From Sphingopyxis sp. MWB1 (GTDB lineage Bacteria; Pseudomonadota; Alphaproteobacteria; Sphingomonadales; Sphingomonadaceae), in assembly GCF_000763945.1 (NCBI RefSeq), contig NZ_JQFJ01000002.1:1426001-1490000 (forward strand): DNA of 64,000 nt. Reading direction: 5' to 3'. The translations under genes were made by a program, and so were the position numbers. Shown here piece by piece: positions 1 through 64,000 of this stretch (positions are counted from its first letter, which is position 1; each line of letters starts with the position of its first letter). Under the pieces are notes generated by a model, which was not told where the DNA came from, searched no databases, and was given only the letters and a program-made list of their open reading frames with translations.

Positions 1-155
1 TTACCGACCTGCGCTTCGATCCGACGGATCGTGTCCACAGATAGCCGGATAGTCGTGGCTTTCATTCCAAGCGGCGGGCGTCCCATGCCGTCGTCGCTAT
101 CGGCCCCGCGCTCAATCTCAAAGAGAATCGCGTTAATGACATCGTTTATTTGCAT
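1..155 (-). CDS. Ribbon-helix-helix type regulator or antitoxin, cut by the window edge
   Basis: Only the first 51 codons lie in the window; the reading frame stays open to base 1. The visible protein starts MQINDVINAILFEIERG and then has a segment ATTIRLSVDTIRRIEAQVG, which fits the beta strand and first helix of a CopG-type ribbon-helix-helix fold: an alternating polar strand followed by a short amphipathic helix. Such proteins bind DNA as dimers and often repress their own gene. The ATG at 155 sits directly beside a 33-base palindrome, which supports autoregulation. It is part of the integrated element on the left. Family assignment rests on a short fragment, so it could be another small DNA-binding protein. 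Confidence 0.55.
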   Translation of the reverse strand, partial: MQINDVINAILFEIERGADSDDGMGRPPLGMKATTIRLSVDTIRRIEAQVG

Positions 156-156
156 A

Positions 157-189
157 TACGCTACCGTTTATGATATAAACGATAGCGTA
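157..189. promoter_or_regulatory. Palindromic operator between divergent genes
   Basis: An inverted repeat of two 15-base arms around GAT, with a single mismatched pair (164/182). The core half-site CGTTTAT occurs at 165-171, is mirrored as ATAAACG at 175-181, and recurs directly at 143-149, 22 bases (about two helical turns) away, inside the first codons of the minus-strand regulator. It lies just upstream of that regulator's start (155) and upstream of the plus-strand gene at 296, so it could control both. Its role as the regulator's binding site is inferred. Confidence 0.6.
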
Positions 190-295
190 AACAAGGTTTG
201 TTTCATCGGCGGACGATTAGCTGAGGCCGAATCACGATAGCGATGGAGGCGGTATCATCCACGAGGGCACGAGAGGGCGATCCAAGGGCGCCGGG

Positions 296-808
296 ATGAT
301 GCCGCCAGCTCCGGCCTTTGCTCCAATCCCTTCGCAGGGCCAGTTTCATCTGGCCCCCGTTCTCGAAAGATCATGCGCCCGACGCGCGCTAAGCAAGACA
401 CGCTATCGCAACGCCGAGGGCTTCTTCCTCGCGATTGAGGAGCAGCTTTTCGCGGACAACAGCGACCTTCTCTATCAAACCGGCATCGTGGCGCAGTTGG
501 CGCTCACCTCGCATCTGCTCGACGTCGGGTTCGACGACAGATGGTGCGCCCGACATATCGGCCTGCATATCGACAAGGCGTTGGCCTACGCCAATGCGAC
601 CGGCCTCAATTATCACTCCGTCGCGCTCCAGCGGCTGGCCCCGGTGCTGTCGCCCTACAACGTCTGGCGCAATCCCGACCTCGACGGATCGCGGCCCCTG
701 CCACCTATGTCGATGCCGGACATCCCAGCCCTGCTCCGGGAATTGCTCGATCATGTGCGAGGGGTGACGGGACACCCTAGCCCCCGGCGGAGGAAAGCTC
801 ATGGCTGA
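296..808 (+). CDS. Hypothetical protein of the integrated element
   Basis: A 170-residue protein that I do not recognise. The N-terminus is Pro/Ala-rich. The middle (about 40-130) is predicted helical, with segments such as FFLAIEEQLF and LLYQTGIVAQLALTSHLL, and the tail is basic (PSPRRRKAHG). No signal peptide or membrane segment is evident. Two adjacent ATG codons (296 and 299) follow a weak AAGGG ribosome site. Its last 8 bases overlap the start of the sigma-70 region 4-like gene at 801, so the two are probably translated together and may act together. It may be a partner of that small sigma-like protein, but this is inference. Confidence 0.6.
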   Translation: MMPPAPAFAPIPSQGQFHLAPVLERSCARRALSKTRYRNAEGFFLAIEEQLFADNSDLLYQTGIVAQLALTSHLLDVGFDDRWCARHIGLHIDKALAYANATGLNYHSVALQRLAPVLSPYNVWRNPDLDGSRPLPPMSMPDIPALLRELLDHVRGVTGHPSPRRRKAHG

Positions 809-1106
809 CGATAACCTCGCCGCCCGCTTCGCGCGCACAATCCGCGACCTGCTCGTTCCGCCGCCGGTCGTTCCCAATTTCGATGAAGATGTCGATCCCG
901 AGATAGCGCGGATCGAATGGGCGATTGCCCGCCTGCCAAAGCGAACGCGCGATGTGTTCCTGATGCACCGCTTCGACGACCTTCCATACGACCGCATCGC
1001 CCACCGCCTCGGCATCAGCGTAAAGACGGTCGAGCGGGAAATAGCGAGGGTGTTATGCGCTATCCGCGAGGCGCGAGAAGATCATGCCCGCGAGCAATCC
1101 AAGTAG
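801..1106 (+). CDS. Sigma-70 region 4-like helix-turn-helix protein
   Basis: A 101-residue protein whose C-terminal half reads ALPK-like as ARLPKRTRDVFLMHRFDDL, followed by YDRIAHRLGISVKTVEREI. This is the layout of sigma factor region 4, which contacts the -35 element. There is no region 2 or other core-binding part, so it cannot be a complete sigma factor. It is more likely an element-encoded transcription regulator. It overlaps the preceding 170-residue gene by 8 bases. Within the element it lies upstream of the serine recombinase. Family match is good; target genes are unknown. Confidence 0.75.
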   Translation: MADDNLAARFARTIRDLLVPPPVVPNFDEDVDPEIARIEWAIARLPKRTRDVFLMHRFDDLPYDRIAHRLGISVKTVEREIARVLCAIREAREDHAREQSK

Positions 1107-1289
1107 GCGTTTGGCATCCCTGCACCGGCTGGTGATTCGCTCGACGAGGTCAAAACGGAACCCGAAAAATGCGGACCCGGCTTCCCGCAATCTTTCCGAG
1201 AGTCAGTTTTTCTTCGCTGGAGCCCTACTCCCGGTCTTGAAGGGCGGATTTATGTTCCGCCGCGCGCTGAACCGCGCAACCATTGCGGA

Positions 1290-1514
1290 ATGGCCCGCCC
1301 CTCCCCCGAGCGAGCGCCCAGCGCATCGGAGCAGCTTGAAGCGCTGCTCGGCAAGCCGTGGCCCTTTCCGGGCCGCCCTCCCAAGCATGACCTCTCGACA
1401 TGGCGCGTCACCGATGATTGGCCCGATCCCGTTCCGGTCACACTGGAAGAGGTCGAAGTGTTTGAACGCTGGTTCGGCGACCTGTTCAACGAGTTCTTTT
1501 CCCCACCCCTCTAA
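1290..1514 (+). CDS. Small acidic hypothetical protein upstream of the recombinase
   Basis: A 74-residue protein, acidic towards the C-terminus, with the segment PVPVTLEEVEVFERWFGDLF and ending in NEFFSPPL. It stops 21 bases before the serine recombinase ATG and is probably in one transcript with it. I do not recognise the family. The conserved-looking Trp/Asp-rich stretch (WRVTDDWPDP) and codon use like the neighbours suggest a real gene. A longer frame in another phase (1084-1539) overlaps it and looks like a shadow. Its position next to a recombinase makes an excision or control role conceivable, without direct evidence. Confidence 0.5.
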   Translation: MARPSPERAPSASEQLEALLGKPWPFPGRPPKHDLSTWRVTDDWPDPVPVTLEEVEVFERWFGDLFNEFFSPPL

Positions 1515-1535
1515 GCTGACCCTACGGAGACTGCC

Positions 1536-3191
1536 ATGACTGCGCCGCAGACCATCACGGGGGGGCGCGCGGCCCTCTACCTTCGCGTCTCGACCGCGCG
1601 GCAGGCCGAGCATGACGTGTCGATCCCCGACCAGCGGCGGCAGGGCGAAGGCTGGTGCGCCGCGCGCGGGCTCAAGGTGGTTGATACCTATGTCGAGTCC
1701 GGCGCCTCCGCGACGAATGACCGCCGCCCAGAGTTCCAGAGACTGATTGAGGCCGGGACATCGAAACCAGCGCCGTTCGACCTCGTAGTGGTTCACAGCT
1801 TCTCCCGCTTCTTCCGCGATCATTTCGAGCTTGAGTTCTACATCCGCAAGCTCGCCAAGAATGGCGTGAAGCTAGTCTCCATCACGCAGGAAATGGGCGA
1901 TGACCCCATGCACGTCATGATGCGGCAGATCATGGCGTTGTTCGACGAGTATCAGTCCAAAGAGACCGCCAAACATGTGCTGCGCGCGATGCGCGAGAAT
2001 GCGCGGCAGGGCTTTTGGAATGGATCGCTACCGCCGATCGGCTACCGCGTCGTCGCGGCTGAACAGCGCGGCGCAAAGGTCAAGAAGCGGTTGGAGATTG
2101 ATCCCTTCCACGCCGAAACAGTGCGAACCATTTTCCGGCTTGCTCTGGCAGGCGATGGGGTATCGGGTTCGATGGGGGTCAAGGCTATCGCGGCTTGGCT
2201 GAATGAAAGGTCCATTCGCACCCGCGATGGCGGGCGTTGGGGCCTCGGTGCCGTCCACCAGATACTCACCCGCTCGACCTACACCGGGCGTCACGAGTTC
2301 AATCGACGCGGCAAGGACAGGAAGCTCAAACCAAAGTCGGAGGCGGTTGTGGTCGAAGTGCCCCCGATTATCGATCAGGAGACGTTTGACGGGGTGCAGG
2401 CGCACTTGCAGGCCCACAACCCCAAGAAGGTGCCCCCTCGCGTCGTAAGCGGCCCTACGCTGCTTACAGGCCTCATTCACTGCGCGAAGTGTGGCGGCGC
2501 GATGACCATCCGCACCGGCAAGGGCGGGCAGTATCGATATTACTCCTGCTCGACCAAAGCACGGCAGGGGCCGACCGCCTGCACCGGCATGACGGTGGCA
2601 ATGGAGAAGCTGGACGATTTGGTCGCAAAGCATCTGGAGGACAGGCTTCTCCAACCCGACCGGCTGGAAGCCATCTTGTCGGCCGTGCTGGATCGGCGGC
2701 AGGAACAGACGGCGCGCAAGCGCGCCCATGTGGCCGATTTGAACAAGCGCGCCGCCGAGACTGACCTGCGGCTAAAGCGGCTCTTCAACGCTATCGAGAA
2801 CGGCATTGCCGACCTGAACGATCCCGACCTCAAGGATCGCATCGCAACGCTCAAGGCGACGCGCGATCAGGCCAAGGCCGACGCGGAGCGCGTAACCGCC
2901 TCGCTCGGTGCGACGGGCCAAAAGTCGTTCGCGCCGGACATGCTGGCGAAGTTTGCGGCCACCGCGCGCCAGAGGATGCGAATCGAGGGCGGCGGCTATC
3001 ATCGCGAGCATCTCCGCGCGCTTGCACAGCGCGTGGAGGTCGATGTTCGAGAGGTTCGGCTTCTCGGCTCGAAGAGCAATCTACTGCAAGCACTGGTCGC
3101 GGGGGCCGCCGAGACAAAGCCGGGCGCGGTGCCCAGTTTTGTTCCGAAGTGGTGCACCCGACAGGATTCGAACCTGTGGCCCCCAGATTAG
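1536..3191 (+). CDS. Large serine recombinase (site-specific integrase)
   Basis: A 551-residue large serine recombinase. The N-terminal resolvase domain carries the catalytic motif YLRVSTARQ with Ser19, and a VVHSFSRFFRD segment. A recombinase domain follows (about 165-300), then a zinc ribbon starting CAKCGG near residue 316 with further Cys at YYSCS and ACTGM. A coiled-coil-like segment (about 385-470) precedes the C-terminus. It catalyses integration and excision of the element. The frame enters the tRNA-Arg gene at 3150, and the final residues (KWCTRQDSNLWPPD) with the TAG stop are encoded by tRNA sequence. The gene therefore sits directly at the attachment site, which strongly supports its role as the element's integrase. 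Confidence 0.93.
   Translation: MTAPQTITGGRAALYLRVSTARQAEHDVSIPDQRRQGEGWCAARGLKVVDTYVESGASATNDRRPEFQRLIEAGTSKPAPFDLVVVHSFSRFFRDHFELEFYIRKLAKNGVKLVSITQEMGDDPMHVMMRQIMALFDEYQSKETAKHVLRAMRENARQGFWNGSLPPIGYRVVAAEQRGAKVKKRLEIDPFHAETVRTIFRLALAGDGVSGSMGVKAIAAWLNERSIRTRDGGRWGLGAVHQILTRSTYTGRHEFNRRGKDRKLKPKSEAVVVEVPPIIDQETFDGVQAHLQAHNPKKVPPRVVSGPTLLTGLIHCAKCGGAMTIRTGKGGQYRYYSCSTKARQGPTACTGMTVAMEKLDDLVAKHLEDRLLQPDRLEAILSAVLDRRQEQTARKRAHVADLNKRAAETDLRLKRLFNAIENGIADLNDPDLKDRIATLKATRDQAKADAERVTASLGATGQKSFAPDMLAKFAATARQRMRIEGGGYHREHLRALAQRVEVDVREVRLLGSKSNLLQALVAGAAETKPGAVPSFVPKWCTRQDSNLWPPD
3150..3191. other. Probable attachment site (att) within the 3' part of tRNA-Arg
   Basis: The recombinase gene ends inside the tRNA gene at its 3' side, and the tRNA reads complete through its CCA (bases 3150-3152). 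This is the usual arrangement where an element integrated at the 3' end of a tRNA and supplied a replacement 3' segment. The exact core cannot be fixed because the other element end is outside the window. The stretch given is the part shared by the recombinase frame and the tRNA. Confidence 0.6.
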
Positions 3192-3226
3192 GAATCTGAT
3201 GCTCTATCCTGCTGAGCTACGGGTGC
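3150..3226 (-). tRNA. tRNA-Arg, anticodon CCT
   Basis: On the minus strand a complete 77-nt cloverleaf. The acceptor stem GCACCCG (from 3226) pairs with CGGGTGC, the discriminator is A, and the CCA is encoded. The D arm contains TAGCTCAGCAGGATAGAGCA. The anticodon loop TTCCTAA gives anticodon CCT, which reads AGG as Arg. The T loop is GGTTCGAATCC. It is the integration target of the element to its left. Confidence 0.97.
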
Positions 3227-3273
3227 GTCGTGTTTCGTTTAGCGGGCGGGGCGGCGCAGCGTCAATCGGCCTG

Positions 3274-3765
3274 TCAGTTTACCGCATCGGGCGGTGCGAT
3301 CGGGACGAGCAGCGGCAGCGCGGCAATGCCGTCGTCGTGGAGTTCGCGCACCTCGTCGGGCGAGGCTTCGCCGTGGATGGGGTCTTCGGGTGCGCGCCCT
3401 TCGTGCATCGCGCGGGCGGCGGCGGCAAAGTCGCGGCCGACCCAGCGCGAGCGGGGTAATATTTCCGCCTGCCGCGCGGCAATTTCGGCGATGACACGCT
3501 GTACCAGTTCGGGGGGGAGCGCGGCGGCCGGTTCCTTCCCCGCCGGCACCGGCGCGCAAGCAGGAGCTGGCGCCGGAACCGCCGCGCGCTGGTTCGATTT
3601 GGCACCGACGCGCGGCGCCATCACTGCCTTGTCCACATCGCTGTCACCGCAAATCGGGCAAGCGATAAGCCTGCGCGCCTTTTGCTCAGCAAAGCTGTCG
3701 CTGCTCGCAAACCAGGCTTCGAACCGATGCGCGCCGCCCGCGCAGCACAGGTCGAATACGATCAT
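3274..3765 (-). CDS. DUF1178 family protein
   Basis: A 163-residue protein of the DUF1178 family, function unknown. It begins MIVFDLCCAGGAHRFEAWFA, has a CPICG zinc-binding-like pair near residue 36, a Pro/Ala-rich linker (about 60-85), and a C-terminal part rich in acidic residues around RWVGRDFAAAARAMHEG, typical of the family. The start overlaps the grxC stop by 4 bases, so it is the last gene of a comF-grxC-DUF1178 operon. That order recurs in alphaproteobacteria as far as I recall. A redox or metal role is only a guess from the neighbours. Confidence 0.85.
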   Translation of the reverse strand: MIVFDLCCAGGAHRFEAWFASSDSFAEQKARRLIACPICGDSDVDKAVMAPRVGAKSNQRAAVPAPAPACAPVPAGKEPAAALPPELVQRVIAEIAARQAEILPRSRWVGRDFAAAARAMHEGRAPEDPIHGEASPDEVRELHDDGIAALPLLVPIAPPDAVN

Positions 3766-4028
3766 GACGCGGCGTTGTGCAGCAAGGGGTCGAGCCCCCC
3801 GCGCTGATCGAGCGCCGCCAGCTCGTCGCTGCCGCCGATATGCCGGTCATCGATGAAAATCTGGGGCACGGTGCGGCTGCCATTCGCGCGTTCGACCATC
3901 GCGTCAAAGCCTGCGCGGTCCATCGTCACGTCAATTTCCTCAAAGGCCGCGCCCTTGCTTTCCAGCAAGGCTTTGGCGCGGGTGCAATAGGGGCACATGA
4001 ATTTGGTATAGACTTGGATTTTCGCCAT
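3762..4028 (-). CDS. grxC: Glutaredoxin 3 (GrxC type)
   Basis: An 88-residue class I glutaredoxin that reduces disulfides and glutathione mixed disulfides in the cytoplasm using glutathione. The active site CPYC is at residues 12-15. The glutathione-binding TVP motif (SRTVPQIFI) and the GG(S/D)D loop (IGGSDEL) are present. Length is normal for the family. It starts immediately after the comF stop codon and overlaps the DUF1178 gene by 4 bases, indicating translational coupling in one operon. Confidence 0.95.
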   Translation of the reverse strand: MAKIQVYTKFMCPYCTRAKALLESKGAAFEEIDVTMDRAGFDAMVERANGSRTVPQIFIDDRHIGGSDELAALDQRGGLDPLLHNAAS

Positions 4029-4895
4029 CTATTCTGAGATCCTTCCGCTCTCCATATCGGAATCGAACGTGGCAAAGTCAAATATGTTGCCCGTCATCAG
4101 CGCGTCGGGGACGACCCGCGCCCAGCAGAGCGCCGAAACACGCGCCGCACCGCTGCGCTGCAAGGCGCGGGCGGCGGCGCGCAGGGTTGCCCCGCTGGCA
4201 TGGACATCATCGACCAAAATCAGATGCCGTCCCGCCAGCCGATCGCGGGCACCGGATGCCAGTGCAAAGGCGCCCGAGAGGATGCGCTGCCGCTCGCGCC
4301 GCCCCTTACCGCGCAGCGGGGCGGTGGCTTTGCGGCGGACGAGCAGATGCGCATTGGCCTCGATCCCCGTTTCGCGCGCCAGCGCAGCGGCGATCAGCGC
4401 CGCCTGGTTGAAACCGCGCGACCAAAGCCGTCCGCGATGCAGGGGAATGGGGAGCAACAACGGGAGGGGCTCCTCGCGCCCTTCCGCCGCCGCGCGCTGC
4501 GCTTCCTCTTCGACCAGCCGCCGCAACGGCCGCGCCATCAGTCCCGCCATCAGGCGCGCATGGCCCACGCGCCGCCCATATTTGAGCCGCAGCGCGACGG
4601 TGCGCGCGGCGGGACCATAAGCGACCGCGGCGGGCGCCCCTTCAAAGGGTGGCGGGTCGGCCAGGCAGGCGCCGCAAGCGACCGTCTGCCCCGGCAGCGC
4701 GGTCGGCAGGGGGATCGAACAATGGATACAGGCCGGGCCATCCAGAAAATGCAGCGCCGACCAGCAGGACAGGCAGAATTGCCGGTCGGCCTCCACCATC
4801 ACCCCGCATGCGGGGCAGCGTGGCGGAAGGGCATAGTCGAGGATCGCGCGCCCCGCGCGGCGGAGCAAATGCAGCGCAGGCCAGCGGCGCGCCAT
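4029..4895 (-). CDS. comF: ComF family phosphoribosyltransferase-like protein
   Basis: A 288-residue ComF protein. The N-terminus has zinc-ribbon cysteines (CPACG, CLSCW, CIHCS, CGACL at about 25-90). The C-terminus has the phosphoribosyltransferase signature HLILVDDVHASGATL. ComF proteins are linked to DNA uptake in competent bacteria, but their enzymatic substrate is not settled. The frame stays open upstream to 5549, but family alignment favours MARRWPALHLL at 4895; MDGPA at 4910 is an alternative. It is the first gene of comF-grxC-DUF1178 and is divergent from the methyltransferase at 5002. Confidence 0.88.
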   Translation of the reverse strand: MARRWPALHLLRRAGRAILDYALPPRCPACGVMVEADRQFCLSCWSALHFLDGPACIHCSIPLPTALPGQTVACGACLADPPPFEGAPAAVAYGPAARTVALRLKYGRRVGHARLMAGLMARPLRRLVEEEAQRAAAEGREEPLPLLLPIPLHRGRLWSRGFNQAALIAAALARETGIEANAHLLVRRKATAPLRGKGRRERQRILSGAFALASGARDRLAGRHLILVDDVHASGATLRAAARALQRSGAARVSALCWARVVPDALMTGNIFDFATFDSDMESGRISE

Positions 4896-5001
4896 CGCCG
4901 GGCCATCCATGCTGGCAGAAAGGCTGTCGAGCCGGGCGTCCCCCGATGCCGCGTCCATCTGCCTCTTGTGCCGCATGGCGAGGAGCGGCACAAGCGCGCG
5001 C

Positions 5002-5853
5002 ATGTCGCACCCCGCTCCCCTCTTCTCCCCCGCGCGCAACGCCGCCCAGCGCGACCGCATGGCGAACTTACCCACCGATGCCAATTTCCTCGCGCCGATC
5101 ATCGCCGAATCGCTGATCGACCGGCTGGCGATGGTCACGCGCCGCTTTGACCGCGCGCTGCTGATCGGCGCGCATGATGCAGCGCTGATCGAGCAATTGC
5201 GCGCGCGGGTCGGGGCGCTGACGCTGGTGGAGGCGGGGCCGGGTCTTGCCGCGCACACTGGCGCCCATCGAGCCGAAGCCGATGCGATGGATTTGCCGAT
5301 CGGCAGTTTCGATCTGATCGTCTGGCCCGGCGGGCTGGAGGGGATCAACGATGTTCCGGGCGCACTCGTCCGCTGCCGCGCGCTGCTCGCCCCCGATGGG
5401 CTGCTGCTCGGCACATTGCTGGGCGACGGGAGTCTCGCGCGCCTGCGCCGCGCGCTGATGGCCGAGGGCGTGCGCTCGATCGCGCGCATGCATCCGCAGA
5501 TCGACCTTGCCTCGATGGGTAATTTGCTGCAGCGCGTTGGCTTCACCATGCCCGTCGTCGATGTCGAGGCACTGACCGTACGCTATGGCGACTGGCGCGG
5601 CCTGGTGCGTGATTTGCGCGCAGGCGGCCTCACAAGCCGCCTCTCCCCCGCCCCGCCGCCGTTCACCCGTACCGAGGCGGCGCATATTGCCGCTGCCTTC
5701 GCCGCACAGGCCGACCCCGATGGCCGGGTCGCCGAGCAGTTCAGGCTGGTCCATTTCAGCGGCTGGACGCCGCACCCCGACCAGCCCAAGCCCGCGCGCC
5801 GGGGCAGCGCTACCGCTTCGCTGGCCGAAGCACTGAGGCCGGGGAAGGCATAG
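5002..5853 (+). CDS. Class I SAM-dependent methyltransferase, BioC/NDUFAF5-like
   Basis: A 283-residue protein with a degenerate Rossmann methyltransferase fold. There is an ALLIGAHDAALIEQL segment around residue 47, an acidic strand end (LTLVEAGPG), and DLPIGSFDLIVWPGGLEGIN matching motif post-I/IV of BioC-like enzymes. The segment HPQIDLASMGNLLQRVGFTM resembles the NDUFAF5 group of complex I assembly factors. The start MSHPAPLFSPARNAAQRDR is preferred because NDUFAF5-like proteins begin with a similar region. The substrate is unknown. It is divergent from comF across about 106 bases. Confidence 0.8.
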   Translation: MSHPAPLFSPARNAAQRDRMANLPTDANFLAPIIAESLIDRLAMVTRRFDRALLIGAHDAALIEQLRARVGALTLVEAGPGLAAHTGAHRAEADAMDLPIGSFDLIVWPGGLEGINDVPGALVRCRALLAPDGLLLGTLLGDGSLARLRRALMAEGVRSIARMHPQIDLASMGNLLQRVGFTMPVVDVEALTVRYGDWRGLVRDLRAGGLTSRLSPAPPPFTRTEAAHIAAAFAAQADPDGRVAEQFRLVHFSGWTPHPDQPKPARRGSATASLAEALRPGKA

Positions 5854-5871
5854 CCCCTCCCAAGCTGCCTT

Positions 5872-6300
5872 CTAAACCAGCGCCTCCAGCAGCCCGATGA
5901 GCGGCTTGTCCGCAGGCGGCATGGCGAGGCCGTGCAGTTCAACCGGACGAACCCAGCGCAAGGCGCTGGCATGGCGCGCCTCGGGCACGCCGCCCCATTT
6001 GCGGCACACATAAAGGAGCAGGAGCAGATGCCGCTCGCCAAGCGTATCGCTCGCGAAACAAGCGGGAGCTAGGCAGCTATGATCGACGTCGATACCAAGC
6101 TCCTCGTCGAGTTCGCGGATCAGCGCCGCTTCGGGAGTCTCGCCCGCGTCGACCTTGCCGCCAGGAAATTCCCATAATCCCGCCATCGGCTTGCCCTCCG
6201 GTCGCTGCTGCACCAGCAGCCTCCCATCGCGGTCGACCAGCGCGGCGGCGACCACCAGCAGGTAATTTTTCGGCAGCACAAGCCCGCTCGCATCCGACAA
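5872..6300 (-). CDS. mutT: MutT-type Nudix hydrolase
   Basis: A 142-residue Nudix hydrolase of the MutT group, which sanitises oxidised nucleoside triphosphates such as 8-oxo-dGTP. The Nudix box is visible from GGKVDAGETPEAA to LIRELDEELGI (about residues 48-70), with the REXXEE core. QQRPEGKPMAGLWEFPGG before it is typical of MutT. A TTG start at 6300 is chosen because AAGGA lies 8 bases upstream. The gene ends 18 bases from the convergent methyltransferase gene. Confidence 0.9.
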   Translation of the reverse strand: MSDASGLVLPKNYLLVVAAALVDRDGRLLVQQRPEGKPMAGLWEFPGGKVDAGETPEAALIRELDEELGIDVDHSCLAPACFASDTLGERHLLLLLYVCRKWGGVPEARHASALRWVRPVELHGLAMPPADKPLIGLLEALV

Positions 6301-6446
6301 TTTCTTAATCCTTCCGTGGCATAGCCGTTACGCAAAGCGCGAGACCAATCCGGCTGGCGGCTCCACGGGGGCTTAGCGATGCGTCGCTATGCGGCGCAAG
6401 GGCCGGGGACGGACGCATGAGGAAAAAGCAAAGGCGGGGACAAGAT

Positions 6447-6623
6447 ATGCGGCGTTTCTGGGCAAAATTGGCGCGATCGACCGCCGGCGCAACGGCGATC
6501 GAATATGCGCTGATTCTCACCCTCATCTTCCTCGCAGCGGTTGCGGCCATGACCAATGTGGGCACGAGTACCAGCGCAATGTGGACGCATGTTTCAACAA
6601 CATTGAACGGCGCAGTCAATTAA
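6447..6623 (+). CDS. Flp-type (type IVb) pilin
   Basis: A 58-residue prepilin. After a short basic leader ending STAG, the mature part starts ATAIEYALILTLIFLAA. This is the Flp signature of a prepilin peptidase site followed by Glu-Tyr and a hydrophobic helix, and the C-terminus is short. Such pilins are exported and assembled by the Tad secretion system for adhesion. An ATG 10 codons upstream (6417) is also possible; 6447 gives the usual leader length. It is followed by a second pilin after 135 bases. No tad genes lie nearby. Confidence 0.85.
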   Translation: MRRFWAKLARSTAGATAIEYALILTLIFLAAVAAMTNVGTSTSAMWTHVSTTLNGAVN

Positions 6624-6758
6624 TGTCCACATATGGGACAGAAGAGCGTTGAACGTCTGTCAGGCCATTAAGATTTTCAAAACCAGTTCGCCGTAAACCC
6701 GTCGCTGTTGACCCGACCAGATTGTCAACAGGGTAAGTGAAATTTCAGGAGACCAGAA

Positions 6759-6953
6759 ATGAAATTCTTCAAAAAGCTGGTGCGCGACAACGAAGCCGCC
6801 ACCGCCATCGAATATGGCCTGATCGCCGCGCTCATCTCGGTTGCTGCCATTGCCGCTCTCGGCACCGTTGGTACGAACCTCACGAGCACCTTCACCACCG
6901 TGGGCAGTTCGCTGGCTCCCACCGGCGGCGGTTCGACCTCGACTGGCGGCTAA
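6759..6953 (+). CDS. Flp-type (type IVb) pilin, second copy
   Basis: A 64-residue Flp pilin: leader MKFFKKLVRDNEA, cleavage region AATAIEYGLIAALISVAAI, then a Gly/Ser/Thr-rich tail (APTGGGSTSTGG). The residue before the expected cleavage site is Ala rather than the more common Gly. It follows another pilin gene and ends in front of a clear terminator. It probably forms the main pilus fibre, because its helix is closer to the canonical EYGLIAALISV consensus than that of its neighbour. Confidence 0.9.
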   Translation: MKFFKKLVRDNEAATAIEYGLIAALISVAAIAALGTVGTNLTSTFTTVGSSLAPTGGGSTSTGG

Positions 6954-7003
6954 TCGCACAGCGTTCGGCCGCGCCTCACAAAAGCGCGGCTTTGCTGGAA
7001 AAG

Positions 7004-7037
7004 AAAGGGCGGGGGAGCGATCCACCGCCCTTTTTTT
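7004..7037 (+). terminator. Rho-independent terminator after the pilin genes
   Basis: A perfect 9-bp stem AAAGGGCGG / CCGCCCTTT (7004-7012 with 7025-7033), with a 12-base loop, continues into a run of seven T. It lies 50 bases after the second pilin stop. Confidence 0.88.
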
Positions 7038-7075
7038 CTTGTTCGCCGTGAGCGGCAATCGGCCACCTCACTCCC

Positions 7076-7153
7076 GTTCGTGTCGAGCGTAGTCGAGACA
7101 CCCATCGGGGTAGCTCCATGCTCAGCGGTGTCTCGACTGCGCTCGACACGAAC
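7076..7153. repeat. Inverted pair of the GTTCGTGTCGAG intergenic repeat
   Basis: Bases 7076-7103 (GTTCGTGTCGAGCG, then AGTCGAGACACCC) are repeated in inverted orientation at 7127-7153, with 23 bases between. The pair can fold into a long hairpin. Single copies occur at 14622, 20912 and 22569. It fills the gap between the pilin terminator and the M48 protease gene. Confidence 0.85.
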
Positions 7154-7196
7154 GAGACGGAGAAGTCGAAGCGGAAGCGAAGCTATCCCCTGCCCC

Positions 7197-8702
7197 TTAC
7201 CGGCTGGCGTAGGTTACAATTTTCACCTTCTGCCCCGGCGACAGGCGGCTGTTGGCGCTCAGCCGGTTGAGCACCTGAAAGCGCTCGGCCTGATAATTGG
7301 AATAAGCCATGCGCTGCGACAGGCTTGCCACCGTATCTCCCGGCCGCACTGTCACCACATCAACCCGGCGCGGGCGGATCGCGGCGGCCTCGCTCGCGTT
7401 CAGCTTGCGGACGCTGTTGAACATCGAACTGAACACGCCCGCTTGCCCCGCCTTGGTAATGGTCACAAAGTGAAAGGCCTGGTTGCGCGAAAATTCATAG
7501 GCAAAGACGGTGACATCGACTTGTCCCGACTGGCTGTTCGCGCGCGCGGTCGAATAATAGGCCGGAATGCCGTTTACCGTGGTGCGTTGCAGGCTCGACG
7601 GGCTGATCGCATTATTACCCGCAACGGCGCGGAAGACGGCGGAGACATAGGCATTCATATCGCCATTATAGGCGCCGGTGGAAAATTGCCCCTGCCCGCC
7701 ATTGCCGCTGATCGTCACGGCGGTGGTGCCATTTTGCATCCCGAAACCGCGCGGCACGGCGAAGGCGAGGCGCAGATCGGGGTGAAGGAAGCGATTCCCC
7801 TCGACCACGCCCTGCGCCGGATCGTCGCCGAAAAGCACACCGTCGATCGAGCTGAGGAAGGTGTCGGCGTTACGCACCCCGCCGGTTCCGGCGCGCGCGG
7901 CGAGCGACTGGGCGTTGCGCACGCGCGAGGCGGGATCGGGGTGGGTGCTCGCCCATTCGGGTAGCGAGCGCGCATCGCCACCCGCCAGCCGCGCGTCGAG
8001 CGTCGTCTGATTGGCGAGGCTGGCAAGCATCGTCGAAAGCGCCAGCGGATCATAACCCGCGCTGCGCAGATATTGGACGCCAAGCTGGTCGGCCTCCAAT
8101 TCCTGACTGCGCGAAAAGCCCAGCGTCGCAAGCTGTGCCACTTGCATCGCATTATTCTGGAGCAAACCGCCCAGCCCACCGAGCAGGCCGCCGCTGTCGC
8201 CGATCGCGCCGCCAATCACCGCGCCCAGCACGCCCAAAATCGTGTTACGCGTCGCGCGCGACTGGCGCTTCTTGCTGTGCTGCGCAGCGACATGGCCGAC
8301 TTCATGGCCCAAGACCCCCGCCAGCTCGGCCTCGTCATTCATCAGCGCCATCAACTGGCGGGTGACATAGACATAGCCACCGGGAATGGCGAAAGCATTG
8401 TTCACCGGCGAATTGAGCAAGGTGACGGTGAAGTCATTGCGGGCGTTGGACAGCCCCGATTGCAGGGCGATATTCTGCCCGACGCGGGTAACATAGGCCG
8501 CCTGCGACCCCGAATAGTTGCCGCCAAATTCCTGCATCAACTGCGGATGCGCCTCGGCGCCCTGGCGGCGTTCTTCCGCTGAAATGCTGTTCGTGGTCTT
8601 GACCGTCTGGGTGCGCGCATCGGCGGGGCTGTTGACGCCGCCCCCGGCCACGCATCCCGCCAAAATCACCGCGATTGCGGTCGTCATCGTCATACGCGCC
8701 AT
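7197..8702 (-). CDS. M48 family metalloprotease lipoprotein with C-terminal LysM
   Basis: A 501-residue exported zinc metalloprotease related to BepA/LoiP. The N-terminus MARMTMTTAIAVILAGC is a lipoprotein signal with the acylated Cys17. The HEVGH zinc motif is in a helix that follows DEAELAGVLG, and a third ligand motif ELEADQLGVQYL lies downstream. The C-terminal about 50 residues (VVTVRPGDTVASLSQRM onward) form a LysM peptidoglycan-binding domain. It probably sits on the periplasmic face of the outer membrane and trims or quality-controls outer-membrane proteins. The ATG at 8702 has a strong GGGAGG ribosome site; an upstream in-frame extension lacks the signal peptide. Confidence 0.92.
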   Translation of the reverse strand: MARMTMTTAIAVILAGCVAGGGVNSPADARTQTVKTTNSISAEERRQGAEAHPQLMQEFGGNYSGSQAAYVTRVGQNIALQSGLSNARNDFTVTLLNSPVNNAFAIPGGYVYVTRQLMALMNDEAELAGVLGHEVGHVAAQHSKKRQSRATRNTILGVLGAVIGGAIGDSGGLLGGLGGLLQNNAMQVAQLATLGFSRSQELEADQLGVQYLRSAGYDPLALSTMLASLANQTTLDARLAGGDARSLPEWASTHPDPASRVRNAQSLAARAGTGGVRNADTFLSSIDGVLFGDDPAQGVVEGNRFLHPDLRLAFAVPRGFGMQNGTTAVTISGNGGQGQFSTGAYNGDMNAYVSAVFRAVAGNNAISPSSLQRTTVNGIPAYYSTARANSQSGQVDVTVFAYEFSRNQAFHFVTITKAGQAGVFSSMFNSVRKLNASEAAAIRPRRVDVVTVRPGDTVASLSQRMAYSNYQAERFQVLNRLSANSRLSPGQKVKIVTYASR

Positions 8703-8870
8703 AAACCCACCTCCCTGTCCTGCTGCCATGCCTATGTTATCCCTGATTTTGTCGAGGGCAACCGCTCGCATCCGCAAACGGGGCCTTTTCATAAATCAGG
8801 GAACGCGGCGGGAAAGGATCGGGTTCCGCCCTGCCCGAAGGGTCCGCTTCACGGGGTCAGCCCCGATGGA

Positions 8871-9818
8871 TCAACGGCGCCCCATGGCGAGGAATTTTTC
8901 CTCGCGCGCCGAGAGCAGGCTGTCGCGCGGCTGGCCCGACAGGGCGTCGAGCTCCTCGGCCAGCGCATCGCCCAGCGATTGGATCGCCACTTCGGGCGCG
9001 CGGTGCGCGCCGCCCACCGGTTCGGGCACGATCCGGTCGATGATCTTCAGCGCCAACAGGTCGGGCGCCGTCATCTTCATCGCCGCCGCCGCATCCGCCG
9101 CCTTGTCCGACGTGCGCCACAGGATCGAGGCGCAGCCCTCGGGCGAGATCACCGAATAGACGGCATGTTCGAACATCAGCACGCGGTTTGCCGCCGCCAG
9201 CGCAATCGCGCCGCCCGATCCGCCTTCGCCGACCACCGCCGCGACCATCGGCACGCCCAGCGCCAGACATTGTTCGGTCGAGCGGGCAATGGCTTCGGCC
9301 TGCCCCCGCTCCTCGGCCTGAATGCCGGGAAAGGCGCCCGATGTATCGACGAGCGTGATGACCGGCAGGCCGAAACGGTCGGCAAGCTGCATCAGGCGAA
9401 TGGCTTTGCGATAGCCTTCGGGCTTTGCCATGCCGAAATTATGTTTCATGCGCGAGGGGATGTCGTCGCCCTTTTCATGGCCGATCACCATCACGCGCCG
9501 CCCGCGAAAGCGCGCAAAGCCACCCAATATGGCCTGATCGTCGGCGAAGTTGCGGTCACCCGCCAGCGGCATCCAGTCCTCGAACAGGCCCGCGACATAA
9601 TGTTTGAAATGCGGGCGGTCGGGGTGCCTCGCAACCTGCGTTTTCTGCCAGGGCGTCAGCTTCGAATAAATGTCGCGCAAAAGGCGCGAGCTTTTATCCT
9701 CCAGCCGCGCAATATCATTTTCGATATTGAGCGTCGGGTCATCGCCCATTTCACGCAGTTCGGAAATCTGCCGGTCAAGCGCGGCGACCTGTTTCTCAAA
9801 GTCCAAAAAGGCTGTCAT
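8871..9818 (-). CDS. accA: Acetyl-CoA carboxylase carboxyltransferase subunit alpha
   Basis: A 315-residue AccA of normal length. With AccD it transfers carboxyl from biotin to acetyl-CoA, giving malonyl-CoA for fatty acid synthesis in the cytoplasm. It has the N-terminal helical segment FLDFEKQVAALDRQISEL, the crotonase-like core with VDTSGAFPGIQAEERGQ, and GEGGSGGAIALAAANRV followed by YSVISPEGCASILW, all family hallmarks. It is preceded by xerD 11 bases upstream on the same strand. Confidence 0.97.
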   Translation of the reverse strand: MTAFLDFEKQVAALDRQISELREMGDDPTLNIENDIARLEDKSSRLLRDIYSKLTPWQKTQVARHPDRPHFKHYVAGLFEDWMPLAGDRNFADDQAILGGFARFRGRRVMVIGHEKGDDIPSRMKHNFGMAKPEGYRKAIRLMQLADRFGLPVITLVDTSGAFPGIQAEERGQAEAIARSTEQCLALGVPMVAAVVGEGGSGGAIALAAANRVLMFEHAVYSVISPEGCASILWRTSDKAADAAAAMKMTAPDLLALKIIDRIVPEPVGGAHRAPEVAIQSLGDALAEELDALSGQPRDSLLSAREEKFLAMGRR

Positions 9819-9829
9819 AGCGCGCTTCG

Positions 9830-10753
9830 CTAGGCCGAAGGCGCGTCGTCGTCAACGTTTCGCATGTCGGTCCGCATTCGCGCGAGCGGGTGGCGGTGGT
9901 TGACCAGTTCGACGAGGCGGCGGCTGTCGACATGGGTATAAATCTCGGTCGTCGCAATATCGGCATGGCCCAGCATCATCTGCAAGGCGCGCAAATCGGC
10001 GCCGCCCTCCAGCAAATGGGTGGCAAAGGCGTGGCGCAGCACATGGGGGCTGATCGACGCCGGATCGATCCCGGCGCGCGCCGCCAGTTCGCGCACCATC
10101 TGATAGAGGCGCACCCGCGACAAATGCCGCTTTCCCGACGGGAACAGCCAAGACGTGCCATCGGGCAAAAAACCTGTCCAGCGGTCCAGCGCCGCGCGCG
10201 CGCGCGCCGACAGCGGCGCCAGCCTTTCCTTGTCGCCCTTTCCCCGGATGATCAGAAATTCGCGCTGTCCCGCCAGCGCGCGGCGCGGCAAGGACACCAA
10301 TTCGCTCGCGCGCAGCCCCGATCCGTAAAGCAGTTCGAGCAGCAACAGCATCCGCACCGCGCGCGCGGGTGGATGCGTGCCCCCGGCCTCCGCGCTCGCC
10401 TGTTCGAACAAGCGGTCGACATGCGCATGGCTCAAAATGCGTGGCAACGGGCGGCGCGTCGCGGGCCGCGCAAGATCGAGCGCCGGATTGTCCGCCCGCT
10501 CGCCTTCATCGAGCAAAAAGGCGAAAAACTGCCGCAGCGCCGATAATTTGCGCGCCGCGCTGCTCGCCGACACATCGGCATAGCCTGCCATCAGCGCGCG
10601 TAGCGCGGCGAGATCGGCCCCGGCCAGCGCGCCCTTGGCGCGCCCGGACGCTTGCTCCAGATCGCGGCGATAGGCGAGCAACGTGTTGCGCGATGCCCCG
10701 CGCTCGGCCGCCATCATTTCCAGAAACCGCTCGATCAGCGCGGCGTCAGACAC
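9830..10753 (-). CDS. xerD: Tyrosine recombinase XerD
   Basis: A 307-residue XerD. With XerC it resolves chromosome dimers at dif near the septum. The SAM-like N-terminal domain (1-95) is followed by the catalytic domain with Arg148 (GSGLRASE), Lys172 (GKGDKER), His237 and Arg240 (SPHVLRHAF), His263 (LGHADI) and nucleophile Tyr272 (IYTHVD). The GTG start at 10753 overlaps the stop of the upstream gene by 8 bases, so the two are coupled. It is a housekeeping recombinase and not related to the element at the left edge. Confidence 0.93.
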   Translation of the reverse strand: MSDAALIERFLEMMAAERGASRNTLLAYRRDLEQASGRAKGALAGADLAALRALMAGYADVSASSAARKLSALRQFFAFLLDEGERADNPALDLARPATRRPLPRILSHAHVDRLFEQASAEAGGTHPPARAVRMLLLLELLYGSGLRASELVSLPRRALAGQREFLIIRGKGDKERLAPLSARARAALDRWTGFLPDGTSWLFPSGKRHLSRVRLYQMVRELAARAGIDPASISPHVLRHAFATHLLEGGADLRALQMMLGHADIATTEIYTHVDSRRLVELVNHRHPLARMRTDMRNVDDDAPSA

Positions 10754-12614
10754 GCACCAATGCTTCGGCGGCGATCATCCGCGCTTCCGCCTCCAGCCCG
10801 ACCGCGCGCAGCGAGCGAACGATATGATAGAGGTGATAGGGCGGCATATCGGCCCATTCGCCCTGCATCCCCGTCGCGGCGAGCAGCGCGACCATCCCCG
10901 GCTCGCGCCGCCGTGCCGCCTCTACAATGGCGCGGGTCCAGCGCGATTGCTTGCCCAGCGGAACGTTCAGATCCTCGGCCGCCGACGCGATTTCGCTCTG
11001 CTCCATCCGCCCAAGCCCGGCAAGGCCCGCGAGGAAAAATTGCGAACGCAATTCGCCCGCGCTGTCGTCATTGCCGGCAAAGGCAGAGACATCGCCGGCG
11101 TCCATGGCCTGCCCCTGGGGAAGCCCCACGGCGAGTACGCCCCATGCGCGCGTGCCGCGGTCGACGCGCGACGCCCAGGCGGCGGCATTGCGGTCGAATC
11201 CGCCCGCCATCATCGACCCCATCAGCTGCCACGGATCGTCATTCACCTCGGTCGAGGGGGGCAATCCTGCGGCGGCGCGCGCGGTGCCGACCATCGCGGC
11301 ATAGCGCTCAATCGCATTGGCGCCGCCGTCCCACAGCGCGGCCATGGCGACATAGCGGTCCGCGCCGCTGGGCGCGCGAAAGGCGCGGCGCAGCGCCTCG
11401 GTACGCGCGACCAGTTCGGCATCGGGTTCGGCCTCGCTCGCCGCGGCGCTGAGCAGCGAGACGAAGGCCTCGTTCGACAAAACGCCCCGCGCCGCCGCTT
11501 CGGGAGCGGCCGCCACGCGCTCAGCCATGTCAGCCATGGGCGCCAGCACGGTCCAGCCGCGCATATAAAAGGGCGCCTTGGCGCGCAATTCGGCCGGAAT
11601 CTCGATGGCCGTCGCGGTGGCGAGGCCAAAACGCCATGGGGTCAGGCGGTCGACATCGGTCCACTCGATCGTCGTCGCACGTCGCGCTTCACCCGTCGCG
11701 CCCAGCACCCGCTCGGCCAGCAAAATATCGAAATTGTCGACCTTTCGACTCGACCGCACCCGGCTGATCGACCATCCGGCCGGTCCTGCTTCGCCCGACA
11801 TGCCCGAACACATGCCCGATGCCAGGCGCCATGTCTGCTGATCGCCATGGTCCATCCCGGCGCGCACATAGGGGCACAGGCCCGCCGGGTCGGCATTGGC
11901 GAGATAGGTTTGCTGCGCGACGCTCACCAGCTTCTGGCTCGCCCGGTCGAAATCGACCGACTGGACGATCCGCCGCGCCGCGGTCGATTCGCCAAGGCGC
12001 AGCAGCAAGGCCGCGCGTTCGGCGGCCAGATCGGCGCCATTGATCGTTTCCGGCGTATCGATCGACGAGGCGAGCGCGCGGCGCAGCAGAATCTGCGCCC
12101 AGCGCGACGCGAGCGGCCCCTTCGTCTCGCGCATCAGCGTTGCGGCATATTGGCCGCGTGTCCCAAAGGCGTCGGGCGCCATCCCGCCGGTCGCCGGGGT
12201 CAGCGGGCCGATGCGGTCCAGCGAGCGGCGCGCGCCGGGGGGCAGGTCATATTTGAGTTCACCCGGCTCGACGCGGCCATCCTCGTCCGCGTCGGTCTCT
12301 TCGGTGCTGCTGCCCGACGCACCCGATTGCGGGCGCGTGGCGGGGCGGGACGGGCGTGCGGTCGAGCCAGCCTGACTGGCCCCCGACGAAGGGGTGGAGG
12401 AGCTATTGCCCGATTCGCCCGTGGTCCCCGTTCCGCCCGGCGTTGCGGGACGCGGGGTTGGGCTCGGCGCGGGCGCGGGGCTTGGCGTTTCGGCGGGCGG
12501 GGGGCCAAAGCCTTCGGGCAAGAGCGATTCCTGCGCCAGCACGGGCAGGACCAGCGCCGCGGCGAGCGCGGTGCCCGACAGTCCAAGCGAAAGAGACAGG
12601 ATTTTGCGGTTCAT
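10746..12614 (-). CDS. Exported hypothetical protein with Pro/Ser-rich linker
   Basis: A 622-residue protein I do not recognise by name. A signal peptide (about 1-28, LSLGLSGTALAAALVLPVLA-like) is followed by a Pro/Ser/Thr/Gly-rich low-complexity region (about 35-105), a DADEDGRVEPGEL segment resembling an EF-hand loop, and a long Ala-rich helical region resembling TPR-like solenoids. It would reside in the periplasm. The ATG at 12614 overlaps the stop of the small membrane protein gene (TGATG), and its 3' end overlaps xerD, so all three form an operon. The link with XerD is by position only. Confidence 0.75.
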   Translation of the reverse strand: MNRKILSLSLGLSGTALAAALVLPVLAQESLLPEGFGPPPAETPSPAPAPSPTPRPATPGGTGTTGESGNSSSTPSSGASQAGSTARPSRPATRPQSGASGSSTEETDADEDGRVEPGELKYDLPPGARRSLDRIGPLTPATGGMAPDAFGTRGQYAATLMRETKGPLASRWAQILLRRALASSIDTPETINGADLAAERAALLLRLGESTAARRIVQSVDFDRASQKLVSVAQQTYLANADPAGLCPYVRAGMDHGDQQTWRLASGMCSGMSGEAGPAGWSISRVRSSRKVDNFDILLAERVLGATGEARRATTIEWTDVDRLTPWRFGLATATAIEIPAELRAKAPFYMRGWTVLAPMADMAERVAAAPEAAARGVLSNEAFVSLLSAAASEAEPDAELVARTEALRRAFRAPSGADRYVAMAALWDGGANAIERYAAMVGTARAAAGLPPSTEVNDDPWQLMGSMMAGGFDRNAAAWASRVDRGTRAWGVLAVGLPQGQAMDAGDVSAFAGNDDSAGELRSQFFLAGLAGLGRMEQSEIASAAEDLNVPLGKQSRWTRAIVEAARRREPGMVALLAATGMQGEWADMPPYHLYHIVRSLRAVGLEAEARMIAAEALVRV

Positions 12615-12799
12615 CACATTGCGCTTTCGGCGATCTTGTCGGTCACGTCCACCTCAATCATCCGCGGTTCGACGGGGCGCCCCAGAAAATAGAGCAGCGC
12701 CCAAAAGGCCAGAAGGATCAGCACCAGAAGCAGCAGACGCGCCGTCCAGCGCCCTTTTCCCCCTCTGTAATTTCCGCGCAATATCCGATGCCTGTCCAT
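12614..12799 (-). CDS. Small single-pass membrane protein
   Basis: A 61-residue protein: a basic N-terminus (MDRHRILRGNYRGGKGR), one hydrophobic helix ARLLLLVLILLAFWALLYF at about 19-37, and a short polar tail after GRPVEP. It is probably an inner membrane protein with its N-terminus inside. The ATG at 12799 is chosen because the upstream extension of the frame overlaps the divergent aroK. It is the first gene of an apparent operon with the 622-residue exported protein and xerD. Function unknown. Confidence 0.7.
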   Translation of the reverse strand: MDRHRILRGNYRGGKGRWTARLLLLVLILLAFWALLYFLGRPVEPRMIEVDVTDKIAESAM

Positions 12800-12866
12800 T
12801 CGTCCCCGGCTGTGTTGCAGCAAAAATATTGTTCCAAGCGCTTCGCGCGGTATAGCCGCGCCCACC

Positions 12867-13430
12867 ATGAGGCGAAACCCGAAAAGCCGCACCTATGCGA
12901 TACCGCCCGCGATCCGTTCGCGGTCGATCGTGCTTGTCGGCCTGATGGGATCAGGCAAATCGACGATTGGCCGCCGTCTGGCAACCCGGCTGCACATGCG
13001 TTTTGCCGATGCCGATGACGAGATTGAAGGCGCGGCGGGCATGACCATTGCCGACATGTTCGCGCGTTTCGGCGAATCCTATTTTCGCGATGGCGAACGC
13101 CGGGTGATCAGTCGGCTACTCGACGGTCCGCCCCTCGTGCTCGCGACCGGCGGTGGCGCCTTCATGAACGACGAAACCCGCGCGCTGATTCAGGAAAAAT
13201 CGCTGTCGATCTGGCTCGATGCCGATATTCCTACACTTGTCGAGCGGGTCGAACGGCGCAGCCACCGCCCGCTGCTCAAGGACCGCGATGCGGGCGAAGT
13301 GCTGCGCGAGCTCGCCGCGGTCCGCAATCCCATCTATGCCGAGGCGCATCTGCGCGTCAGTTCGGCCAGCACGCCGCACGAACATACGGTGCGCGCGATT
13401 TTGGAGGCATTGTCCACATGGAAAAACTGA
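12867..13430 (+). CDS. aroK: Shikimate kinase
   Basis: A 187-residue shikimate kinase: ATP plus shikimate to shikimate 3-phosphate in chorismate synthesis. Walker A GLMGSGKST is at residues 25-33, the shikimate-binding DADDEIE follows, GGGAF marks the middle, and the lid carries RSHRPLLK. Length is normal apart from about 20 extra N-terminal residues. It overlaps aroB by 13 bases and the two are certainly one operon for aromatic amino acid synthesis. Confidence 0.96.
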   Translation: MRRNPKSRTYAIPPAIRSRSIVLVGLMGSGKSTIGRRLATRLHMRFADADDEIEGAAGMTIADMFARFGESYFRDGERRVISRLLDGPPLVLATGGGAFMNDETRALIQEKSLSIWLDADIPTLVERVERRSHRPLLKDRDAGEVLRELAAVRNPIYAEAHLRVSSASTPHEHTVRAILEALSTWKN

Positions 13431-14521
13431 CGGTCGATCTGGGCGCGCGCAGCTATCCCATCCTGATCGGCGACGGCTTGCTGGGCGATGTCGCTGCGCA
13501 GGTCGCGCCGCTGCTGCGCCGTCCGCGCACGATGATCGTCACCGACGCGCATGTCGCGCCCCTTTATCTGCCCCGCATCGAAGCCTCGCTTGAAGCTGCG
13601 GGCATCAAGAGCTCCTCGCTGATCCTCGATCCCGGCGAGGGAAGCAAAAGCTGGGGGGGGCTGGCGCACGTCACCGAATGGCTGATCAGCGAAGGCGTCG
13701 AGCGCAGCGACCATGTGCTCGCGCTCGGCGGCGGCGTGATCGGCGATCTCGTCGGTTTCGCCTGCCATATCGTCAAGCGCGGCTGCGCCTTCATCCAGCT
13801 TCCCACGACCCTGCTCGCGCAGGTCGACAGCAGCGTCGGCGGCAAGACCGCGATCAATGTCGCGGCGGGCAAGAATCTGATCGGCGCCTTTCACCAGCCC
13901 GCGCTTGTCCTGATCGACCCTGAAACGCTCGGCACCCTGCCCCCCCGCGAGCTTGCGGCGGGCTATGCCGAAGTCGTCAAATATGGGCTGATCGATGACG
14001 CCGCCTTCTTCGCCTGGTGCGAGGAAAACGGCGCCGCGCTGCTCGCGGGCGACAGCGCCGCGCGGCACAGGGCGATTGCCCACAGCGTCGCTGCCAAGGC
14101 GCGGATCGTGGCCGCCGACGAGCGCGAAACGCAGGATGTGCGCGCACTGCTCAACCTCGGCCACAGCTTTGGCCATGCGCTGGAGGCGGAGACGGGCTAT
14201 TCGGACAAGCTGCTCCACGGCGAAGCGGTCGCGGCGGGCATGGTGCTCGCCCATTATTTCTCCGCCGCGCAGGGCCTGTGCAGCGAAGCCGACGCCCAAA
14301 GGGTCCGCGACCATCTCGCCGCCGTCGGCCTGCCGCACAGCCTCAAGAGCGCGCGCATCACCGCCTCGGGCGAGGCACTCGTCGCGCATATGGCGCATGA
14401 CAAGAAAGTGCGCGGCGGCAAATTGCCGCTGATCCTCACCCACGGCATCGGCCAAAGCTTCGTCACCGAAGATTATGGCCTGGGCGCCGTCGCCGCCTTC
14501 CTCGACACCCCCCCGGCCTGA
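13418..14521 (+). CDS. aroB: 3-dehydroquinate synthase
   Basis: A 367-residue AroB that cyclises DAHP to 3-dehydroquinate with NAD+ and a divalent metal. Signatures include LALGGGVIGDLVGFA, the phosphate/NAD loop QLPTTLLAQVDSSVGGKTAIN, and the metal-binding residues in GYAEVVKYGLI (Glu) plus LNLGHSFGHALE and LLHGEAVAAGM (His). It follows aroK with overlapping frames, a common order. A GC-rich hairpin (14533-14552) without a T run lies 11 bases after its stop. Confidence 0.97.
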   Translation: MEKLTVDLGARSYPILIGDGLLGDVAAQVAPLLRRPRTMIVTDAHVAPLYLPRIEASLEAAGIKSSSLILDPGEGSKSWGGLAHVTEWLISEGVERSDHVLALGGGVIGDLVGFACHIVKRGCAFIQLPTTLLAQVDSSVGGKTAINVAAGKNLIGAFHQPALVLIDPETLGTLPPRELAAGYAEVVKYGLIDDAAFFAWCEENGAALLAGDSAARHRAIAHSVAAKARIVAADERETQDVRALLNLGHSFGHALEAETGYSDKLLHGEAVAAGMVLAHYFSAAQGLCSEADAQRVRDHLAAVGLPHSLKSARITASGEALVAHMAHDKKVRGGKLPLILTHGIGQSFVTEDYGLGAVAAFLDTPPA

Positions 14522-14621
14522 CCCCCAAGGGTCCCTCCGGCACCCGGGAGGGGCAGCGAGACTTGCAAGCCCGCTCGCCAGTCACAGCACGGTGGACCAA
14601 AGCGACCCGCCCCCGTCCCCG

Positions 14622-14647
14622 CTCGTGTCGAGCGATGTCTAGACGCG
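14622..14647. repeat. Single, decayed copy of the GTGTCGAG intergenic repeat
   Basis: CTCGTGTCGAGCGATGTC followed by TAGACGCG matches the repeat at 7076 and 22569 with a few changes. It lies in the 179-base gap between the convergent aroB and kefB-like genes. Nothing else was recognised in that gap. Confidence 0.7.
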
Positions 14648-14700
14648 CCTCGCCAAAGAACAGCCCTGTCCAAAAAGGGGGCGCACCCTGCCCTCGAACG

Positions 14701-16599
14701 TCAGGCCTTCGGGTCGGCCGCCTGCATCGCTTCCTCATCGCGTATGGCCGCTTTGGCCATCTGGCGCCGCTCGCGCAGCCCTTCGAGCACGCTCGCCGCC
14801 TCGCGCCCGCCGCCGGGCATGAAACGATGATCCTTGCCCGCTCCCATATCGCCTTCTTCCATCTGGGCGGCGAGCCGTGTTTCGTCGAGCTGGCGCAGCG
14901 CCGCCTCGACATCCTCGCGCTCGCGCGGATCGACATCAAGCGCCTCCAGCGCCAGCCGCCCCATCAGGATCGAACTTTCGAACACTTCGCGCACGCTTCC
15001 GGCAATTCCCGCCCCGTCGATCGCCATCAACTGCCGTCTGTCGAACACGCGTACCAAAATTTTCGCCTGAGGGAAGGCGTGGACAATGGGGCGCAACGCC
15101 TCGACATCGAGCGAAGGATCGTCGATGCAATAGATGATCAACCGCGCGTCATCGGCGCCCGCCCGGCGCAGCAGGTCGAGCCGCAGCCCGTCGCCATAAT
15201 AGACTTTGGTGTCGAATTGTCCCGATTGTTCGATCTGGCTCGGCTTCTTGTCGATCAGCGTCACCGAACAATCGACGGCATGCAGCATCTGCGCGACCGT
15301 CTGCCCAAAACGGCCATAGCCAATTACCAGCGCCGATCCCTGGGGCGCTGTGTCGGGATCGTCGAGATCCTCCGCATCGCGGTCGCGCGCAAATTCGAAA
15401 TTGCGCGCGAACAGCATCAGGAAAGGGGTGGAGACCATCGACAGGGTCACGACCGCGCTGAACAGGCTGGCCGCCTCGGCGTCGATCAGCATCGCCTGTT
15501 CGGCCTGGGTGAAAAGCAGAAATCCGAACTCGCCCCCCTGGCTCAACAGCAACCCCAGCCCCAGCGCGGTTTTCCACGACCGCGAAAACCACCATGCGAG
15601 CAGGGTGAGAACCGCGAACTTGACCGCCACCAACGCCGCCGCCAGCCCGATCACGCGCAGCGGTTCGGCAAGCACGACATTGATGTCGAGGACCATGCCG
15701 ACCGCGAGGAAGAACAGGCCGAGAAGGATAAGGCGGAAGGGTTCTACATCGGCCTCAATCTCGTGGCGATAGGGCGAATCGGCAAGCATCACGCCGGCCA
15801 CAAAGGCGCCGAGCGCGGTCGACAGATGAAGGCTGTGCATCAGCGCTGCGCTCGCCAGCACCGCAAGCAGGCCGACAACCACGAACAATTCGCGTTCGCC
15901 ATAACGGCCAATCAGGCGGAGCAACGGGTTCAGGATGAACCGCCCCGCGAGCACCAGCCCGATGATCGCCCCCACCGTATACAGCGCCAGCATCCCGCCC
16001 GGCGGGGCATTGGGGTCCGCGGGCGCGCGCGACAGGGCAGCGACGATGGTGATCATCGGCACAATCGCCAGATCCTGAAACAACAGGATCGAAAAGGCAC
16101 GCTCGCCAAAGGGCGAATTGATTCGACCCGAGCTTTTCAGCCCCGGCAATATCTGTGCGGTTGAGGACAGGGCAAGCGGTAGCCCGAGGGCAATGGCGGC
16201 GGCCAAGGTGAAGCCCTGAAACCAAAGCAGCAAAGCCGACAGGATCAGCCCCGTCACCACCACCTGCGTCATCCCCAGGCCAAAAATGGCACGGCGCAAT
16301 TGCCACAAGCGTCGGGGGTGAAGCTCCAACCCGACGAGGAACAGCAGAAAGGCAATGCCCAGTTCGGCAATCGCGAGTTTTGATTCCGCGCCGCCGACCA
16401 GCGCCAGCCCGTGCGGACCGACGAGCGCCCCGGCGATCAGATACCCCAGCACCGCGCCCAGCCCCAGGCGGCGGAACAGCAGGACAAAGAAAGTGGCGAC
16501 CCCCAACAGGATCGCGCCTTCGAACAACAGCGTGTTCGTCGCTGCTTCGCCTGCGCTTTCCGCGCCTGCCGCCGCCGCGGCGATCAGTGGGGCCATCAT
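14701..16599 (-). CDS. Kef-type cation:proton antiporter (CPA2) with TrkA-N domain
   Basis: A 632-residue CPA2 antiporter. About 12 hydrophobic helices fill residues 20-395, including the family segment LGIAFLLFLVGLELHPRRL and LALSSTAQILPGLKSSG. A cytoplasmic TrkA-N domain starts with VIGYGRFGQ near residue 418 and would bind nucleotide or glutathione-type ligands. It likely exports K+ in exchange for H+, protecting against electrophiles or alkaline stress. It is the last gene of radA-cvpA-scaffold-kefB and overlaps the scaffold gene by 4 bases (ATGA). KefB versus KefC cannot be told apart from sequence reading alone. Confidence 0.9.
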   Translation of the reverse strand: MMAPLIAAAAAGAESAGEAATNTLLFEGAILLGVATFFVLLFRRLGLGAVLGYLIAGALVGPHGLALVGGAESKLAIAELGIAFLLFLVGLELHPRRLWQLRRAIFGLGMTQVVVTGLILSALLLWFQGFTLAAAIALGLPLALSSTAQILPGLKSSGRINSPFGERAFSILLFQDLAIVPMITIVAALSRAPADPNAPPGGMLALYTVGAIIGLVLAGRFILNPLLRLIGRYGERELFVVVGLLAVLASAALMHSLHLSTALGAFVAGVMLADSPYRHEIEADVEPFRLILLGLFFLAVGMVLDINVVLAEPLRVIGLAAALVAVKFAVLTLLAWWFSRSWKTALGLGLLLSQGGEFGFLLFTQAEQAMLIDAEAASLFSAVVTLSMVSTPFLMLFARNFEFARDRDAEDLDDPDTAPQGSALVIGYGRFGQTVAQMLHAVDCSVTLIDKKPSQIEQSGQFDTKVYYGDGLRLDLLRRAGADDARLIIYCIDDPSLDVEALRPIVHAFPQAKILVRVFDRRQLMAIDGAGIAGSVREVFESSILMGRLALEALDVDPREREDVEAALRQLDETRLAAQMEEGDMGAGKDHRFMPGGGREAASVLEGLRERRQMAKAAIRDEEAMQAADPKA

Positions 16600-17036
16600 G
16601 CGCGCGCGCCCGCAGGATCAAGCGCGGCGAGCACGGCATCAAAAGGCAACAGAATCGCGCCATGGCGCGCGGGATAATCACGCGCAGGCGCAAGCAACGA
16701 AAAGTCGGGCCAGTCGGGTAGCTCCCCTTCGCCCGCCTCTTGGCCTGCGAACCAGCGCGCAATCTGGTCGCGCGCGGCGCGCAAATCCGCGACCGAACGG
16801 CCCGGCGCATGGCGTGCCATCAACGTCGCCGCCGCTTGCCCCAGCGCGCAAGCCTCGACATGCATGCCCACCGCCTCGACCCGGCCCGCCGTGTCGGTGT
16901 CGAGGTCGAGCAATATCCGGCTGCCACACAAGGGCGCGCGCAAGCTGGCATGGCGGCGCGCCTCGGGTCGCGGCAGATAGCGCGCGGTTTCAACCGCCAG
17001 CGCCAAAATGTCGCGATTATAAAGGGGGGCGCTCAT
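16596..17036 (-). CDS. IscU/NifU-like iron-sulfur scaffold family protein, atypical
   Basis: A 146-residue protein of the IscU/NifU N-terminal fold. It starts YNRDILALAVETARYLPRPE, has the first Cys in APLCGSRI and the second in EACALGQAAATLM, both in the expected places. The third position, normally Cys in a segment like R(I/V)xCxLLxW, reads ARHGAILLPFDAV here, so the third ligand Cys is absent. Classical scaffold activity is therefore doubtful. Starts and stops overlap with cvpA and the antiporter by 4 bases each. In alphaproteobacteria such genes are commonly labelled iron-sulfur cluster assembly scaffold protein. Confidence 0.78.
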   Translation of the reverse strand: MSAPLYNRDILALAVETARYLPRPEARRHASLRAPLCGSRILLDLDTDTAGRVEAVGMHVEACALGQAAATLMARHAPGRSVADLRAARDQIARWFAGQEAGEGELPDWPDFSLLAPARDYPARHGAILLPFDAVLAALDPAGARA

Positions 17037-17566
17037 TCCGCCTCTTCGGCCTCTGCCGCGCGCATCGCGTCGCGCCGTTCAGCAACCACCTTGCTCAGTG
17101 CCGCGCTCGCGGCGTTGAGCGCCGGATAGCTGCGGCTTTCGACCAGCCATTGCGGACGCTGCGACGCGCCATAACCCAGATCATAAAGCAGGGTGACGCC
17201 CATGAAAGCGACGGTTGCCACCAGCAACCCCTTCACCGCGCCAAAGCCCGCGCCCAGCCCCCGGTCAAAACCGCCGACAAAGGAGGCGCGGCTGCGCCGT
17301 CCCATCGCCCGCGCACCCCAGCGCACGAGCAGATAGGCGCCGCCGAACAACAGGACAAAAGCCAGAACGGCCCCGCCCCCTTCGGTTCCGACCCAGGGCG
17401 TCACCCAGTCGGTCACCACCGGGTGAAACAGGCGCACGGCGGCAATCGCCGCCACCCACGCCATCAGGCTGGCGACTTCCTGCACCAGCCCGCGCGAAAA
17501 GCCCAGAATCGCGCTGCCGCCGACAAGCGCCAACACGATGATATCAAGAGCGGTCAGACTTCCCAT
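17033..17566 (-). CDS. cvpA: CvpA family membrane protein
   Basis: A 177-residue inner membrane protein of the CvpA family. It has four hydrophobic helices, the first being LDIIVLALVGGSAILGFSRG followed by LVQEVASLMAWV, which is the family signature. Members are linked to colicin V production and envelope stress tolerance; biochemical role is unknown. The C-terminal about 40 residues are charged and Ala/Glu-rich. It lies 9 bases after radA and overlaps the scaffold-like gene. Confidence 0.9.
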   Translation of the reverse strand: MGSLTALDIIVLALVGGSAILGFSRGLVQEVASLMAWVAAIAAVRLFHPVVTDWVTPWVGTEGGGAVLAFVLLFGGAYLLVRWGARAMGRRSRASFVGGFDRGLGAGFGAVKGLLVATVAFMGVTLLYDLGYGASQRPQWLVESRSYPALNAASAALSKVVAERRDAMRAAEAEEAE

Positions 17567-17575
17567 AAAGCCGAG

Positions 17576-18937
17576 CTAATCGCGACCGAGCATCAGGTCA
17601 ACGAGTTCGCCGAGCCGGGCAAAGCCCGTGACTCCAATTCCCTTGACCGATTTCATTCCCTTCGGTCCCCATCCGGTTGAAAAACCAAGCTTTGCCGCCT
17701 CGCGCAGCCGCAGCGCATCATGCGCCACCGGGCGAACTTCGCCCGAAAGCGACAATTCGCCAAACACAATTGCATCCGATGGGACCGGCCGCTCGCTGAA
17801 TGCCGAAATCAGCGCCGCCGCCACCGCCAGATCGGCGGCGGGATCGGTCAGCCGATAGCCCCCCGCAATATTCAGATAGACTTCGGCGGCCCCCATTTGC
17901 AGCCCGCAGCGCGCCTCCAGCACTGCCAGCACCATCGCCAGTCGCCCGCTGTCCCAGCCGACGACGGCGCGACGCGGCGTCGCCCCGCTCGCCAGCCGCA
18001 CGGTCAGCGCCTGCACCTCGACCAGCACCGGGCGTGTGCCCTCCAGCGCAGGAAAGACGACCGACCCCGGTACGTCGCGGCTGCGGTCGGTCAGAAACAG
18101 GCTCGACGGATTGGACACTTCGCCCAGCCCATCCTCGGCCATGGCAAAGACGCCGATTTCGTCGGTGCCGCCAAAACGGTTCTTTACCGCGCGCAGAATG
18201 CGATATTGGTGGCTGCGCTCGCCCTCGAACGCCAGGACCGTATCGACCATATGTTCGAGCACGCGCGGCCCCGCGATCGTTCCGTCCTTGGTAACATGGC
18301 CGACGAGCACCAGCGCGGCATCGCTGTCCTTGGCATAACGGATCAGCTCCTGCGCGCTTGCGCGAACCTGGCTCACCGTGCCCGGCGCGCTGTCGATCAG
18401 GTCGCTGTGCATCGTCTGGATCGAATCGATCACGACGAAATCGGCGCCGCGCCCGTCGAGCGTCGCAAGGATATCCCGCACCGACGTCGCGCTCGCGAGC
18501 GCGACGGGCGAATCGCCCAGCCCCAAACGCTGCGCGCGCAGCCGCACCTGCGCCGCCGCCTCTTCGCCGCTGATATAGACGACCGACTTGCCGCTACGCG
18601 CGAGCCGCCCCGCCGCCTGCAACAGCAGCGTCGACTTTCCGATCCCTGGATCGCCGCCGATCAAGGTCGCCGATCCCGCAACGAAACCGCCGCCCAGCGC
18701 GCGGTCGAACTCGGCAATCCCGCACAGCATCCGGTCGGGCATGACGCTGTGTGCGTCCAGCGATTCCAGTGTGAGCGTGCGTCCGCCGCGCGACAGGTCG
18801 TGCTTCGCCGAAAAGGCGGTTTCGGCAGCCTCCTCGACGAGCGTGTTCCACTCGCCGCAATCGGCGCATTGCCCCTGCCAGCGATAGGTTGCAGACCCGC
18901 AATTCTGGCAAACATATTGGCGTTTAGCTTTGGCCAT
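17576..18937 (-). CDS. radA: DNA repair protein RadA
   Basis: A 453-residue RadA (Sms) branch-migration ATPase in recombinational repair. It has an N-terminal C4 zinc finger (CQNCG and CADCG, residues 10-30), Walker A GGDPGIGKST, the RadA-specific KNRFG motif, and a C-terminal Lon-protease-like domain with GGYRLTDPAADLAVAAALIS. MAKAKRQYVC at 18937 is the family start; the ATG 7 codons upstream is less likely. It heads the radA-cvpA-scaffold-kefB operon. Confidence 0.96.
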   Translation of the reverse strand: MAKAKRQYVCQNCGSATYRWQGQCADCGEWNTLVEEAAETAFSAKHDLSRGGRTLTLESLDAHSVMPDRMLCGIAEFDRALGGGFVAGSATLIGGDPGIGKSTLLLQAAGRLARSGKSVVYISGEEAAAQVRLRAQRLGLGDSPVALASATSVRDILATLDGRGADFVVIDSIQTMHSDLIDSAPGTVSQVRASAQELIRYAKDSDAALVLVGHVTKDGTIAGPRVLEHMVDTVLAFEGERSHQYRILRAVKNRFGGTDEIGVFAMAEDGLGEVSNPSSLFLTDRSRDVPGSVVFPALEGTRPVLVEVQALTVRLASGATPRRAVVGWDSGRLAMVLAVLEARCGLQMGAAEVYLNIAGGYRLTDPAADLAVAAALISAFSERPVPSDAIVFGELSLSGEVRPVAHDALRLREAAKLGFSTGWGPKGMKSVKGIGVTGFARLGELVDLMLGRD

Positions 18938-18999
18938 GGCTCCGCATAATCGGAACAAAGATGGAACGCCAGTCCTTTCGCCGCGTCCCTCCTTTCGCC

Positions 19000-19080
19000 C
19001 CCCCGGACTTGATCCGGGGGCCCATGCAGCGCCGCGGGCATGGATGCCGGATCAAGCCTGTCCTGAGCGCGTCGAAGGGT
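19000..19080. repeat. Composite intergenic repeats upstream of the aldolase gene
   Basis: CCCCGGACTTGATCCGGGG (19001-19019 region) is a palindromic unit seen again at 32819, 36455, 42925 and 42974. At 19056-19080 it is joined to a GCCTGTCCTGAGCG and GTCGAAGGG unit related to the one near 20819. It occupies the 242-base radA to aldolase gap. Confidence 0.8.
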
Positions 19081-19179
19081 CCGGCATGACGAAAGCGGGA
19101 GCGGATGGTTCATATTCCGCGCCCGTTGTTCTACGGCATCCTCAAGCCCGAATCACCTTCCCAAGGAAAGCCCCACGCC

Positions 19180-19830
19180 ATGAAATTCTTCGCCGACACC
19201 GCCGAAATCGACGCCATCCAGGAACTCGCCGCGACTGGCCTGCTCGACGGCGTGACCACAAACCCGTCGCTGATCGCGAAGTCTGGGCGCGATTTCAAGG
19301 AAGTGACCAAGGAAATCTGCGCCATCGTCGATGGTCCTGTGTCGGCCGAAGTCGTCGCGCTCGACCATGAAACGATGATGAAAGAGGCCGAAGTCCTCCG
19401 CAAGATCGCCGACAATGTCTGCATCAAGGTGCCGCTGACGATCGACGGGCTGAAGACCTGCAAGGCGCTGACCAGCGACGGCACGATGGTCAATGTCACC
19501 CTCTGCTTCTCGGCGAACCAGGCGTTGCTCGCGGCCAAGGCGGGCGCGACCTTCGTCTCGCCCTTCGTCGGCCGCCACGACGACAATGGCTTCGACGGCA
19601 TGCAGCTGATCGCCGACATCCGGCTGATCTACGACAATTATGATTTCGGGACCGAAATCCTGGTCGCCAGCGTCCGCCACGGCATCCATGTGCTCGAAGC
19701 GGCCAAGATCGGCGCCGACGTGATGACCGCGCCGCCCGCGGTGATCAAGGGACTGTTCAAGCATGTCCTGACCGAAAAGGGCATCGAGGGCTTCCTCGCC
19801 GACTGGGCGAAGACCGGCCAGTCGATCTGA
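19180..19830 (+). CDS. fsa: Fructose-6-phosphate aldolase / transaldolase-like protein
   Basis: A 216-residue small transaldolase-family protein (TalC/FSA type), cytoplasmic. The catalytic Schiff-base Lys83 is in NVCIKVPLT. Other signatures are [24 protein letters not shown] and [11 protein letters not shown]. Proteins of this size cleave fructose 6-phosphate or act as transaldolases, and sequence reading alone does not decide which. The ATG at 19180 has an AAGGAAAG ribosome site; the frame extends 25 codons upstream without support. A strong hairpin follows its stop. Confidence 0.93.
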
Positions 19831-19842
19831 TTGAATAGCGTC

Positions 19843-19862
19843 GTCCCCGCGAAGGCGGGGAC
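19843..19862. terminator. Perfect hairpin after fsa (repeat-derived)
   Basis: GTCCCCGC-GAAG-GCGGGGAC is a perfect 8-bp stem with a 4-base loop, 12 bases after the aldolase stop. No T run follows, so it may act as a weak terminator or an mRNA 3' protector. The sequence also matches a common alphaproteobacterial intergenic repeat type. Confidence 0.5.
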
Positions 19863-19991
19863 AGCTGACAAACCTGGCGCTACGTCGATAGCGGCCTGGC
19901 CTTCGCTGGGGCGAAGACCTGTTCGGCAGCCTTTCCAGTTGACGTAAACGTCAACCACCCGCGATACTCGCCCGAAAGGGAGAGATTCGCG

Positions 19992-20786
19992 ATGACCGAT
20001 AGCACCATTCTCACCGAACGCCGCGGCCACATGTTGATCGTCACGATCAACCGGCCCGAGGCGCGCAACGCGGTCAACGCCGCGGTCCACATCGGCATCG
20101 GGACCGCGCTCGAAGAGGCCGAGGCTGACGCCGAAATCCGCGTGGTGGTCATCACCGGCGCCGGCGACAAGGCCTTTTGCGCAGGCGCCGATCTGGTCGC
20201 GCTGTCGCGGGGCGAAAGCCTCTATCCCGACGATCCCGCACAGCAGGCGTGGGGCTTCGCCGGCATGGTCGCGCATCCGATCTCGAAGCCGATCATCGCG
20301 GCGGTCAACGGCTTCGCCTTTGGCGGCGGGTGCGAGATTGCGCTGATGAGCGACATTATCGTGGCCGCCGACCATGCCCAGTTCGGCCTGCCCGAGGTGA
20401 AGGTCGGGCTGTTCGCCGCGGCGGGCGGCGCCTTTCGCCCCGTCCAGCAACTGCCTCGCAAAATCGCGATGGAACATATGTTCACCGGCGATCCGATCAG
20501 CGCCGAGCGCGCCGCGCACTATGGTCTCGTCAACCATGTCGTCCCGCTCGCCGACCTGATGCCAACCGCGCTCGCGCTTGCGGAAAAGATCGCCGCCAAC
20601 GCGCCCTTGTCGGTGCAGGTGACCAAGCGCGTCGCGCTCGGCATCCAGCACGGCCATACCGCCGCCGATGCCCCCCGGTGGGAGCATAATGCCATCGAAC
20701 GCAGCGCGCTGATGCAGAGCGAAGACGCCCGCGAAGGCCCGCGCGCCTTTGCCGAAAAGCGCAAACCCGAATGGAAAGCGCGCTGA
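19992..20786 (+). CDS. Enoyl-CoA hydratase/isomerase (crotonase) family protein
   Basis: A 264-residue crotonase. Oxyanion-hole segments are AFCAGADLVAL and NGFAFGGGCEIAL, and the catalytic Glu is likely the one in FGLPEVKVGLF. It probably hydrates or isomerises enoyl-CoA esters in fatty acid breakdown. AGGGAGAG precedes the ATG. It is followed after a repeat-filled gap by a thiolase-superfamily gene on the same strand, and farther on by acyl-CoA related genes, so a lipid or short-chain acid catabolic role fits. The exact substrate is unknown. Confidence 0.9.
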   Translation: MTDSTILTERRGHMLIVTINRPEARNAVNAAVHIGIGTALEEAEADAEIRVVVITGAGDKAFCAGADLVALSRGESLYPDDPAQQAWGFAGMVAHPISKPIIAAVNGFAFGGGCEIALMSDIIVAADHAQFGLPEVKVGLFAAAGGAFRPVQQLPRKIAMEHMFTGDPISAERAAHYGLVNHVVPLADLMPTALALAEKIAANAPLSVQVTKRVALGIQHGHTAADAPRWEHNAIERSALMQSEDAREGPRAFAEKRKPEWKAR

Positions 20787-20818
20787 TTCAATGACGGTTG
20801 ATACCAATTCCGTTCGCC

Positions 20819-20937
20819 TTGAGCCCTTCGACTGCCCTGCGGGCGCTCAGGATAAACTTCCGGCGAATGCCGGAAGTCGAGATGCCCCTCGACTTGGCGC
20901 TTGCTCTCGGCGTGTCTCGACTTCACTCGACACGAAC
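20819..20937. repeat. Composite intergenic repeats before the thiolase gene
   Basis: A CCTTCGACTGCCCTGCGGGC hairpin unit with GCTCAGGAT (20824-20852), a CTTCCGGCGAATGCCGGAAG palindrome (20859-20878), and an inverted copy of the GTGTCGAG repeat (20912-20937). These fill the 162-base gap between the crotonase and thiolase genes. The thiolase gene starts 12 bases later. Confidence 0.8.
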
Positions 20938-20948
20938 GGAGACATCGG

Positions 20949-22445
20949 ATGACCGACCCCGAACGCATTCCCGTGATCATCGGCGTCGGGCAGGTCAATG
21001 ATCGCCCCGACGATCCCGACCTTGGCCTCGATTCGCTCGGCTTGATGATCGCCGCGCTGAATGTGGCCGCCGAAGACGCAGGCGTTCCGCTCGCCGAGAT
21101 CGACAGCCTCGCCATCGTCGATCAGATCAGCTTTCGCCAGCTGGGCAAGCTGTGCGAGCCGCTCGCCGCGGCGATTGGCGCGTCACCCGCCATCAATTAC
21201 CAATCCGCCGCCCCGCACGGCGACACGCCGGTCCGCCTGCTCAACGAAGCCGCGAACCGCATCGGCGCGGGCGAGATCAAACTCGCGGCCATTGTCGGCG
21301 GCGAAGCGCTGCGCACCGCCGCGGGCCGCGCCGCCAAGGCCGCGAGCGGCGAGGACAAAAGCTATAACGCCATCCGCAAGGCGGCGACACGGCGCGAGCC
21401 CGACTATGCACAGGCGTATGGGCTGGCCGCTCCGGTCGATGTCTATCCCCTCTACGAAAATGCGACACGCGCCGCCTGGGGGCAAAGCCTGTCCGAGGCG
21501 CAGGAAGAAAGCGCCGCCATCTGGTCGCGCTTCTCCGAGGTCGCCGCCGCGAATGACGGCGCGTGGATCAGAAAGGCCGCCACCCCCGCCGACATGCTGC
21601 GCATCGACGAACGCAATCGCCCCATCGCCTTCCCCTATTCGAAGCTGATGGTCGCAAATTCCTCGGTCAATCAGGGCGCTGCCTTTCTGGTCGCCAGCCT
21701 CGCCGAAGCACGCCGCCGCGGGATTGCCGAGGACCGGCTGGTCCATATCGGCATGGGCGCGGCGGCCAAGGAACCACCCTCCATCCTCGCGCGCGACCGC
21801 TATGATCATAGCGTCAGCATGGAGGTCTCGATCACCCGTACGCTCGCGCTCAATGGCATGACGGCGGCGGATTTCGACCATGTCGAACTTTATAGCTGTT
21901 TTCCCTGCGTCCCCAAAATGGCGCGGCGCATTCTTGGCTGGCCGGCGGGCCGCCCCGCCAGCGTCTTTGGCGGCCTCACCTTCGGCGGCGGCCCCATCGC
22001 CAATTATATGAGCCATGCCATCGTCTCGATGGTCGAGCGGCTTCGCATCGAAGGCCGCTATGGCTTCCTCTTCGCCAATGGCGGCTTTGCCACCGACAAT
22101 CATTGCATCGTCCTAGGGCGCGAACCCATATCGGCGGCCAGCTTTCCGCAGGATTTCGACTATCAGGCCGAAGCCGAAGAAAAGCGCGGTCCGGTCCCCG
22201 CGCTGGCCGAGGATTATAGCGGCCCCGCGACCATCGAAAGCTACACCATCTTTTACGCCCGCGACGGCAGCCCGCGCGCGGGGGTAGTGGTCGCGCGCAC
22301 GCCCGAAGGAGCGCGCACATTGGCGCATGTCGATGTGGCAGATGCGGCCATGCTGGCGTTTCTGACCGACGGTAAGATCGAACCCGTCGGCACCAGCGGA
22401 CGGGTCGTGACGCTGGATACAGGGTATGGCTGGCGCTCCGCCTAA
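20949..22445 (+). CDS. Thiolase-superfamily acetyl-CoA acetyltransferase-like protein
   Basis: A 498-residue protein of the thiolase superfamily, of the longer type with an extra C-terminal domain (about 410-498, with ESYTIFYARDGSPRAGVVVA). Visible features are VIIGVGQVNDRP at the N-terminus, VGGEALRTAA, a central PYSKLMVANSSVNQGAAFLV, and DFDHVELYSCFPCVPKMA, the position of condensing-enzyme residues. It may catalyse acyl-CoA thiolysis or condensation in lipid metabolism, but substrate is unknown. The ATG at 20949 is closest to the conserved N-terminus. Companion to the upstream crotonase. Confidence 0.85.
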   Translation: MTDPERIPVIIGVGQVNDRPDDPDLGLDSLGLMIAALNVAAEDAGVPLAEIDSLAIVDQISFRQLGKLCEPLAAAIGASPAINYQSAAPHGDTPVRLLNEAANRIGAGEIKLAAIVGGEALRTAAGRAAKAASGEDKSYNAIRKAATRREPDYAQAYGLAAPVDVYPLYENATRAAWGQSLSEAQEESAAIWSRFSEVAAANDGAWIRKAATPADMLRIDERNRPIAFPYSKLMVANSSVNQGAAFLVASLAEARRRGIAEDRLVHIGMGAAAKEPPSILARDRYDHSVSMEVSITRTLALNGMTAADFDHVELYSCFPCVPKMARRILGWPAGRPASVFGGLTFGGGPIANYMSHAIVSMVERLRIEGRYGFLFANGGFATDNHCIVLGREPISAASFPQDFDYQAEAEEKRGPVPALAEDYSGPATIESYTIFYARDGSPRAGVVVARTPEGARTLAHVDVADAAMLAFLTDGKIEPVGTSGRVVTLDTGYGWRSA

Positions 22446-22453
22446 CCCACAGC

Positions 22454-22598
22454 GTCATTGCGAGCGAAGCGAAGAATTTCCAGCAATCAACAGCGCGTAA
22501 GGCCGAGAAGGGAAGATTGCCACGTCGCCTCCGGCTCCTAAATGACAACAAAGAAGAGCCCCTTCCCCGTTCGTGTCGAGCGAAGTCGAGACACCCAT
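22454..22598. repeat. Two intergenic repeat types after the thiolase gene
   Basis: GTCATTGCGAGCGAAGCGAA starts at 22454 with a trailing CAGCAATC, a widespread interspersed element type also present at 32720. GTTCGTGTCGAGCGAAGTCG at 22569-22598 is the best-preserved copy of the GTGTCGAG repeat. The 200-base gap separates the convergent thiolase and aldehyde dehydrogenase genes and holds no gene. Confidence 0.85.
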
Positions 22599-22645
22599 AG
22601 CCATGGCGCGTCCTATCAAGGAGCATCTCGAACCTTGGGGAAGCC

Positions 22646-24148
22646 CTAAATCTCGAACGACACCCCCTGCGCCAGCGGCAGCGCATCCGAATAATTCACC
22701 GTGTTTGTCGCGCGCCGCATATATTGGCGCCACGCATCGGAGCCGCTTTCGCGCCCGCCGCCGGTTTCCTTTTCGCCGCCAAAGGCGCCGCCGATCTCGG
22801 CGCCACTGGTACCCAGATTGACATTGGCGATCCCGCAATCGGACCCGCCCGCCGCCAGAAAGCGTTCGGCCTCGCGCATATCGGTGGTGAAAATGGCGGA
22901 GGACAGCCCCGCCCCCACCGCATTATGCGCCGCAATCGCTTCATCCAACGCCTCATAGCGCATGACATAGAGGATCGGCGCGAACGTCTCCTCCAGCACC
23001 GGACCTGTCTGCTTGGACATTTCGACCAGCGCGGGGCGGACATAATAGGCATCGCCCGTCCCCACCCGTTCGCCGCCATGGACGCGGCCACCCGCCGCGC
23101 GCGCCGCCGCCAGCGCCGCCTGCATCGCGTCAAAGGCCGCGCGGTCGATCAGCGGCCCGACCAGCACATCGCCCTCCAGCGGATTGCCCACCGCCACGCT
23201 GGCATAGGCGCTTTTGAGCCGGGCGACGAAATCATCATAGATGCTGTCATGGACGAACAGGCGCCGCGTCGTCGTGCAGCGCTGCCCCGCCGTCCCCATC
23301 GCACCAAAAGCGACACCGCGCAGCGCGAGATCAAGGTCAGCTGAAGGCGCGACAATCGCACCATTATTGCCGCCCAGTTCCAAAATCGCGCGCGCAAACC
23401 GCGCCGCCAGCCGGGGCGCCACCGCGCGGCCCATGCGTGTCGATCCGGTCGCCGACACCAGCGCAACACGGCGATCATCGACCAGCGCCTCGCCAAGCTC
23501 CGCCCCGCCGATCAGGCATTGCGCCAGCCCCTCGGGCGCTTCGCCGAAACGCGCGGCCGCCCGGTCAAAGATCGCCTGGGTCGCCAGCGCGGTCAGCGGC
23601 GTCTTTTCCGACGGTTTCCACACCACGCTATTCCCGCACACCAGCGCCAGCGCGGCATTCCACGCCCAAACGGCGACCGGAAAGTTGAACGCCGAAATTA
23701 CCCCGACGACGCCCAGCGGATGCCATTGCTCCATCATCCGGTGCCCCGGTCTTTCGGTGGCGATGGTCAACCCGTAAAGCTGGCGCGACAGGCCGACGGC
23801 AAAGTCGCAAATGTCGATCATTTCCTGCACTTCGCCCGCGCCCTCGGACGGGATCTTGCCTGCCTCGATGGTGACCAGTTCGGCAAGGTCCGCCTTGGCC
23901 GCGCGCAATTCCTCGCCGAACAGGCGGACAAGCTCGCCCCGGCGCGGCGCGGGGACGTCGCGCCATGCGCGAAAAGCGGCCGCGCTGCGGCCAATCGCAG
24001 CCTCCATCGCCGCCGTATCGGCCAGCAGCACCGCCCCCAGCGCTTCCCCGGTCAGCGGTGTGCGCACCGGCAGCGCTCCGCCCTGCCATGCCCCGCGCGC
24101 CACGCCCAGCCGATCGAGCAGCTCCCCGGTCCTCGCCGTCATCGCCAT
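22646..24148 (-). CDS. ALDH7-type aldehyde dehydrogenase (aminoadipate semialdehyde / piperideine-6-carboxylate)
   Basis: A 500-residue NAD(P)-dependent aldehyde dehydrogenase. The catalytic Cys is in [13 protein letters not shown], the catalytic Glu in [13 protein letters not shown], and the C-terminus has [20 protein letters not shown], which is characteristic of the ALDH7/AmaB group. That group oxidises alpha-aminoadipic semialdehyde in lysine breakdown. The ATG at 24148 is preferred over a GTG at 24172 because AAAGGA lies at a usable distance. It is divergent from acetyl-CoA synthetase across about 105 bases. Confidence 0.88.
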
Positions 24149-24253
24149 TTTGCCCGTTCCTTTCGTATTCACATGGCCCCGCCCTTGAAAACTGCGGCCT
24201 GCCGGTTATCGCAAGGACAGAATAAAGCAATCGAAAGCGGGAGACTCCTCACC

Positions 24254-26218
24254 ATGTCCGACCTTCCCCCCTCTGAACCGCTGGTTCCCGTCCCTGCCGA
24301 CGCCGCGGCGCGCACGCATTGCAGCGCCGCCGATTATGATCGCCTCTATGCCGAAAGCATCGACGATCCCGACGGCTTCTGGACCAAACAGGCCGAACGC
24401 GTCGAATGGGTGAAGGCCCCCACCAAAATCGCCGGCTGGTCCTTTGATCCGGTCGAGATCAAATGGTTCGAGGATGGCGTCCTCAACCTCTGCCACAATG
24501 CCGTCGACCGCCATGTCGCCGCGGGCCATGGCGAACAGACCGCGATCATCTTCGAACCCGATGCGCCCGATGGCGAAACGCGCCATATCAGCTATGCCGC
24601 GCTCCTCGCCGATGTCATCCGCATGGCGAATACGCTGAAGAAAATGGGCGTCAAAAAGGGCGACCGCGTCACCATCTATATGCCGATGATCCCCGAAGGC
24701 GCGGTGGCGATGCTCGCCTGCGCGCGGATCGGCGCGATCCACAGCGTCATTTTCGGCGGCTTCTCGCCCGACGCCATCGCCGGACGGATCGAGGATTGCG
24801 CGAGCGACTGGGTGATCTGCGCCGACGAAGGGCTGCGCGGCGGCAAGACCATCCCCCTGAAGGCCAATGTCGACAAGGCGCTGGAAAAGGTCGCGGTCAA
24901 GGCGGTGCTCGTCATCGCCCACACCGGCGGCGATATCGTGATGAAGGAAGGGCGCGACCATTGGTATGATGCGCTTTCCGCCGATGTCGGGGGCGAATGC
25001 CCGTGCGAACCCATGAACGCCGAAGACCCGCTCTTCATCCTTTACACCTCGGGATCGACGGGAAAACCCAAGGGCGTGCTCCACACGGTCGGCGGCTATT
25101 CGGTCTGGACCGCGGCCACCTTCCATTATGGTTTCGACTATCGGGCGGGCGAGATTTTCTGGTGCAGCGCCGATATCGGCTGGGTCACCGGGCACAGCTA
25201 TGTCGTCTATGGCCCGCTGCAAAATGGCGCGACGAGCCTGATGTTCGAAGGCGTGCCCAACTATCCCGATCATGACCGTTTCTGGCAGATCGTCGACAAG
25301 CATCGCGTCAACATCCTCTACACCGCCCCCACCGCCATCCGCGCGCTGATGCGCGAGGGCGATGATTATGTCACGCGGCACAATCTCAGCTCGCTCCGCC
25401 TGCTCGGCAGCGTCGGCGAGCCGATCAATCCGGAGGCGTGGCGCTGGTATCACGACGTCGTCGGCCAGGGGCGCGTCCCCGTCATCGACACCTGGTGGCA
25501 GACCGAAACCGGCGGGATCATGATCACCACCCTGCCCGGCGCCCATGCGATGCAGCCGGGCAGCGCGGGCCGACCCTTCTTCGGCATCCGGCCCCAGCTT
25601 GTCGACGCCGATGGCGGCGTGCTTGCCGATGAACAGACGGGCGGCGCAGCCGAAGGCAATTTGTGCATCACGCACAGCTGGCCGGGACAGATGCGCACCG
25701 TCTACGGCGACCATGACCGGTTCGTGCAAACCTATTTTTCAACCTATAAGGGCAAATATTTCACCGGCGACGGCTGCCGCCGCGATGAGGACGGCTATTG
25801 GCGGATCACGGGCCGCGTCGATGATGTCATCAACGTATCGGGCCACCGCATGGGCACTGCCGAGGTCGAAAGCGCGCTCGTCCTGCATGACAAGGTGGCC
25901 GAGGCTGCCGTGGTCGGCTTTCCGCACGATATCAAGGGACAGGGCATTTACGCCTATGTCACGCTCAACGCCGGGGTCGAGCCCAGCGAGGAATTGCTCA
26001 CCGAATTGAAGCAACAGGTGCGCCGCGAAATCGGCCCCATCGCGACCCCCGATCATATCCACTTCACCCCCGCGCTTCCCAAGACGCGTTCGGGCAAGAT
26101 CATGCGCCGCATCCTGCGCAAGATCGCCGAAAATGACTTCGGTTCGCTGGGCGACACGTCAACGCTTGCCGACCCCAGCCTCGTCGACGGCCTGATCGAA
26201 GGGCGAATGAAGCGCTAG
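24254..26218 (+). CDS. acsA: Acetyl-CoA synthetase
   Basis: A 654-residue AMP-forming acetyl-CoA ligase: acetate, ATP and CoA to acetyl-CoA. Core motif [15 protein letters not shown], the acetate pocket region [28 protein letters not shown], and the C-terminal [16 protein letters not shown] with the catalytic Lys that is reversibly acetylated in this family. Length is standard. The frame extends upstream as antisense of the dehydrogenase gene, but [14 protein letters not shown] is the plausible start. Confidence 0.97.
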
Positions 26219-26276
26219 ATTGGCGTGAACGAGTCGGCGCGGGCACTATGCCCTGTGCCGGCCCGATGCCATCGGC

Positions 26277-26816
26277 TTATTGCCGTTCATCGATCTCCGC
26301 ATGGATCTTCGCCATCGTCCGAGCGGTATGCATCGCTTCCTGCCGCATTTCGTCCAAATTCTGCACCGCGATTGCAATCTCTTGCTGCTGCGCTTTCGAT
26401 CGGTCGAAGGGCCGCCCCTCCAGTGTAGCGTGAATATGTTCCTCGAACATCGGGACCCGCAGGGCGTCCTGGGTCCGGCTAATCGCTGAGGGATTATCGG
26501 GATCGCTGCCGCAGTCGGCCATGACCCGGCTTTCGTTGAGCGCAATGGCGGTCACGAGAGCCTTGCATTCCAACACCGGGGAGGCGCTGGAATATTGCAT
26601 TCTCAATGTAACCCCCTCGGGTGACCGGCCTGCACTCCATATTCGGATTTGGTCATTGCCGTCGCCGCGCGGCAGAATCGTCTCTGCCAACTCCAGTGCG
26701 GTTTCGACTTGATCTTTGGAAGCTGAAATCATCGCAGGATCATGATTCATTATTGTGTGGCCGACATATCCCCCGACCCCAAATGTTCCTGCTATGAATA
26801 AAAGTTTAGCGCTCAT
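26277..26816 (-). CDS. Hypothetical protein with N-terminal membrane anchor or signal
   Basis: A 179-residue protein I do not recognise. A weakly hydrophobic N-terminus (MSAKLLFIAGTFGVGGYVGH) could be an uncleaved anchor. The middle contains two Cys (LECKALV, ADCGSD) that could pair, and the C-terminal third is a long charged helix with Gln/Glu/Lys repeats. The second ATG (26816) is preferred over the one at 26825 because the GGGGAGG site directly abuts the first. It stands alone between the convergent acsA gene and secA. Confidence 0.65.
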   Translation of the reverse strand: MSAKLLFIAGTFGVGGYVGHTIMNHDPAMISASKDQVETALELAETILPRGDGNDQIRIWSAGRSPEGVTLRMQYSSASPVLECKALVTAIALNESRVMADCGSDPDNPSAISRTQDALRVPMFEEHIHATLEGRPFDRSKAQQQEIAIAVQNLDEMRQEAMHTARTMAKIHAEIDERQ

Positions 26817-26989
26817 GTCCCGCATCCTCCCCCCTAGGCGGGGAACCTAGGCGCGAAGTCTGTATCAAGACTGGCTAAATAAGCGATAAAGTGAGAGCAG
26901 AATTTTGCACAGCGCGCCAGGGCATCGCTGCCTGCAATATCATGTTTCTTCTACGCTACATGATGGCGGTTCGCCGCACATCTGGCCGC

Positions 26990-27011
26990 GGCCCCTGCCT
27001 GCGCAGGGGCC
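26990..27011 (-). terminator. Hairpin downstream of secA
   Basis: GGCCCCTGC / GCAGGGGCC, a perfect 9-bp stem with a 4-base loop, 14 bases after the secA stop on the minus strand. No T run follows, so termination is uncertain. No gene was seen in the 209 bases between secA and the hypothetical gene. Confidence 0.4.
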
Positions 27012-27025
27012 GACGTCTTTCTGGT

Positions 27026-29764
27026 TCAGAGCGCCCCGTGGCAATGCTTGTATTTACGCCCCGATCCGCACGGACAGGGTGCGTTGCGGCTGATGTCCAT
27101 GCCGGCATAGGGATTTTCCCCCTCGGCATTGGTTTTCGACCGCGGCACCTGCATCGGCGGCAGGGTGTTGGCGATGACCCCGCGCGTTCCCGCGTCGATG
27201 TCGGCGCTATTATCCTCGCCCGTAAAGGGATCGATATGCGTCGTCAGGAAATCGGGAAGGTCGGGCAGCGGCATCGGCTCGGGATCGGCCAGACGCAACT
27301 CCATGCGCGCGACGGTCCGCGTCACATCCTCACGGATGTTGGTCAACATTCGCTCGAACAGGGTAAAGGCTTCCTGCTTATATTCGTTGATCGGCTGTTT
27401 CTGGGCATAAGCACGCAGGAACACGACTTGCCGCAGCGCATCGAGCGTCGCCAGATGCTCTTTCCACTGATGATCGAGCGTCTGGAGCAGTACCGATTTC
27501 TGGATGCTGCGCCATGTTTCGGGATCGACCTGCTGTTCCTTTTCGGCGGCCAGGGCGTCGGCGGCCTGCTGGATTCGGCTTTCGAACAATTCGGGTTCGA
27601 TCGCGTCTTCCTGCATCCATTCGTCGATGGGCAGTTCCAGGTCGAGCACCTCGGCGACGCGCTCCTTCAGCCCGGCAATATTCCATTGTTCAGGATAGCT
27701 GCCCGGCGGGCAGGCGTCGGCGACCAGCGCATTGACCGTTTCGACGCGCATCGCGTGCATCACTTCATCGACGGTTTCGCTGTCGATGATCTCGCCGCGC
27801 TGTTCGTAAATCACCTTGCGCTGGTCGTTCATGACATTGTCATATTCGACGACCTGCTTGCGGATATCATAGTTGCGCGCTTCGACCTTTTTCTGCGCGG
27901 TCTCGATCGCCTTCGACAGCCATTTCGACCCGATCGCCTCACCATCATCGAGGCTCTTGTTCATCATTTTCGAAAACAGCGTTTCGGGGCCAAAGATGCG
28001 CAGCAAATCATCGTCGAGGCACAGATAGAATTTCGACAGGCCGGGGTCGCCCTGACGCCCCGAACGGCCGCGAAGCTGATTGTCGATGCGGCGGCTTTCG
28101 TGCCGCTCGGTGGCAAGGACGAACAGGCCGCCCGCTGCTTTCACCGCCTCGCGCTCGGCGGCGACCTCTTCGCGGATGCGCGCTGTGGCGGCTTCGCGCT
28201 CGGGGCCTTCGGGCATATCGCCCACCTCGTCCTCGATGCGAAACTCTTCATTGCCGCCCAATTTGATGTCGGTGCCGCGGCCCGCCATATTGGTGGCGAT
28301 GGTCACCGCGCCCAGCCGTCCCGCCTGCGCGACGATATGCGCCTCGCTTTCGTGGAAACGGGCGTTGAGGACGCTGTGCTTCACCCCTTCCTTCTCAAGG
28401 AAAGACGACAGAAGTTCCGACTTTTCGATCGACACTGTGCCGACCAGCACCGGCTGGCCGCGCTCATTCGCCTCACGGATTGTACGCGCGATGGCGCCGA
28501 ACTTATCGGTGATATTCTTGTAAAATTCGTCTTCCTCGTCGATCCGCGCGATCGGGCGGTTGGTCGGGATGGTGACCACATTCATCTTGTAAATGTCGAA
28601 GAATTCGGCCGCCTCGGTCGCGGCGGTGCCGGTCATGCCCGAAAGCTTCGGATACATGCGGAAATAATTTTGGAAGGTGATCGACGCCAGCGTCTGGTTT
28701 TCGGGCTCGATCTTCACCCCTTCCTTCGCCTCGACCGCCTGGTGCAGGCCGTCGGACCAGCGGCGCCCGTCCATCATGCGCCCGGTGAATTCGTCGATGA
28801 TGACGACCTTGTCATCCTTGACGATATAGTCGGTGTCGCGGCGGAACATCTGGATCGCCTTCAACGCCTGATTGACGTGATGGACGACCTGGGTGTTCTC
28901 TATGTCATACAGATTATCGCCCTGAAGCAGCCCCGCCTCTGCGAGCAATTGCTCGACATGTTCGGTGCCTTCTTCGGTCAGGCTGATCGACTTGGACTTT
29001 TCATCCTTCTCAAAATCCTCATCGCCCAGCTTCAGCACCACTTCATTGACGCGGACATACATGTCCGACTTGTCGTCGGTGGGACCGGAGATAATCAGCG
29101 GTGTACGCGCTTCGTCGATCAGGATCGAATCGACCTCGTCGACGATGCCGAAATTGAACGGGCGGTGGACCATCTGCGCCCGGTCGAACTTCATATTGTC
29201 GCGCAGATAATCGAAACCCAGCTCATTGTTGGTGGCATAGGTGATGTCGCAATTATAAGCCGCACGGCGCTGCGTTTCGTCAAGGTTGGGGACGATGATC
29301 CCGGTCGTCAGCCCAAGAAAGCCGTAAACCTCGCTCATCCATTCGGCGTCGCGGCGGGCGAGATAGTCGTTGACCGTCACGACGTGGACGCCCTTGCCCT
29401 CCAGCGCGTTCAGATAACAGGGCAAGGTCGCCATCAGCGTCTTGCCTTCGCCCGTCGCCATTTCGGCGATCTCGCCGCGATGGAGCACCACGCCACCGAT
29501 CATCTGCACGTCGAAATGGCGCATTCCCAGCGTGCGCCGCGCCGCCTCGCGCACGGTGGCAAAGGCTTCGGGGAGCAGATCGTCGAGCGTTTCGCCCCCC
29601 GCCAGCCGCTCGCGAAATTTCACCGTCTGCGCCTGCAATGCGGCGTCGTCCATCGCCTCCATATCGGGCTCAAGCGCGTTGATCTTCTCGACGATCTTGC
29701 GGATCGACTTCACATATCGGTCGTTCGACGAACCGAACAGGCTCTTGGCGAGACCTGAAAACAT
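27026..29764 (-). CDS. secA: Preprotein translocase subunit SecA
   Basis: A 912-residue SecA ATPase that drives preproteins through SecYEG at the inner membrane. Walker A ATGEGKT is around 102-109, [20 protein letters not shown] marks motif B, and [21 protein letters not shown] marks the helicase C part. The extreme C-terminus [14 protein letters not shown] is the zinc-binding SecB-interaction tail. The start [11 protein letters not shown] is the family norm. A 955-codon open frame on the other strand is only its shadow. Confidence 0.98.
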
Positions 29765-29873
29765 GGCGATTATCCTTAGATTACAAGCAGGGAAAGCGGC
29801 GCACGGACCGCAAGAAAAGGGGCGCAGAAACGCCAGATGCCGCCCGCCATCCGGCAAGGCGGCGGGCCAAAGC

Positions 29874-30143
29874 CTATTCCAGCGCGCGGTCGCTGCCGGT
29901 CAGAAATCCGGGAAGATGCTCTGCCGCACCGCGGCGCGGTTTGCAGCGGGCCTGGCTGGCGACCCGCCGGTCGGGCACCGCGGCCATGGGGCGGCGATCC
30001 TTGTCGCCTCTTTCGGCCTGTGCCGCGCCTTCGGCAAAAAGCACGAGCGACCCCATCGCCGCCGGAACGGCAGGCGCAGCCGCTGCCCGGTCGGCGGTCG
30101 CCAACCCGCTCAGCAAAGCCAAAAGGGTCAATAATAAACGCAA
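29874..30143 (-). CDS. Small putative secreted protein
   Basis: An 89-residue candidate beginning at a TTG codon (30143) with GAGGGG six bases upstream. The N-terminus [20 protein letters not shown] is a convincing signal peptide, and the remainder is basic and low in recognisable motifs, with one Cys in [11 protein letters not shown]. The frame stays open upstream to 30332 but the signal peptide start argues for 30143. No homologue recognised. It lies between secA and the TonB-like gene. Confidence 0.45.
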
Positions 30144-30249
30144 GAGAGGCCCCTCAAACTGTCGGACGCACCGTTCATAGCGCGTTCGGCGCTGAACATA
30201 GGGTGAAAGGTGGAAAAGTCCAGAGGCGCGGCCCGCAGCGGCCTGCGCC

Positions 30250-31224
30250 TCACTCGTCCGCTGGCGCTTCCACTGCCAACTGGCTTTCGAGGATGATCTG
30301 CCGTGCAACCGGGCGTCCCTCACTATCTTCAAAGGGCGTGAAGCGCTTCCCCTTCACGAAGAAATCGCACGGGGTCTTGCCCGCCGGCACCTCACTCTCG
30401 CGCCCCTCGGCCTTGAAGGCGCAATCCTCAATCTCGCCCTCGGCGCTGACCGATATGCGGAGCCAGGTCGTACCGGGGTCGGTGAAGGGAAATTTCACTG
30501 GCGAGGCCTGTGTTATCGCGTCGCCCTTTTCCATTCCTTCGACCGGGAGCCTCCAGTGAAAACGCACGGGCAACCGCCCGGCGGTCGACTTGCCATCGAG
30601 CGCCCGCGCAGGGATAAAGCGGCCATGCTCGCGCATCACATCACAGGATGCGGCATCGAGCGCATCCGATCTGCTCGCGGTTTCAACGACGCAATGCGAA
30701 ACCCGCCCGTTGGTGTCGATATCAAGCAGCATGCCGACAAAGCCTTCCTCCCCTGCCGCGCGCGCCGCCGGGGGGTAAAGCGCGGCAACATCAAGCATAT
30801 GCATTGCCGGAGACAGATGCGGAGGCTGCGGCAAGCTGGCGCCCATCACGGCCCTCACCCCGCTGAAAGGCAATTCCCCCTCGGGTATTTTCCAGCGAAT
30901 GCGATTACTGTAAATCCCGCCAGCGGCCTGCCCCTTGGCATCGCGCCCGGGGGTAAAGCGCGCGCGCCGCATCAGCAAGTTGCACGTCTGCCCGTCCAGA
31001 ATATCATGCCCGCTCGACTGGCTGATTTCACAGCGATAGGGCCGTCCGTCCGCATTATAATGGAGGCGAAAACCGGTCGTTCCTTCCAGCCCCTCCCGCA
31101 TTGCTGCCGCCGGATAATCCGCGCTCGATACCCATAATCCGGGATTTCCTGCGGGCACCCCGGTACGCGCGACCGGCTTGACCTCCTCTACCGAGAGGAA
31201 CATCACCACCATCGCCGTCAACAT
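30250..31224 (-). CDS. TonB C-terminal domain-like protein, two or more copies of the domain
   Basis: A 324-residue exported-looking protein. The N-terminus is short (MLTAMVVMFLSVEEVKPVAR) and may be a signal or anchor. At least two TonB C-terminal-like modules follow: the first has DYPAAAMREGLEGTTGFRLH then GRPYRCEISQSSGHDILD, the second has YPPAARAAGEEGFVGMLLDI then GRVSHCVVETASRSDALD. Each ends in an RF(T/I)P segment. A third, degenerate copy may follow. Such modules contact outer membrane receptors. No ExbB/ExbD genes are adjacent, so a stand-alone role is likely. Confidence 0.75.
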   Translation of the reverse strand: MLTAMVVMFLSVEEVKPVARTGVPAGNPGLWVSSADYPAAAMREGLEGTTGFRLHYNADGRPYRCEISQSSGHDILDGQTCNLLMRRARFTPGRDAKGQAAGGIYSNRIRWKIPEGELPFSGVRAVMGASLPQPPHLSPAMHMLDVAALYPPAARAAGEEGFVGMLLDIDTNGRVSHCVVETASRSDALDAASCDVMREHGRFIPARALDGKSTAGRLPVRFHWRLPVEGMEKGDAITQASPVKFPFTDPGTTWLRISVSAEGEIEDCAFKAEGRESEVPAGKTPCDFFVKGKRFTPFEDSEGRPVARQIILESQLAVEAPADE

Positions 31225-31234
31225 CTTTGCTCTC

Positions 31235-31750
31235 CTAGTCTAAACCCGGATTCAGCCGCTTCACTTCCAGTAGAAAACTCTTCGGCTTTTTAAAAAATTT
31301 ACTCTTGCGATTTACCTTCAGCCCGGCAACCTCGGCCAGCTCCATCACGAAATGAACGCAATTGCTCTTGCCGAGATTATAGCTCGGCTGCGCGCGCGCT
31401 TCCCATTCGCGCACCTTGGCGATCAGCCGGGCATAGGCGGCATCCTCTATCGTTACGCTGAACTGCCGGTCGCTTTTGGCGATATAGGCCGGCTTTTGCG
31501 TCTGCACCTCGCCCTTAACCGATCCGAACAAAATGGCGGGGCTGACCGTGGTGGCGGTAAAGCCGTAATTTGTGTCGATGCTCCGCCCGTCCTTCGCCAG
31601 CCTTCCCTTCACCACGATGAAAGCATGGGGGAAATTCTCCCCGAATTCATGGCTGTAAAAGCTTACCGTAACATCGGCGCGCGCCGGGGCGGCGAGGGCC
31701 AGAAACATCAGCGCAAGCGCCTGAAGGATCGTACAAATGCCCCGGGTCAT
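31235..31750 (-). CDS. Secreted hypothetical protein, possible papain-like fold
   Basis: A 171-residue protein with a signal peptide (MTRGICTILQALALMFLALA, cleavage near APARA). The mature part has HEFGENFPHAFIVVKGRL and, later, YNLGKSNCVHFVMELAEVAG, an Asn-Cys plus His pattern resembling permuted NlpC/P60 or DUF4105-type enzymes. It may be a cell-wall or lipid hydrolase, but this is inference. The ATG at 31750 gives the best signal peptide; the frame extends upstream. It ends 10 bases before the TonB-like gene on the same strand. Confidence 0.65.
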   Translation of the reverse strand: MTRGICTILQALALMFLALAAPARADVTVSFYSHEFGENFPHAFIVVKGRLAKDGRSIDTNYGFTATTVSPAILFGSVKGEVQTQKPAYIAKSDRQFSVTIEDAAYARLIAKVREWEARAQPSYNLGKSNCVHFVMELAEVAGLKVNRKSKFFKKPKSFLLEVKRLNPGLD

Positions 31751-31895
31751 CCCCGCCGTCATAACCATGGGCGTTGCCGCTTGCCAAGCCGTCATTGCAG
31801 CCCGCCCCGCAGGAAGCGATCCGCATTGCCCCTTGACCTGCGCGCCTGTTCGCCAGAGAAGTAACTAACAATAATGTCAGGAAGGGGAAGAGGAT

Positions 31896-32696
31896 ATGGC
31901 GCGCAAGGCGATTTTCATCACCGGGGCGGGATCGGGCATTGGCCGCGCGGTCGCCGTCTTTTTTGCCCAAAAGGGCTGGTTCGTTGGCCTCGCCGACATC
32001 AATGCCCAGGGGCTGGACGAGACCACGCAGCTTCTGCCCGAAGGCAGCGCCTCGCGCCATGTCATAGATGTGCGCGACCGCGACCAATGGGCCGCCGCGC
32101 TCGACGCTTTTGCCAAGGCTTCGGGGGGCCGCCTCGACATATTGTTCAACAATGCCGGTATCGGGTCGGGCGGGCAATTTGCCGATATGCCGCCCGAGGA
32201 AGCCGACCGGCTGATCGCGATCAATTTCGGCGGGGTAGTGAACGGCATTTACGCCGCCCTCCCCCTGTTGCGCGCGACGCCGGGGGCGACGATCCTCAAC
32301 ACCGGATCGGCATCGGGCCTTTATGGCATTGCCGGGCTGGCGCTTTATTCGGCGACCAAATTTGCGGTGCGCGGGCTGACCGAGGCGCTCGATATCGAAT
32401 TTGCCAAATATGGCATCAAGGTGCGCTCGCTGATGCCCGGCTTCATCGACACGCCCCTCCTCGATCAGGTCAGCGCCGACAGCAATGAACCCGCCCGCGC
32501 GCGCCTGTCAGCGCATGGCTTTGAAATCATCCCGGTCGAGCGCGTCGCCGAAGCCGCATGGGACGCGGTGCACGGCAAAAAGGTCCACCGCCTCGTCGGC
32601 AAAACCGCCCACCGCCTCGCCCGCGTCGCCCGCTTCTTCCCCGCGCTCGTCGCGCGTCAGGCCAAGAAAATGGACGCGCTGGACCATAAGGACTGA
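31896..32696 (+). CDS. SDR family oxidoreductase
   Basis: A 266-residue short-chain dehydrogenase/reductase. The NAD(P)-binding TGAGSGIG is at the N-terminus, NNAGIGSGG follows, and the catalytic Ser-Tyr-Lys set lies in NTGSASGLYGIAGLALYSATKFA. The C-terminal region includes MPGFIDTPLL. The substrate is unknown; the fold is used for many alcohols and ketones. GGAAGGGG precedes the ATG. It is divergent from the secreted hypothetical gene. Confidence 0.92.
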   Translation: MARKAIFITGAGSGIGRAVAVFFAQKGWFVGLADINAQGLDETTQLLPEGSASRHVIDVRDRDQWAAALDAFAKASGGRLDILFNNAGIGSGGQFADMPPEEADRLIAINFGGVVNGIYAALPLLRATPGATILNTGSASGLYGIAGLALYSATKFAVRGLTEALDIEFAKYGIKVRSLMPGFIDTPLLDQVSADSNEPARARLSAHGFEIIPVERVAEAAWDAVHGKKVHRLVGKTAHRLARVARFFPALVARQAKKMDALDHKD

Positions 32697-32719
32697 AGGC
32701 CCGCCGCCTTCCGATAAAT

Positions 32720-32841
32720 GTCATTGCGAGCCCGGCGCAAGCCGGGCGAAACAATCCCCAGCCCGCACCCTGACACAATCGTCAACGGAAGGTTGCGCCA
32801 GCCCCTCTCCCCCTCGTCACCCCGGACTTGATCCGGGGTCC
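32720..32841. repeat. Intergenic repeats between the SDR and GIN-domain genes
   Basis: GTCATTGCGAGCCCGGCGCA at 32720, with an internal CCCGGCGCAAGCCGGG hairpin and ending ACAATCC, is a copy of the type at 22454. At 32819-32841 there is CACCCCGGACTTGATCCGGG, the palindromic unit also at 19001 and 42925. No gene is visible in this 196-base gap. Confidence 0.85.
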
Positions 32842-32892
32842 ATCGCGCGGCCTATCCAATGGCCCCGGATCACGACGGGGACAGGACAACCC

Positions 32893-33600
32893 CTATCGCC
32901 CCCCGCACACCACCGATCCCGCGCCGATATTGCGAACCTTGCACGTCGGGCGACCCTCGACGATCGTGCGCGCATTGCCGCGCGTGGTGATCGTCGCGCT
33001 TTTTACCGCGTGGAAAATATGCTCGCCCGCGCCTTCGCTGTCGTTCACCAGCGTATCGGCGCGCAGGTTCCGCGCATCCAGACTGCCCGCACCCGACAGG
33101 ATGACCCGCGCCTGATTGACCGCGCCGCCCAGCGTCATCACGCCATTGCCGACCATCGCGACCGCCAGCCGGTCGCCATCAATCGCCTTGACGCTCAGCC
33201 GCCCCGGTCCTTTCAGCGCAATGTCCATCTGCCGGCCCTGCAGGCGATCAATTTCCAGCGACCCTACGCCTACCAGCATCGCCGCGCGCAAATTGGCGGC
33301 GTTGACGCGCACCGTGACGGGGCCGGACGTGCGCGCGCGCCGGTCATCGCCCGCAAATTGCCGCATCGAAATCACCAGCCGCCCGTCGCGCGCCTCGACG
33401 CTGAGCCGGTCGAGCGCCGCCTGCGGCCCGCTCGCTACCGCGCTCACCGGCGCGCGCGCGGTCACTTCAACGGTCACATCGGCCAGCACCTCGATCGACT
33501 CGAAACTGGTCAGCCCATAACGCTTCTCCGCTGCCCCGGCCGTACCCGCCAGCCCGGAACAAAGCAGAAAAAGGGCGAAAATCCGAAAAACACCATGCAT
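32893..33600 (-). CDS. GIN-domain (DUF2807) exported protein
   Basis: A 235-residue exported protein. The signal peptide is MHGVFRIFALFLLCSGLAGT with cleavage after GAA. The mature part is a GIN/DUF2807 domain of short beta strands with Gly turns (YGLTSFESIEVLADVTVEV near its start, GAGSLDARNL later) and a Cys pair at the end (PTCKVRNIGAGSVVC). Such domains form beta-helix-like stacks on the cell surface or in the periplasm. It lies 78 bases after a second GIN gene on the same strand. Confidence 0.85.
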   Translation of the reverse strand: MHGVFRIFALFLLCSGLAGTAGAAEKRYGLTSFESIEVLADVTVEVTARAPVSAVASGPQAALDRLSVEARDGRLVISMRQFAGDDRRARTSGPVTVRVNAANLRAAMLVGVGSLEIDRLQGRQMDIALKGPGRLSVKAIDGDRLAVAMVGNGVMTLGGAVNQARVILSGAGSLDARNLRADTLVNDSEGAGEHIFHAVKSATITTRGNARTIVEGRPTCKVRNIGAGSVVCGGR

Positions 33601-33678
33601 CCCGCCCCCATAGCCGCTTTCGCCGAAACGCGCCAGCCGCCCTACCCGTCACCCGAGCTCGACCGAGAAAACCCGTCC

Positions 33679-34446
33679 TTAACGACAGGTCACATCGCCC
33701 GATCCCATGGTGCGCGTCGAACATTTGGCGCCGCCGGTCAGCGTGACATCGCCCGATCCCATCACGCGCACATCGGCTTCGCCTGTCGCGCCCGCCTCAA
33801 TATCGCCCGATCCGGCCAGCGTGATGTCGAGATTTTTCGCGACCAGTTTTTCGGCATCGATATTGCCCGATCCGGCAATATTATATTCGCCCTTGTCGAT
33901 CGTACCGCCATCGACCTCGACATTGCCTGATCCGGCAATGCTGATTTCGCCGCGCCGTCCGGCCAAATTCCCGATTTTCAAATTGCCCGATCCGGTCAGC
34001 GTGGCCGAAACGGCATCTTCTTCCAGCGCATCCGCCTCAATATCGCCCGATCCGGTCAGCCGCACTGCCGACAGACGCGGCATGGTGATGCTGATCTTCA
34101 CCGCCTTGTGAACGATGCGCCCGACCTGAAAGCCTTGGCGCTTGCGTCCGATTTTCAGTTCCTTGCCATCCGCTTCGATTTCCAGCCGCGCCAGTTCCGA
34201 CTCCGGTCCGCTTGCTTCGACCGCAAAGCGTTCGCCCCGGCGGATGGTGACATCATCAGGCCCGGTCACGGTGACGCTTTCAAACCCTTCAAAAGCATAG
34301 CTGCGCGTTCCCTTGGCATCCGATGTGCCGCTGTCCGCCACGCTTTCGCTCTTCGAATCGTCATTGCCCAGGGTGAGGCTGCCGTCGCATCCCGCTACCG
34401 TCAGGGCCATTGCCAGCGGCAGCGCCGCCATTGTCCAGTTTCGCAT
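33679..34446 (-). CDS. GIN-domain (DUF2807) lipoprotein with GSGD/GSGN repeats
   Basis: A 255-residue lipoprotein. The signal MRNWTMAALPLAMALTVAGC has a lipobox ending at Cys20. The mature region is a right-handed beta-helix-like repeat, with about eight turns each containing GSGD or GSGN at intervals of roughly 18-20 residues and a final Cys pair (GAKCSTRTMGSGDVTC). An AGGAG site precedes the ATG at 34446; the frame extends upstream. Localised to the outer membrane or periplasm, function unknown; putative adhesin-like head. Confidence 0.88.
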   Translation of the reverse strand: MRNWTMAALPLAMALTVAGCDGSLTLGNDDSKSESVADSGTSDAKGTRSYAFEGFESVTVTGPDDVTIRRGERFAVEASGPESELARLEIEADGKELKIGRKRQGFQVGRIVHKAVKISITMPRLSAVRLTGSGDIEADALEEDAVSATLTGSGNLKIGNLAGRRGEISIAGSGNVEVDGGTIDKGEYNIAGSGNIDAEKLVAKNLDITLAGSGDIEAGATGEADVRVMGSGDVTLTGGAKCSTRTMGSGDVTCR

Positions 34447-34582
34447 CTTGCGTCTCCTATGTGTATTATGCATATAATACGGCGTCGCCGCCCTGTCCAG
34501 CAGCGCGTCCTTTTTGCCCGTTCCGCCTTCTTGTCGCCACCTTCCTGTGCCAGACGAGCGGCTTGCCCACAGGATAGAGACG

Positions 34583-35059
34583 ATGAGCGTAGCCTTCCGG
34601 CGCGAAAGCGACGATGAACATAAAGAACCCGAATATGAACTGCCGATCCCGCTCGGTCCCAATCTGGTGACCCCGCGCGGCGCGCGGCTGCTGGGCGAAT
34701 GGGAAAACGAGCTCAAAGCCGCCATCGCCGCCGAAGTTGCCGAGGAGCCGCGCAAAAAGCTTCAGCGCCAGTTTCGCTATGTCGCAACCCGCAAGGCCAG
34801 CGCCGAAATCGCGCCCCCGCCGCCTGCTGGCACCATCGGCATCGGCAGCATCGTCACCTATCGGTTGAACGGCGCCGAGCGTCAGATCATCATCGTCGGC
34901 CATGACGAGGCTGACCCTGCCGCCGCACGCATCGCCTTCACCGCGCCCTTGGGCCGCGCGATGATCGGCGCCGAAACGGGCGACCTCCTTGCCTTTCAGG
35001 GGCGCGAGGATGCGCTGGAAGTCATCGATGCGCGGCCCGATGAAGAGGTGCAGCAATGA
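34583..35059 (+). CDS. GreA/GreB-family C-terminal domain protein with reduced coiled coil
   Basis: A 158-residue protein whose C-terminal half (about 78-150, with GSIVTYRLNGAERQIIIVGH and TAPLGRAMIGAETGD) matches the FKBP-like domain of transcript cleavage factors GreA/GreB. The N-terminal part has the PNLVTPRGARLLGEWE segment seen in Gre proteins, but the coiled coil is shortened and lacks the acidic tip with NAEY-like residues that enters the RNA polymerase channel. It probably modulates RNA polymerase without cleavage activity, like Rnk or other Gre relatives. Coupled (ATGA) to the 59-residue gene downstream. Confidence 0.8.
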   Translation: MSVAFRRESDDEHKEPEYELPIPLGPNLVTPRGARLLGEWENELKAAIAAEVAEEPRKKLQRQFRYVATRKASAEIAPPPPAGTIGIGSIVTYRLNGAERQIIIVGHDEADPAAARIAFTAPLGRAMIGAETGDLLAFQGREDALEVIDARPDEEVQQ

Positions 35060-35235
35060 AAGACAAGTTCGAACGCCATAAACAGCCCTGGACCCCGGCG
35101 GAAATCGACAAGCTGCACCGGCTGGCGAAGAAGGGCACCGCGCTCAAAGCCATTGCCAAGGCGCTGACCCGCAGCGAGGAATCGGTGAAAATCCGCGCCA
35201 AAGCCGACGGGCTGTCGATCGCCAAGCTGCACTGA
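35056..35235 (+). CDS. Small SANT/Myb-like helix-turn-helix protein
   Basis: A 59-residue gene: starts MKDKFERHKQPWTPAEIDKL and ends LSIAKLH. The first ATG overlaps the previous gene's stop (ATGA). The PWTPAEIDKLHRLAKKG segment followed by ALKAIAKALTRSEESVKIRA is typical of a three-helix Myb/SANT-like DNA-binding fold common in small bacterial proteins. Translational coupling to the Gre-like gene suggests a shared role in transcription. Targets are unknown. Confidence 0.72.
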   Translation: MKDKFERHKQPWTPAEIDKLHRLAKKGTALKAIAKALTRSEESVKIRAKADGLSIAKLH

Positions 35236-35241
35236 TCCTCC

Positions 35242-36435
35242 ATGGCCACTTCCGACGACAAGGGCGCATCCTATGATGCGGTGATTTTGGGCGCGGGCGC
35301 CGCCGGGCTGATGTGCGCCGCGGTCGCGGGACAGCGCGGCAGGCGCATTCTTTTGCTCGACCATGCCGATCAAGTCGGCAAGAAAATCCTCATTTCGGGC
35401 GGCGGACGCTGCAACTTCACCAACATCCACACCCTCCCCGACCGCTATGTTTCCGCCAATCCCCATTTCGCCAAATCGGCGCTTGCTCGCTATGCGCCGG
35501 CCGATTTTATCGCTCTGGTTGAGCGATATGGGATTGCTTATCATGAGAAAACGCTGGGGCAGCTGTTTTGCGACGGATCGGCGAAGCAGATTGTCGCGAT
35601 GCTGCTTGATGAATGCGCCAAGGGCGGCGTCGATGTTCGATGCGGCCAATCGGTCAACCAAATCGCCCATTCAGATGCGATGTTCCGTGGCACTTTCGGC
35701 GACTTCCGCTTCTCCGCCCCCAATCTCGTCATCGCCACCGGGGGTCCGTCGATCCCCAAAATGGGCGCCACCGGCTTTGCCTATGATCTCGCCCGCCAGT
35801 TCGGCCTCAAGATCGTCGAGCCTCGCCCCGGCCTCGTACCGCTGACGCTGGGGGGCGAGGATGTGCTGTTCCGCGACCTGTCGGGCGTCGCCACCCCGGT
35901 TGAGGCGCGCGCGGGCAAGACGGCTTTTCGCGAGGCTGCGCTCTTCACTCACAAGGGGCTTTCCGGCCCCGCTATCTTGCAGGTCAGCAGCTATTGGCGG
36001 CGCGGCGATCCGGTGCAGATCGACTTCCTGCCCGATGCCGCCTCCGGCTGGCTGGTCGAGGCGAAACGCGCCCGCCCGCGCGCCTCGGTCGCTGCCGTCC
36101 TGGGCACCGTGCTTCCCGACCGGCTCGCCCAGACGCTCGCCGAACGCCTCGCGCTGCCCGGCGAACTGGGCACGCTCACCGACCGCAAACTCGCCGAAGC
36201 CGAGGCCCGGCTCGCGCGCTGGATATTCCATCCCAATGGCAGCGAAGGCTTTGCCAAGGCCGAGGTAACGCTGGGCGGAATCGCAACCGCAGGCCTTTCT
36301 TCGCAAACAATGATGGCCAAAAGCGTTCCGGGCCTGTATGCGGTCGGCGAAGCCGTGGACGTCACCGGGTGGCTGGGCGGCTATAATTTTCAATGGGCCT
36401 GGGCCAGCGGACATGCGGCAGGACAGGCGCTTTAG
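35242..36435 (+). CDS. NAD(P)/FAD-dependent oxidoreductase, HI0933/YhiN family
   Basis: A 397-residue flavoprotein of the HI0933 family (TIGR00275 type). The FAD-binding GAGAAGLMCAAVA is at about 15-27, GGGRCNFTN (near 53-61) is the family signature, and the C-terminus has GEAVDVTGWLGGYNFQWAWA, the conserved FAD-contacting segment. The fold resembles BaiN and other flavin reductases; the physiological substrate is unknown. It starts 6 bases after the 59-residue gene and may share its transcript. Confidence 0.93.
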   Translation: MATSDDKGASYDAVILGAGAAGLMCAAVAGQRGRRILLLDHADQVGKKILISGGGRCNFTNIHTLPDRYVSANPHFAKSALARYAPADFIALVERYGIAYHEKTLGQLFCDGSAKQIVAMLLDECAKGGVDVRCGQSVNQIAHSDAMFRGTFGDFRFSAPNLVIATGGPSIPKMGATGFAYDLARQFGLKIVEPRPGLVPLTLGGEDVLFRDLSGVATPVEARAGKTAFREAALFTHKGLSGPAILQVSSYWRRGDPVQIDFLPDAASGWLVEAKRARPRASVAAVLGTVLPDRLAQTLAERLALPGELGTLTDRKLAEAEARLARWIFHPNGSEGFAKAEVTLGGIATAGLSSQTMMAKSVPGLYAVGEAVDVTGWLGGYNFQWAWASGHAAGQAL

Positions 36436-36454
36436 GAAAAATACAACAACCCGC

Positions 36455-36535
36455 GTCATGCCGGACTTGGTCCGGTATCCATGCGTCGATGCCATCCCGC
36501 ACGGCCGTGGCCCCCGGATCAAATCCAGGGTGACG
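36455..36535. repeat. Inverted pair of the CCGGACTTG repeat
   Basis: GTCATGCCGGACTTGGTCCG at 36455-36480 and the reverse-oriented CCCCGGATCAAATCCAGGG at 36512-36535 are decayed copies of the CCCCGGACTTGATCCGGGG palindrome, spaced about 30 bases apart. Together they could form a large hairpin in the 144-base gap before the helicase gene. Confidence 0.7.
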
Positions 36536-36579
36536 ACCATATAAAGGCGCCAGACGCCGCACAGGATAAGAAGAACATA

Positions 36580-38460
36580 ATGGCTTTTGACAATCTACCC
36601 CCCGTCCTCGCGGACGCCCTCACCGCGCGCGAATATGACGCACTCACCACCGTCCAGGCCCAGGTCAGCGAAGAAGAGGCGCGCGGCCGCGACCTGCTCG
36701 TCTCCGCGCAAACCGGTTCGGGCAAGACCGTCGCCTTCGGCCTCGCCATGGCCGACGAGCTGATCGAGGGCGAACGCCTGCCCTTCGCCTCCGCGCCGCT
36801 CGCACTCATCATCGCCCCCACCCGCGAACTCGCCCTTCAGGTCAGCCGCGAACTTGGCTGGCTCTATGCCAAGGCCGGCGCACGCATCGCCACCTGCGTC
36901 GGCGGCATGGATGCCAGCAAGGAACGCCGCGCGCTCAACCAGGGCGTCCATATCGTCGTCGGCACGCCGGGACGCCTGCGCGACCATCTCGAACGCGGCG
37001 CACTCGATCTCACCGCGCTGCGCGTCGCCGTACTCGATGAAGCCGACGAAATGCTCGACATGGGCTTTCGCGACGATCTTGAAGAAATTCTCGACGCGAC
37101 CCCCGAAACGCGCCGCACCCTGCTGTTCTCCGCAACGATCCCCAAGCCCATTGCCCAGCTCGCCAAACGCTATCAGCGCGATGCGCTGCGTATTTCCACC
37201 GTCGGGGAAACGCGCGGCCATGGCGACATCGCCTATCAGGCCGTGACCGTCGCCCCCGCCGATATCGAAAGCGCAGTGATCAACCTGCTGCGACTGCATG
37301 AGGCGGAAACCGCGATCCTTTTCTGCGCGACCCGCGACAATGTCCGCCGTCTCCACGCGCGGCTTGTCAATCGCGGTTTCGCCGCCGTCGCCCTGTCGGG
37401 CGAGCATAGCCAGAATGAGCGCAATCACGCGCTGCAGGCGCTGCGCGACCAGCGCGCGCGCGTCTGCGTCGCCACCGATGTTGCCGCGCGCGGCATCGAC
37501 CTGCCCAGCCTCAGCCTCGTCGTCCATGTCGAAATTCCGCGCGACGCCGAAACGCTCCAGCATCGCTCGGGCCGCACGGGCCGCGCGGGCAAAAAGGGCA
37601 CCGCCGTGCTCATCGTTCCCTATCCGCGCCGCCGCCGCGTCGATGGCATGTTGCGCGGCGCGAAAATCGCCGCCGAATGGATGCAGGCGCCGACCGCCGC
37701 CGATGTCCATGCCCGCGACAAGGAACGGCTGATCGAAGCACTGCTCGAACCCGTCGAGCATGAGGCCGACGATATCGAGCTGGCGCAGCGCTTGCTCGCC
37801 GAGCGCTCACCCGAAGATATTGCAGCGAGCCTGGTGCGCGCGCACCGCGCCAAGCTTCCCGCGCCCGAAGAATTGATCGACAATGGCCCGCCCGCACGGC
37901 GCGAACGCGGGGAAGGCGGCGAGCGTCCCGACACCGGCGCGCGGCGCGAAGGCTTTGACGACAGCGTCTGGTTCCGCCTCGACGTCGGGCGGCGGCAAAA
38001 TGCCGACCCGCGCTGGATCCTGCCTTTGCTCTGCCGCCGCGGCCATGTCACCAAGCATGAAATTGGCGCGATCCGCATCGGGCCGAACGAGACCTTGTTC
38101 AACATCCCACTCGCCATCGCCGACCGCTTTGCGGAAGCGGTCGAACGCACCGCGGGTCAGGATGGCGAGGATGACAGCGGCGTCACCATCACCCCCGCTC
38201 CCGAAGGTGACCGCTATCCCCCGCGCCGCGAACAGCGGGGGGTCAAGGACCGTCCTTTCAAGGGCGGACCCAAAGGCGATTTCAAGGGCGGTTTCAGGGG
38301 CGGTCCCGGCGGCGGTCGACCGCGCGGCGACGGCCCGGGGCGCGCTCCCGGCGCTCCGCGCGGCGGCAAACCGCCCTTTGGCGGCAAGCCTTTCGGCGGA
38401 AAGCCCGGCGGCCCAAAGGGGAAACCCTTTGCCAAAGGTAAAAAGGGTCGGCCGGACTAA
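36580..38460 (+). CDS. DEAD-box ATP-dependent RNA helicase with Gly-rich tail
   Basis: A 626-residue DEAD-box RNA helicase. Motif I AQTGSGKT (43-50), PTREL, DEADEMLDMG, SAT and HRSGRTGRAG are all present. The C-terminal third contains a DbpA-like RNA-binding domain (about 465-530), and the last 100 residues are Arg/Gly/Pro-rich, an RNA-binding tail. It resembles DeaD/CsdA-type helicases active in ribosome assembly or cold adaptation. The ATG at 36580 is the conserved MAFDNLPP start. Confidence 0.93.
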   Translation: MAFDNLPPVLADALTAREYDALTTVQAQVSEEEARGRDLLVSAQTGSGKTVAFGLAMADELIEGERLPFASAPLALIIAPTRELALQVSRELGWLYAKAGARIATCVGGMDASKERRALNQGVHIVVGTPGRLRDHLERGALDLTALRVAVLDEADEMLDMGFRDDLEEILDATPETRRTLLFSATIPKPIAQLAKRYQRDALRISTVGETRGHGDIAYQAVTVAPADIESAVINLLRLHEAETAILFCATRDNVRRLHARLVNRGFAAVALSGEHSQNERNHALQALRDQRARVCVATDVAARGIDLPSLSLVVHVEIPRDAETLQHRSGRTGRAGKKGTAVLIVPYPRRRRVDGMLRGAKIAAEWMQAPTAADVHARDKERLIEALLEPVEHEADDIELAQRLLAERSPEDIAASLVRAHRAKLPAPEELIDNGPPARRERGEGGERPDTGARREGFDDSVWFRLDVGRRQNADPRWILPLLCRRGHVTKHEIGAIRIGPNETLFNIPLAIADRFAEAVERTAGQDGEDDSGVTITPAPEGDRYPPRREQRGVKDRPFKGGPKGDFKGGFRGGPGGGRPRGDGPGRAPGAPRGGKPPFGGKPFGGKPGGPKGKPFAKGKKGRPD

Positions 38461-38510
38461 TCCGGCCAGCCTTCCGGCTTTCGCCCCGCCCCCTTTCCGG
38501 GGCGGCGGCG

Positions 38511-39374
38511 TCAGCCTTTCAGCCGCTGGGCGTGCCAAGCGATATGCTCGGCCATAAAGGTCGAGATGAAATAATAGCTGTGATCATATCCCGGCTGCAT
38601 CCGGATCAGCGCCTTCTGTCCGGCCTTCTCACAGGCCTCGGCCAGCAAATGCGTCTTGAGCTGATCGGCCAGGAAATTATCCGCCTCGCCCTGGTCGACG
38701 AGCAGATCGGGCAGGCGCGCGCCTTCCTCGATCAGCGCACACGCGTCATATTCGCGCCACGCCGCGCGGTCGGCACCCAGATAGCTGCTCAGCGCTTTCT
38801 CGCCCCACGCACATTGTATCGGCGCGACAATCGGCGCGAAAGCCGACACCGAACGAAAACGATCCGGATTCCGCAGTGCGATGATAAGCGCGCCATGCCC
38901 ACCCATCGAATGACCCATGATGCCCTGCCGCCCCATATCGGCCATGGCAAATTCACGCGCGATCAGCGCGGGCAATTCCTCCTCGATATAGGATCGCATC
39001 CGGTAATGCTGCGCCCAGGGCGCTTCGGTCGCATCGACATAAAAGCCTGCGCCCAGCCCGAAATCCCAGGCGCCTTCGGCATCGTCGGGCACCGCTTCGC
39101 CCTGAAGATCGGGGCCGCGCGGGCTGGTGTCGGGCGCAACAAAGATCAGGCCATGCTGCGCGCAGGCCGCGCGATATTCGCCCTTCTCCATCACATTGGC
39201 ATGGGTGCAGGTCAGCCCCGACAGATAGAAAAGCACCGGCAGCTTCGCCCCCGGCGCATGATCGGGGACAAAGACGGCAAAGTTCATCGCCGTGCCGGTC
39301 GCGCTGCTTTCGTGGCGATAAACGCCCTGAACGCCGCCATGGCTGCGATTGGTGGAGAGGGTCTCAAAGTTCAT
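38511..39374 (-). CDS. fghA: S-formylglutathione hydrolase
   Basis: A 287-residue alpha/beta hydrolase that splits S-formylglutathione into formate and glutathione, the second step of formaldehyde oxidation. The nucleophile is in MGHSMGGHGALI, and the catalytic His is likely in QPGYDHSYYFI. LPVLFYLSGLTCTHANVMEK is a family signature near the N-terminus. It is the last gene of a six-gene operon headed by adhC and overlaps prdX by 4 bases. A GC-rich inverted repeat without a T run lies between it and the convergent helicase gene. Confidence 0.96.
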   Translation of the reverse strand: MNFETLSTNRSHGGVQGVYRHESSATGTAMNFAVFVPDHAPGAKLPVLFYLSGLTCTHANVMEKGEYRAACAQHGLIFVAPDTSPRGPDLQGEAVPDDAEGAWDFGLGAGFYVDATEAPWAQHYRMRSYIEEELPALIAREFAMADMGRQGIMGHSMGGHGALIIALRNPDRFRSVSAFAPIVAPIQCAWGEKALSSYLGADRAAWREYDACALIEEGARLPDLLVDQGEADNFLADQLKTHLLAEACEKAGQKALIRMQPGYDHSYYFISTFMAEHIAWHAQRLKG

Positions 39375-39877
39375 GCTGGTTCCTGAATCGGGATGCTCGC
39401 CACCTGTGGCTCATGCCCCCAGTGACCCAAAAGCGTGAGGATGTCAGCCCCCGCGAGGCCCAGCGTGCCCGTGTTGCGTAGCGGATGGACATTGACCCGC
39501 TCCGCCGCCGCCAGCGCGCTATCGAGCACGACGGCGATGCTTCCCGGCGCGGCATTAATCGCGGCGAGCGGCGTCACTGATCCGGGCAAAATTCCCAGCA
39601 GCCGCTCCATATCCTCCGCCTTGCCAAAGCTTACGCGCTTGCATCCAATGGCAGCGGGCAAGGCCTTCAGATCGACGCGCGCTTCGGCTGGCACGGTGAC
39701 AAGCCAAAAGGCGCCGCCAGCATCTTTCAGAAACAGATTTTTGGTGTGCGCGCCGGGGATATCGGCGTTCACCGCATCGCTTTCGGCAACGGTGAACACC
39801 GCCGCATGTTCATGGGCGGCAAAGCCGATCTCCAGCATCTCCAGATCCGCCAGCAACCCGGCTTCGCCGCGCATCAT
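39371..39877 (-). CDS. Prolyl-tRNA editing/YbaK-type deacylase (ProXp-ala-like)
   Basis: A 168-residue member of the YbaK/ProX editing family, probably the ProXp-ala (PrdX) type that removes alanine from mischarged tRNA-Pro. It has GAHTKNLFLKDAGGAFWLV, AIGCKRVSFGKAEDMERLLG and LPGSVTPLAAIN, the family core. It belongs to the formaldehyde operon by position: 4 bases after the VOC gene, overlapping fghA by 4. A link with aldehyde stress on proline charging is possible but not shown. Confidence 0.85.
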   Translation of the reverse strand: MMRGEAGLLADLEMLEIGFAAHEHAAVFTVAESDAVNADIPGAHTKNLFLKDAGGAFWLVTVPAEARVDLKALPAAIGCKRVSFGKAEDMERLLGILPGSVTPLAAINAAPGSIAVVLDSALAAAERVNVHPLRNTGTLGLAGADILTLLGHWGHEPQVASIPIQEPA

Positions 39878-39881
39878 ATGC

Positions 39882-40259
39882 TTACATCCGGTGCAGCGCG
39901 CACAGCTTGTTGCCGCTGGGATCGCGCAGATAGGCCAGATACAGCTTCATGCCATTGCCTTCGCGCACGCCCGGCGGGTCTTCGATCGCAGTGCCACCCG
40001 CTTCCAGTCCCGCCTTGTGCCAAGCGTCAGCCTGCGCGGGATCGTCCATGGCAAAGCCCACGGTGCAGCCATTGCCCGCCGTCGCCGGCTCGCCATCAAT
40101 AGGTTTGGTGACCAGGAACAGCCCGCCCTTGTGGACATAGATGATCCGCCCCTTGGGATCGATCACCCCCGGCTTGCCGCCGATGGCCTGAAAGGTCGCG
40201 TCGTAAAATTTCTTCGACGCATCTATGTCGTTCGATCCGACCATATTATGACTGTACAT
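39882..40259 (-). CDS. VOC (glyoxalase-like) family protein, copy 1
   Basis: A 125-residue vicinal-oxygen-chelate protein. It starts MYSHNMVGSNDIDASKKFYD and ends with YLAYLRDPSGNKLCALH, the standard VOC halves with metal-ligand His and Glu-like positions. Members may be glyoxalases or dioxygenases; metal and substrate are not evident. It is closely related to copy 2 (41190-41576), and both flank purU in the formaldehyde operon. The two copies probably arose by duplication. Confidence 0.88.
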   Translation of the reverse strand: MYSHNMVGSNDIDASKKFYDATFQAIGGKPGVIDPKGRIIYVHKGGLFLVTKPIDGEPATAGNGCTVGFAMDDPAQADAWHKAGLEAGGTAIEDPPGVREGNGMKLYLAYLRDPSGNKLCALHRM

Positions 40260-40312
40260 CGCCTTGGCTCCTCCTGATTGGTTGCGATTCGATACTCACC
40301 TTGGAGGGTGGC

Positions 40313-41188
40313 TCAACGGAAGACAACCGTCTTGCGCCCGTCGATCAGCACGCGCTGCTCGGCAACCCAGCGCACCGCCTTGGCCAGCACCTGCGCCTCG
40401 ATATCGCGCCCGGTGCGGATCAGATCCTCGACCGAATGGCGATGATCGACGCGCTCGACCGCCTGTTCGATGATCGGCCCTTCATCGAGGTCGCTGGTCA
40501 CGAAATGGGCGGTCGCGCCGATCAGCTTCACCCCGCGCTCATGCGCGCGGTGATAGGGTTTTGCACCCTTGAAACCGGGCAGAAAACTGTGGTGAATATT
40601 GATGCAGCGCCCAGCAAGCCGCGCAGACAAATCTTCGGAGAGTACCTGCATATAACGCGCAAGCACCAGATAATCGGCCTGCCCCCGTGCCATCACGTCA
40701 AGGATCGCCGCTTCCTGTTCGGCGCGATTATCATTGCTGACGGGCAAATAGTGAAAGGGGACGCCATGCCATTCGGACAGGCGGCGCAGCACCTCATGGT
40801 TCGACACCACCCCGACAATATCGATCGCCAGATTGCCGGTAGACCAGCGGTGGAGCAGGTCGTTCAAGCAATGGCTGCCCTGCGACACGGCAATGACAAA
40901 GCGCGGCTTCGCGCCCGCATCGCTGATCCGCGCCTCCAGCGCAAAATGTTCAATCACCGGCGCAAAGGCGGTACGCACGCCGTCTAGCCCTTGGAGAAAG
41001 CGCGGCCCCGCCCCGCGAAATTCGACGCGCATGAAAAAGCGCCCCGAATCGAGATCGGCATATTGCTGGCTGTCGAGAATGAAGCCGTCGCTTTCGGCCA
41101 GCACCCCCGTCACCGCCGCGACAATGCCCACCGCATCGACGCAGCTGAAGGTCAGCACATAGGCGCTTGCGCTTTGCCCGTCCGTCAT
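40313..41188 (-). CDS. purU: Formyltetrahydrofolate deformylase
   Basis: A 291-residue PurU that hydrolyses 10-formyltetrahydrofolate to formate and THF. An N-terminal ACT domain (about 8-85, starting YVLTFSCVDAVGIVAAVTG) is followed by a formyltransferase-type catalytic part with NIHHSFLPGFKGAKPY and ATAHFVTSDLDEGPII, containing the catalytic His and Asp. It starts 1 base after the VOC copy 2 stop, inside the formaldehyde operon, linking it to one-carbon flow. Confidence 0.95.
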   Translation of the reverse strand: MTDGQSASAYVLTFSCVDAVGIVAAVTGVLAESDGFILDSQQYADLDSGRFFMRVEFRGAGPRFLQGLDGVRTAFAPVIEHFALEARISDAGAKPRFVIAVSQGSHCLNDLLHRWSTGNLAIDIVGVVSNHEVLRRLSEWHGVPFHYLPVSNDNRAEQEAAILDVMARGQADYLVLARYMQVLSEDLSARLAGRCINIHHSFLPGFKGAKPYHRAHERGVKLIGATAHFVTSDLDEGPIIEQAVERVDHRHSVEDLIRTGRDIEAQVLAKAVRWVAEQRVLIDGRKTVVFR

Positions 41189-41189
41189 A

Positions 41190-41576
41190 TCAGCCCGAAA
41201 TCTTGTGCGTCGCGCACAGCTTGTTGCCGCTGGGGTCGCGCAGATAGGCCAAGTAAACCACCCGCCCCTCGGTCGCATGGCGAACGCCCGGCGGGTCTTC
41301 GGCCGTCGTTCCGCCATGGGCGACCCCCGCCGCATGCCAGGCATCGACCGCCTCGGTCGAGGGGGTGAGGAAGCCCAGCGTATGGCCATTGCCGCAATCG
41401 GCGGGCGCGCCATTGACGGGCCGGGTGATCACCAGTCGCCCGCCGGCATGCATATAGATGAGCCGCCCGCGCTCATCGATCACGCCTTCGGGTGCACCGA
41501 GCACGCCCAATATGGCGTCGTAAAAACGCTTGCTGGCGTCGATATCGGTCGACCCCAATGCAACATGGCTGAACAT
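41190..41576 (-). CDS. VOC (glyoxalase-like) family protein, copy 2
   Basis: A 128-residue VOC protein. It starts MFSHVALGSTDIDASKRFYD and ends YLAYLRDPSGNKLCATHK, and is homologous along its length to copy 1, including PPGVR and the GGT(T/A) segment. It lies between adhC (20 bases upstream) and purU (1 base downstream), so it is certainly in the operon. Possible roles are detoxification of a reactive aldehyde or a glutathione adduct. Confidence 0.88.
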   Translation of the reverse strand: MFSHVALGSTDIDASKRFYDAILGVLGAPEGVIDERGRLIYMHAGGRLVITRPVNGAPADCGNGHTLGFLTPSTEAVDAWHAAGVAHGGTTAEDPPGVRHATEGRVVYLAYLRDPSGNKLCATHKISG

Positions 41577-41596
41577 CGGCCCCCTCCCTTTGGCTA

Positions 41597-42709
41597 TCAG
41601 TAAACGACGACGCTGCGGATGCTCTCACCAGCGTGCATAAGGTCGAACCCCTTGTTGATCTCTTCCAGCGACAGCACATGGGTGATCATCGGGTCGATCT
41701 CGATCTTGCCGTTCATATACCAGTCGATGATCTTGGGCACATCGGTCCGCCCCTTGGCGCCGCCGAACGCCGTCCCTTTCCACACACGCCCGGTGACAAG
41801 CTGGAAGGGCCGGGTCGAGATTTCCTTGCCCGCTTCGGCGACCCCGATGATGATGCTTTCGCCCCAGCCGCGGTGACAGCATTCGAGCGCGGTGCGCATC
41901 ACCTCGGTATTGCCCGTTGCGTCAAAGCTGTAATCGGCGCCGCCGTCGGTGACTTCCAGAATTTTTGCGACCGTTTCGTCGCGCGACAGCCCCTTGGAAT
42001 TGATGAAGTGCGTCATGCCGAATTTGCGGCCCCATTCCTCGCGCTCGGGGTTGATATCGATGCCGATAATCTTGTCGGCGCCGACCATCTTCGCGCCCTG
42101 AATGACGTTCAGGCCAATGCCGCCAAGGCCAAAAACGACGACATTTTCACCCGCCTGCACCTTCGCCGTATTGACGACCGCGCCCACGCCCGTTGTCACG
42201 CCGCAGCCGACATAGCAGCTCGTCTGAAAGGGCGCGTCCTCGCGGATTTTCGCCACCGCAATTTCGGGCAACACGGTAAAGTTCGAAAAGGTCGAACAGC
42301 CCATATAATGATAGACGGGCTGGCCCTTGTACGAAAAGCGCGTCGTACCATCGGGCATCAGACCCTTGCCCTGCGTCGCGCGGATCGCGGTGCAAAGATT
42401 GGTCTTGCCCGACAGGCAGCTTTTGCACTGGCGGCATTCGGGGGTGTAGAGCGGGACGACATGGTCGCCGGGCTTCACGCTGGTTACGCCCGCGCCGACC
42501 TCGCGCACGATCCCGGCGCCCTCATGCCCCAGCACGCTCGGGAAGATGCCCTCGCTATCGAAGCCATCGAGCGTATAGGCGTCGGTGTGGCAAATGCCCG
42601 TCGCCATGATCTCGACCAGCACCTCGCCCGCCTTTGGGCCTTCCAAATCGAGTTCGACGATTTCGAGCGGCTTCTTCGCTTCGAACGCAACGGCGGCGCG
42701 GGTCTTCAT
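41597..42709 (-). CDS. adhC: S-(hydroxymethyl)glutathione dehydrogenase / class III alcohol dehydrogenase
   Basis: A 370-residue zinc-dependent class III alcohol dehydrogenase (frmA/adhC/adhI) that oxidises S-(hydroxymethyl)glutathione to S-formylglutathione with NAD+. The catalytic zinc site Cys is in [14 protein letters not shown], His in LGHEGAGIV, the structural zinc site has [15 protein letters not shown], and the NAD-binding [13 protein letters not shown] lies near residue 198. The ATG at 42709 has an AAGGAGA site. It heads the formaldehyde operon. Confidence 0.97.
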
Positions 42710-42852
42710 GTGCGGTCTCCTTCTTGCGGGCCCCAATCAGGCAAAGCGCACGGCAATGCAAGATGCGAGGCCACTCGCCCGAAACTTCGTCATGCTGACC
42801 CTTGTTTCAGCATTCATGGCCCTGCGGTCTACCGCCAAGGCTGCGCGAATTG

Positions 42853-43000
42853 TTTTTCACACAAAGGTACAAAGACACAAAGGTGTCGTGCAGACCGCGA
42901 GCTGTCACCATTGGCCCCAGCTTCGTCATCCCGGACTTGATCCGGGTCCACTATTTCAGCGCTGGCGTGAATGGACCCCGGATCAAGTCCGGGGTGACGA
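42853..43000. repeat. Three repeat units in the 305-base gap upstream of adhC
   Basis: At 42853-42887 a short-period stretch (ACACAAAGGTACAAAGACAC and AAAGG) of three similar CACAAAGG-like units. At 42925-42950 CATCCCGGACTTGATCCGGG, and at 42974-43000 its inverse ACCCCGGATCAAGTCCGGGG. These two are an inverted pair spaced about 25 bases. The gap 42710-43014 separates adhC from the convergent sdaA on the same strand side; no gene was found in it. Confidence 0.85.
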
Positions 43001-43014
43001 TGAAGGAAGCGTCC

Positions 43015-44394
43015 TCAACATTCCACCACATTCACCGCCAGTCCGCCCTTCGATGTTTCCTTATATTTGTCGCGCATGTCGCGCCCCGTTTGCAGCATCG
43101 TCGCAATCACCGAATCGAGGCTGACGAAATGGGTGCCGTCGCCGATCATCGCGATGCGGCTCGCGTCGATCGCCTTGATCGCGCCCATGGCATTGCGTTC
43201 GATGCAGGGGATTTGCACCAAGCCGCCAATGGGATCGCAGGTCAGCCCCAGATTATGCTCCATGCCGATCTCGGCAGCATTTTCGATCTGGGCATTGGTG
43301 CCGCCCAAAGCCGCGGTGAGCCCCGCCGCCGCCATCGAACAGGCGACGCCCACTTCACCCTGACAGCCGACTTCGGCGCCCGAAATGCTGGCATTGCGCT
43401 TGTAAAGCGCCCCCACCGCGCCCGCCGCCAGCAGAAAGGTGCGAACCCCCTTGGCATCGCCGCGATAGCTGCGCCGATAATAGCGGATTACCGCTGGAAG
43501 GATCCCCGCCGCGCCATTGGTCGGCGCGGTGACGACTCGTCCGCCGGCCGCATTCTCCTCATTCACCGCCATCGCCCACAGGTTGATCCAGTCCATCATC
43601 TGCATCGGGTCGCTCAGATTGGCTTCATGCCGCTCGCGAATATCGGCGGCAATTTGCGGCGCGCGGCGTTTGACCTTCAGCCCGCCGGGTAAAATGCCCT
43701 TGCTCGAACAGCCGGCGTCGATCGATGCATCCATGGCGGCGGCGATGGCGTCGAGCCCCGCTTCCACCGCTTCGATGCTGCGATGGGCCAGTTCATTATC
43801 GAGCATCATCTCGGCAAAGCTCTTGCCCGACGCTTCGCCCATGGCGAGCAGGTCGGCGCCCGAGGTGAAGGGATAGGGCAGCGTCACCTCATCCTCCGCC
43901 CCGCGGCTGTTGCGCCCCGCTTCCTCTTCATCGACGACAAAGCCGCCGCCGATCGAGAAATACATGCGCTTCGCCAATATTTCGCCATCGCTATCGCGCG
44001 CGGTGAAAGACAGGGCATTGGTGTGAAAGGGCTGGCGCTGGCGCATCTGGAAATGCAGGTCGCGCGCCGGTTCGAAACGCACGCGCCGCCGCCCCAGCAG
44101 ATAGAGCGCGCCTTCCGTTTCCGCGCGTGTCCAATGCGCCTGAATGGCGGCGAGGCTCGTCTCGGCGGGTATTTCTCCTGCCAGGCCCGCGACGAGCGCG
44201 GTGTCGGAGGCATGGCCTTTTCCGGTCAGCGCCAGCGAGCCGTAAAGATCGGCCTCGACATGCGCGGTGCGCGCCAGCAGATCATGCGCGTCGAGCCACA
44301 GGCCGAAACGCCGCCCGGCGACCATAGGCCCGACCGTATGCGAGCTGGAGGGTCCAACACCGATTTTGAAGAGTTCGAAAAGGCTGATTGTCAT
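43015..44394 (-). CDS. sdaA: L-serine ammonia-lyase (serine dehydratase)
   Basis: A 459-residue iron-sulfur L-serine dehydratase, L-serine to pyruvate and ammonia, cytoplasmic. The N-terminal SSHTVGPMVAG (17-27 region) is the phosphoserine/serine-binding signature of the beta domain. The alpha domain has CSSKGILPGGLKV, GCQGEVGVACSMAAAG and LTCDPIGGLVQIPCIERNA, giving the Cys ligands of the 4Fe-4S cluster. Fused alpha-beta form of normal length. Serine breakdown fits with the one-carbon operon next door, but no coupling is shown. Confidence 0.96.
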   Translation of the reverse strand: MTISLFELFKIGVGPSSSHTVGPMVAGRRFGLWLDAHDLLARTAHVEADLYGSLALTGKGHASDTALVAGLAGEIPAETSLAAIQAHWTRAETEGALYLLGRRRVRFEPARDLHFQMRQRQPFHTNALSFTARDSDGEILAKRMYFSIGGGFVVDEEEAGRNSRGAEDEVTLPYPFTSGADLLAMGEASGKSFAEMMLDNELAHRSIEAVEAGLDAIAAAMDASIDAGCSSKGILPGGLKVKRRAPQIAADIRERHEANLSDPMQMMDWINLWAMAVNEENAAGGRVVTAPTNGAAGILPAVIRYYRRSYRGDAKGVRTFLLAAGAVGALYKRNASISGAEVGCQGEVGVACSMAAAGLTAALGGTNAQIENAAEIGMEHNLGLTCDPIGGLVQIPCIERNAMGAIKAIDASRIAMIGDGTHFVSLDSVIATMLQTGRDMRDKYKETSKGGLAVNVVEC

Positions 44395-44463
44395 GGCGGC
44401 GCTATATAAGACGCGCGGCGCCAGGGATAGGTCACATCAGCGAGGGTCAGCACCCTGGGCAAA

Positions 44464-44494
44464 CACCCCGCCGACAAAAGCTGCCAGCGGGGTG
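44464..44494 (-). terminator. Hairpin after sodB
   Basis: CACCCCGC (44464-44471) pairs with GCGGGGTG (44487-44494), an 8-bp stem with a 15-base loop, just past the sodB stop at 44501. On the minus strand only TTT follows, so it is a modest intrinsic terminator. Confidence 0.55.
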
Positions 44495-44500
44495 AAATCA

Positions 44501-45115
44501 TCAGGCCGGATAGGTCCAGACGCCATCGCGGGCGAGATTTTCCGCCGCGAAATCCCAGTTCAGCAGTTCATCGACCACCGCATCGACATAGGCGGGGCGG
44601 ACATTCTTGCGGTCGATATAATAGGCATGTTCCCACACATCGACGACGAGCAGCGGCTTGGTGCCCGAGGTCGCCTCGGTCCCGGCGTCGTGCGTGTCGG
44701 TGACCGACAGCTCGCCGTCCTTGGCGACCAGCCACGCCCAGCCCGACGCGAAATGATTGACGGCGGTTTCCTTCAGCTTCTTTTTCAGCTCGTCGAGCGA
44801 TCCGAAATCGCGGTCGATGGCGGCGGCCAGATCACCGGCGGGCGCGCTCTTCGACGGGCTCATGCTTTCCCAGTAAAAAGCGTGGTTCCACGACTGGGCG
44901 GCATTGTTGAACAGCCCCTTGTTGCCGCTGCTTTCGGCATGACGGATAATCTCTTCGAGGCTCTTGTCCGCAAGATCGGTGCCTTCGATGGCGGCATTCA
45001 CCTTGTCGACATAGGCTTTGTGATGCTTGCCATGGTGCGTCTGCAGCGTCTCGGCCGAAATATGCGGCGCCAGCGCATCATCGGCATAGGGAAGCGGGGG
45101 GTGAGCGATCGTCAT
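44501..45115 (-). CDS. sodB: Superoxide dismutase, Fe/Mn family
   Basis: A 204-residue Fe/Mn superoxide dismutase. Metal ligands lie in TLQTHHGKHHKAYV (His), SWNHAFYW (His), and DVWEHAYYIDRKN (Asp and His). The GLFNNAAQSWNH segment with Gln is the iron-type preference, so SodB is favoured, though metal type cannot be certain. A cytoplasmic protein; no signal peptide. Clear ribosome site GGAGACTGCC before the ATG. Single gene between sdaA and the ligase operon. Confidence 0.95.
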   Translation of the reverse strand: MTIAHPPLPYADDALAPHISAETLQTHHGKHHKAYVDKVNAAIEGTDLADKSLEEIIRHAESSGNKGLFNNAAQSWNHAFYWESMSPSKSAPAGDLAAAIDRDFGSLDELKKKLKETAVNHFASGWAWLVAKDGELSVTDTHDAGTEATSGTKPLLVVDVWEHAYYIDRKNVRPAYVDAVVDELLNWDFAAENLARDGVWTYPA

Positions 45116-45238
45116 GGCAGTCTCCTTTTTTGGTGTCGCCTCGCTAACTCGGTATCAAGAGCCACAGTTGCAACCCCATGACGCGGAAAAATTGTTCGAA
45201 AGTCCGCGGTTTTGCGCTTTCCCATTCGTCCGATGGGG

Positions 45239-46828
45239 TCAGGTCACCATCGCTTGCAATGTCGCGATCCGGTCGGCCTCCTCGGGGGGCTTGTCGCGGC
45301 GGATGCGCGATATGCGCGGAAAGCGCATCGCGAGGCCCGACTTGTGCCGCTTCGACGCGTGGATTGAATCGAACGCCACTTCGAGCACCAGCGTCTTTTC
45401 AACCTCGCGCACCGGGCCGAAGCGGTCGACCGTGTTGGTGCGCACGAATTTGTCGAGCCATTTCAGCTCCTCGTCGGTGAAGCCCGAATAGGCCTTGCCC
45501 ACGGGGAGCAATTCGCCCGCTTCGTTCCAGCAGCCGAAAGTATAATCCGAATAAAAGCTCGCGCGGCGGCCGTTGCCGCGCTGCGCATACATCATCACGC
45601 AATCGGCGGTCAGCGGGTCGCGCTTCCATTTATACCAGAGCCCCGCGCGCCGCCCGGCGACATAGGGCGCATCGCGCCGCTTGAGCATCACCCCCTCGAT
45701 CGCCGCATCGCGCCCGCCCGCGCGCTTTTCCGCTAGCTCCTCGAAATCGGCGGCCTCGACCAAGGGCGACAGGTCGAAATGGCTTGCGGCGAGGCGCGGG
45801 ACAAAGGCTTCGAGCTGCTGCCGCCGCGCCGTCCATGGCAAGCCGCGCAAATCCTCTCCATCGACCGCCAGAAGGTCATAGATACGGACAAAGGCTGGAG
45901 ATTCCGCCAGCATCTTCTTCGTCACCGTCTTGCGCCCCAGCCGCTGTTGCAGCGCGTTAAAGCTTGCCGCGCCGCCCTCTTCACCGCCCTGCGCCGCGCC
46001 GCGCACCAGCAGTTCGCCGTCGATCACCGCCTCCTGATCGAATGCCGCGACGAGTTCGGGAAAGGCCGCGCTGATCTCCTCGCCGCCGCGGCTGTAGATG
46101 CGCGTCTCGCCGCCGTCGCCACTGCCCGCATGCACGATCTGCACACGGATGCCGTCCCATTTCCACTCGGCGGCATAGTCGGCAAGATCGACGCTCCCCT
46201 CCTCGAGCGGATGCGCGAGCATGAAGGGGCGAAAGAAAGCGACATCAGCGAGGTCGGGCCGCGCCGCCCGCCCCTCGCCCCACGCGAACAGCGCCTCATA
46301 GGGCGGAGCAATGGCGTGCCAAAGCTCCTCGACATCGTCGATGCCAACGTCAAACGCCTGCGCGAACGCCTGCTTCGCAAGCCGCGCCGACACGCCGACG
46401 CGCATCCCGCCGAGCGCCATCTTGAGCAGCGCGTAGCGCCCGTCGGCATCGAGCCGGTCGAGCAGCCCGGTCAGCACGGCGGCGGCATTGCTCCGCGTGG
46501 CGGCCGACAGCGCGGCGACGGCGTCGGCGACGCTGATATCCTCCCTGATCGCCACTGCGTCCGGCCACAGCAGTGCCGCCGTCTCCGCCGTATCGCCGAC
46601 GAAATGCCGCGACAGACGAAACAATTCCTCGTCCACGCGCGTCGCGAGCAGCGCGCGCACTGTCCCCGCCTTCACCGCCGGAAAATCAAGCGCTTCGGTG
46701 AGCGCGGCGAGCGCCCAGCCGCGGTCGGGATCGGGGCTATGCTTCAGATAATCGACGATCAGCGCGAGCTTTGAATTGCGCGACCGCGTGTAGATCAGCC
46801 GGTCGATGAGCGCGGCAAAGGCTTTCAC
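45239..46828 (-). CDS. ATP-dependent DNA ligase, cisplatin-damage-response type
   Basis: A 529-residue ATP-dependent DNA ligase of the group called cisplatin damage response ligase (TIGR04120-like). An N-terminal helical domain (1-215) is followed by the nucleotidyltransferase KWDG at residues 223-226 (Lys223 is adenylated), and an OB-fold C-terminus with RIRRDKPPEEADRIATLQAM. A GTG start overlaps the exonuclease gene's stop by 4 bases (GTGA), so translation is coupled. It is the last gene of the DNA repair operon. It probably seals nicks in non-replicative repair. Confidence 0.92.
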   Translation of the reverse strand: MKAFAALIDRLIYTRSRNSKLALIVDYLKHSPDPDRGWALAALTEALDFPAVKAGTVRALLATRVDEELFRLSRHFVGDTAETAALLWPDAVAIREDISVADAVAALSAATRSNAAAVLTGLLDRLDADGRYALLKMALGGMRVGVSARLAKQAFAQAFDVGIDDVEELWHAIAPPYEALFAWGEGRAARPDLADVAFFRPFMLAHPLEEGSVDLADYAAEWKWDGIRVQIVHAGSGDGGETRIYSRGGEEISAAFPELVAAFDQEAVIDGELLVRGAAQGGEEGGAASFNALQQRLGRKTVTKKMLAESPAFVRIYDLLAVDGEDLRGLPWTARRQQLEAFVPRLAASHFDLSPLVEAADFEELAEKRAGGRDAAIEGVMLKRRDAPYVAGRRAGLWYKWKRDPLTADCVMMYAQRGNGRRASFYSDYTFGCWNEAGELLPVGKAYSGFTDEELKWLDKFVRTNTVDRFGPVREVEKTLVLEVAFDSIHASKRHKSGLAMRFPRISRIRRDKPPEEADRIATLQAMVT

Positions 46829-47847
46829 GCCTCCTCCTCCCCGCCCTCATCGTCGACATCGCGCCCGACCATGTGCAGCGCGCGCGCCTTGCGCTGGTGA
46901 AGCTCGCACCAGCGCAGCAGGCCGTCCTCGCTGCCGTGGGTGATCCAGCTTTCCTTCGGGTTCACCTCGGCAATCGTCGCGGTGAGTTCGTCCCAATCGG
47001 CATGGTCCGAAATGACGAGCGGCAGTTCGACCATCCGTTGACGCGCGCGCTGGCGAACGCGCATCCAGCCCGACGCCATGGCGGTGACCGGGTTCGGCAG
47101 CCGCCGCGACCAGCGATCGTTCAGCGCGGAGGGCGGCGCGAGCACAATCTGCCCCGCCATCTCCTCCTTGCCCGCCTCGCTCACCAGCCGCAGCGGCCCC
47201 AGATCGACGCCATGCTCGGCATAAAGCGTGCACATTTTCTCCAGCGCGCCGTGGATGAAGATCGGCGCGTCCCACCCCGCCGCGCGCAGTTCGGCAATCA
47301 CGCGCTGCGCCTTGCCGAGCGCATAGGCGCCGACGAGCACCGACCGGTCGGGCTCGGCGCGCACCGCCGAGATCAGCTTGGCGATCTCCTCGCCCGTAGG
47401 CGGGTGACGGAACACCGGCAGGCCAAAGGTCGCCTCGGTGATGAAAATGTCGCACGGCACCACCTCGAACGGCGCGCAGGTCGGGTCGGCGCGGCGCTTG
47501 TAGTCGCCGGTGACGACGATGCGCTCACCCGCATATTCCATCAAGATCTGCGCGCTGCCGAGCACATGCCCCGCCGGATGAAAGGAAAAACGCACCCCGC
47601 CGCGTTCAAAGCCGTCGCCATAGGCAAAGCCACGGTTCGCGCTTGCCGCGACATCGACGCCATAGCGCAGCGCCATGATCGCGAGTGTTTCGGGGGTCGC
47701 GAATACCGATGCGTGCCCGCTGCGCGCATGGTCGGCATGGCCGTGCGTCACCGCCGCGCGTTCGACGGGCCGCGACGGGTCGATCCACAAATCGGCGGGC
47801 TTCACATACAGCCCGTGCGGATGCGGTTCGAGCCAGGGCTTCGCCAT
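46825..47847 (-). CDS. Ligase-associated DNA exonuclease (metallo-beta-lactamase fold)
   Basis: A 340-residue MBL-fold nuclease of the ligase-associated exonuclease type (TIGR04122-like). The metal motif THGHADH is at 34-40, and other ligands are probably in HPAGHVLGSAQI, TGDYKRR and ISDHADW. It is related to beta-CASP-like enzymes that trim DNA ends. The ATG at 47847 overlaps the UdgX stop (TGATG). In some bacteria this gene sits beside an Lhr-Core helicase; no helicase of that kind is visible here. Confidence 0.88.
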   Translation of the reverse strand: MAKPWLEPHPHGLYVKPADLWIDPSRPVERAAVTHGHADHARSGHASVFATPETLAIMALRYGVDVAASANRGFAYGDGFERGGVRFSFHPAGHVLGSAQILMEYAGERIVVTGDYKRRADPTCAPFEVVPCDIFITEATFGLPVFRHPPTGEEIAKLISAVRAEPDRSVLVGAYALGKAQRVIAELRAAGWDAPIFIHGALEKMCTLYAEHGVDLGPLRLVSEAGKEEMAGQIVLAPPSALNDRWSRRLPNPVTAMASGWMRVRQRARQRMVELPLVISDHADWDELTATIAEVNPKESWITHGSEDGLLRWCELHQRKARALHMVGRDVDDEGGEEEA

Positions 47848-49274
47848 CAGGCGGCAAGCTTTCGCGCGCGGGCAAGGTCGGCGACAAAGGCTTCGCGCTC
47901 CCTCGCCGCGCGCTCGCGGTCCGGAAGCCGCAGGAGGTAAGAGGGGTGCACCGTCGCGACCAGCTTCGCCCCGCCCTCCAGCGCGTGCACCGCGCCGCGC
48001 ATCGACGCGATGCTCGCGCTCTTGCCCGTCACGCCGCGCAGCGCGCTTGCGCCAAGCGTGACGATCAGTTCGGGCTGGACGAGCGCGCGCTCCTTGTCGA
48101 GCCACCAGCGACAAACGTCGATCTCGCCCGCCGTCGGCGTCTGGTGGATCCGCCTTTTGCCGCGCGGCTGAAACTTGAAATGCTTGACCGCATTGGTGAG
48201 GAAAATCCGCCGCCGGTCGATCCCGGCTTCGTCCAGCGCCGCGTCGAGCAATTGCCCGGCGGGTCCAACGAAAGGACGCCCCTGCAAGTCTTCCTGATCG
48301 CCCGGCTGTTCACCGACCACCATGATGCGCGCGCCTTGAGGCCCCTCGCCCGCGACGCCCTGCGTCGCATCGCAATGGAGCGGGCAGCGCGTGCAGCGGT
48401 CGACCGCGTGGGCAAGCTCGCCCAGCGTCGCCACTTCATCTGTCGGGGTGCCGGTTTCGGCCACGCGCGTCCGCCATTTCTCCGTCCGGGGGTTCGCCAT
48501 CGAAACGGCCTCGGCGCGCATCCGTTCCACCCGCGCCTCGGCCCCGGCGAGCAGCGGCGCGATATCCTGCGCCTCGGGCAAATTGTGCCAATATTTCTTC
48601 GGCATTTCGGCGCGCATCGCCGCAATCTTGACGCGCGCGGGATTGAAGATCGCGCCATAATAGGTGCGCCATTGATCCTCGACGACATCGCTGACCGGCA
48701 CCTCGTCGCGCGTCCCGCCGGGACCGAAGCGGAGCTCGTCGTCGGCCCAGATCGCGCGCGCATCGGGGGTCACGATTGCCCAGTCCATGCCGGTGAAGCG
48801 CCGCTGGAAAAAGGGCGCGGTCAGGCGAAGGATACGGTGCGACGGTTCGAACCATGCCGCGAAACGCTCACGCCCGGCATCGTCGCCGATCCGGCGAAAG
48901 CGCACAAAGGCGTGCATCTTGTGAATGTCGCGGCGGATCGCCTTGTCGGCCTTCATCAGCCAATCGATATCGGCATCGGTGCGCCGCGCGAGCAATTGCT
49001 GGTCGCGCGCCGCGCGCCAGACGATACGGTAAAGCCGCGCGGGAACCTCGGCATCGCGGTGGCAGATCACGCGGTCGGCGATGACGAGCAATTCGCGCGA
49101 CACCGACACGCTCGCCTCGGCGCTCGCGGTTCCCGCATCGCCGAACAGCGACGCCCCCTCGCCTGCGCCGCGCCAGCTCACCGCCTCGGGCGGCACCCCG
49201 GCGGCGAGAAGCCCGCGCGCAGCGGCGCGCCATTCGGCAAAATCGCCGGGGGTCTCGAGCACCACCTCCCTCAC
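47847..49274 (-). CDS. UdgX-family uracil-DNA binding protein fused to a TIGR03915-type domain
   Basis: A 475-residue fusion. The N-terminal half (about 1-250) matches the TIGR03915-like putative DNA metabolism protein (DUF4130), with DIHKMHAFVRFRRIG and EPSHRILRLTAPFFQRRF. The C-terminal half is a UDG-fold protein with GEQPGDQED, CTRCPLH cluster-type Cys and the RIHQTP loop at 375-380. In UdgX the His of this loop (here His377) links covalently to the deoxyribose of uracil sites; that chemistry is known from UdgX family members. HPSYLLR near 443 is the second UDG motif. GTG start, GTGA overlap with the radical-SAM gene. Confidence 0.92.
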   Translation of the reverse strand: MREVVLETPGDFAEWRAAARGLLAAGVPPEAVSWRGAGEGASLFGDAGTASAEASVSVSRELLVIADRVICHRDAEVPARLYRIVWRAARDQQLLARRTDADIDWLMKADKAIRRDIHKMHAFVRFRRIGDDAGRERFAAWFEPSHRILRLTAPFFQRRFTGMDWAIVTPDARAIWADDELRFGPGGTRDEVPVSDVVEDQWRTYYGAIFNPARVKIAAMRAEMPKKYWHNLPEAQDIAPLLAGAEARVERMRAEAVSMANPRTEKWRTRVAETGTPTDEVATLGELAHAVDRCTRCPLHCDATQGVAGEGPQGARIMVVGEQPGDQEDLQGRPFVGPAGQLLDAALDEAGIDRRRIFLTNAVKHFKFQPRGKRRIHQTPTAGEIDVCRWWLDKERALVQPELIVTLGASALRGVTGKSASIASMRGAVHALEGGAKLVATVHPSYLLRLPDRERAAREREAFVADLARARKLAA

Positions 49275-50521
49275 AGGGCAAGCGCCAATTGTTCGGGCGG
49301 CGGCGCGAAACGCGCGCGCAGGTCGGCGCTGTCGGTCAGCATCCCCGGCCGCCAGTCGGGCGTCAGGATAAAGGGAAGCAATTTTTTAACCGATACGGTG
49401 ATTTTTCCCAGATCGGCGAGGCGAAGTTTACCCAGCCGCCGCGCACCGATGATCCGATCCACCGCGCGTGTGCCCAGCCCCGGAACGCGCAGCAGCATTT
49501 CGCGCGGCGCGCAGTTGATATCGACCGGAAAAGCTTCGCGCCGCTGCAGCGCCCAGGCAAGCTTGGGGTCGATCGCCAGGTCGAGCATGCCGCCTTGCGC
49601 GCCCGCCATGATCTCGGCGCGCTCGAAGCCATAGAAGCGCAGCAACCAGTCGGCCTGGTACAGCCGATGTTCGCGCATCAGGGGCGGGCGGACCGGCGGC
49701 AGGTCGCTGCTCGCGTCGGGGATCGGGCTGTATGCCGAATAATAGACGCGGCGCAGGCGATAGCCCGAATAGAGGTTCGCCGCGCTTTTCAATATATCAT
49801 CGTCGCGCGCCGCGTCGGCCCCGACGATCATCTGTGTCGATTGCCCCGCAGGCGCAAAACGCGGCGGCTTTGCCTTGCCGATCAACCGGCTTTTCGCGGC
49901 GTCGAGCACCTCGGCCTCGCGCGTGCGGACCGACGCCATCGTCTTGCGGATCGTCGCCGGCTTTTTCTCGGGCGCGAAATTGGCCAGCCCCGCCTCGGTC
50001 GGCAATTCGACATTGGTCGACAGCCGGTCGGCATAAATGCCCGCGAGTGCGATCAGCGCAGGATCCGCCCCCGCAATTGTCTTCAGATGGATATAGCCCT
50101 GAAAGCGATGCTCCTCGCGCAGCAGCCGCGCGACCTCGACCAGCTGTTCCATCGTATAATCTTCGGACCGGATGATCCCCGACGAAAGGAACAGCCCCTC
50201 GATATAATTGCGCTTGTAGAAATCGAGCGCGAGCCGCACGACCTCCTGCGGGTCGAAACGCGCACGCGGCACATTGCTCGACGCGCGATTGATACAGAAG
50301 CGGCAATCGTAAACGCAGAAATTGGTGAGCAATATCTTGAGGAGCGAGATGCAGCGCCCGTCGGGCGCATAGCTGTGGCAGATGCCCATGCCTTCGGTCG
50401 ACCCGATGCCCCCGGTCGCGGTCGAGTCCCGCTTGATCGTTCCCGAAGAGGCGCAGGAGGCGTCATATTTGGCGGCATCCGCCAATATCGCGAGCTTGGA
50501 CAAAAGATTCGGCTTGCTCAT
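49271..50521 (-). CDS. Putative DNA modification/repair radical SAM protein
   Basis: A 416-residue radical-SAM protein of the TIGR03916 type. The cluster motif C69VYDCRFC76 binds the 4Fe-4S cluster with SAM. An extra Cys pair lies upstream (CASSG, GICHSYAPDGRC). The C-terminal region has a helix-hairpin-helix DNA-binding segment (LLRVPGLGTRAVDRIIGARR). It would act on DNA or nucleotides; no substrate is established to my knowledge. It is the first gene of the four-gene operon and overlaps the UdgX fusion by 4 bases, a pairing known from TIGR03915/TIGR03916 co-occurrence. Confidence 0.9.
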   Translation of the reverse strand: MSKPNLLSKLAILADAAKYDASCASSGTIKRDSTATGGIGSTEGMGICHSYAPDGRCISLLKILLTNFCVYDCRFCINRASSNVPRARFDPQEVVRLALDFYKRNYIEGLFLSSGIIRSEDYTMEQLVEVARLLREEHRFQGYIHLKTIAGADPALIALAGIYADRLSTNVELPTEAGLANFAPEKKPATIRKTMASVRTREAEVLDAAKSRLIGKAKPPRFAPAGQSTQMIVGADAARDDDILKSAANLYSGYRLRRVYYSAYSPIPDASSDLPPVRPPLMREHRLYQADWLLRFYGFERAEIMAGAQGGMLDLAIDPKLAWALQRREAFPVDINCAPREMLLRVPGLGTRAVDRIIGARRLGKLRLADLGKITVSVKKLLPFILTPDWRPGMLTDSADLRARFAPPPEQLALAL

Positions 50522-50599
50522 TCCTTGGCTTTAGCAGAGAGAACAAAAAAAGAACACTGTGTTTGAGGGTGACGATCCTATTCCAGCAAATTGCGCGAC

Positions 50600-50622
50600 C
50601 CCCGGCGAAAGCCGGAGTCCAG
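50600..50622. repeat. Intergenic repeat between the repair operon and the kinase gene
   Basis: CCCCGGCGAAAGCCGGAGTC with CAG at the end is a small hairpin repeat (CCGGC-GAAA-GCCGG) of a type common in alphaproteobacterial intergenic regions. The 183-base gap contains no visible gene. Confidence 0.65.
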
Positions 50623-50704
50623 AGCGGGACAGCGCTACGCAGCGAAACCCTTGGCCTTGCTCTCTATCTGTGGCCCTAGGGGACAGCGAGAGCCGATCGG
50701 CCCC

Positions 50705-52240
50705 TCACGCCTCCTGCCAGCGCGCAGGCAGGCTGATCTCGCACACCAGCCCCGTCGGCTCCCACCGCCGTTCGATCGTTCCGCCCAGATTGTTGCGGAC
50801 GCTGCGTTCCATCAGCAAGGTGCCAAAGCTGGTGCGCTCTGGGGGGATCACTTCGCCTTCCCCGCCCGTCTCGGTCCAGCGCAGCCGGAACTGGCGCTGT
50901 TCGACATTTTCGTCATCCTGCGACCATTGAACATCGACGCGGCCATGTTCGGTCGACAAGGCGCCATGCTTGACCGCATTGGTCGCCAGCTCGTTGAAGA
51001 GCAGCGCCATGGAGACCAGGGCATTTTCCGGTAACAGTAGGTCAGGGCCTTCCCAGCGGATGCGCGGAAAGGCGGCCTCGACCTCGCGCAACAGCGCATG
51101 AATCGAGCCGGTGAGGAAATTGGCGCCCAGCAAGACATTTTGCGCACGGTTGAGCGCGTCGAGCCGGCTGCTGATCCGGTCGACATAGTCTTCGACGTCG
51201 CGCGAATTATGCCGGGTCAAGGAAATGATGGCGCCCACGGTGGCAAAAAGGTTCCGCATTCGGTGGTGCAATTCGCGCATCAGCAAATTGGCATTTTCCT
51301 GGCGGCTCTTCTGCTCGGTAATGTCGATGTTGATACCGGTCAGCACCGCTTCATTGCTGCGCACATCCCAATCCGCCCGCCCGGCAAGCCAGCGCACCCC
51401 GCGGTCGGGATGAAGGACGCGGAAATCGCTCGAATAAGGGACACCATTGCCGATGGCGTCGTCGAGCGCGGCGCGCACCTTGTCGCGGTCATCGGGATGA
51501 ATACGTTCCATGGCCGCGTCCGCAGTCGTCAACCGCTCATAATCGCCGCCCCATAATTCGGCGGTGGCCCCGCGCCATTTCAATCCTCTTTTATCGGGAT
51601 CAAGCTGCCAGATGGCCACGCTCGAAAAATCAAGCGCGCGCTCCAGCATATGGCGCGTTTCATCGCGCTGGAAAGCGGTGCGGCGCAATTCGGCCTCGGC
51701 CATGACAATCGCCGCAAAATCTTCCAGCCGCTGCATTCCCCGCGCATCGGGGGCTTCGCGCGCCTTGCGATCAATGATGCATAAAGTGCCGATGACCGCG
51801 TCATTGGGCGCACGAAGGGGAACCCCGGCGTAAAAACGGATGTGGGGATCATCCCTTACCAGGGGATTGTCGCGAAAACGCGGGTCTTCCAGGGCGTTCG
51901 AAACCACCACTGGCCGCTCTTCCACCACCACATGCTGGCAAAAGCTGATGTCCCGCGGGGTTTCCGGAACATCCAGCCCATGCACCGATTTAAACCATTG
52001 TCGGCGGTCATCGACCAGCACCACCAACGCGATCGGCACATCGAACAAATCGGCGACCAACGCAGTCACCCGGTCGAATGCCTGTTCGGGGGACGTGTCC
52101 AGCAGCCGATATTCACGCAGCGTTTCCAGCCGCTCCTGTTCGCGCATATCGTCTTGACGCTGGTTGCTGACTGCCAAATCCCGCCCCTCTTTATCCGTCG
52201 AGGCCGTCATATCCTTCTGCCTCTCGGATTGCTCTGCCAT
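50705..52240 (-). CDS. HWE-family sensor histidine kinase with GAF and PAS domains
   Basis: A kinase of about 511 residues (if started at 52240). A GAF domain (about 35-180) contains FCQHVVVEERPVVVSNALED, a PAS/PAC domain spans about 200-310 (WRGATAELWGGDYERL, VLTGINIDITEQK), and the HWE kinase part has the H-box ELHHRMRN at 323-330, then NELATNAVKHGAL and a WTE-type motif (RWTETGG) typical of HWE kinases. Such kinases phosphorylate PhyR-type regulators. No transmembrane segment, so it senses a cytoplasmic signal. Start is uncertain; 52210 and 52294 are alternatives. Divergent from phyR. Confidence 0.9.
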   Translation of the reverse strand: MAEQSERQKDMTASTDKEGRDLAVSNQRQDDMREQERLETLREYRLLDTSPEQAFDRVTALVADLFDVPIALVVLVDDRRQWFKSVHGLDVPETPRDISFCQHVVVEERPVVVSNALEDPRFRDNPLVRDDPHIRFYAGVPLRAPNDAVIGTLCIIDRKAREAPDARGMQRLEDFAAIVMAEAELRRTAFQRDETRHMLERALDFSSVAIWQLDPDKRGLKWRGATAELWGGDYERLTTADAAMERIHPDDRDKVRAALDDAIGNGVPYSSDFRVLHPDRGVRWLAGRADWDVRSNEAVLTGINIDITEQKSRQENANLLMRELHHRMRNLFATVGAIISLTRHNSRDVEDYVDRISSRLDALNRAQNVLLGANFLTGSIHALLREVEAAFPRIRWEGPDLLLPENALVSMALLFNELATNAVKHGALSTEHGRVDVQWSQDDENVEQRQFRLRWTETGGEGEVIPPERTSFGTLLMERSVRNNLGGTIERRWEPTGLVCEISLPARWQEA

Positions 52241-52390
52241 GAATCGGGTTCCCAAAAAAGCGTCTCGGACCGTCAATATGGAAAAGCGTTTCATTCCATT
52301 TGCTTATCACGGCCTCCTGGCGCCACTGAAGGATTCTACGCATTTCCTCCCTACAAGTTGCAGGAGACAAAGCGTCTTTTGAATTAAATG

Positions 52391-52416
52391 GGAACCGAAA
52401 CGCTTCAGCGCGCGTA
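52391..52416 (+). promoter_or_regulatory. EcfG-type promoter of phyR
   Basis: GGAAC at 52391-52395, a 17-base spacer, then CGTA at 52413-52416, one change from the EcfG -10 motif CGTT. It lies 28 bases before the phyR start. GGGAGG at 52430-52436 is the ribosome site. The match suggests PhyR is under EcfG control, as known in other alphaproteobacteria. Confidence 0.6.
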
Positions 52417-52443
52417 TCTCGCTTTCATTGTGGGAGGCAATCA

Positions 52444-53238
52444 ATGGGTTTGGGCGAAGAGATTCGTGGACATTTACCGTTTCTGCGCCGCTATGCGCGC
52501 GCATTGACAGGCAGCCAGCAGCATGGCGATAATTTTGTCCACACGACGCTTGAGGTGATCGTCGCTGCCCCTGAAGAGTTCAGCGCCGGGCATGGAAGCC
52601 GTATTGACCTTTACCGTCATTTCCATCGCATATGGGAAAGCGCCTTCCTCACCGATGGCGAAGGTGATGACACCGAGGAAGACCCGCTGGTGCGCGCCGC
52701 CAACCGCCGCCTTGCCATCATGACTCCGCTTGCGCGGCAAATCTTGCTGCTTACCGCTCTCGAAGGCTTTAGCGTCGCCGATACCGCCATTATCACGGGC
52801 ACCGATGACAAAACGGTCGAGCGACTGCTTGAAGAGGCCGTTGCCGAAATCGACAGGGAATCGCGCACCTCGGTCTTGATCATCGAAGATGAACCGCTGA
52901 TCGCCATGGAACTGGAACAGATTGTCCGCAGCTTGGGGCATGAAGTCGCGGGCATCGCCACCACCCATGACGATGCCGTCGCGGCTTTTGAACGCACCGA
53001 AGCCGGATTGGTGCTCGCCGATATTCAGCTTGCCGACGGGTCTTCGGGGATTGATGCAGTGCAGGACATATTGGCGCGCGCGCCCGTTCCTGCCATTTTC
53101 ATCACCGCTTTTCCCGAACGCTTGCTCACCGGCAATTGCGTCGAGCCCACCTTCCTCATTTCCAAGCCTTTTCGGGAAAATACGGTGCGCGCGGCGATCA
53201 GCCAAAGCCTGCTTTTCACCCCCCAGCTTGCAGCCTGA
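52444..53238 (+). CDS. phyR: General stress response regulator PhyR
   Basis: A 264-residue PhyR. The N-terminal sigma-like domain (about 1-135) resembles EcfG regions 2 and 4 (HLPFLRRYARALTGSQQHGD, then GFSVADTAIITGTDDKTVE). The C-terminal receiver (about 141-255) has acid pair IIEDEP, phospho-acceptor Asp193 (LADIQ), Thr221 and Lys241. Upon phosphorylation it binds NepR and frees EcfG. The adjoining HWE kinase, nepR and ecfG genes complete the switch. Confidence 0.96.
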   Translation: MGLGEEIRGHLPFLRRYARALTGSQQHGDNFVHTTLEVIVAAPEEFSAGHGSRIDLYRHFHRIWESAFLTDGEGDDTEEDPLVRAANRRLAIMTPLARQILLLTALEGFSVADTAIITGTDDKTVERLLEEAVAEIDRESRTSVLIIEDEPLIAMELEQIVRSLGHEVAGIATTHDDAVAAFERTEAGLVLADIQLADGSSGIDAVQDILARAPVPAIFITAFPERLLTGNCVEPTFLISKPFRENTVRAAISQSLLFTPQLAA

Positions 53239-53433
53239 GCAGCGGGCTGGGCCGGCCGTGGCCCGGGCCTTTCCACTTTCACTCACCCCAAGGGCGCTGA
53301 AACCATGTCGAAATTATATAATATTTTGATAAATAAAGACAATATCGAAATGTGGCGGCCGCCCCGACCTTACGCTCCATGACACTTTCGCCAACTTCCA
53401 CACACGAAACGCACGACCGGAAATGGCGACTGC

Positions 53434-54114
53434 TTATTTACCCAGCACCCGCCCCGTCAGATCCTCTACCTTGTCCATGATCGCGGCAAAGGCTTCGCTC
53501 GGCAATATATCGCCGGCCTCCCGGCCGGGCATCATATTTCCTGTGCCGTCCAATATGGACTGCAGCGCACTGCGCGCGCGCGACACGCGGCTTTTCATCG
53601 TCCCTACCGCGCAGCCACAGATGGCAGCTCCTTCTTCATAGGAAAGCTGCCCCGCACCGATCAGGATCAGCGCCTCGCGCTGGTCGACTGGCAGCATCAG
53701 CAGCGCCCGCTGAACATCGGCAAGATGCAGGCAGTCATCCTGATTGTCAGGCGCGATCAGCAGGCGTTCGGCAGCGATTTCATCATATTCTGCGGTGAAT
53801 TTACGGCGGCGCAGCTGCGACAGAAAACAATTGCGCAAAATGACGAAAGCCCAGCTTTTCATGCTTGCCGGACCGGGAATATAGGTGGCGCGCGCTTTCC
53901 ACGCCTTCATCATCGTTTCCTGCACCAGATCGTCGGCCAGGTCTGCATTGCCGCACAGGCTGCGCCCGAAGGCGCGCAAATGCGGCAGCATCGCCGCAAG
54001 CTCGCGCTTGAAGCAGTCGTCGTCGAGTGGCTGGGATAAGGTGTCGCTGATAAGATGCCCTTTGTTAAGACGGAGGCTGCCCGAGACGAGCCATAACCGA
54101 CCGCCGTCCGACAC
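53434..54114 (-). CDS. EcfG-family RNA polymerase sigma factor, paralog
   Basis: A 226-residue ECF15/EcfG-type sigma factor. Region 2 runs from FKRELAAMLPHLRAFGRSL through DLADDLVQETMMKAW, and region 4 has LPVDQREALILIGAG, followed by SYEEGAAICGCAVGTMKSRV. It is highly similar to the second sigma (55089-55724), so it is a paralog. The GTG at 54114 is the longest possible start and is uncertain; the true start may be internal. It follows the BLUF gene by 101 bases on the same strand. NepR would be expected to bind it too. Confidence 0.85.
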   Translation of the reverse strand: MSDGGRLWLVSGSLRLNKGHLISDTLSQPLDDDCFKRELAAMLPHLRAFGRSLCGNADLADDLVQETMMKAWKARATYIPGPASMKSWAFVILRNCFLSQLRRRKFTAEYDEIAAERLLIAPDNQDDCLHLADVQRALLMLPVDQREALILIGAGQLSYEEGAAICGCAVGTMKSRVSRARSALQSILDGTGNMMPGREAGDILPSEAFAAIMDKVEDLTGRVLGK

Positions 54115-54215
54115 TAGACTAGCGGACCAAAGCGGCGGTGCAAAGCAAAGCGTTACACAATCCGCTGCAATTGCGGAGTGATAACCAGCCTTCTCGCTTG
54201 ATCAGGCGCCTGGGG

Positions 54216-54617
54216 TCAGGCGCGAGGCCGGTTCCCCAGTGCCAGAAAATTGGTCATCATTCGCTCGTCTTCTCGGTCGAGCGTCCCGCGGGCGGCAAGC
54301 CGCTCCAAATCCTGCACATATTCGCCCTCAACATGATGAAAAAGCATCGACCAACCGGCAAAATCGCGCCGGTCCACTGGCCGCCGCCGCACCTCGACCA
54401 TGCCCGAATGGCGCGGGTCCATACGAATGATTTGTAAACAGGCTTCGAGCTTTGCCTCCGGCCCTTCCAATATCTGGAAAAAATTGCGGCCGTTGAATAG
54501 CAAAGCCCCGGTCAGTCCTGCGCGCTCATTATTCCGCTGCGCTTGCGCCACAAGCCGGGAAATATCCTTTTCGCTGATCATGGGGTCCGCGACGCTGACA
54601 TAGGCAATGGATAACAA
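54216..54617 (-). CDS. BLUF-domain blue-light sensor protein
   Basis: A 133-residue single-domain BLUF protein that binds FAD. From the TTG at 54617 (AGGAG six bases upstream) it starts MLSIAYVSVAD. Key residues fall at Tyr6, Asn30, Gln48, Trp89 and Met91, with exactly the spacing of AppA (Tyr21, Asn45, Gln63, Trp104, Met106). FFQILEG and FAGWSM are family motifs. The tail (about 95-133) is short. It would report blue light through a partner protein. No effector domain; it lies upstream of the EcfG paralog on the same strand. Longer starts exist at 54653 and 54692 but lack ribosome sites. Confidence 0.9.
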   Translation of the reverse strand: MLSIAYVSVADPMISEKDISRLVAQAQRNNERAGLTGALLFNGRNFFQILEGPEAKLEACLQIIRMDPRHSGMVEVRRRPVDRRDFAGWSMLFHHVEGEYVQDLERLAARGTLDREDERMMTNFLALGNRPRA

Positions 54618-54771
54618 TGACGGCTCCTCTTTCGACCGGGTTGGATTCGCCATCATGGTCCGCAAGGAGCCGTGCCGGGAAGGCAAAGCCAAGGAACAAT
54701 AGGGGCAGGGGTGATGCTCCCATTATGCGGGCTTTTCTTGCGAGGGGCTATGCAAAAATTGCGCAAAGCGC

Positions 54772-54796
54772 GGAACCAGCGCCGCGCTGCCTCGTT
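54772..54796 (+). promoter_or_regulatory. EcfG-type promoter of nepR-ecfG
   Basis: GGAAC at 54772-54776, a 16-base spacer, then CGTT at 54793-54796, a perfect match to the EcfG consensus GGAAC-N16/17-CGTT. It lies 32 bases before the ATG chosen for nepR (54829) and would be active under the general stress response, giving feedback. Confidence 0.75.
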
Positions 54797-54828
54797 GCTC
54801 TACCATGGCTACACACGGCAACAACAGG

Positions 54829-55089
54829 ATGAATGACAGGGCGCCCCCCAGCGGCTCGTCCGGCGCACAGGATTCGCCATCGGGCGGAAGCGCGGCCCAT
54901 GGCGTAACCAAGGGCAGCTTTCCAGGGACCGACAGCGATCAATGGCACCGAACCCTGACGGGGCGCCAATCGCCCGAGCCTGTGACGGCAAAGCTTCGCA
55001 TGATTTACGGCAATATTCTTGCCGAAAAGCTTCCCGACCAAATGCTCGACCTTCTGGCCGAGCTCGATCAAAAGAGTGCCAAACAATAA
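54829..55089 (+). CDS. nepR: Anti-sigma factor NepR
   Basis: An 86-residue NepR. The N-terminal half is low-complexity (Ser/Gly/Pro), and the C-terminal part PVTAKLRMIYGNILAEKLPD followed by QMLDLLAELDQK matches the two helices of NepR that hold EcfG or PhyR. It keeps EcfG inactive until phospho-PhyR binds it. The ATG at 54829 is used because an earlier ATG (54805) would lie within about 10 bases of the predicted transcript start. Its TAA overlaps the ecfG ATG (TAATG), indicating coupling. Confidence 0.9.
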   Translation: MNDRAPPSGSSGAQDSPSGGSAAHGVTKGSFPGTDSDQWHRTLTGRQSPEPVTAKLRMIYGNILAEKLPDQMLDLLAELDQKSAKQ

Positions 55090-55724
55090 TGGCCCATATC
55101 CAAGCCGCGCCGCAACCGACCAGTGACACGCGCCTGTCGGACCGTGAGTTCAAGGCTTTGCTCGCCGAGGTCATTCCGCATCTGCGCGCATATGGTCGCA
55201 GCCTGTCGGGAAATCCCGATCTCGCCGACGATCTGACGCAGGACACGATGGTCAAGGCCTGGGCCTCACGCGACCGCTTTGAGCGTGGCACCTCGATCAA
55301 GGCCTGGACATTCGTGATCCTGCGCAACACCTTCCTCTCGCAAATGCGCCGGAACAAGTTTCGCGGCGATTATGACGAAGCCGTAGTGGAGCGCACCCTC
55401 TCTTCACCCGCATCCCAAGAAGATACGGGCGAGATGGCCGATCTTCAGCGCGGACTGATGGAATTGCCGCAGGACCAACGCGAAGCGCTCATCCTCGTCG
55501 GCGCAGGCGGGCTTTCCTATGAGGAGGCTGCAGAGATTTGCAATTGTGCGCTTGGCACCATGAAAAGTCGCGTCTCTCGTGCACGCACCGCCCTCGAACA
55601 GATCATGGCGCGCGGCCAGTTTTCACAGCGGCGCGCCGATGCGGCCCCGGCGAGCGAAGCCATGGACGCAATCATGAACAGCGTTGAAGCCATCACCGCG
55701 CGGCGGAACGGCGCGCTGAGCTAA
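55089..55724 (+). CDS. ecfG: General stress sigma factor EcfG
   Basis: A 211-residue ECF15-type sigma factor. Region 2 is FKALLAEVIPHLRAYGRSL with DLADDLTQDTMVKAW, and region 4 is LPQDQREALILVGAG, followed by SYEEAAEICNCALGTMKSRV. It directs RNA polymerase to GGAAC-N16/17-CGTT promoters. ATG coupled to the nepR stop. Coupling to nepR, and the EcfG promoter in front of it, make this the primary EcfG of the locus. Confidence 0.95.
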   Translation: MAHIQAAPQPTSDTRLSDREFKALLAEVIPHLRAYGRSLSGNPDLADDLTQDTMVKAWASRDRFERGTSIKAWTFVILRNTFLSQMRRNKFRGDYDEAVVERTLSSPASQEDTGEMADLQRGLMELPQDQREALILVGAGGLSYEEAAEICNCALGTMKSRVSRARTALEQIMARGQFSQRRADAAPASEAMDAIMNSVEAITARRNGALS

Positions 55725-55810
55725 GGAATAGTTGCTTCAAATCGCTCGACTTCACAGCGGGGGCGCGTAAAACTTCATTCTTCCTTTCCAGCAAAGCGAG
55801 TTTTGAAGCG

Positions 55811-56995
55811 ATGAGACGAATATCCGCCGTTGTCCTGCCAATCGCCGCCTTTGCTGCCGCCTGTTCGGCAGGCGCGCCCGACGGCAACGCCGCAGCAAGC
55901 AGCACAGTGAACAGCGCGATAGATGGCAATGGCGACCATCCCGCTGCGCCGCTTACGGAAGCGCCCTTTACGGTCACGGAAGTCGCAAGCTTCAACGAAC
56001 CCTGGGCGATGACTTTCATCCCCGACACGCATTTGGCGCTCATCACTGAAAAATCTGGCCAACTCAAATTATGGCAAGAGGGCGGGGCCGTTCTCGACGT
56101 CGCAGGCGTGCCGCCGGTTGCCTATGGCGGGCAAGGCGGCTTTGGCGATGTGATCCTCGCGCCCGATTTCGCGACCAGCCGGATGATCTATCTCAGCTGG
56201 GTCGAAGCCGGACCGGAAAACAGCTATGGCGCGGTGGTTGGCCGGGCACGCCTTGCCAAGGGCGAAAGCCCCCGGCTGGAGGGGCTGGAACGCATCTGGG
56301 TCCAGCAGCCCAAGGTAACGGGCCGCGGCCATTATTCGCACCGCCTCGCCTTTTCGCCCGACGGCCAATATCTCTTCATCGGCTCTGGCGAGCGGCAGAA
56401 ATTTGACCCCGCCCAGGATATGAAAGCCAATCTGGGTAAGATCGTCCGGATCAAGCCCGACGGCAGCGTGCCCGCCGACAACCCCTTTGCCGACCGGGGC
56501 GGGGTTACGGCGGAAATCTGGTCGCTGGGCCATCGCAATATATTGGGCCTTGCCTTCGACGGCGCAGGGCGCCTCTGGAATCAGGAGATGGGGCCCAAGG
56601 GCGGCGATGAAGTCAATCTGGTCGAACGGGGTTCCAACTATGGCTATCCCATTGTCTCCAACGGCGATCATTATAGCGGGGAGGACATCCCCGACCATCC
56701 GACCCGCCCCGAATTTGCCGCGCCCAAGCTGTGGTGGAATCCCGCTGTCTCCCCCGCCGGCCTCGCTTATTATGCGGGCGACCTTTATCCGGGCTGGCAA
56801 GACAGTCTGTTGATGGGCGCTTTGTCCGGCGAAGGGCTGGTGCGGATGAAGATCGTCGGCGACAAGCTCCACAAGGCGGATCGCTGGGGCTTTGGCGTGC
56901 GGATCCGTGAGGTCGAGGTGCGCGACGACGGCACTGTCTGGCTGCTTTCCGACGGGGCGGACGGCAAGCTGCTGAAGCTGGTTCCCAAAAGGTGA
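55811..56995 (+). CDS. PQQ-dependent sugar dehydrogenase-like lipoprotein
   Basis: A 394-residue lipoprotein with signal MRRISAVVLPIAAFAAAC (lipidated Cys18). The mature part is a six-bladed beta propeller of the glucose/sorbosone dehydrogenase type, with segments PWAMTFIPDTHLALITEKSG, GQGGFGDVILAPDF, GRGHYSHRLAFSPDGQYLFI, and GHRNILGLAFD followed by RLWNQEMGPKGGDEVN. The conserved His (H in RGHYSHR) and Arg/Asp positions are present. It would oxidise a sugar in the periplasm with PQQ; no PQQ synthesis genes are in view. Downstream of ecfG but with no clear shared promoter. Confidence 0.88.
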   Translation: MRRISAVVLPIAAFAAACSAGAPDGNAAASSTVNSAIDGNGDHPAAPLTEAPFTVTEVASFNEPWAMTFIPDTHLALITEKSGQLKLWQEGGAVLDVAGVPPVAYGGQGGFGDVILAPDFATSRMIYLSWVEAGPENSYGAVVGRARLAKGESPRLEGLERIWVQQPKVTGRGHYSHRLAFSPDGQYLFIGSGERQKFDPAQDMKANLGKIVRIKPDGSVPADNPFADRGGVTAEIWSLGHRNILGLAFDGAGRLWNQEMGPKGGDEVNLVERGSNYGYPIVSNGDHYSGEDIPDHPTRPEFAAPKLWWNPAVSPAGLAYYAGDLYPGWQDSLLMGALSGEGLVRMKIVGDKLHKADRWGFGVRIREVEVRDDGTVWLLSDGADGKLLKLVPKR

Positions 56996-57068
56996 CGAAG
57001 GCGCGCCGATCAAGGCGAGCGAAGGAGGGAGCGGGCCGCGATTTGGTTCTGCGCTCCCACCTTCCTAT

Positions 57069-57863
57069 ATGCCGCCGATGATCCGCGCCTTTCTCTCTCG
57101 CCGCGCCGAATGGCCCGTCCGCGTCCCCGATCCCGACGCGCCCCCACCACTCGGCCTTTTATGGCGCGAGGCGGCGTCGCTGCTGCGCGCCATGTCGGCG
57201 CGCGTGCGTCCCATGCCCCCCGAACCCAATCCTGACAGCGACCATCCCCCGGTGATCGTACTGCCGGGCTTTCTGTCGGGCGATTGGGCGACCAAGGGCT
57301 TGCGCGCCGATCTGCGCCGCGCGGGCTTTCGCTGCTATGGCTGGGGGCTGGGCTTCAATCGCGGGGCGACCCCTGACATCATGGAGCGCATCGACAGCCG
57401 CGTTCAGTGGGTGATCGACCGTACCGGGCGCGCACCTGCGCTGGTAGGATGGAGCCTTGGCGGCATTTATGCGCGCGAATATGCCAAGCGTCACCCCGAC
57501 AAGGTTGCGCGGGTCGTCACCCTCGGCTCGCCCTTTTCGGGTAGCCGGCGTGCCAACCGCGCCTGGCGCCTCTATCATCTGATCGCGCGCCACCCTGTCG
57601 ACAATCCCCCGGTCGATTTCCATCCCGCTCCGCGCCCGGAAATGCCGACCTTCGCCCTCTGGTCGAAACATGACGGGGTGATCGCCGTGAACAGCGCGCG
57701 CGGCCAGCCGCATGAAAGCGACCGGCAGATCGAGGTCGACTGCGGCCATATGGGCTTTGCCTATGCCCCCACATCGGTCGCGGCTATCGCCAAGGCGCTG
57801 ACCGAAGAGGTGCACGAAGAGGCCGGGGCCATCGATGCCATCGTCAGCCGGGCGCGCGGCTGA
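57069..57863 (+). CDS. Alpha/beta hydrolase
   Basis: A 264-residue alpha/beta hydrolase. VIVLPGFLSGDWATKGLR is the strand/oxyanion region, and GWSLGGIYA is the nucleophile elbow with Ser; the catalytic Asp is likely in SKHDGVI and His in VDCGHMGFA. Probably a lipase or esterase with a cytoplasmic location, as no signal is seen, but the substrate is unknown. It ends 8 bases before a long poly-G tract. Confidence 0.88.
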   Translation: MPPMIRAFLSRRAEWPVRVPDPDAPPPLGLLWREAASLLRAMSARVRPMPPEPNPDSDHPPVIVLPGFLSGDWATKGLRADLRRAGFRCYGWGLGFNRGATPDIMERIDSRVQWVIDRTGRAPALVGWSLGGIYAREYAKRHPDKVARVVTLGSPFSGSRRANRAWRLYHLIARHPVDNPPVDFHPAPRPEMPTFALWSKHDGVIAVNSARGQPHESDRQIEVDCGHMGFAYAPTSVAAIAKALTEEVHEEAGAIDAIVSRARG

Positions 57864-57871
57864 CATTTGGC

Positions 57872-57883
57872 GGGGGGGGGGGG
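57872..57883 (+). repeat. Homopolymer of 12 G between convergent genes
   Basis: Twelve consecutive G at 57872-57883, 8 bases after the hydrolase stop and 11 bases before the GNAT gene stop. It is the longest homopolymer noticed in the window, in a 31-base gap. It could be a length-variable tract or an assembly artefact. Confidence 0.85.
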
Positions 57884-57894
57884 CGCAGCGGCGC

Positions 57895-58410
57895 TCAGCA
57901 CACATCGATCCGGTCCACCGGCGCGGGCAGCCAGGTCATCCGCATCCGTCCCGGCCTGCGTCCGGGGCGCCCCGTCACCGCAAAGCCGATACGGCGCAGC
58001 AAGGCGCGCGAGCGTCCATTGTCCGGGTGACATTCGGCGATGATCGTCGCGTCGGGCTGCCCCTCGGCGAGCGAGCGGACCAGCGCGCCAACGGCTTCGG
58101 TCGCAATCCCCTGCCCCCGCGCGCGCGCCGCGAACCAGTATCCGACCTCATATTCGCGCGACGCCAGGCGATGCACGCCGATGACGCCGATCAGCGCGCT
58201 GTCGGCATCGCGCACGGCGTGAAAGACATCGCCGCCGCCCGACCGCGCGATCAGCGCACAAGCATCGGCAAGGGTGAAGGGTGTCGGCAGGAAATGCACC
58301 TGCGACGTCACGCTATCGTCCGTGATCGCTGCCAGCGCCGCCGCATCATCGGCGTGCAGGGGCGCGATGCGGCACCGCGGGGTCGAAAGCGAAAGCAAAG
58401 TATCGGTCAT
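57895..58410 (-). CDS. GNAT family N-acetyltransferase
   Basis: A 171-residue GNAT acetyltransferase of the RimJ/RimL-like group. It has YEVGYWFAARARGQGIATEA with the acetyl-CoA binding (R/Q)xxGxG/A pattern, and NGRSRALLRRIGFAVTGRPG near the C-terminus, a family signature. It would acetylate a protein N-terminus or small amine with acetyl-CoA. The ATG at 58410 has AGAAGA upstream; a longer frame lacks support. It converges with the hydrolase gene. Confidence 0.9.
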   Translation of the reverse strand: MTDTLLSLSTPRCRIAPLHADDAAALAAITDDSVTSQVHFLPTPFTLADACALIARSGGGDVFHAVRDADSALIGVIGVHRLASREYEVGYWFAARARGQGIATEAVGALVRSLAEGQPDATIIAECHPDNGRSRALLRRIGFAVTGRPGRRPGRMRMTWLPAPVDRIDVC

Positions 58411-58684
58411 GTCGCGTCTTCTTTCAAAAACGCACGCCGTAACCGTTGGGGGGTGGTATGATGATGACCATTCGCCTGTCCGGACACGGCGGCGATGGTC
58501 ACAGGTTGATGCCATGCCGCTCCTAGATAAAGGAGCGCCAATACGCCTTGAATCGTTGGGTTCGGTCGTTGGTCATCGCCTGCTCCGCTATCAGGGCGCG
58601 TTGCAGCGATCAAGCGCATTTGCACCGCCCTGCCTCTGCGATGCAGTTAACAGGCCCGCAACCCTCTTCTGCCATAGGCCGCAC

Positions 58685-59632
58685 ATGGCCGCCGACACCG
58701 ATCTCGACCGCCCGATCGTCGGCGCCGCGCAAAGCAGCCCCGAGGTCCCTGCCCCGCGCTGGAAGCTGGCCGCGCTCGCGGCGCTCCTTCTGATCCTCGT
58801 CGTTCAGCTTTTTCTCATGCTCCGTCCCGCCAGTCCCGAGGAACAGGTGCGCCGCGCGATGGAGGAGCTCCATCTGTCGGGCGCCACCATTGCCATAGGG
58901 AATGTCGGTGAAACGCGCCCACGCCTTGTCACCATCGACGCTGAGCCAGACGAATTCTACCGCTATTACAGCCTGTCGAAACCGATCACCGCTGCGCTGG
59001 TGCTCGATCAGGTGAGCAAGGGAAGATTGAGCCTCGACCAACAAATAGCAGGCGCCAGCGTCCGCCAGATCTTGCAACATCGCGGCGGCTGGGATCGGGA
59101 AATGGCAGGCGATCCGGTGCTGGAGCGCTCGGACCATAGCCCCTGCACCCGCCTGCCGCCTCCCACGGCCCGGCAGTTTGAACCCGGTACACGCTTTGTC
59201 TATTCGAACATCGGCTACTGCCTGCTGGGCGCGGCGGTAGAAAGGGCTTCGGGACAGGCTTATCCGGACCTGGCCCGCGCCATCCTCCCCGAAACCCGAG
59301 CCATGCGCTATGATCCATGGCTCGGTCCGGCGGGCGGCTGGTCGGGTGATGCCGCCACCTATTTCCGCTTCGCCGCGCGGCCCTTGCCCGCGATGACCGC
59401 AGCCCGGCCTGTCGGCGAAACAGCTACGGAATATTTCGGGCTTGGCTGGAAAGTCCATGCCGATGGCAGCCTGTCGCATTTCGGCGCCTATCGCACCGGC
59501 GATTATGCGCTGGTCCTGCGGCAGGGGACGCGCATCACCCTTGCCCTCTTTCATGGGAATCCACCCGATTATGAAGGCGCGCGCGACCATTTGCGCGGTC
59601 CGCTCACCGCCCTGTCCGATAGCATCGACTAG
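58685..59632 (+). CDS. Serine hydrolase of the beta-lactamase/DD-peptidase (class C-like) family
   Basis: A 315-residue membrane-anchored serine hydrolase. One transmembrane helix (about 25-47, LAALAALLLILVVQLFLML) is followed by the periplasmic domain with the SxxK motif in YYSLSKPITAAL and the YxN-type motif in FVYSNIGYCLLGAA. HRGGWDREM is typical of the family. It may be a DD-carboxypeptidase or esterase, and beta-lactamase activity is not implied. The ATG at 58685 is the first that gives a clean N-terminus. Its 274-base upstream gap to the divergent GNAT gene contains no recognised gene. Confidence 0.85.
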   Translation: MAADTDLDRPIVGAAQSSPEVPAPRWKLAALAALLLILVVQLFLMLRPASPEEQVRRAMEELHLSGATIAIGNVGETRPRLVTIDAEPDEFYRYYSLSKPITAALVLDQVSKGRLSLDQQIAGASVRQILQHRGGWDREMAGDPVLERSDHSPCTRLPPPTARQFEPGTRFVYSNIGYCLLGAAVERASGQAYPDLARAILPETRAMRYDPWLGPAGGWSGDAATYFRFAARPLPAMTAARPVGETATEYFGLGWKVHADGSLSHFGAYRTGDYALVLRQGTRITLALFHGNPPDYEGARDHLRGPLTALSDSID

Positions 59633-59667
59633 CTTTTCATCGCCGAAGCGCTTGACGACGCGCTATC

Positions 59668-59688
59668 ATGTATTATTTAAAGTTACAT
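59668..59688. promoter_or_regulatory. Imperfect inverted repeat at the Rrf2 gene start
   Basis: ATGTA at 59668-59672 is mirrored by TACAT at 59684-59688, with a short A/T-rich core between, covering the ATG at 59687. Rrf2-family repressors often bind such A/T-rich palindromes at their own promoters. A role as operator is inferred. Confidence 0.4.
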
Positions 59689-60148
59689 GAAACGCGACAG
59701 CCGCCTTTCGGGCATATTGCATGTGCTGCTTCATATGGCCGAGGCCGGGCAGCCCCTGACGTCCGAACAGCTTGCGCAGGCGATGCAAAGCAATGCCGCC
59801 GTGGTGCGCCGTATTCTTGGTGGCTTGCGTAACAGAGAAATGGTGCGCAGCGAAAAGGGTCATGGCGGGGGCTGGACCCTCGCTTGCGACCTGTCGGCGA
59901 TCACCCTGCGTGACATTTATGAGGCGATCGGCGCGCCGCGCCTGATGGCGATGAGCAACCGCACCGAAGCCCCCGGCTGCCTGGTCGAACAGGCGGTCAA
60001 TGCCGCGCTCGACAGCAGTTTTTCTGAAGCGGAAACGCTTCTCCTTACGCGCTTCGAGCAAGTGACACTGGCCGCACTTGCGGCCGACTTTCATGCGCGC
60101 ATGGCTGCGCGCTCCTCCACTCCGAAAAAGGAAACTCCCGATGGCTGA
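59687..60148 (+). CDS. Rrf2 family transcriptional regulator
   Basis: A 153-residue Rrf2 repressor. A winged helix is visible as SGILHVLLHMAEAGQPLTSE, then AVVRRILGGLRNREMVRSEK, then GHGGGWTLACDLSAITLRDI. The typical Rrf2 cluster triad of Cys is not complete: the region after SNRTEA has only one Cys (PGCLVEQAVN), and another Cys lies in LACDL. It may therefore not hold an iron-sulfur cluster and may sense another signal. It overlaps the methyltransferase gene by 8 bases and likely controls it. Confidence 0.9.
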   Translation: MKRDSRLSGILHVLLHMAEAGQPLTSEQLAQAMQSNAAVVRRILGGLRNREMVRSEKGHGGGWTLACDLSAITLRDIYEAIGAPRLMAMSNRTEAPGCLVEQAVNAALDSSFSEAETLLLTRFEQVTLAALAADFHARMAARSSTPKKETPDG

Positions 60149-60836
60149 CGGTGCCCGGCATTTTCTCCACATGTTCAAGGACACTGCGGCGGTTGCCCGC
60201 TATAATGACGGCCCACGCCGCTTCGTCCCCGGCCTTGATGGTCTGCAACGCATGACGACCCTTTTGCTCGCCGAACGCGTACCCGCCGACGCGCATATAT
60301 TGGTGTTGGGCGCCGGTGGAGGCAGCGAGATGCGCGCCTTTGCCGATGCTCATCCCGGCTGGCGCTTCACCGGGGTCGATCCGGCCGGGCCGATGCTCGA
60401 TCTGGCGGCGGAGGTGATGGGGCCGCATCGCGCGCGCGCGCAAATGGTCGAAGGGGTCATCGACGATGCACCCGTCGGCCCCTTCGATGGCGCCGCTTGC
60501 CTGCTCACGCTGCATTTCCTCGCCTATGCCGAGCGGGTGCGTACGCTCAAGGCGCTTCGCGCGCGGCTTCGGTGCGGCGCACCCTTTGTCGCCGCCCATG
60601 GCAGCTTCCCGCAGGAAGCGGACGCACGCGACCGCTGGCTCGACCGCTATGCCGCCTTTGCAATAGCGTCAGGGGGTGACCCCGAACAGGTTGCCAAGGG
60701 GCGACAGGCGGTCGCCGAGCATGTCGACATGCTCAGCCCCGAAGCGGATGAAGCCGCAATGCGCGAGGCGGGGTTCACCGGCATCGAGCAATTTTATCAG
60801 GGCTTCACCTGGCGCGGCTGGGTCGCCTATGGCTGA
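60141..60836 (+). CDS. Class I SAM-dependent methyltransferase
   Basis: A 231-residue methyltransferase. Motif I ILVLGAGGGSEM, motif post-I FTGVDPAGPMLDLA, then a DGAACLLTLHFLA segment and LRCGAPFVAAHGSF complete the fold. Methyl acceptor unknown. ATG at 60141 overlaps the stop of the rrf2 gene by 8 bases, so the two are coupled. Such Rrf2/methyltransferase pairs are found elsewhere. Confidence 0.9.
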   Translation: MADGARHFLHMFKDTAAVARYNDGPRRFVPGLDGLQRMTTLLLAERVPADAHILVLGAGGGSEMRAFADAHPGWRFTGVDPAGPMLDLAAEVMGPHRARAQMVEGVIDDAPVGPFDGAACLLTLHFLAYAERVRTLKALRARLRCGAPFVAAHGSFPQEADARDRWLDRYAAFAIASGGDPEQVAKGRQAVAEHVDMLSPEADEAAMREAGFTGIEQFYQGFTWRGWVAYG

Positions 60837-60847
60837 GATGGTTCGCC

Positions 60848-62329
60848 TTAACGGAAGGGCGGCTCGTTAAAGGCGCGCAATTTGCGGCTGTGCAGCTTGG
60901 CGCCTTCATCGCGCATCATTTCGCAGGCACGAATACCAATCTGCAGATGCGCGGCAATGGCTTCCTCGTAAAAGCGGTTCGCCTGCCCCGGCAGTTTGAG
61001 TTCGCCATGCAGCGGCTTGTCGCTGACGCAGAGCAACGTCCCATAGGGGACGCGAAAGCGATAGCCTTGCGCCGCAATCGTCGCGCTTTCCATGTCGATG
61101 CCGATGGCGCGCGATTGGGAAAAGCGCAGCGCGCTGTCGCTATAGCGCAATTCCCAGTTGCGGTCGTCAGTGGTGACGACCGTGCCGGTCCGCATCCGCT
61201 TTTTCAGATCCGCGCCGCTCGTCCCCGATACCGATTCCGCCGCGCTCGCCAGCGCCTGCTGTACCTCGGCAATGGGCGGAATGGGAATTTCGGGTGGCAA
61301 AAGCTGGTCGAGAATATGGTCGTCGCGCAAATAGGCGTGGGCGAGCACATAATCGCCGATCCGCTGGCTGGGGCGCAGCCCCCCGCAGTGGCCGATCATC
61401 AGCCAGGCTTCGGGGCGCAGCACCGCCAGATGGTCGCAGATCGTCTTGGCATTCGATGGCCCGACGCCGATGTTGACCAGCGTGATGCCCCCGCCATCGG
61501 GCGCAACCAGATGATAGGCCGGCATCTGGTGCCGTCGCCATGCGCTGTCCGCAACCAGTGCGCTGGCATTGGTGCCCGGCTGGTCGACATAAAGGCCGCC
61601 CGCTCCGGCGAGCGCCGTGTAAAATCCGTGCCCCACCTGCGCGCCGGCCCAGGCGACAAATTCATCGACATAGCGATGATAGTTGGTGAACAGGATATAG
61701 CGCTGAAAATGTTCGGGCGCGGTGCCGGTATAATGGCGCAGCCGCGCGAGGCTGAAATCGGTACGCAACGCATCGAACAGCGCCAGCGGTTGCGGCGCGC
61801 TGGGATCGAGGCCGAACAGGCCATCGGCCAGCTCATCGCCGATATCGGCAAGCTCGGTGGTCGGAAAATGGCGCGCCAGTTCCAGCGGCGTCACGCTTCC
61901 CATATCCGACCCGTCGCTGGCGTCGAGCACATAGGGAAAGGGGATTTGCTGCCCGGTGCGCGTAACCGACAGCGTCACGTCATAATGGCGAACCAGCAGG
62001 CTGAGCTGATCGCGCAGATAATCGGCGAACAAATCGGGGCGCGTCACCGTGGTTTCAAAAACCCCGGCGCGCTCGAAACGGCCAAAGGAAAGATTATGCC
62101 CCCGCTGCCCCTCGCGCGGCTCGCCCGTGGTGACAAGGCGCAGTGCGGGATAATCGAAAAGGCCCGTGGCAGCCGCATCGGCGGGGGGCAAGGTGCCATC
62201 GCGCACATAAGCGGCAATGGCTTTTTTGAGATTGCCTACCGATTCGCGAAAGGCGGCCTGCAATTCGTCGATGATGGCGTCGACGCGTGCGTTGATGTCG
62301 GAATTTTCTTGTGATGATGTGGATGTCAT
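60848..62329 (-). CDS. amn: AMP nucleosidase
   Basis: A 493-residue AMP nucleosidase that splits AMP to adenine and ribose 5-phosphate in the cytoplasm, regulating adenylate pools. The catalytic C-terminal phosphorylase-like domain has NIGVGPSNAKTICDHLAVLR, MIGHCGGLRPSQ, IGIDMESATIAAQGYRFRV and GTLLCVSDKPLHGELKLPGQ, and the N-terminal regulatory domain covers about 1-230. The ATG at 62329 is the family start; an upstream extension lacks it. It converges with the methyltransferase gene. Confidence 0.95.
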   Translation of the reverse strand: MTSTSSQENSDINARVDAIIDELQAAFRESVGNLKKAIAAYVRDGTLPPADAAATGLFDYPALRLVTTGEPREGQRGHNLSFGRFERAGVFETTVTRPDLFADYLRDQLSLLVRHYDVTLSVTRTGQQIPFPYVLDASDGSDMGSVTPLELARHFPTTELADIGDELADGLFGLDPSAPQPLALFDALRTDFSLARLRHYTGTAPEHFQRYILFTNYHRYVDEFVAWAGAQVGHGFYTALAGAGGLYVDQPGTNASALVADSAWRRHQMPAYHLVAPDGGGITLVNIGVGPSNAKTICDHLAVLRPEAWLMIGHCGGLRPSQRIGDYVLAHAYLRDDHILDQLLPPEIPIPPIAEVQQALASAAESVSGTSGADLKKRMRTGTVVTTDDRNWELRYSDSALRFSQSRAIGIDMESATIAAQGYRFRVPYGTLLCVSDKPLHGELKLPGQANRFYEEAIAAHLQIGIRACEMMRDEGAKLHSRKLRAFNEPPFR

Positions 62330-62434
62330 CGCGACGCTGTTGCACGAAATTATGACAAAAAGAAAGGGGACGGTCGCCCGCCCCCCTCCTTTTACGTCAA
62401 GATGGCGCCGGTCGGCGCCTCTCATATGTCGTGC

Positions 62435-62914
62435 TTACAGCTGTTCCAGCATATGATCAGCGCTCGACACCTTGAACTCACCGGGCGCCTCGACATTGAG
62501 CTGCTCGACGACGCCGTCGTTGACGACCATCGAGAAACGCTGGCCGCGCTTGCCCATGCCGAATGCCTTGCCATCCATGGTAAGACCAACGGCTTCGGCG
62601 AAATCGCCATTGCCGTCAGCAAGCATGGTGATCGCATCGGCATTGGCGCCCTTGCCCCACGCGCCCATGACAAAGGCGTCATTGACCGCGGTGCAGGCAA
62701 TTTCGTCGATTCCCTTTGCTTTCAGTGCATCGGCCTTTTCGACGAAGCCCGGCAGATGCTTGGCCGAACAGGTCGGGGTAAAGGCGCCGGGGACCGAAAA
62801 AAGCGCAACCTTGCGCCCTTTGAAATAATCGGCGGTGCTCACCTGTTCGGGTCCATTTTCGGTCGCCTTGACCAAAGTCGTTTCAGGCAGCTTGTCTCCG
62901 GGTTTGATCGTCAT
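62435..62914 (-). CDS. Peroxiredoxin, Prx5 type
   Basis: A 159-residue peroxiredoxin reducing H2O2 and alkyl peroxides, likely with glutathione or glutaredoxin. The peroxidatic Cys49 is in PGAFTPTCSAKHLPGF, the hallmark of the Prx5 group. A second Cys in IACTAVND is a possible resolving partner. Ends DHMLEQL. It stands alone, divergent from clpA, across 257 bases in which only the clpA leader (AAGGAG at 63159) is apparent. Confidence 0.95.
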   Translation of the reverse strand: MTIKPGDKLPETTLVKATENGPEQVSTADYFKGRKVALFSVPGAFTPTCSAKHLPGFVEKADALKAKGIDEIACTAVNDAFVMGAWGKGANADAITMLADGNGDFAEAVGLTMDGKAFGMGKRGQRFSMVVNDGVVEQLNVEAPGEFKVSSADHMLEQL

Positions 62915-63171
62915 CGCGGCATCCTTTTGCTAGAGGGGATAATGGTGGACGCAGACATTGGGTGAGCAAGGCGCTGAGTCAAGCGGTGGCATGTTGATGG
63001 ACGCCCTTGCCCCGCCTGTGCGAGCAGAAAGAGGCGATTAACCATAAAGCAAGGCTTGGCTGAGTAATTTTGTCCAAGTCGCCGCTTTTCCCTTGCGGCG
63101 AGGCGACGGCGTTGCCACCTTAATTGTGTGGGGCGGCCCTCCCCGGCCGTCCCCCGCAAGGAGAATGACCC

Positions 63172-64000
63172 ATGCCGTCCTTTTCGGAGAGCCTCGAAAA
63201 GACCCTGCACAATGCGCTGAAAGCCGCATCGGAACGTCATCATGAATATGCGACACTGGAACATTTGCTCCACGCGCTGATCGACGACGACCATGCTGCC
63301 GAAGTGATGCGCGCCTGCGGCGTCGCGCTGGTCGACCTGCAATCGGCGGTGGTGCATTATCTCGATACCGAACTCGACAGCCTGCGGGTCGAGGGGCATA
63401 GCGACCCTTCCCCCACCAGCGGATTTCAGCGTGTCGTGCAGCGCGCGATCCTGCACGTCCAGTCCTCGGGCAAGGATGAGGTGACGGGCGCCAACGTGCT
63501 GGTCGCCCTCTTTTCCGAACGCGAATCCTATGCCGTCTATTTCCTGCAGCAGCAGGACCTGACCCGTCTCGATGCCGTCTCCTATCTCAGCCACGGGGTC
63601 GGCAAGGGCGGCAAGCCCGCCGCGCAGGCCGAGGCAGAGGAAAAAGAAGAAACAAAGGACAAGGATGCGGCGAAGAACAAGAAGGAAACCGCGCTCGACC
63701 AGTTCACCGTCAACCTCAACGAAAAAGCGAAGGGCGGGAAAGTCGATCCGCTGATCGGCCGCAACGCCGAGGTGGATCGCACGATCCAGATCCTGTGCCG
63801 TCGCAGCAAGAACAACCCCCTCTATGTCGGTGACCCCGGCGTCGGCAAAACCGCGATTGCCGAGGGGCTGGCGCGCAAGATTATCGAGGGCGAAGTGCCC
63901 GACGTGCTCAAGGAAGCGGTCATTTATTCGCTCGACATGGGCGCGCTGCTCGCGGGCACCCGCTATCGCGGTGATTTTGAGGAACGGCTGAAGCAGGTCG
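63172..64000 (+). CDS. clpA: ATP-dependent Clp protease ATP-binding subunit ClpA, partial
   Basis: The first 276 codons of ClpA, cut by the right edge. The N domain (1-145) begins [20 protein letters not shown], is followed by an acidic/basic linker (about 150-175, [18 protein letters not shown]), and the first AAA domain has Walker A GDPGVGKT at 220-227 and [18 protein letters not shown]. ClpA unfolds substrates for ClpP and works with ClpS. The linker in this copy is Lys/Glu-rich. The AAGGAGAATG ribosome site supports the ATG at 63172. Confidence 0.95.

Follow-up and report, generated by a model that had tools for sequence, protein, structure and literature searches.

A probably SOS-controlled operon of Sphingopyxis joining a radical SAM/DUF4130-UdgX module to an exonuclease-ligase pair

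Four genes of Sphingopyxis sp. MWB1 that overlap end to end raise the question of whether a radical SAM protein, a UdgX fusion, a nuclease and a ligase serve one repair task, or whether two units of separate origin have come to share a promoter. In the window, i.e., the whole 64 kb stretch of DNA analysed, they all lie on the minus strand between 50521 and 45239, with overlaps of 4, 1 and 4 bases. In 5' to 3' order they encode a radical SAM protein (TIGR03916, rSAM_link_UDG; 49271..50521, 416 aa), a fusion protein with GTG start (47847..49274, 475 aa), an exonuclease of the metallo-beta-lactamase/beta-CASP type belonging to the ligase-associated DNA damage response family (TIGR04122; 46825..47847, 340 aa, ATG at 47847) and an ATP-dependent DNA ligase of the LigB type (TIGR04120; 45239..46828, 529 aa, GTG start). 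The fusion joins an N-terminal TIGR03915/DUF4130 domain (residues 1-236; 48567..49274), assigned by profile match, to a C-terminal UdgX domain (TIGR03914; 47847..48566), assigned by profile match and motifs. An HWE histidine kinase gene (50705..52294, minus strand) and a Fe/Mn superoxide dismutase gene (44501..45115, minus strand), both outside the operon, mark the two sides of the syntenic slot.

All five profile matches exceed the curated cut-offs (550.5 bits for TIGR03916, 182 for TIGR03915, 317.4 for TIGR03914, 463.2 for TIGR04122 and 763.8 for TIGR04120), which bears out the initial annotation in its fusion of a TIGR03915 domain to a UDG-fold protein and in its placing of a metallonuclease and a ligase as third and fourth genes. 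The junctions it described were likewise exact in coordinates and strand: radical SAM and fusion genes share a GTGA (49274-49271), fusion and exonuclease genes meet in TGATG with a single common base at 47847, and exonuclease and ligase genes share a second GTGA (46828-46825). Junctions of these kinds (G/A/T-TGA, TGATG and GTGA) are present in all 47 intact Sphingopyxis loci examined, that is, the 50 intact genomes minus the window itself and two contigs starting inside the operon, so the tight overlaps are not due to chance. Among 80 Sphingopyxis genomes the tight order is found in 50 of the 52 having both the radical SAM and the exonuclease gene and, together with the overlaps in the window, this upholds the view of the four genes as a compact single unit.

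The C-terminal domain of the fusion protein is by sequence a real UdgX. Its alignment with UdgX, the check proposed with the initial annotation, recovered motif A (GEQPG, residues 321-325), the R-loop KRRIH (373-377) followed by QTP, and motif B (HPSYLLR, 443-449, fitting HPSxLLR), and thereby confirmed the RIHQTP loop with His377, the putative nucleophile. Of 80 aligned rows, 73 have a histidine in the His377 column and 7 have a gap, and the top PDB matches of the domain are UdgX chains (6ajo, E 2.5e-52). The radical SAM protein, whose radical SAM/HhH family we take to be COG4277, shows the marks of the radical SAM superfamily, a CX3CX2C motif at 69/73/76 and a partial TIM barrel, and has three more invariant cysteines at 23, 48 and 57. 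A helix-hairpin-helix-like stretch is indeed present at its C-terminus, as had been claimed, but the Pfam HHH_3 match is weak and under the cut-off (residues 332-362, E 0.0039). Structural neighbours listed for its model include lipoyl synthase and HydE (the two nearest), biotin synthase, MqnE and others; SplB is missing from the rows listed, beyond which further families stay possible. DUF4130 accompanies the radical SAM gene in every case, 53 of 53 genomes of the phylum sample. Its predicted fold comes closest to the DHH/RecJ superfamily, which we treat as a lead only; the DHH catalytic motif is absent among the residues conserved in 61 DUF4130 rows, and a PDB sequence search gave nothing convincing (best E 0.022). 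We considered and rejected a relationship between DUF4130 and DHH proteins at the sequence level, as scanning 61 members against Pfam at E 10 listed no DHH family.

About 20 nt ahead of the ATG of the first gene lies a LexA/SOS-type box (GTTC-N7-GTTC, GTTCTTTTTTTGTTC; 50541..50555, minus strand), in the form that an excerpt of PMC8565304 gives as the alphaproteobacterial LexA motif. A single such site proves little, since the window holds 3 against 1.35 expected, and it is positional conservation that carries the claim: every one of the 47 intact Sphingopyxis loci examined carries the box ahead of the radical SAM gene, as do 70 of 80 wider named radical SAM loci (5 of the 80 being Sphingopyxis also counted in the genus sample), where about 1.5 would be expected. 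Eight of the 10 wider loci lacking it belong, by their record titles, to Xanthomonadaceae/Lysobacteraceae. Elsewhere, the box was found before the exonuclease gene in none of 40 promoters sampled and before lhr in none of 10. A sigma-70 promoter scan of 45000-50900, uninformative for the host organism, found none. A DNA-damage switch probably turns on the four-gene unit, and the box ahead of the first gene strengthens the DNA-repair role assigned from the beginning. Counting against this, the published anoxic transcriptome of Sphingopyxis granuli names induced SOS genes, and its table of selected genes, in the excerpts available, does not include the four-gene operon (PMC6472365).

The operon is the union of two separately known modules, radical SAM/DUF4130/UdgX and exonuclease-ligase, and the two can live apart. 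The gene order, proposed as a check, was conserved inside Sphingopyxis but not found outside the genus: in the wider set of 80 loci the radical SAM-UdgX module adjoins the exonuclease in 4, every one of them from Sphingopyxis, and of the 78 family genomes having both genes, 7 place radical SAM and exonuclease no more than 20 kb apart, 2 of these being Sphingopyxis. On Leisingera and Paracoccus yeei plasmid stretches of about 25 kb each the radical SAM-UdgX pair is present, with no exonuclease or ligase of the TIGR04122/TIGR04120 type annotated in them. Conversely, in 20 Sphingopyxis genomes the exonuclease occurs and radical SAM does not; 18 of these have the ligase next to the exonuclease, and in 15 UdgX too is missing from the exonuclease locus. 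Radical SAM and DUF4130 are jointly missing from 18 Sphingopyxis loci in which exonuclease and ligase stay, and the latter pair therefore does not need the UdgX module. Of 14 slots devoid of radical SAM, DUF4130 and UdgX, 9 retain the box ahead of the exonuclease and 5 lack it, as do 3 of 5 slots with UdgX only; the nuclease-ligase pair thus appears often to keep the switch once the other genes are lost. In the outgroup-like genome G196 the slot holds the UdgX module alone, with exonuclease, ligase and lhr sited elsewhere. The slot tree, whose 19 non-intact rows include one relocation (G180), demands at least 11 state changes, 9 of them forced by starred branches; that capture came before loss is drawn from parsimony and from a single outgroup row on a long branch.

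Read from their family names, TIGR04122 and TIGR04120 are the exonuclease and ligase of the LigB/Lhr-Core/MPE/exonuclease gene cluster, reportedly the subject of work by Ejaz and Shuman in 2018. The remark that no Lhr-like helicase accompanies the pair holds for the operon but not for the genome, which encodes a ligase-associated Lhr helicase (TIGR04121, 1071.6 bits) about 435 kb away (G000:C2:1911284-1913626 vs. 1471239-1476521 for the operon). The exonuclease-ligase pair adjoins lhr in about a third of the family genomes. Of 10 loci fetched from outside the Sphingopyxis slot, 6 (L019, L032, L109, L111, L113 and L115) had a ligase match close to the exonuclease and 4 (L104, L105, L112 and L114) did not.

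Across a sample of 299 genomes of the phylum, the exonuclease occurs in 49 of 52 genomes with UdgX vs. 32 of 247 others, including 8 of the 10 that have UdgX without DUF4130, and only 6 of 53 genomes carry the radical SAM module without it; all 14 family codes having UdgX also have the exonuclease. A Ku control gave odds ratios of 20 for the exonuclease with Ku and 3.2 for radical SAM with Ku, while that of radical SAM with the exonuclease was 26 overall, 39 in Ku-negative and 4 (non-significant) in Ku-positive genomes. Part of the co-occurrence is therefore general repair richness, and we rejected it as proof of one pathway because the exonuclease strongly tracks Ku too; it supports a looser, one-way link between the modules, confounded as it is. 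In other genera radical SAM and exonuclease genes lie within 20 kb in 5 of 76 cases (about 1.0 expected) and within 5 kb in 2 of 45 (0.14 expected), with 3.3 kb between them on a Phaeobacter plasmid.

We consider it fairly probable that the locus is an SOS-inducible repair operon made through regulatory capture. The initial annotation went further and proposed a single pathway; in its dedicated form, UdgX would cross-link lesions that the radical SAM protein prepares, and exonuclease and ligase would exist to excise and reseal exactly those. The co-occurrence of UdgX and exonuclease, also without DUF4130 and in every UdgX-bearing family code, the proximity above expectation in other genera and the tight coupling of the four genes speak for such a pathway; however, the modules are apart in most relatives, the exonuclease persists without radical SAM in the 20 Sphingopyxis genomes and without UdgX in 15 of their exonuclease loci and in 32 genomes of the phylum, and it also tracks another repair gene, Ku. 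As stated the claim is unsupported, and we regard it as unlikely. We are equally doubtful that a rearrangement merely juxtaposed two unrelated repair units, whose order persists by descent with no functional or regulatory advantage: the tight arrangement is indeed found in one genus, repeatedly breaks up there, and the modules are mostly far apart elsewhere, but overlapping start and stop codons are kept in every intact locus examined, the box is retained before the exonuclease in most slots without the upstream genes, and proximity of the modules recurs elsewhere. A DNA-modification or anti-phage system, with radical SAM and DUF4130 hypermodifying DNA and UdgX attacking unmodified or uracil-containing foreign DNA, would suit the patchy distribution, the 158 plasmid records bearing the radical SAM gene and the NCBI family name, which includes 'DNA modification'. 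None of the four proteins, however, has a PADLOC match at E 0.01, and a viral-contig search, run with a single-protein query and limited to close relatives, yielded one relative; the lack of PADLOC matches and the repair-type promoter box make this reading very improbable.

Under regulatory capture, the exonuclease-ligase pair would have lain away from the UdgX module and without an SOS box, as elsewhere, until in an ancestor of most Sphingopyxis it came to follow immediately on the LexA-boxed radical SAM/DUF4130-UdgX pair. Overlapping codons would have coupled it to that pair and, because of this coupling, placed it under the LexA-boxed promoter; radical SAM-DUF4130 would later have been lost many times, with exonuclease-ligase retained and the box often retained. 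This history rests on sequence and comparison, and the chemical steps on what is expected of the protein families. DNA damage would lead to LexA cleavage and production of all four proteins, UdgX would remove uracil or a related base, and His377 would bond C1' of the abasic sugar and so hold the fusion protein at the lesion. Radical SAM-DUF4130 may act by radical chemistry on either the lesion or the adduct; the exonuclease would trim the end that excision leaves and the ligase would seal it, Lhr taking part from its remote locus, and the exonuclease-ligase pair would also have its own, UdgX-independent work. A bolder and rather unlikely extension is that the exonuclease-LigB(-Lhr) cluster serves to resolve covalent protein-DNA adducts of the UdgX type, and that Sphingopyxis joined suicide capture of uracil sites, radical SAM-DUF4130 chemistry, trimming and ligation in one SOS operon.

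The locus is a natural operon placing UdgX and LigB-cluster genes under one predicted SOS switch, and a case in which operon fusion apparently gave genes a damage-response promoter that often remained when the original genes had gone. Together with the 20 sister genomes that have the exonuclease and lack radical SAM, it offers a test bed for comparing the damage sensitivity of intact, UdgX-only and exonuclease-ligase-only strains.

In our literature search, which left most subscription papers outside its coverage and is weak evidence, no published description of the four-gene operon was found, nor any publication on UdgX with 'radical SAM'. The TIGR03914/TIGR03915/TIGR03916 set resembles the window in that all three models matched over cut-off with like neighbours; in our fold searches the closest entries listed were DHH/RecJ-type proteins for DUF4130, and lipoyl synthase and HydE for the radical SAM protein. 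For UdgX of Mycobacterium smegmatis, used as a uracil-sensing tool, the physiological role is described as largely unknown in an excerpt of PMC10359453; the window's UdgX shares GEQPG, KRRIH and HPSxLLR with it but carries a fused DUF4130 domain and is encoded in one operon with the radical SAM protein, the exonuclease and the ligase. The precise role and damage target of the LigB/Lhr-Core/MPE/metallo-beta-lactamase exonuclease cluster are called unknown in the portion of PMC10140301 available; exonuclease and ligase agree with it in family and adjacency, whereas the Lhr of this genome is distant and the pair has an SOS-boxed UdgX unit as its partner instead. Finally, an SOS-regulated two-gene uracil-DNA glycosylase operon, COG1573-COG4277, was predicted for Bacteroidetes and is cited as reported for Verrucomicrobia and Alphaproteobacteria (PMC8565304, in excerpt). 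The window likewise has a UDG-type gene and its partner, radical SAM and then DUF4130-UdgX, behind GTTC-N7-GTTC; SOS control of the glycosylase operon is already published, and what is new is its probable reach into exonuclease and ligase, into which, unlike COG1573-COG4277, the LexA-type unit of the window continues.

Four overlapping, co-directional genes lie at 50521-45239 on the minus strand of the window (G000:C2:1426001-1490000, G000 being the source genome, Sphingopyxis-like by its nearest named loci), and their products, a radical SAM protein (TIGR03916), a fusion of DUF4130 (TIGR03915) to UdgX (TIGR03914), an exonuclease (TIGR04122) and a ligase (TIGR04120), match NCBIfam families above the curated cut-offs. 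The junction overlaps GTGA, TGATG and GTGA are as the initial annotation described them, and its identification of a UdgX with His377 also holds: the UdgX-defining residues are complete (GEQPG 321-325, KRRIH 373-377, HPSYLLR 443-449), the solved structures closest by sequence to this domain are UdgX chains, and of the 80 rows aligned from the window and 79/80 named loci (L056, with no DUF4130 match, was left out), 73 have histidine in the His377 column and 7 a gap. The expected conservation of gene order stood within the genus, where 50 of the 52 Sphingopyxis genomes having both radical SAM and exonuclease keep the tight order, but not beyond it: among the named loci, the best 80 of 587 confirmed radical SAM relatives picked by the radical SAM protein, exonuclease and ligase immediately follow UdgX in only 4/80, all Sphingopyxis, and these four loci and that of PET50 also belong to the genus sample and are not independent of its counts. 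The four genes are a real, conserved operon and a new arrangement of known parts, for which we infer the biochemical pathway.

A single pathway for all four products, as had been proposed, was not borne out, the comparison showing two modules instead. In a phylum sample of 299 genomes, radical SAM was present in 53, DUF4130 in 56, UdgX in 52 and exonuclease in 81. DUF4130 accompanied radical SAM in 53/53 genomes, and was close by in 79 of the best 80 named loci; the sole breaks in the pairing were 3/299 genomes of one genus code, g104 (G391, G407, G475), with DUF4130 and no radical SAM match. DUF4130 occurred without UdgX in 14 genomes of this sample, and UdgX without DUF4130 in 10. Because of these co-occurrence counts we consider radical SAM and DUF4130 a nearly fixed pair, UdgX its separable partner and the exonuclease part of another unit. 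In two Sphingomonas MAGs (L045, L081) about 0.8 and 1.5 kb separate radical SAM from DUF4130-UdgX; the pair is therefore not invariably adjacent. The surveys counted the exonuclease, and the ligase, seen in fetched loci only, had a match near it in 6/10 of those outside the Sphingopyxis slot, i.e., the position flanked by HWE histidine kinase and Fe/Mn superoxide dismutase genes. In a family sample of 119 genomes the exonuclease lay within 20 kb of lhr, the Lhr helicase gene, in 32 of the 96 genomes having both, always on opposite strands and less than 1 kb apart in 28. The radical SAM gene was also found on 158 plasmid records (58 of Phaeobacter; e.g., NZ_CP016365.1, NZ_CP041158.1), 142 of them typed non-mobilizable, and plasmids of Rhodobacterales, among others, carry the unit. 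A single viral-collection contig (L151, IMG/VR, 12613 bases) encodes a radical SAM protein of 66% identity and may be host DNA.

The radical SAM gene is preceded, about 20 nt upstream of its first ATG, by the box GTTCTTTTTTTGTTC (50555-50541, minus strand), of the form GTTC-N7-GTTC given for alphaproteobacterial LexA in the text of PMC8565304. Of the named loci (the best 80 of 587), 70 have this box or its complement GAAC-N7-GAAC close to where the radical SAM gene starts, with about 1.5/80 expected from the motif frequency in the same loci. By title, 8/10 of the box-less loci belong to Xanthomonadaceae/Lysobacteraceae, whose LexA motif differs. Intact Sphingopyxis loci (tight four-gene order in the slot) have it in 47/47, at -32 to -35, the 50 intact genomes also including the window, where it is present, and two contigs starting inside the operon. 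Elsewhere the box was found in 0/40 exonuclease and 0/10 lhr promoters and was absent from 9/10 stand-alone UdgX genes; the promoter genomes were hand-picked: the family sample supplied 20 of its 95 exonuclease genomes outside the genus, and the phylum sample another 20 (G431 of the same family, the others of the same class). It is kept upstream of the exonuclease in 9/14 slots holding exonuclease-ligase only (13 plus that of G180), the exonuclease starting at most about 20 nt from the kinase stop codon in the five others; of the five slots that retain UdgX without radical SAM and DUF4130, two keep a box. Judging from these promoter sequences, regulatory capture of exonuclease-ligase by the LexA-boxed unit is well supported; the core of our reading is that the pair would have come under SOS control and then mostly retained it.

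A second box (18953-18967, minus strand), where a gene identified by eye as RadA-like (17576-18958) begins, fits a predicted SOS control of radA. For Sphingopyxis granuli TFA, PMC6472365 reports radA as one of the SOS genes that are induced; the operon does not figure in the selected table of that paper, nor do "ligase", "exonuclease" or "uracil" in its main text. A third exact match (30173-30187, plus strand) may be due to chance, 1.35 being expected in the window.

In the phylum sample the exonuclease occurred in 47/53 radical SAM genomes vs. 34/246 others, and in 49/52 UdgX genomes vs. 32/247 others; it was present in 78/81 radical SAM genomes of the family sample, and in 14/14 family codes with UdgX and 12/14 with radical SAM, of at least 61 codes (the highest seen). 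General repair richness explains part of the radical SAM-exonuclease association, since Ku, a repair gene for which we know of no link to these modules, also associates with radical SAM (odds ratio 3.2) and exonuclease (20); the radical SAM-exonuclease odds ratio was 26 overall, 39 in Ku-negative genomes and 4 (non-significant) in Ku-positive ones. Physical proximity of the modules outside the genus was modestly enriched, with 5/76 within 20 kb (Poisson 0.004) and 2/45 within 5 kb (Poisson 0.009), in a test that assumes mean genome sizes and ignores contig breaks and relatedness. On Phaeobacter porticola plasmid pP97_a, for example, the gene pairs of the two modules lie about 3.3 kb apart.

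Among 80 Sphingopyxis genomes, 53 had radical SAM, 72 an exonuclease over the cut-off and 52 both. The 22 exonuclease genomes lacking the tight order comprise 20 without a radical SAM gene, G180, in which the UdgX module (radical SAM, DUF4130 and UdgX) sits elsewhere, and G196, whose slot holds this module alone, exonuclease-ligase-lhr being at another place. The exonuclease region was fetched for all 20, and in 18 exonuclease-ligase occupies the slot (the kinase or dismutase gene falling beyond the contig or fetch edge in a few) with neither a radical SAM nor a DUF4130 match, UdgX being absent from 13 and kept in five (L092, L095, L097, L103, L199). The UdgX of the first four has KRRLH, and that of L097 GEPPG in place of GEQPG. 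In the other two, L104 and L105, filed in the genus, the exonuclease adjoins a divergent lhr, and a ligase match was not found within the 15 kb fetched. The UdgX half, displaced in Sphingopyxis sp. PET50, matches as two adjacent pieces (L011 11959-12671, L106 9139-9851; query 1-118 and 119-237), and the reading frame that opens with DUF4130 stops at 404 aa; a gene that is broken, or else a sequencing error, is the probable cause. On a quick maximum likelihood tree of the flanking and exonuclease-ligase proteins (69 rows, 19 of them non-intact, one being the G180 relocation; LG+G4, SH-aLRT only), the locus must switch between the intact and the non-intact state at least 11 times, nine of these switches being forced by starred branches. 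Such counts alone fit gain or loss alike; we read the changes as losses because the genes join in the same manner in 47/47 intact Sphingopyxis loci.

For DUF4130 (model of 61 rows, pLDDT 89.7), a sequence search of solved structures gave no convincing relative, and the structural neighbours listed were mostly DHH-type (PAP phosphatase, RecJ, Cdc45, family II pyrophosphatase, DhhP), which we take to belong to the DHH superfamily. As their scores were middling and the DHH motif is not conserved in the 61 rows, a DNA- or nucleotide-binding scaffold of DHH-type fold is no more than a lead. Modelled from 42 rows (pLDDT 83.2), the radical SAM protein had lipoyl synthase and HydE nearest among the structural rows listed; Cys 23, 48 and 57, N-terminal to CX3CX2C and invariant in 42/42 rows, may hold a putative auxiliary cluster, residues 24-45 being poorly predicted.

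The link of DUF4130 to radical SAM and UDG has been published, as has, with its target given as unknown in the text of PMC10140301, the LigB/Lhr/exonuclease cluster; the word "operon" is absent from the main text of the UdgX papers searched, including PMC10359453. As far as literature searches go, the new points are the joining of the two units behind a single LexA-type box and its conservation in one genus, the repeated loss of the front part of the operon, and the fold leads. SOS control has been published for the UDG operon (PMC8565304) and is predicted for that of Sphingopyxis, which adds the exonuclease-ligase unit under the same box.
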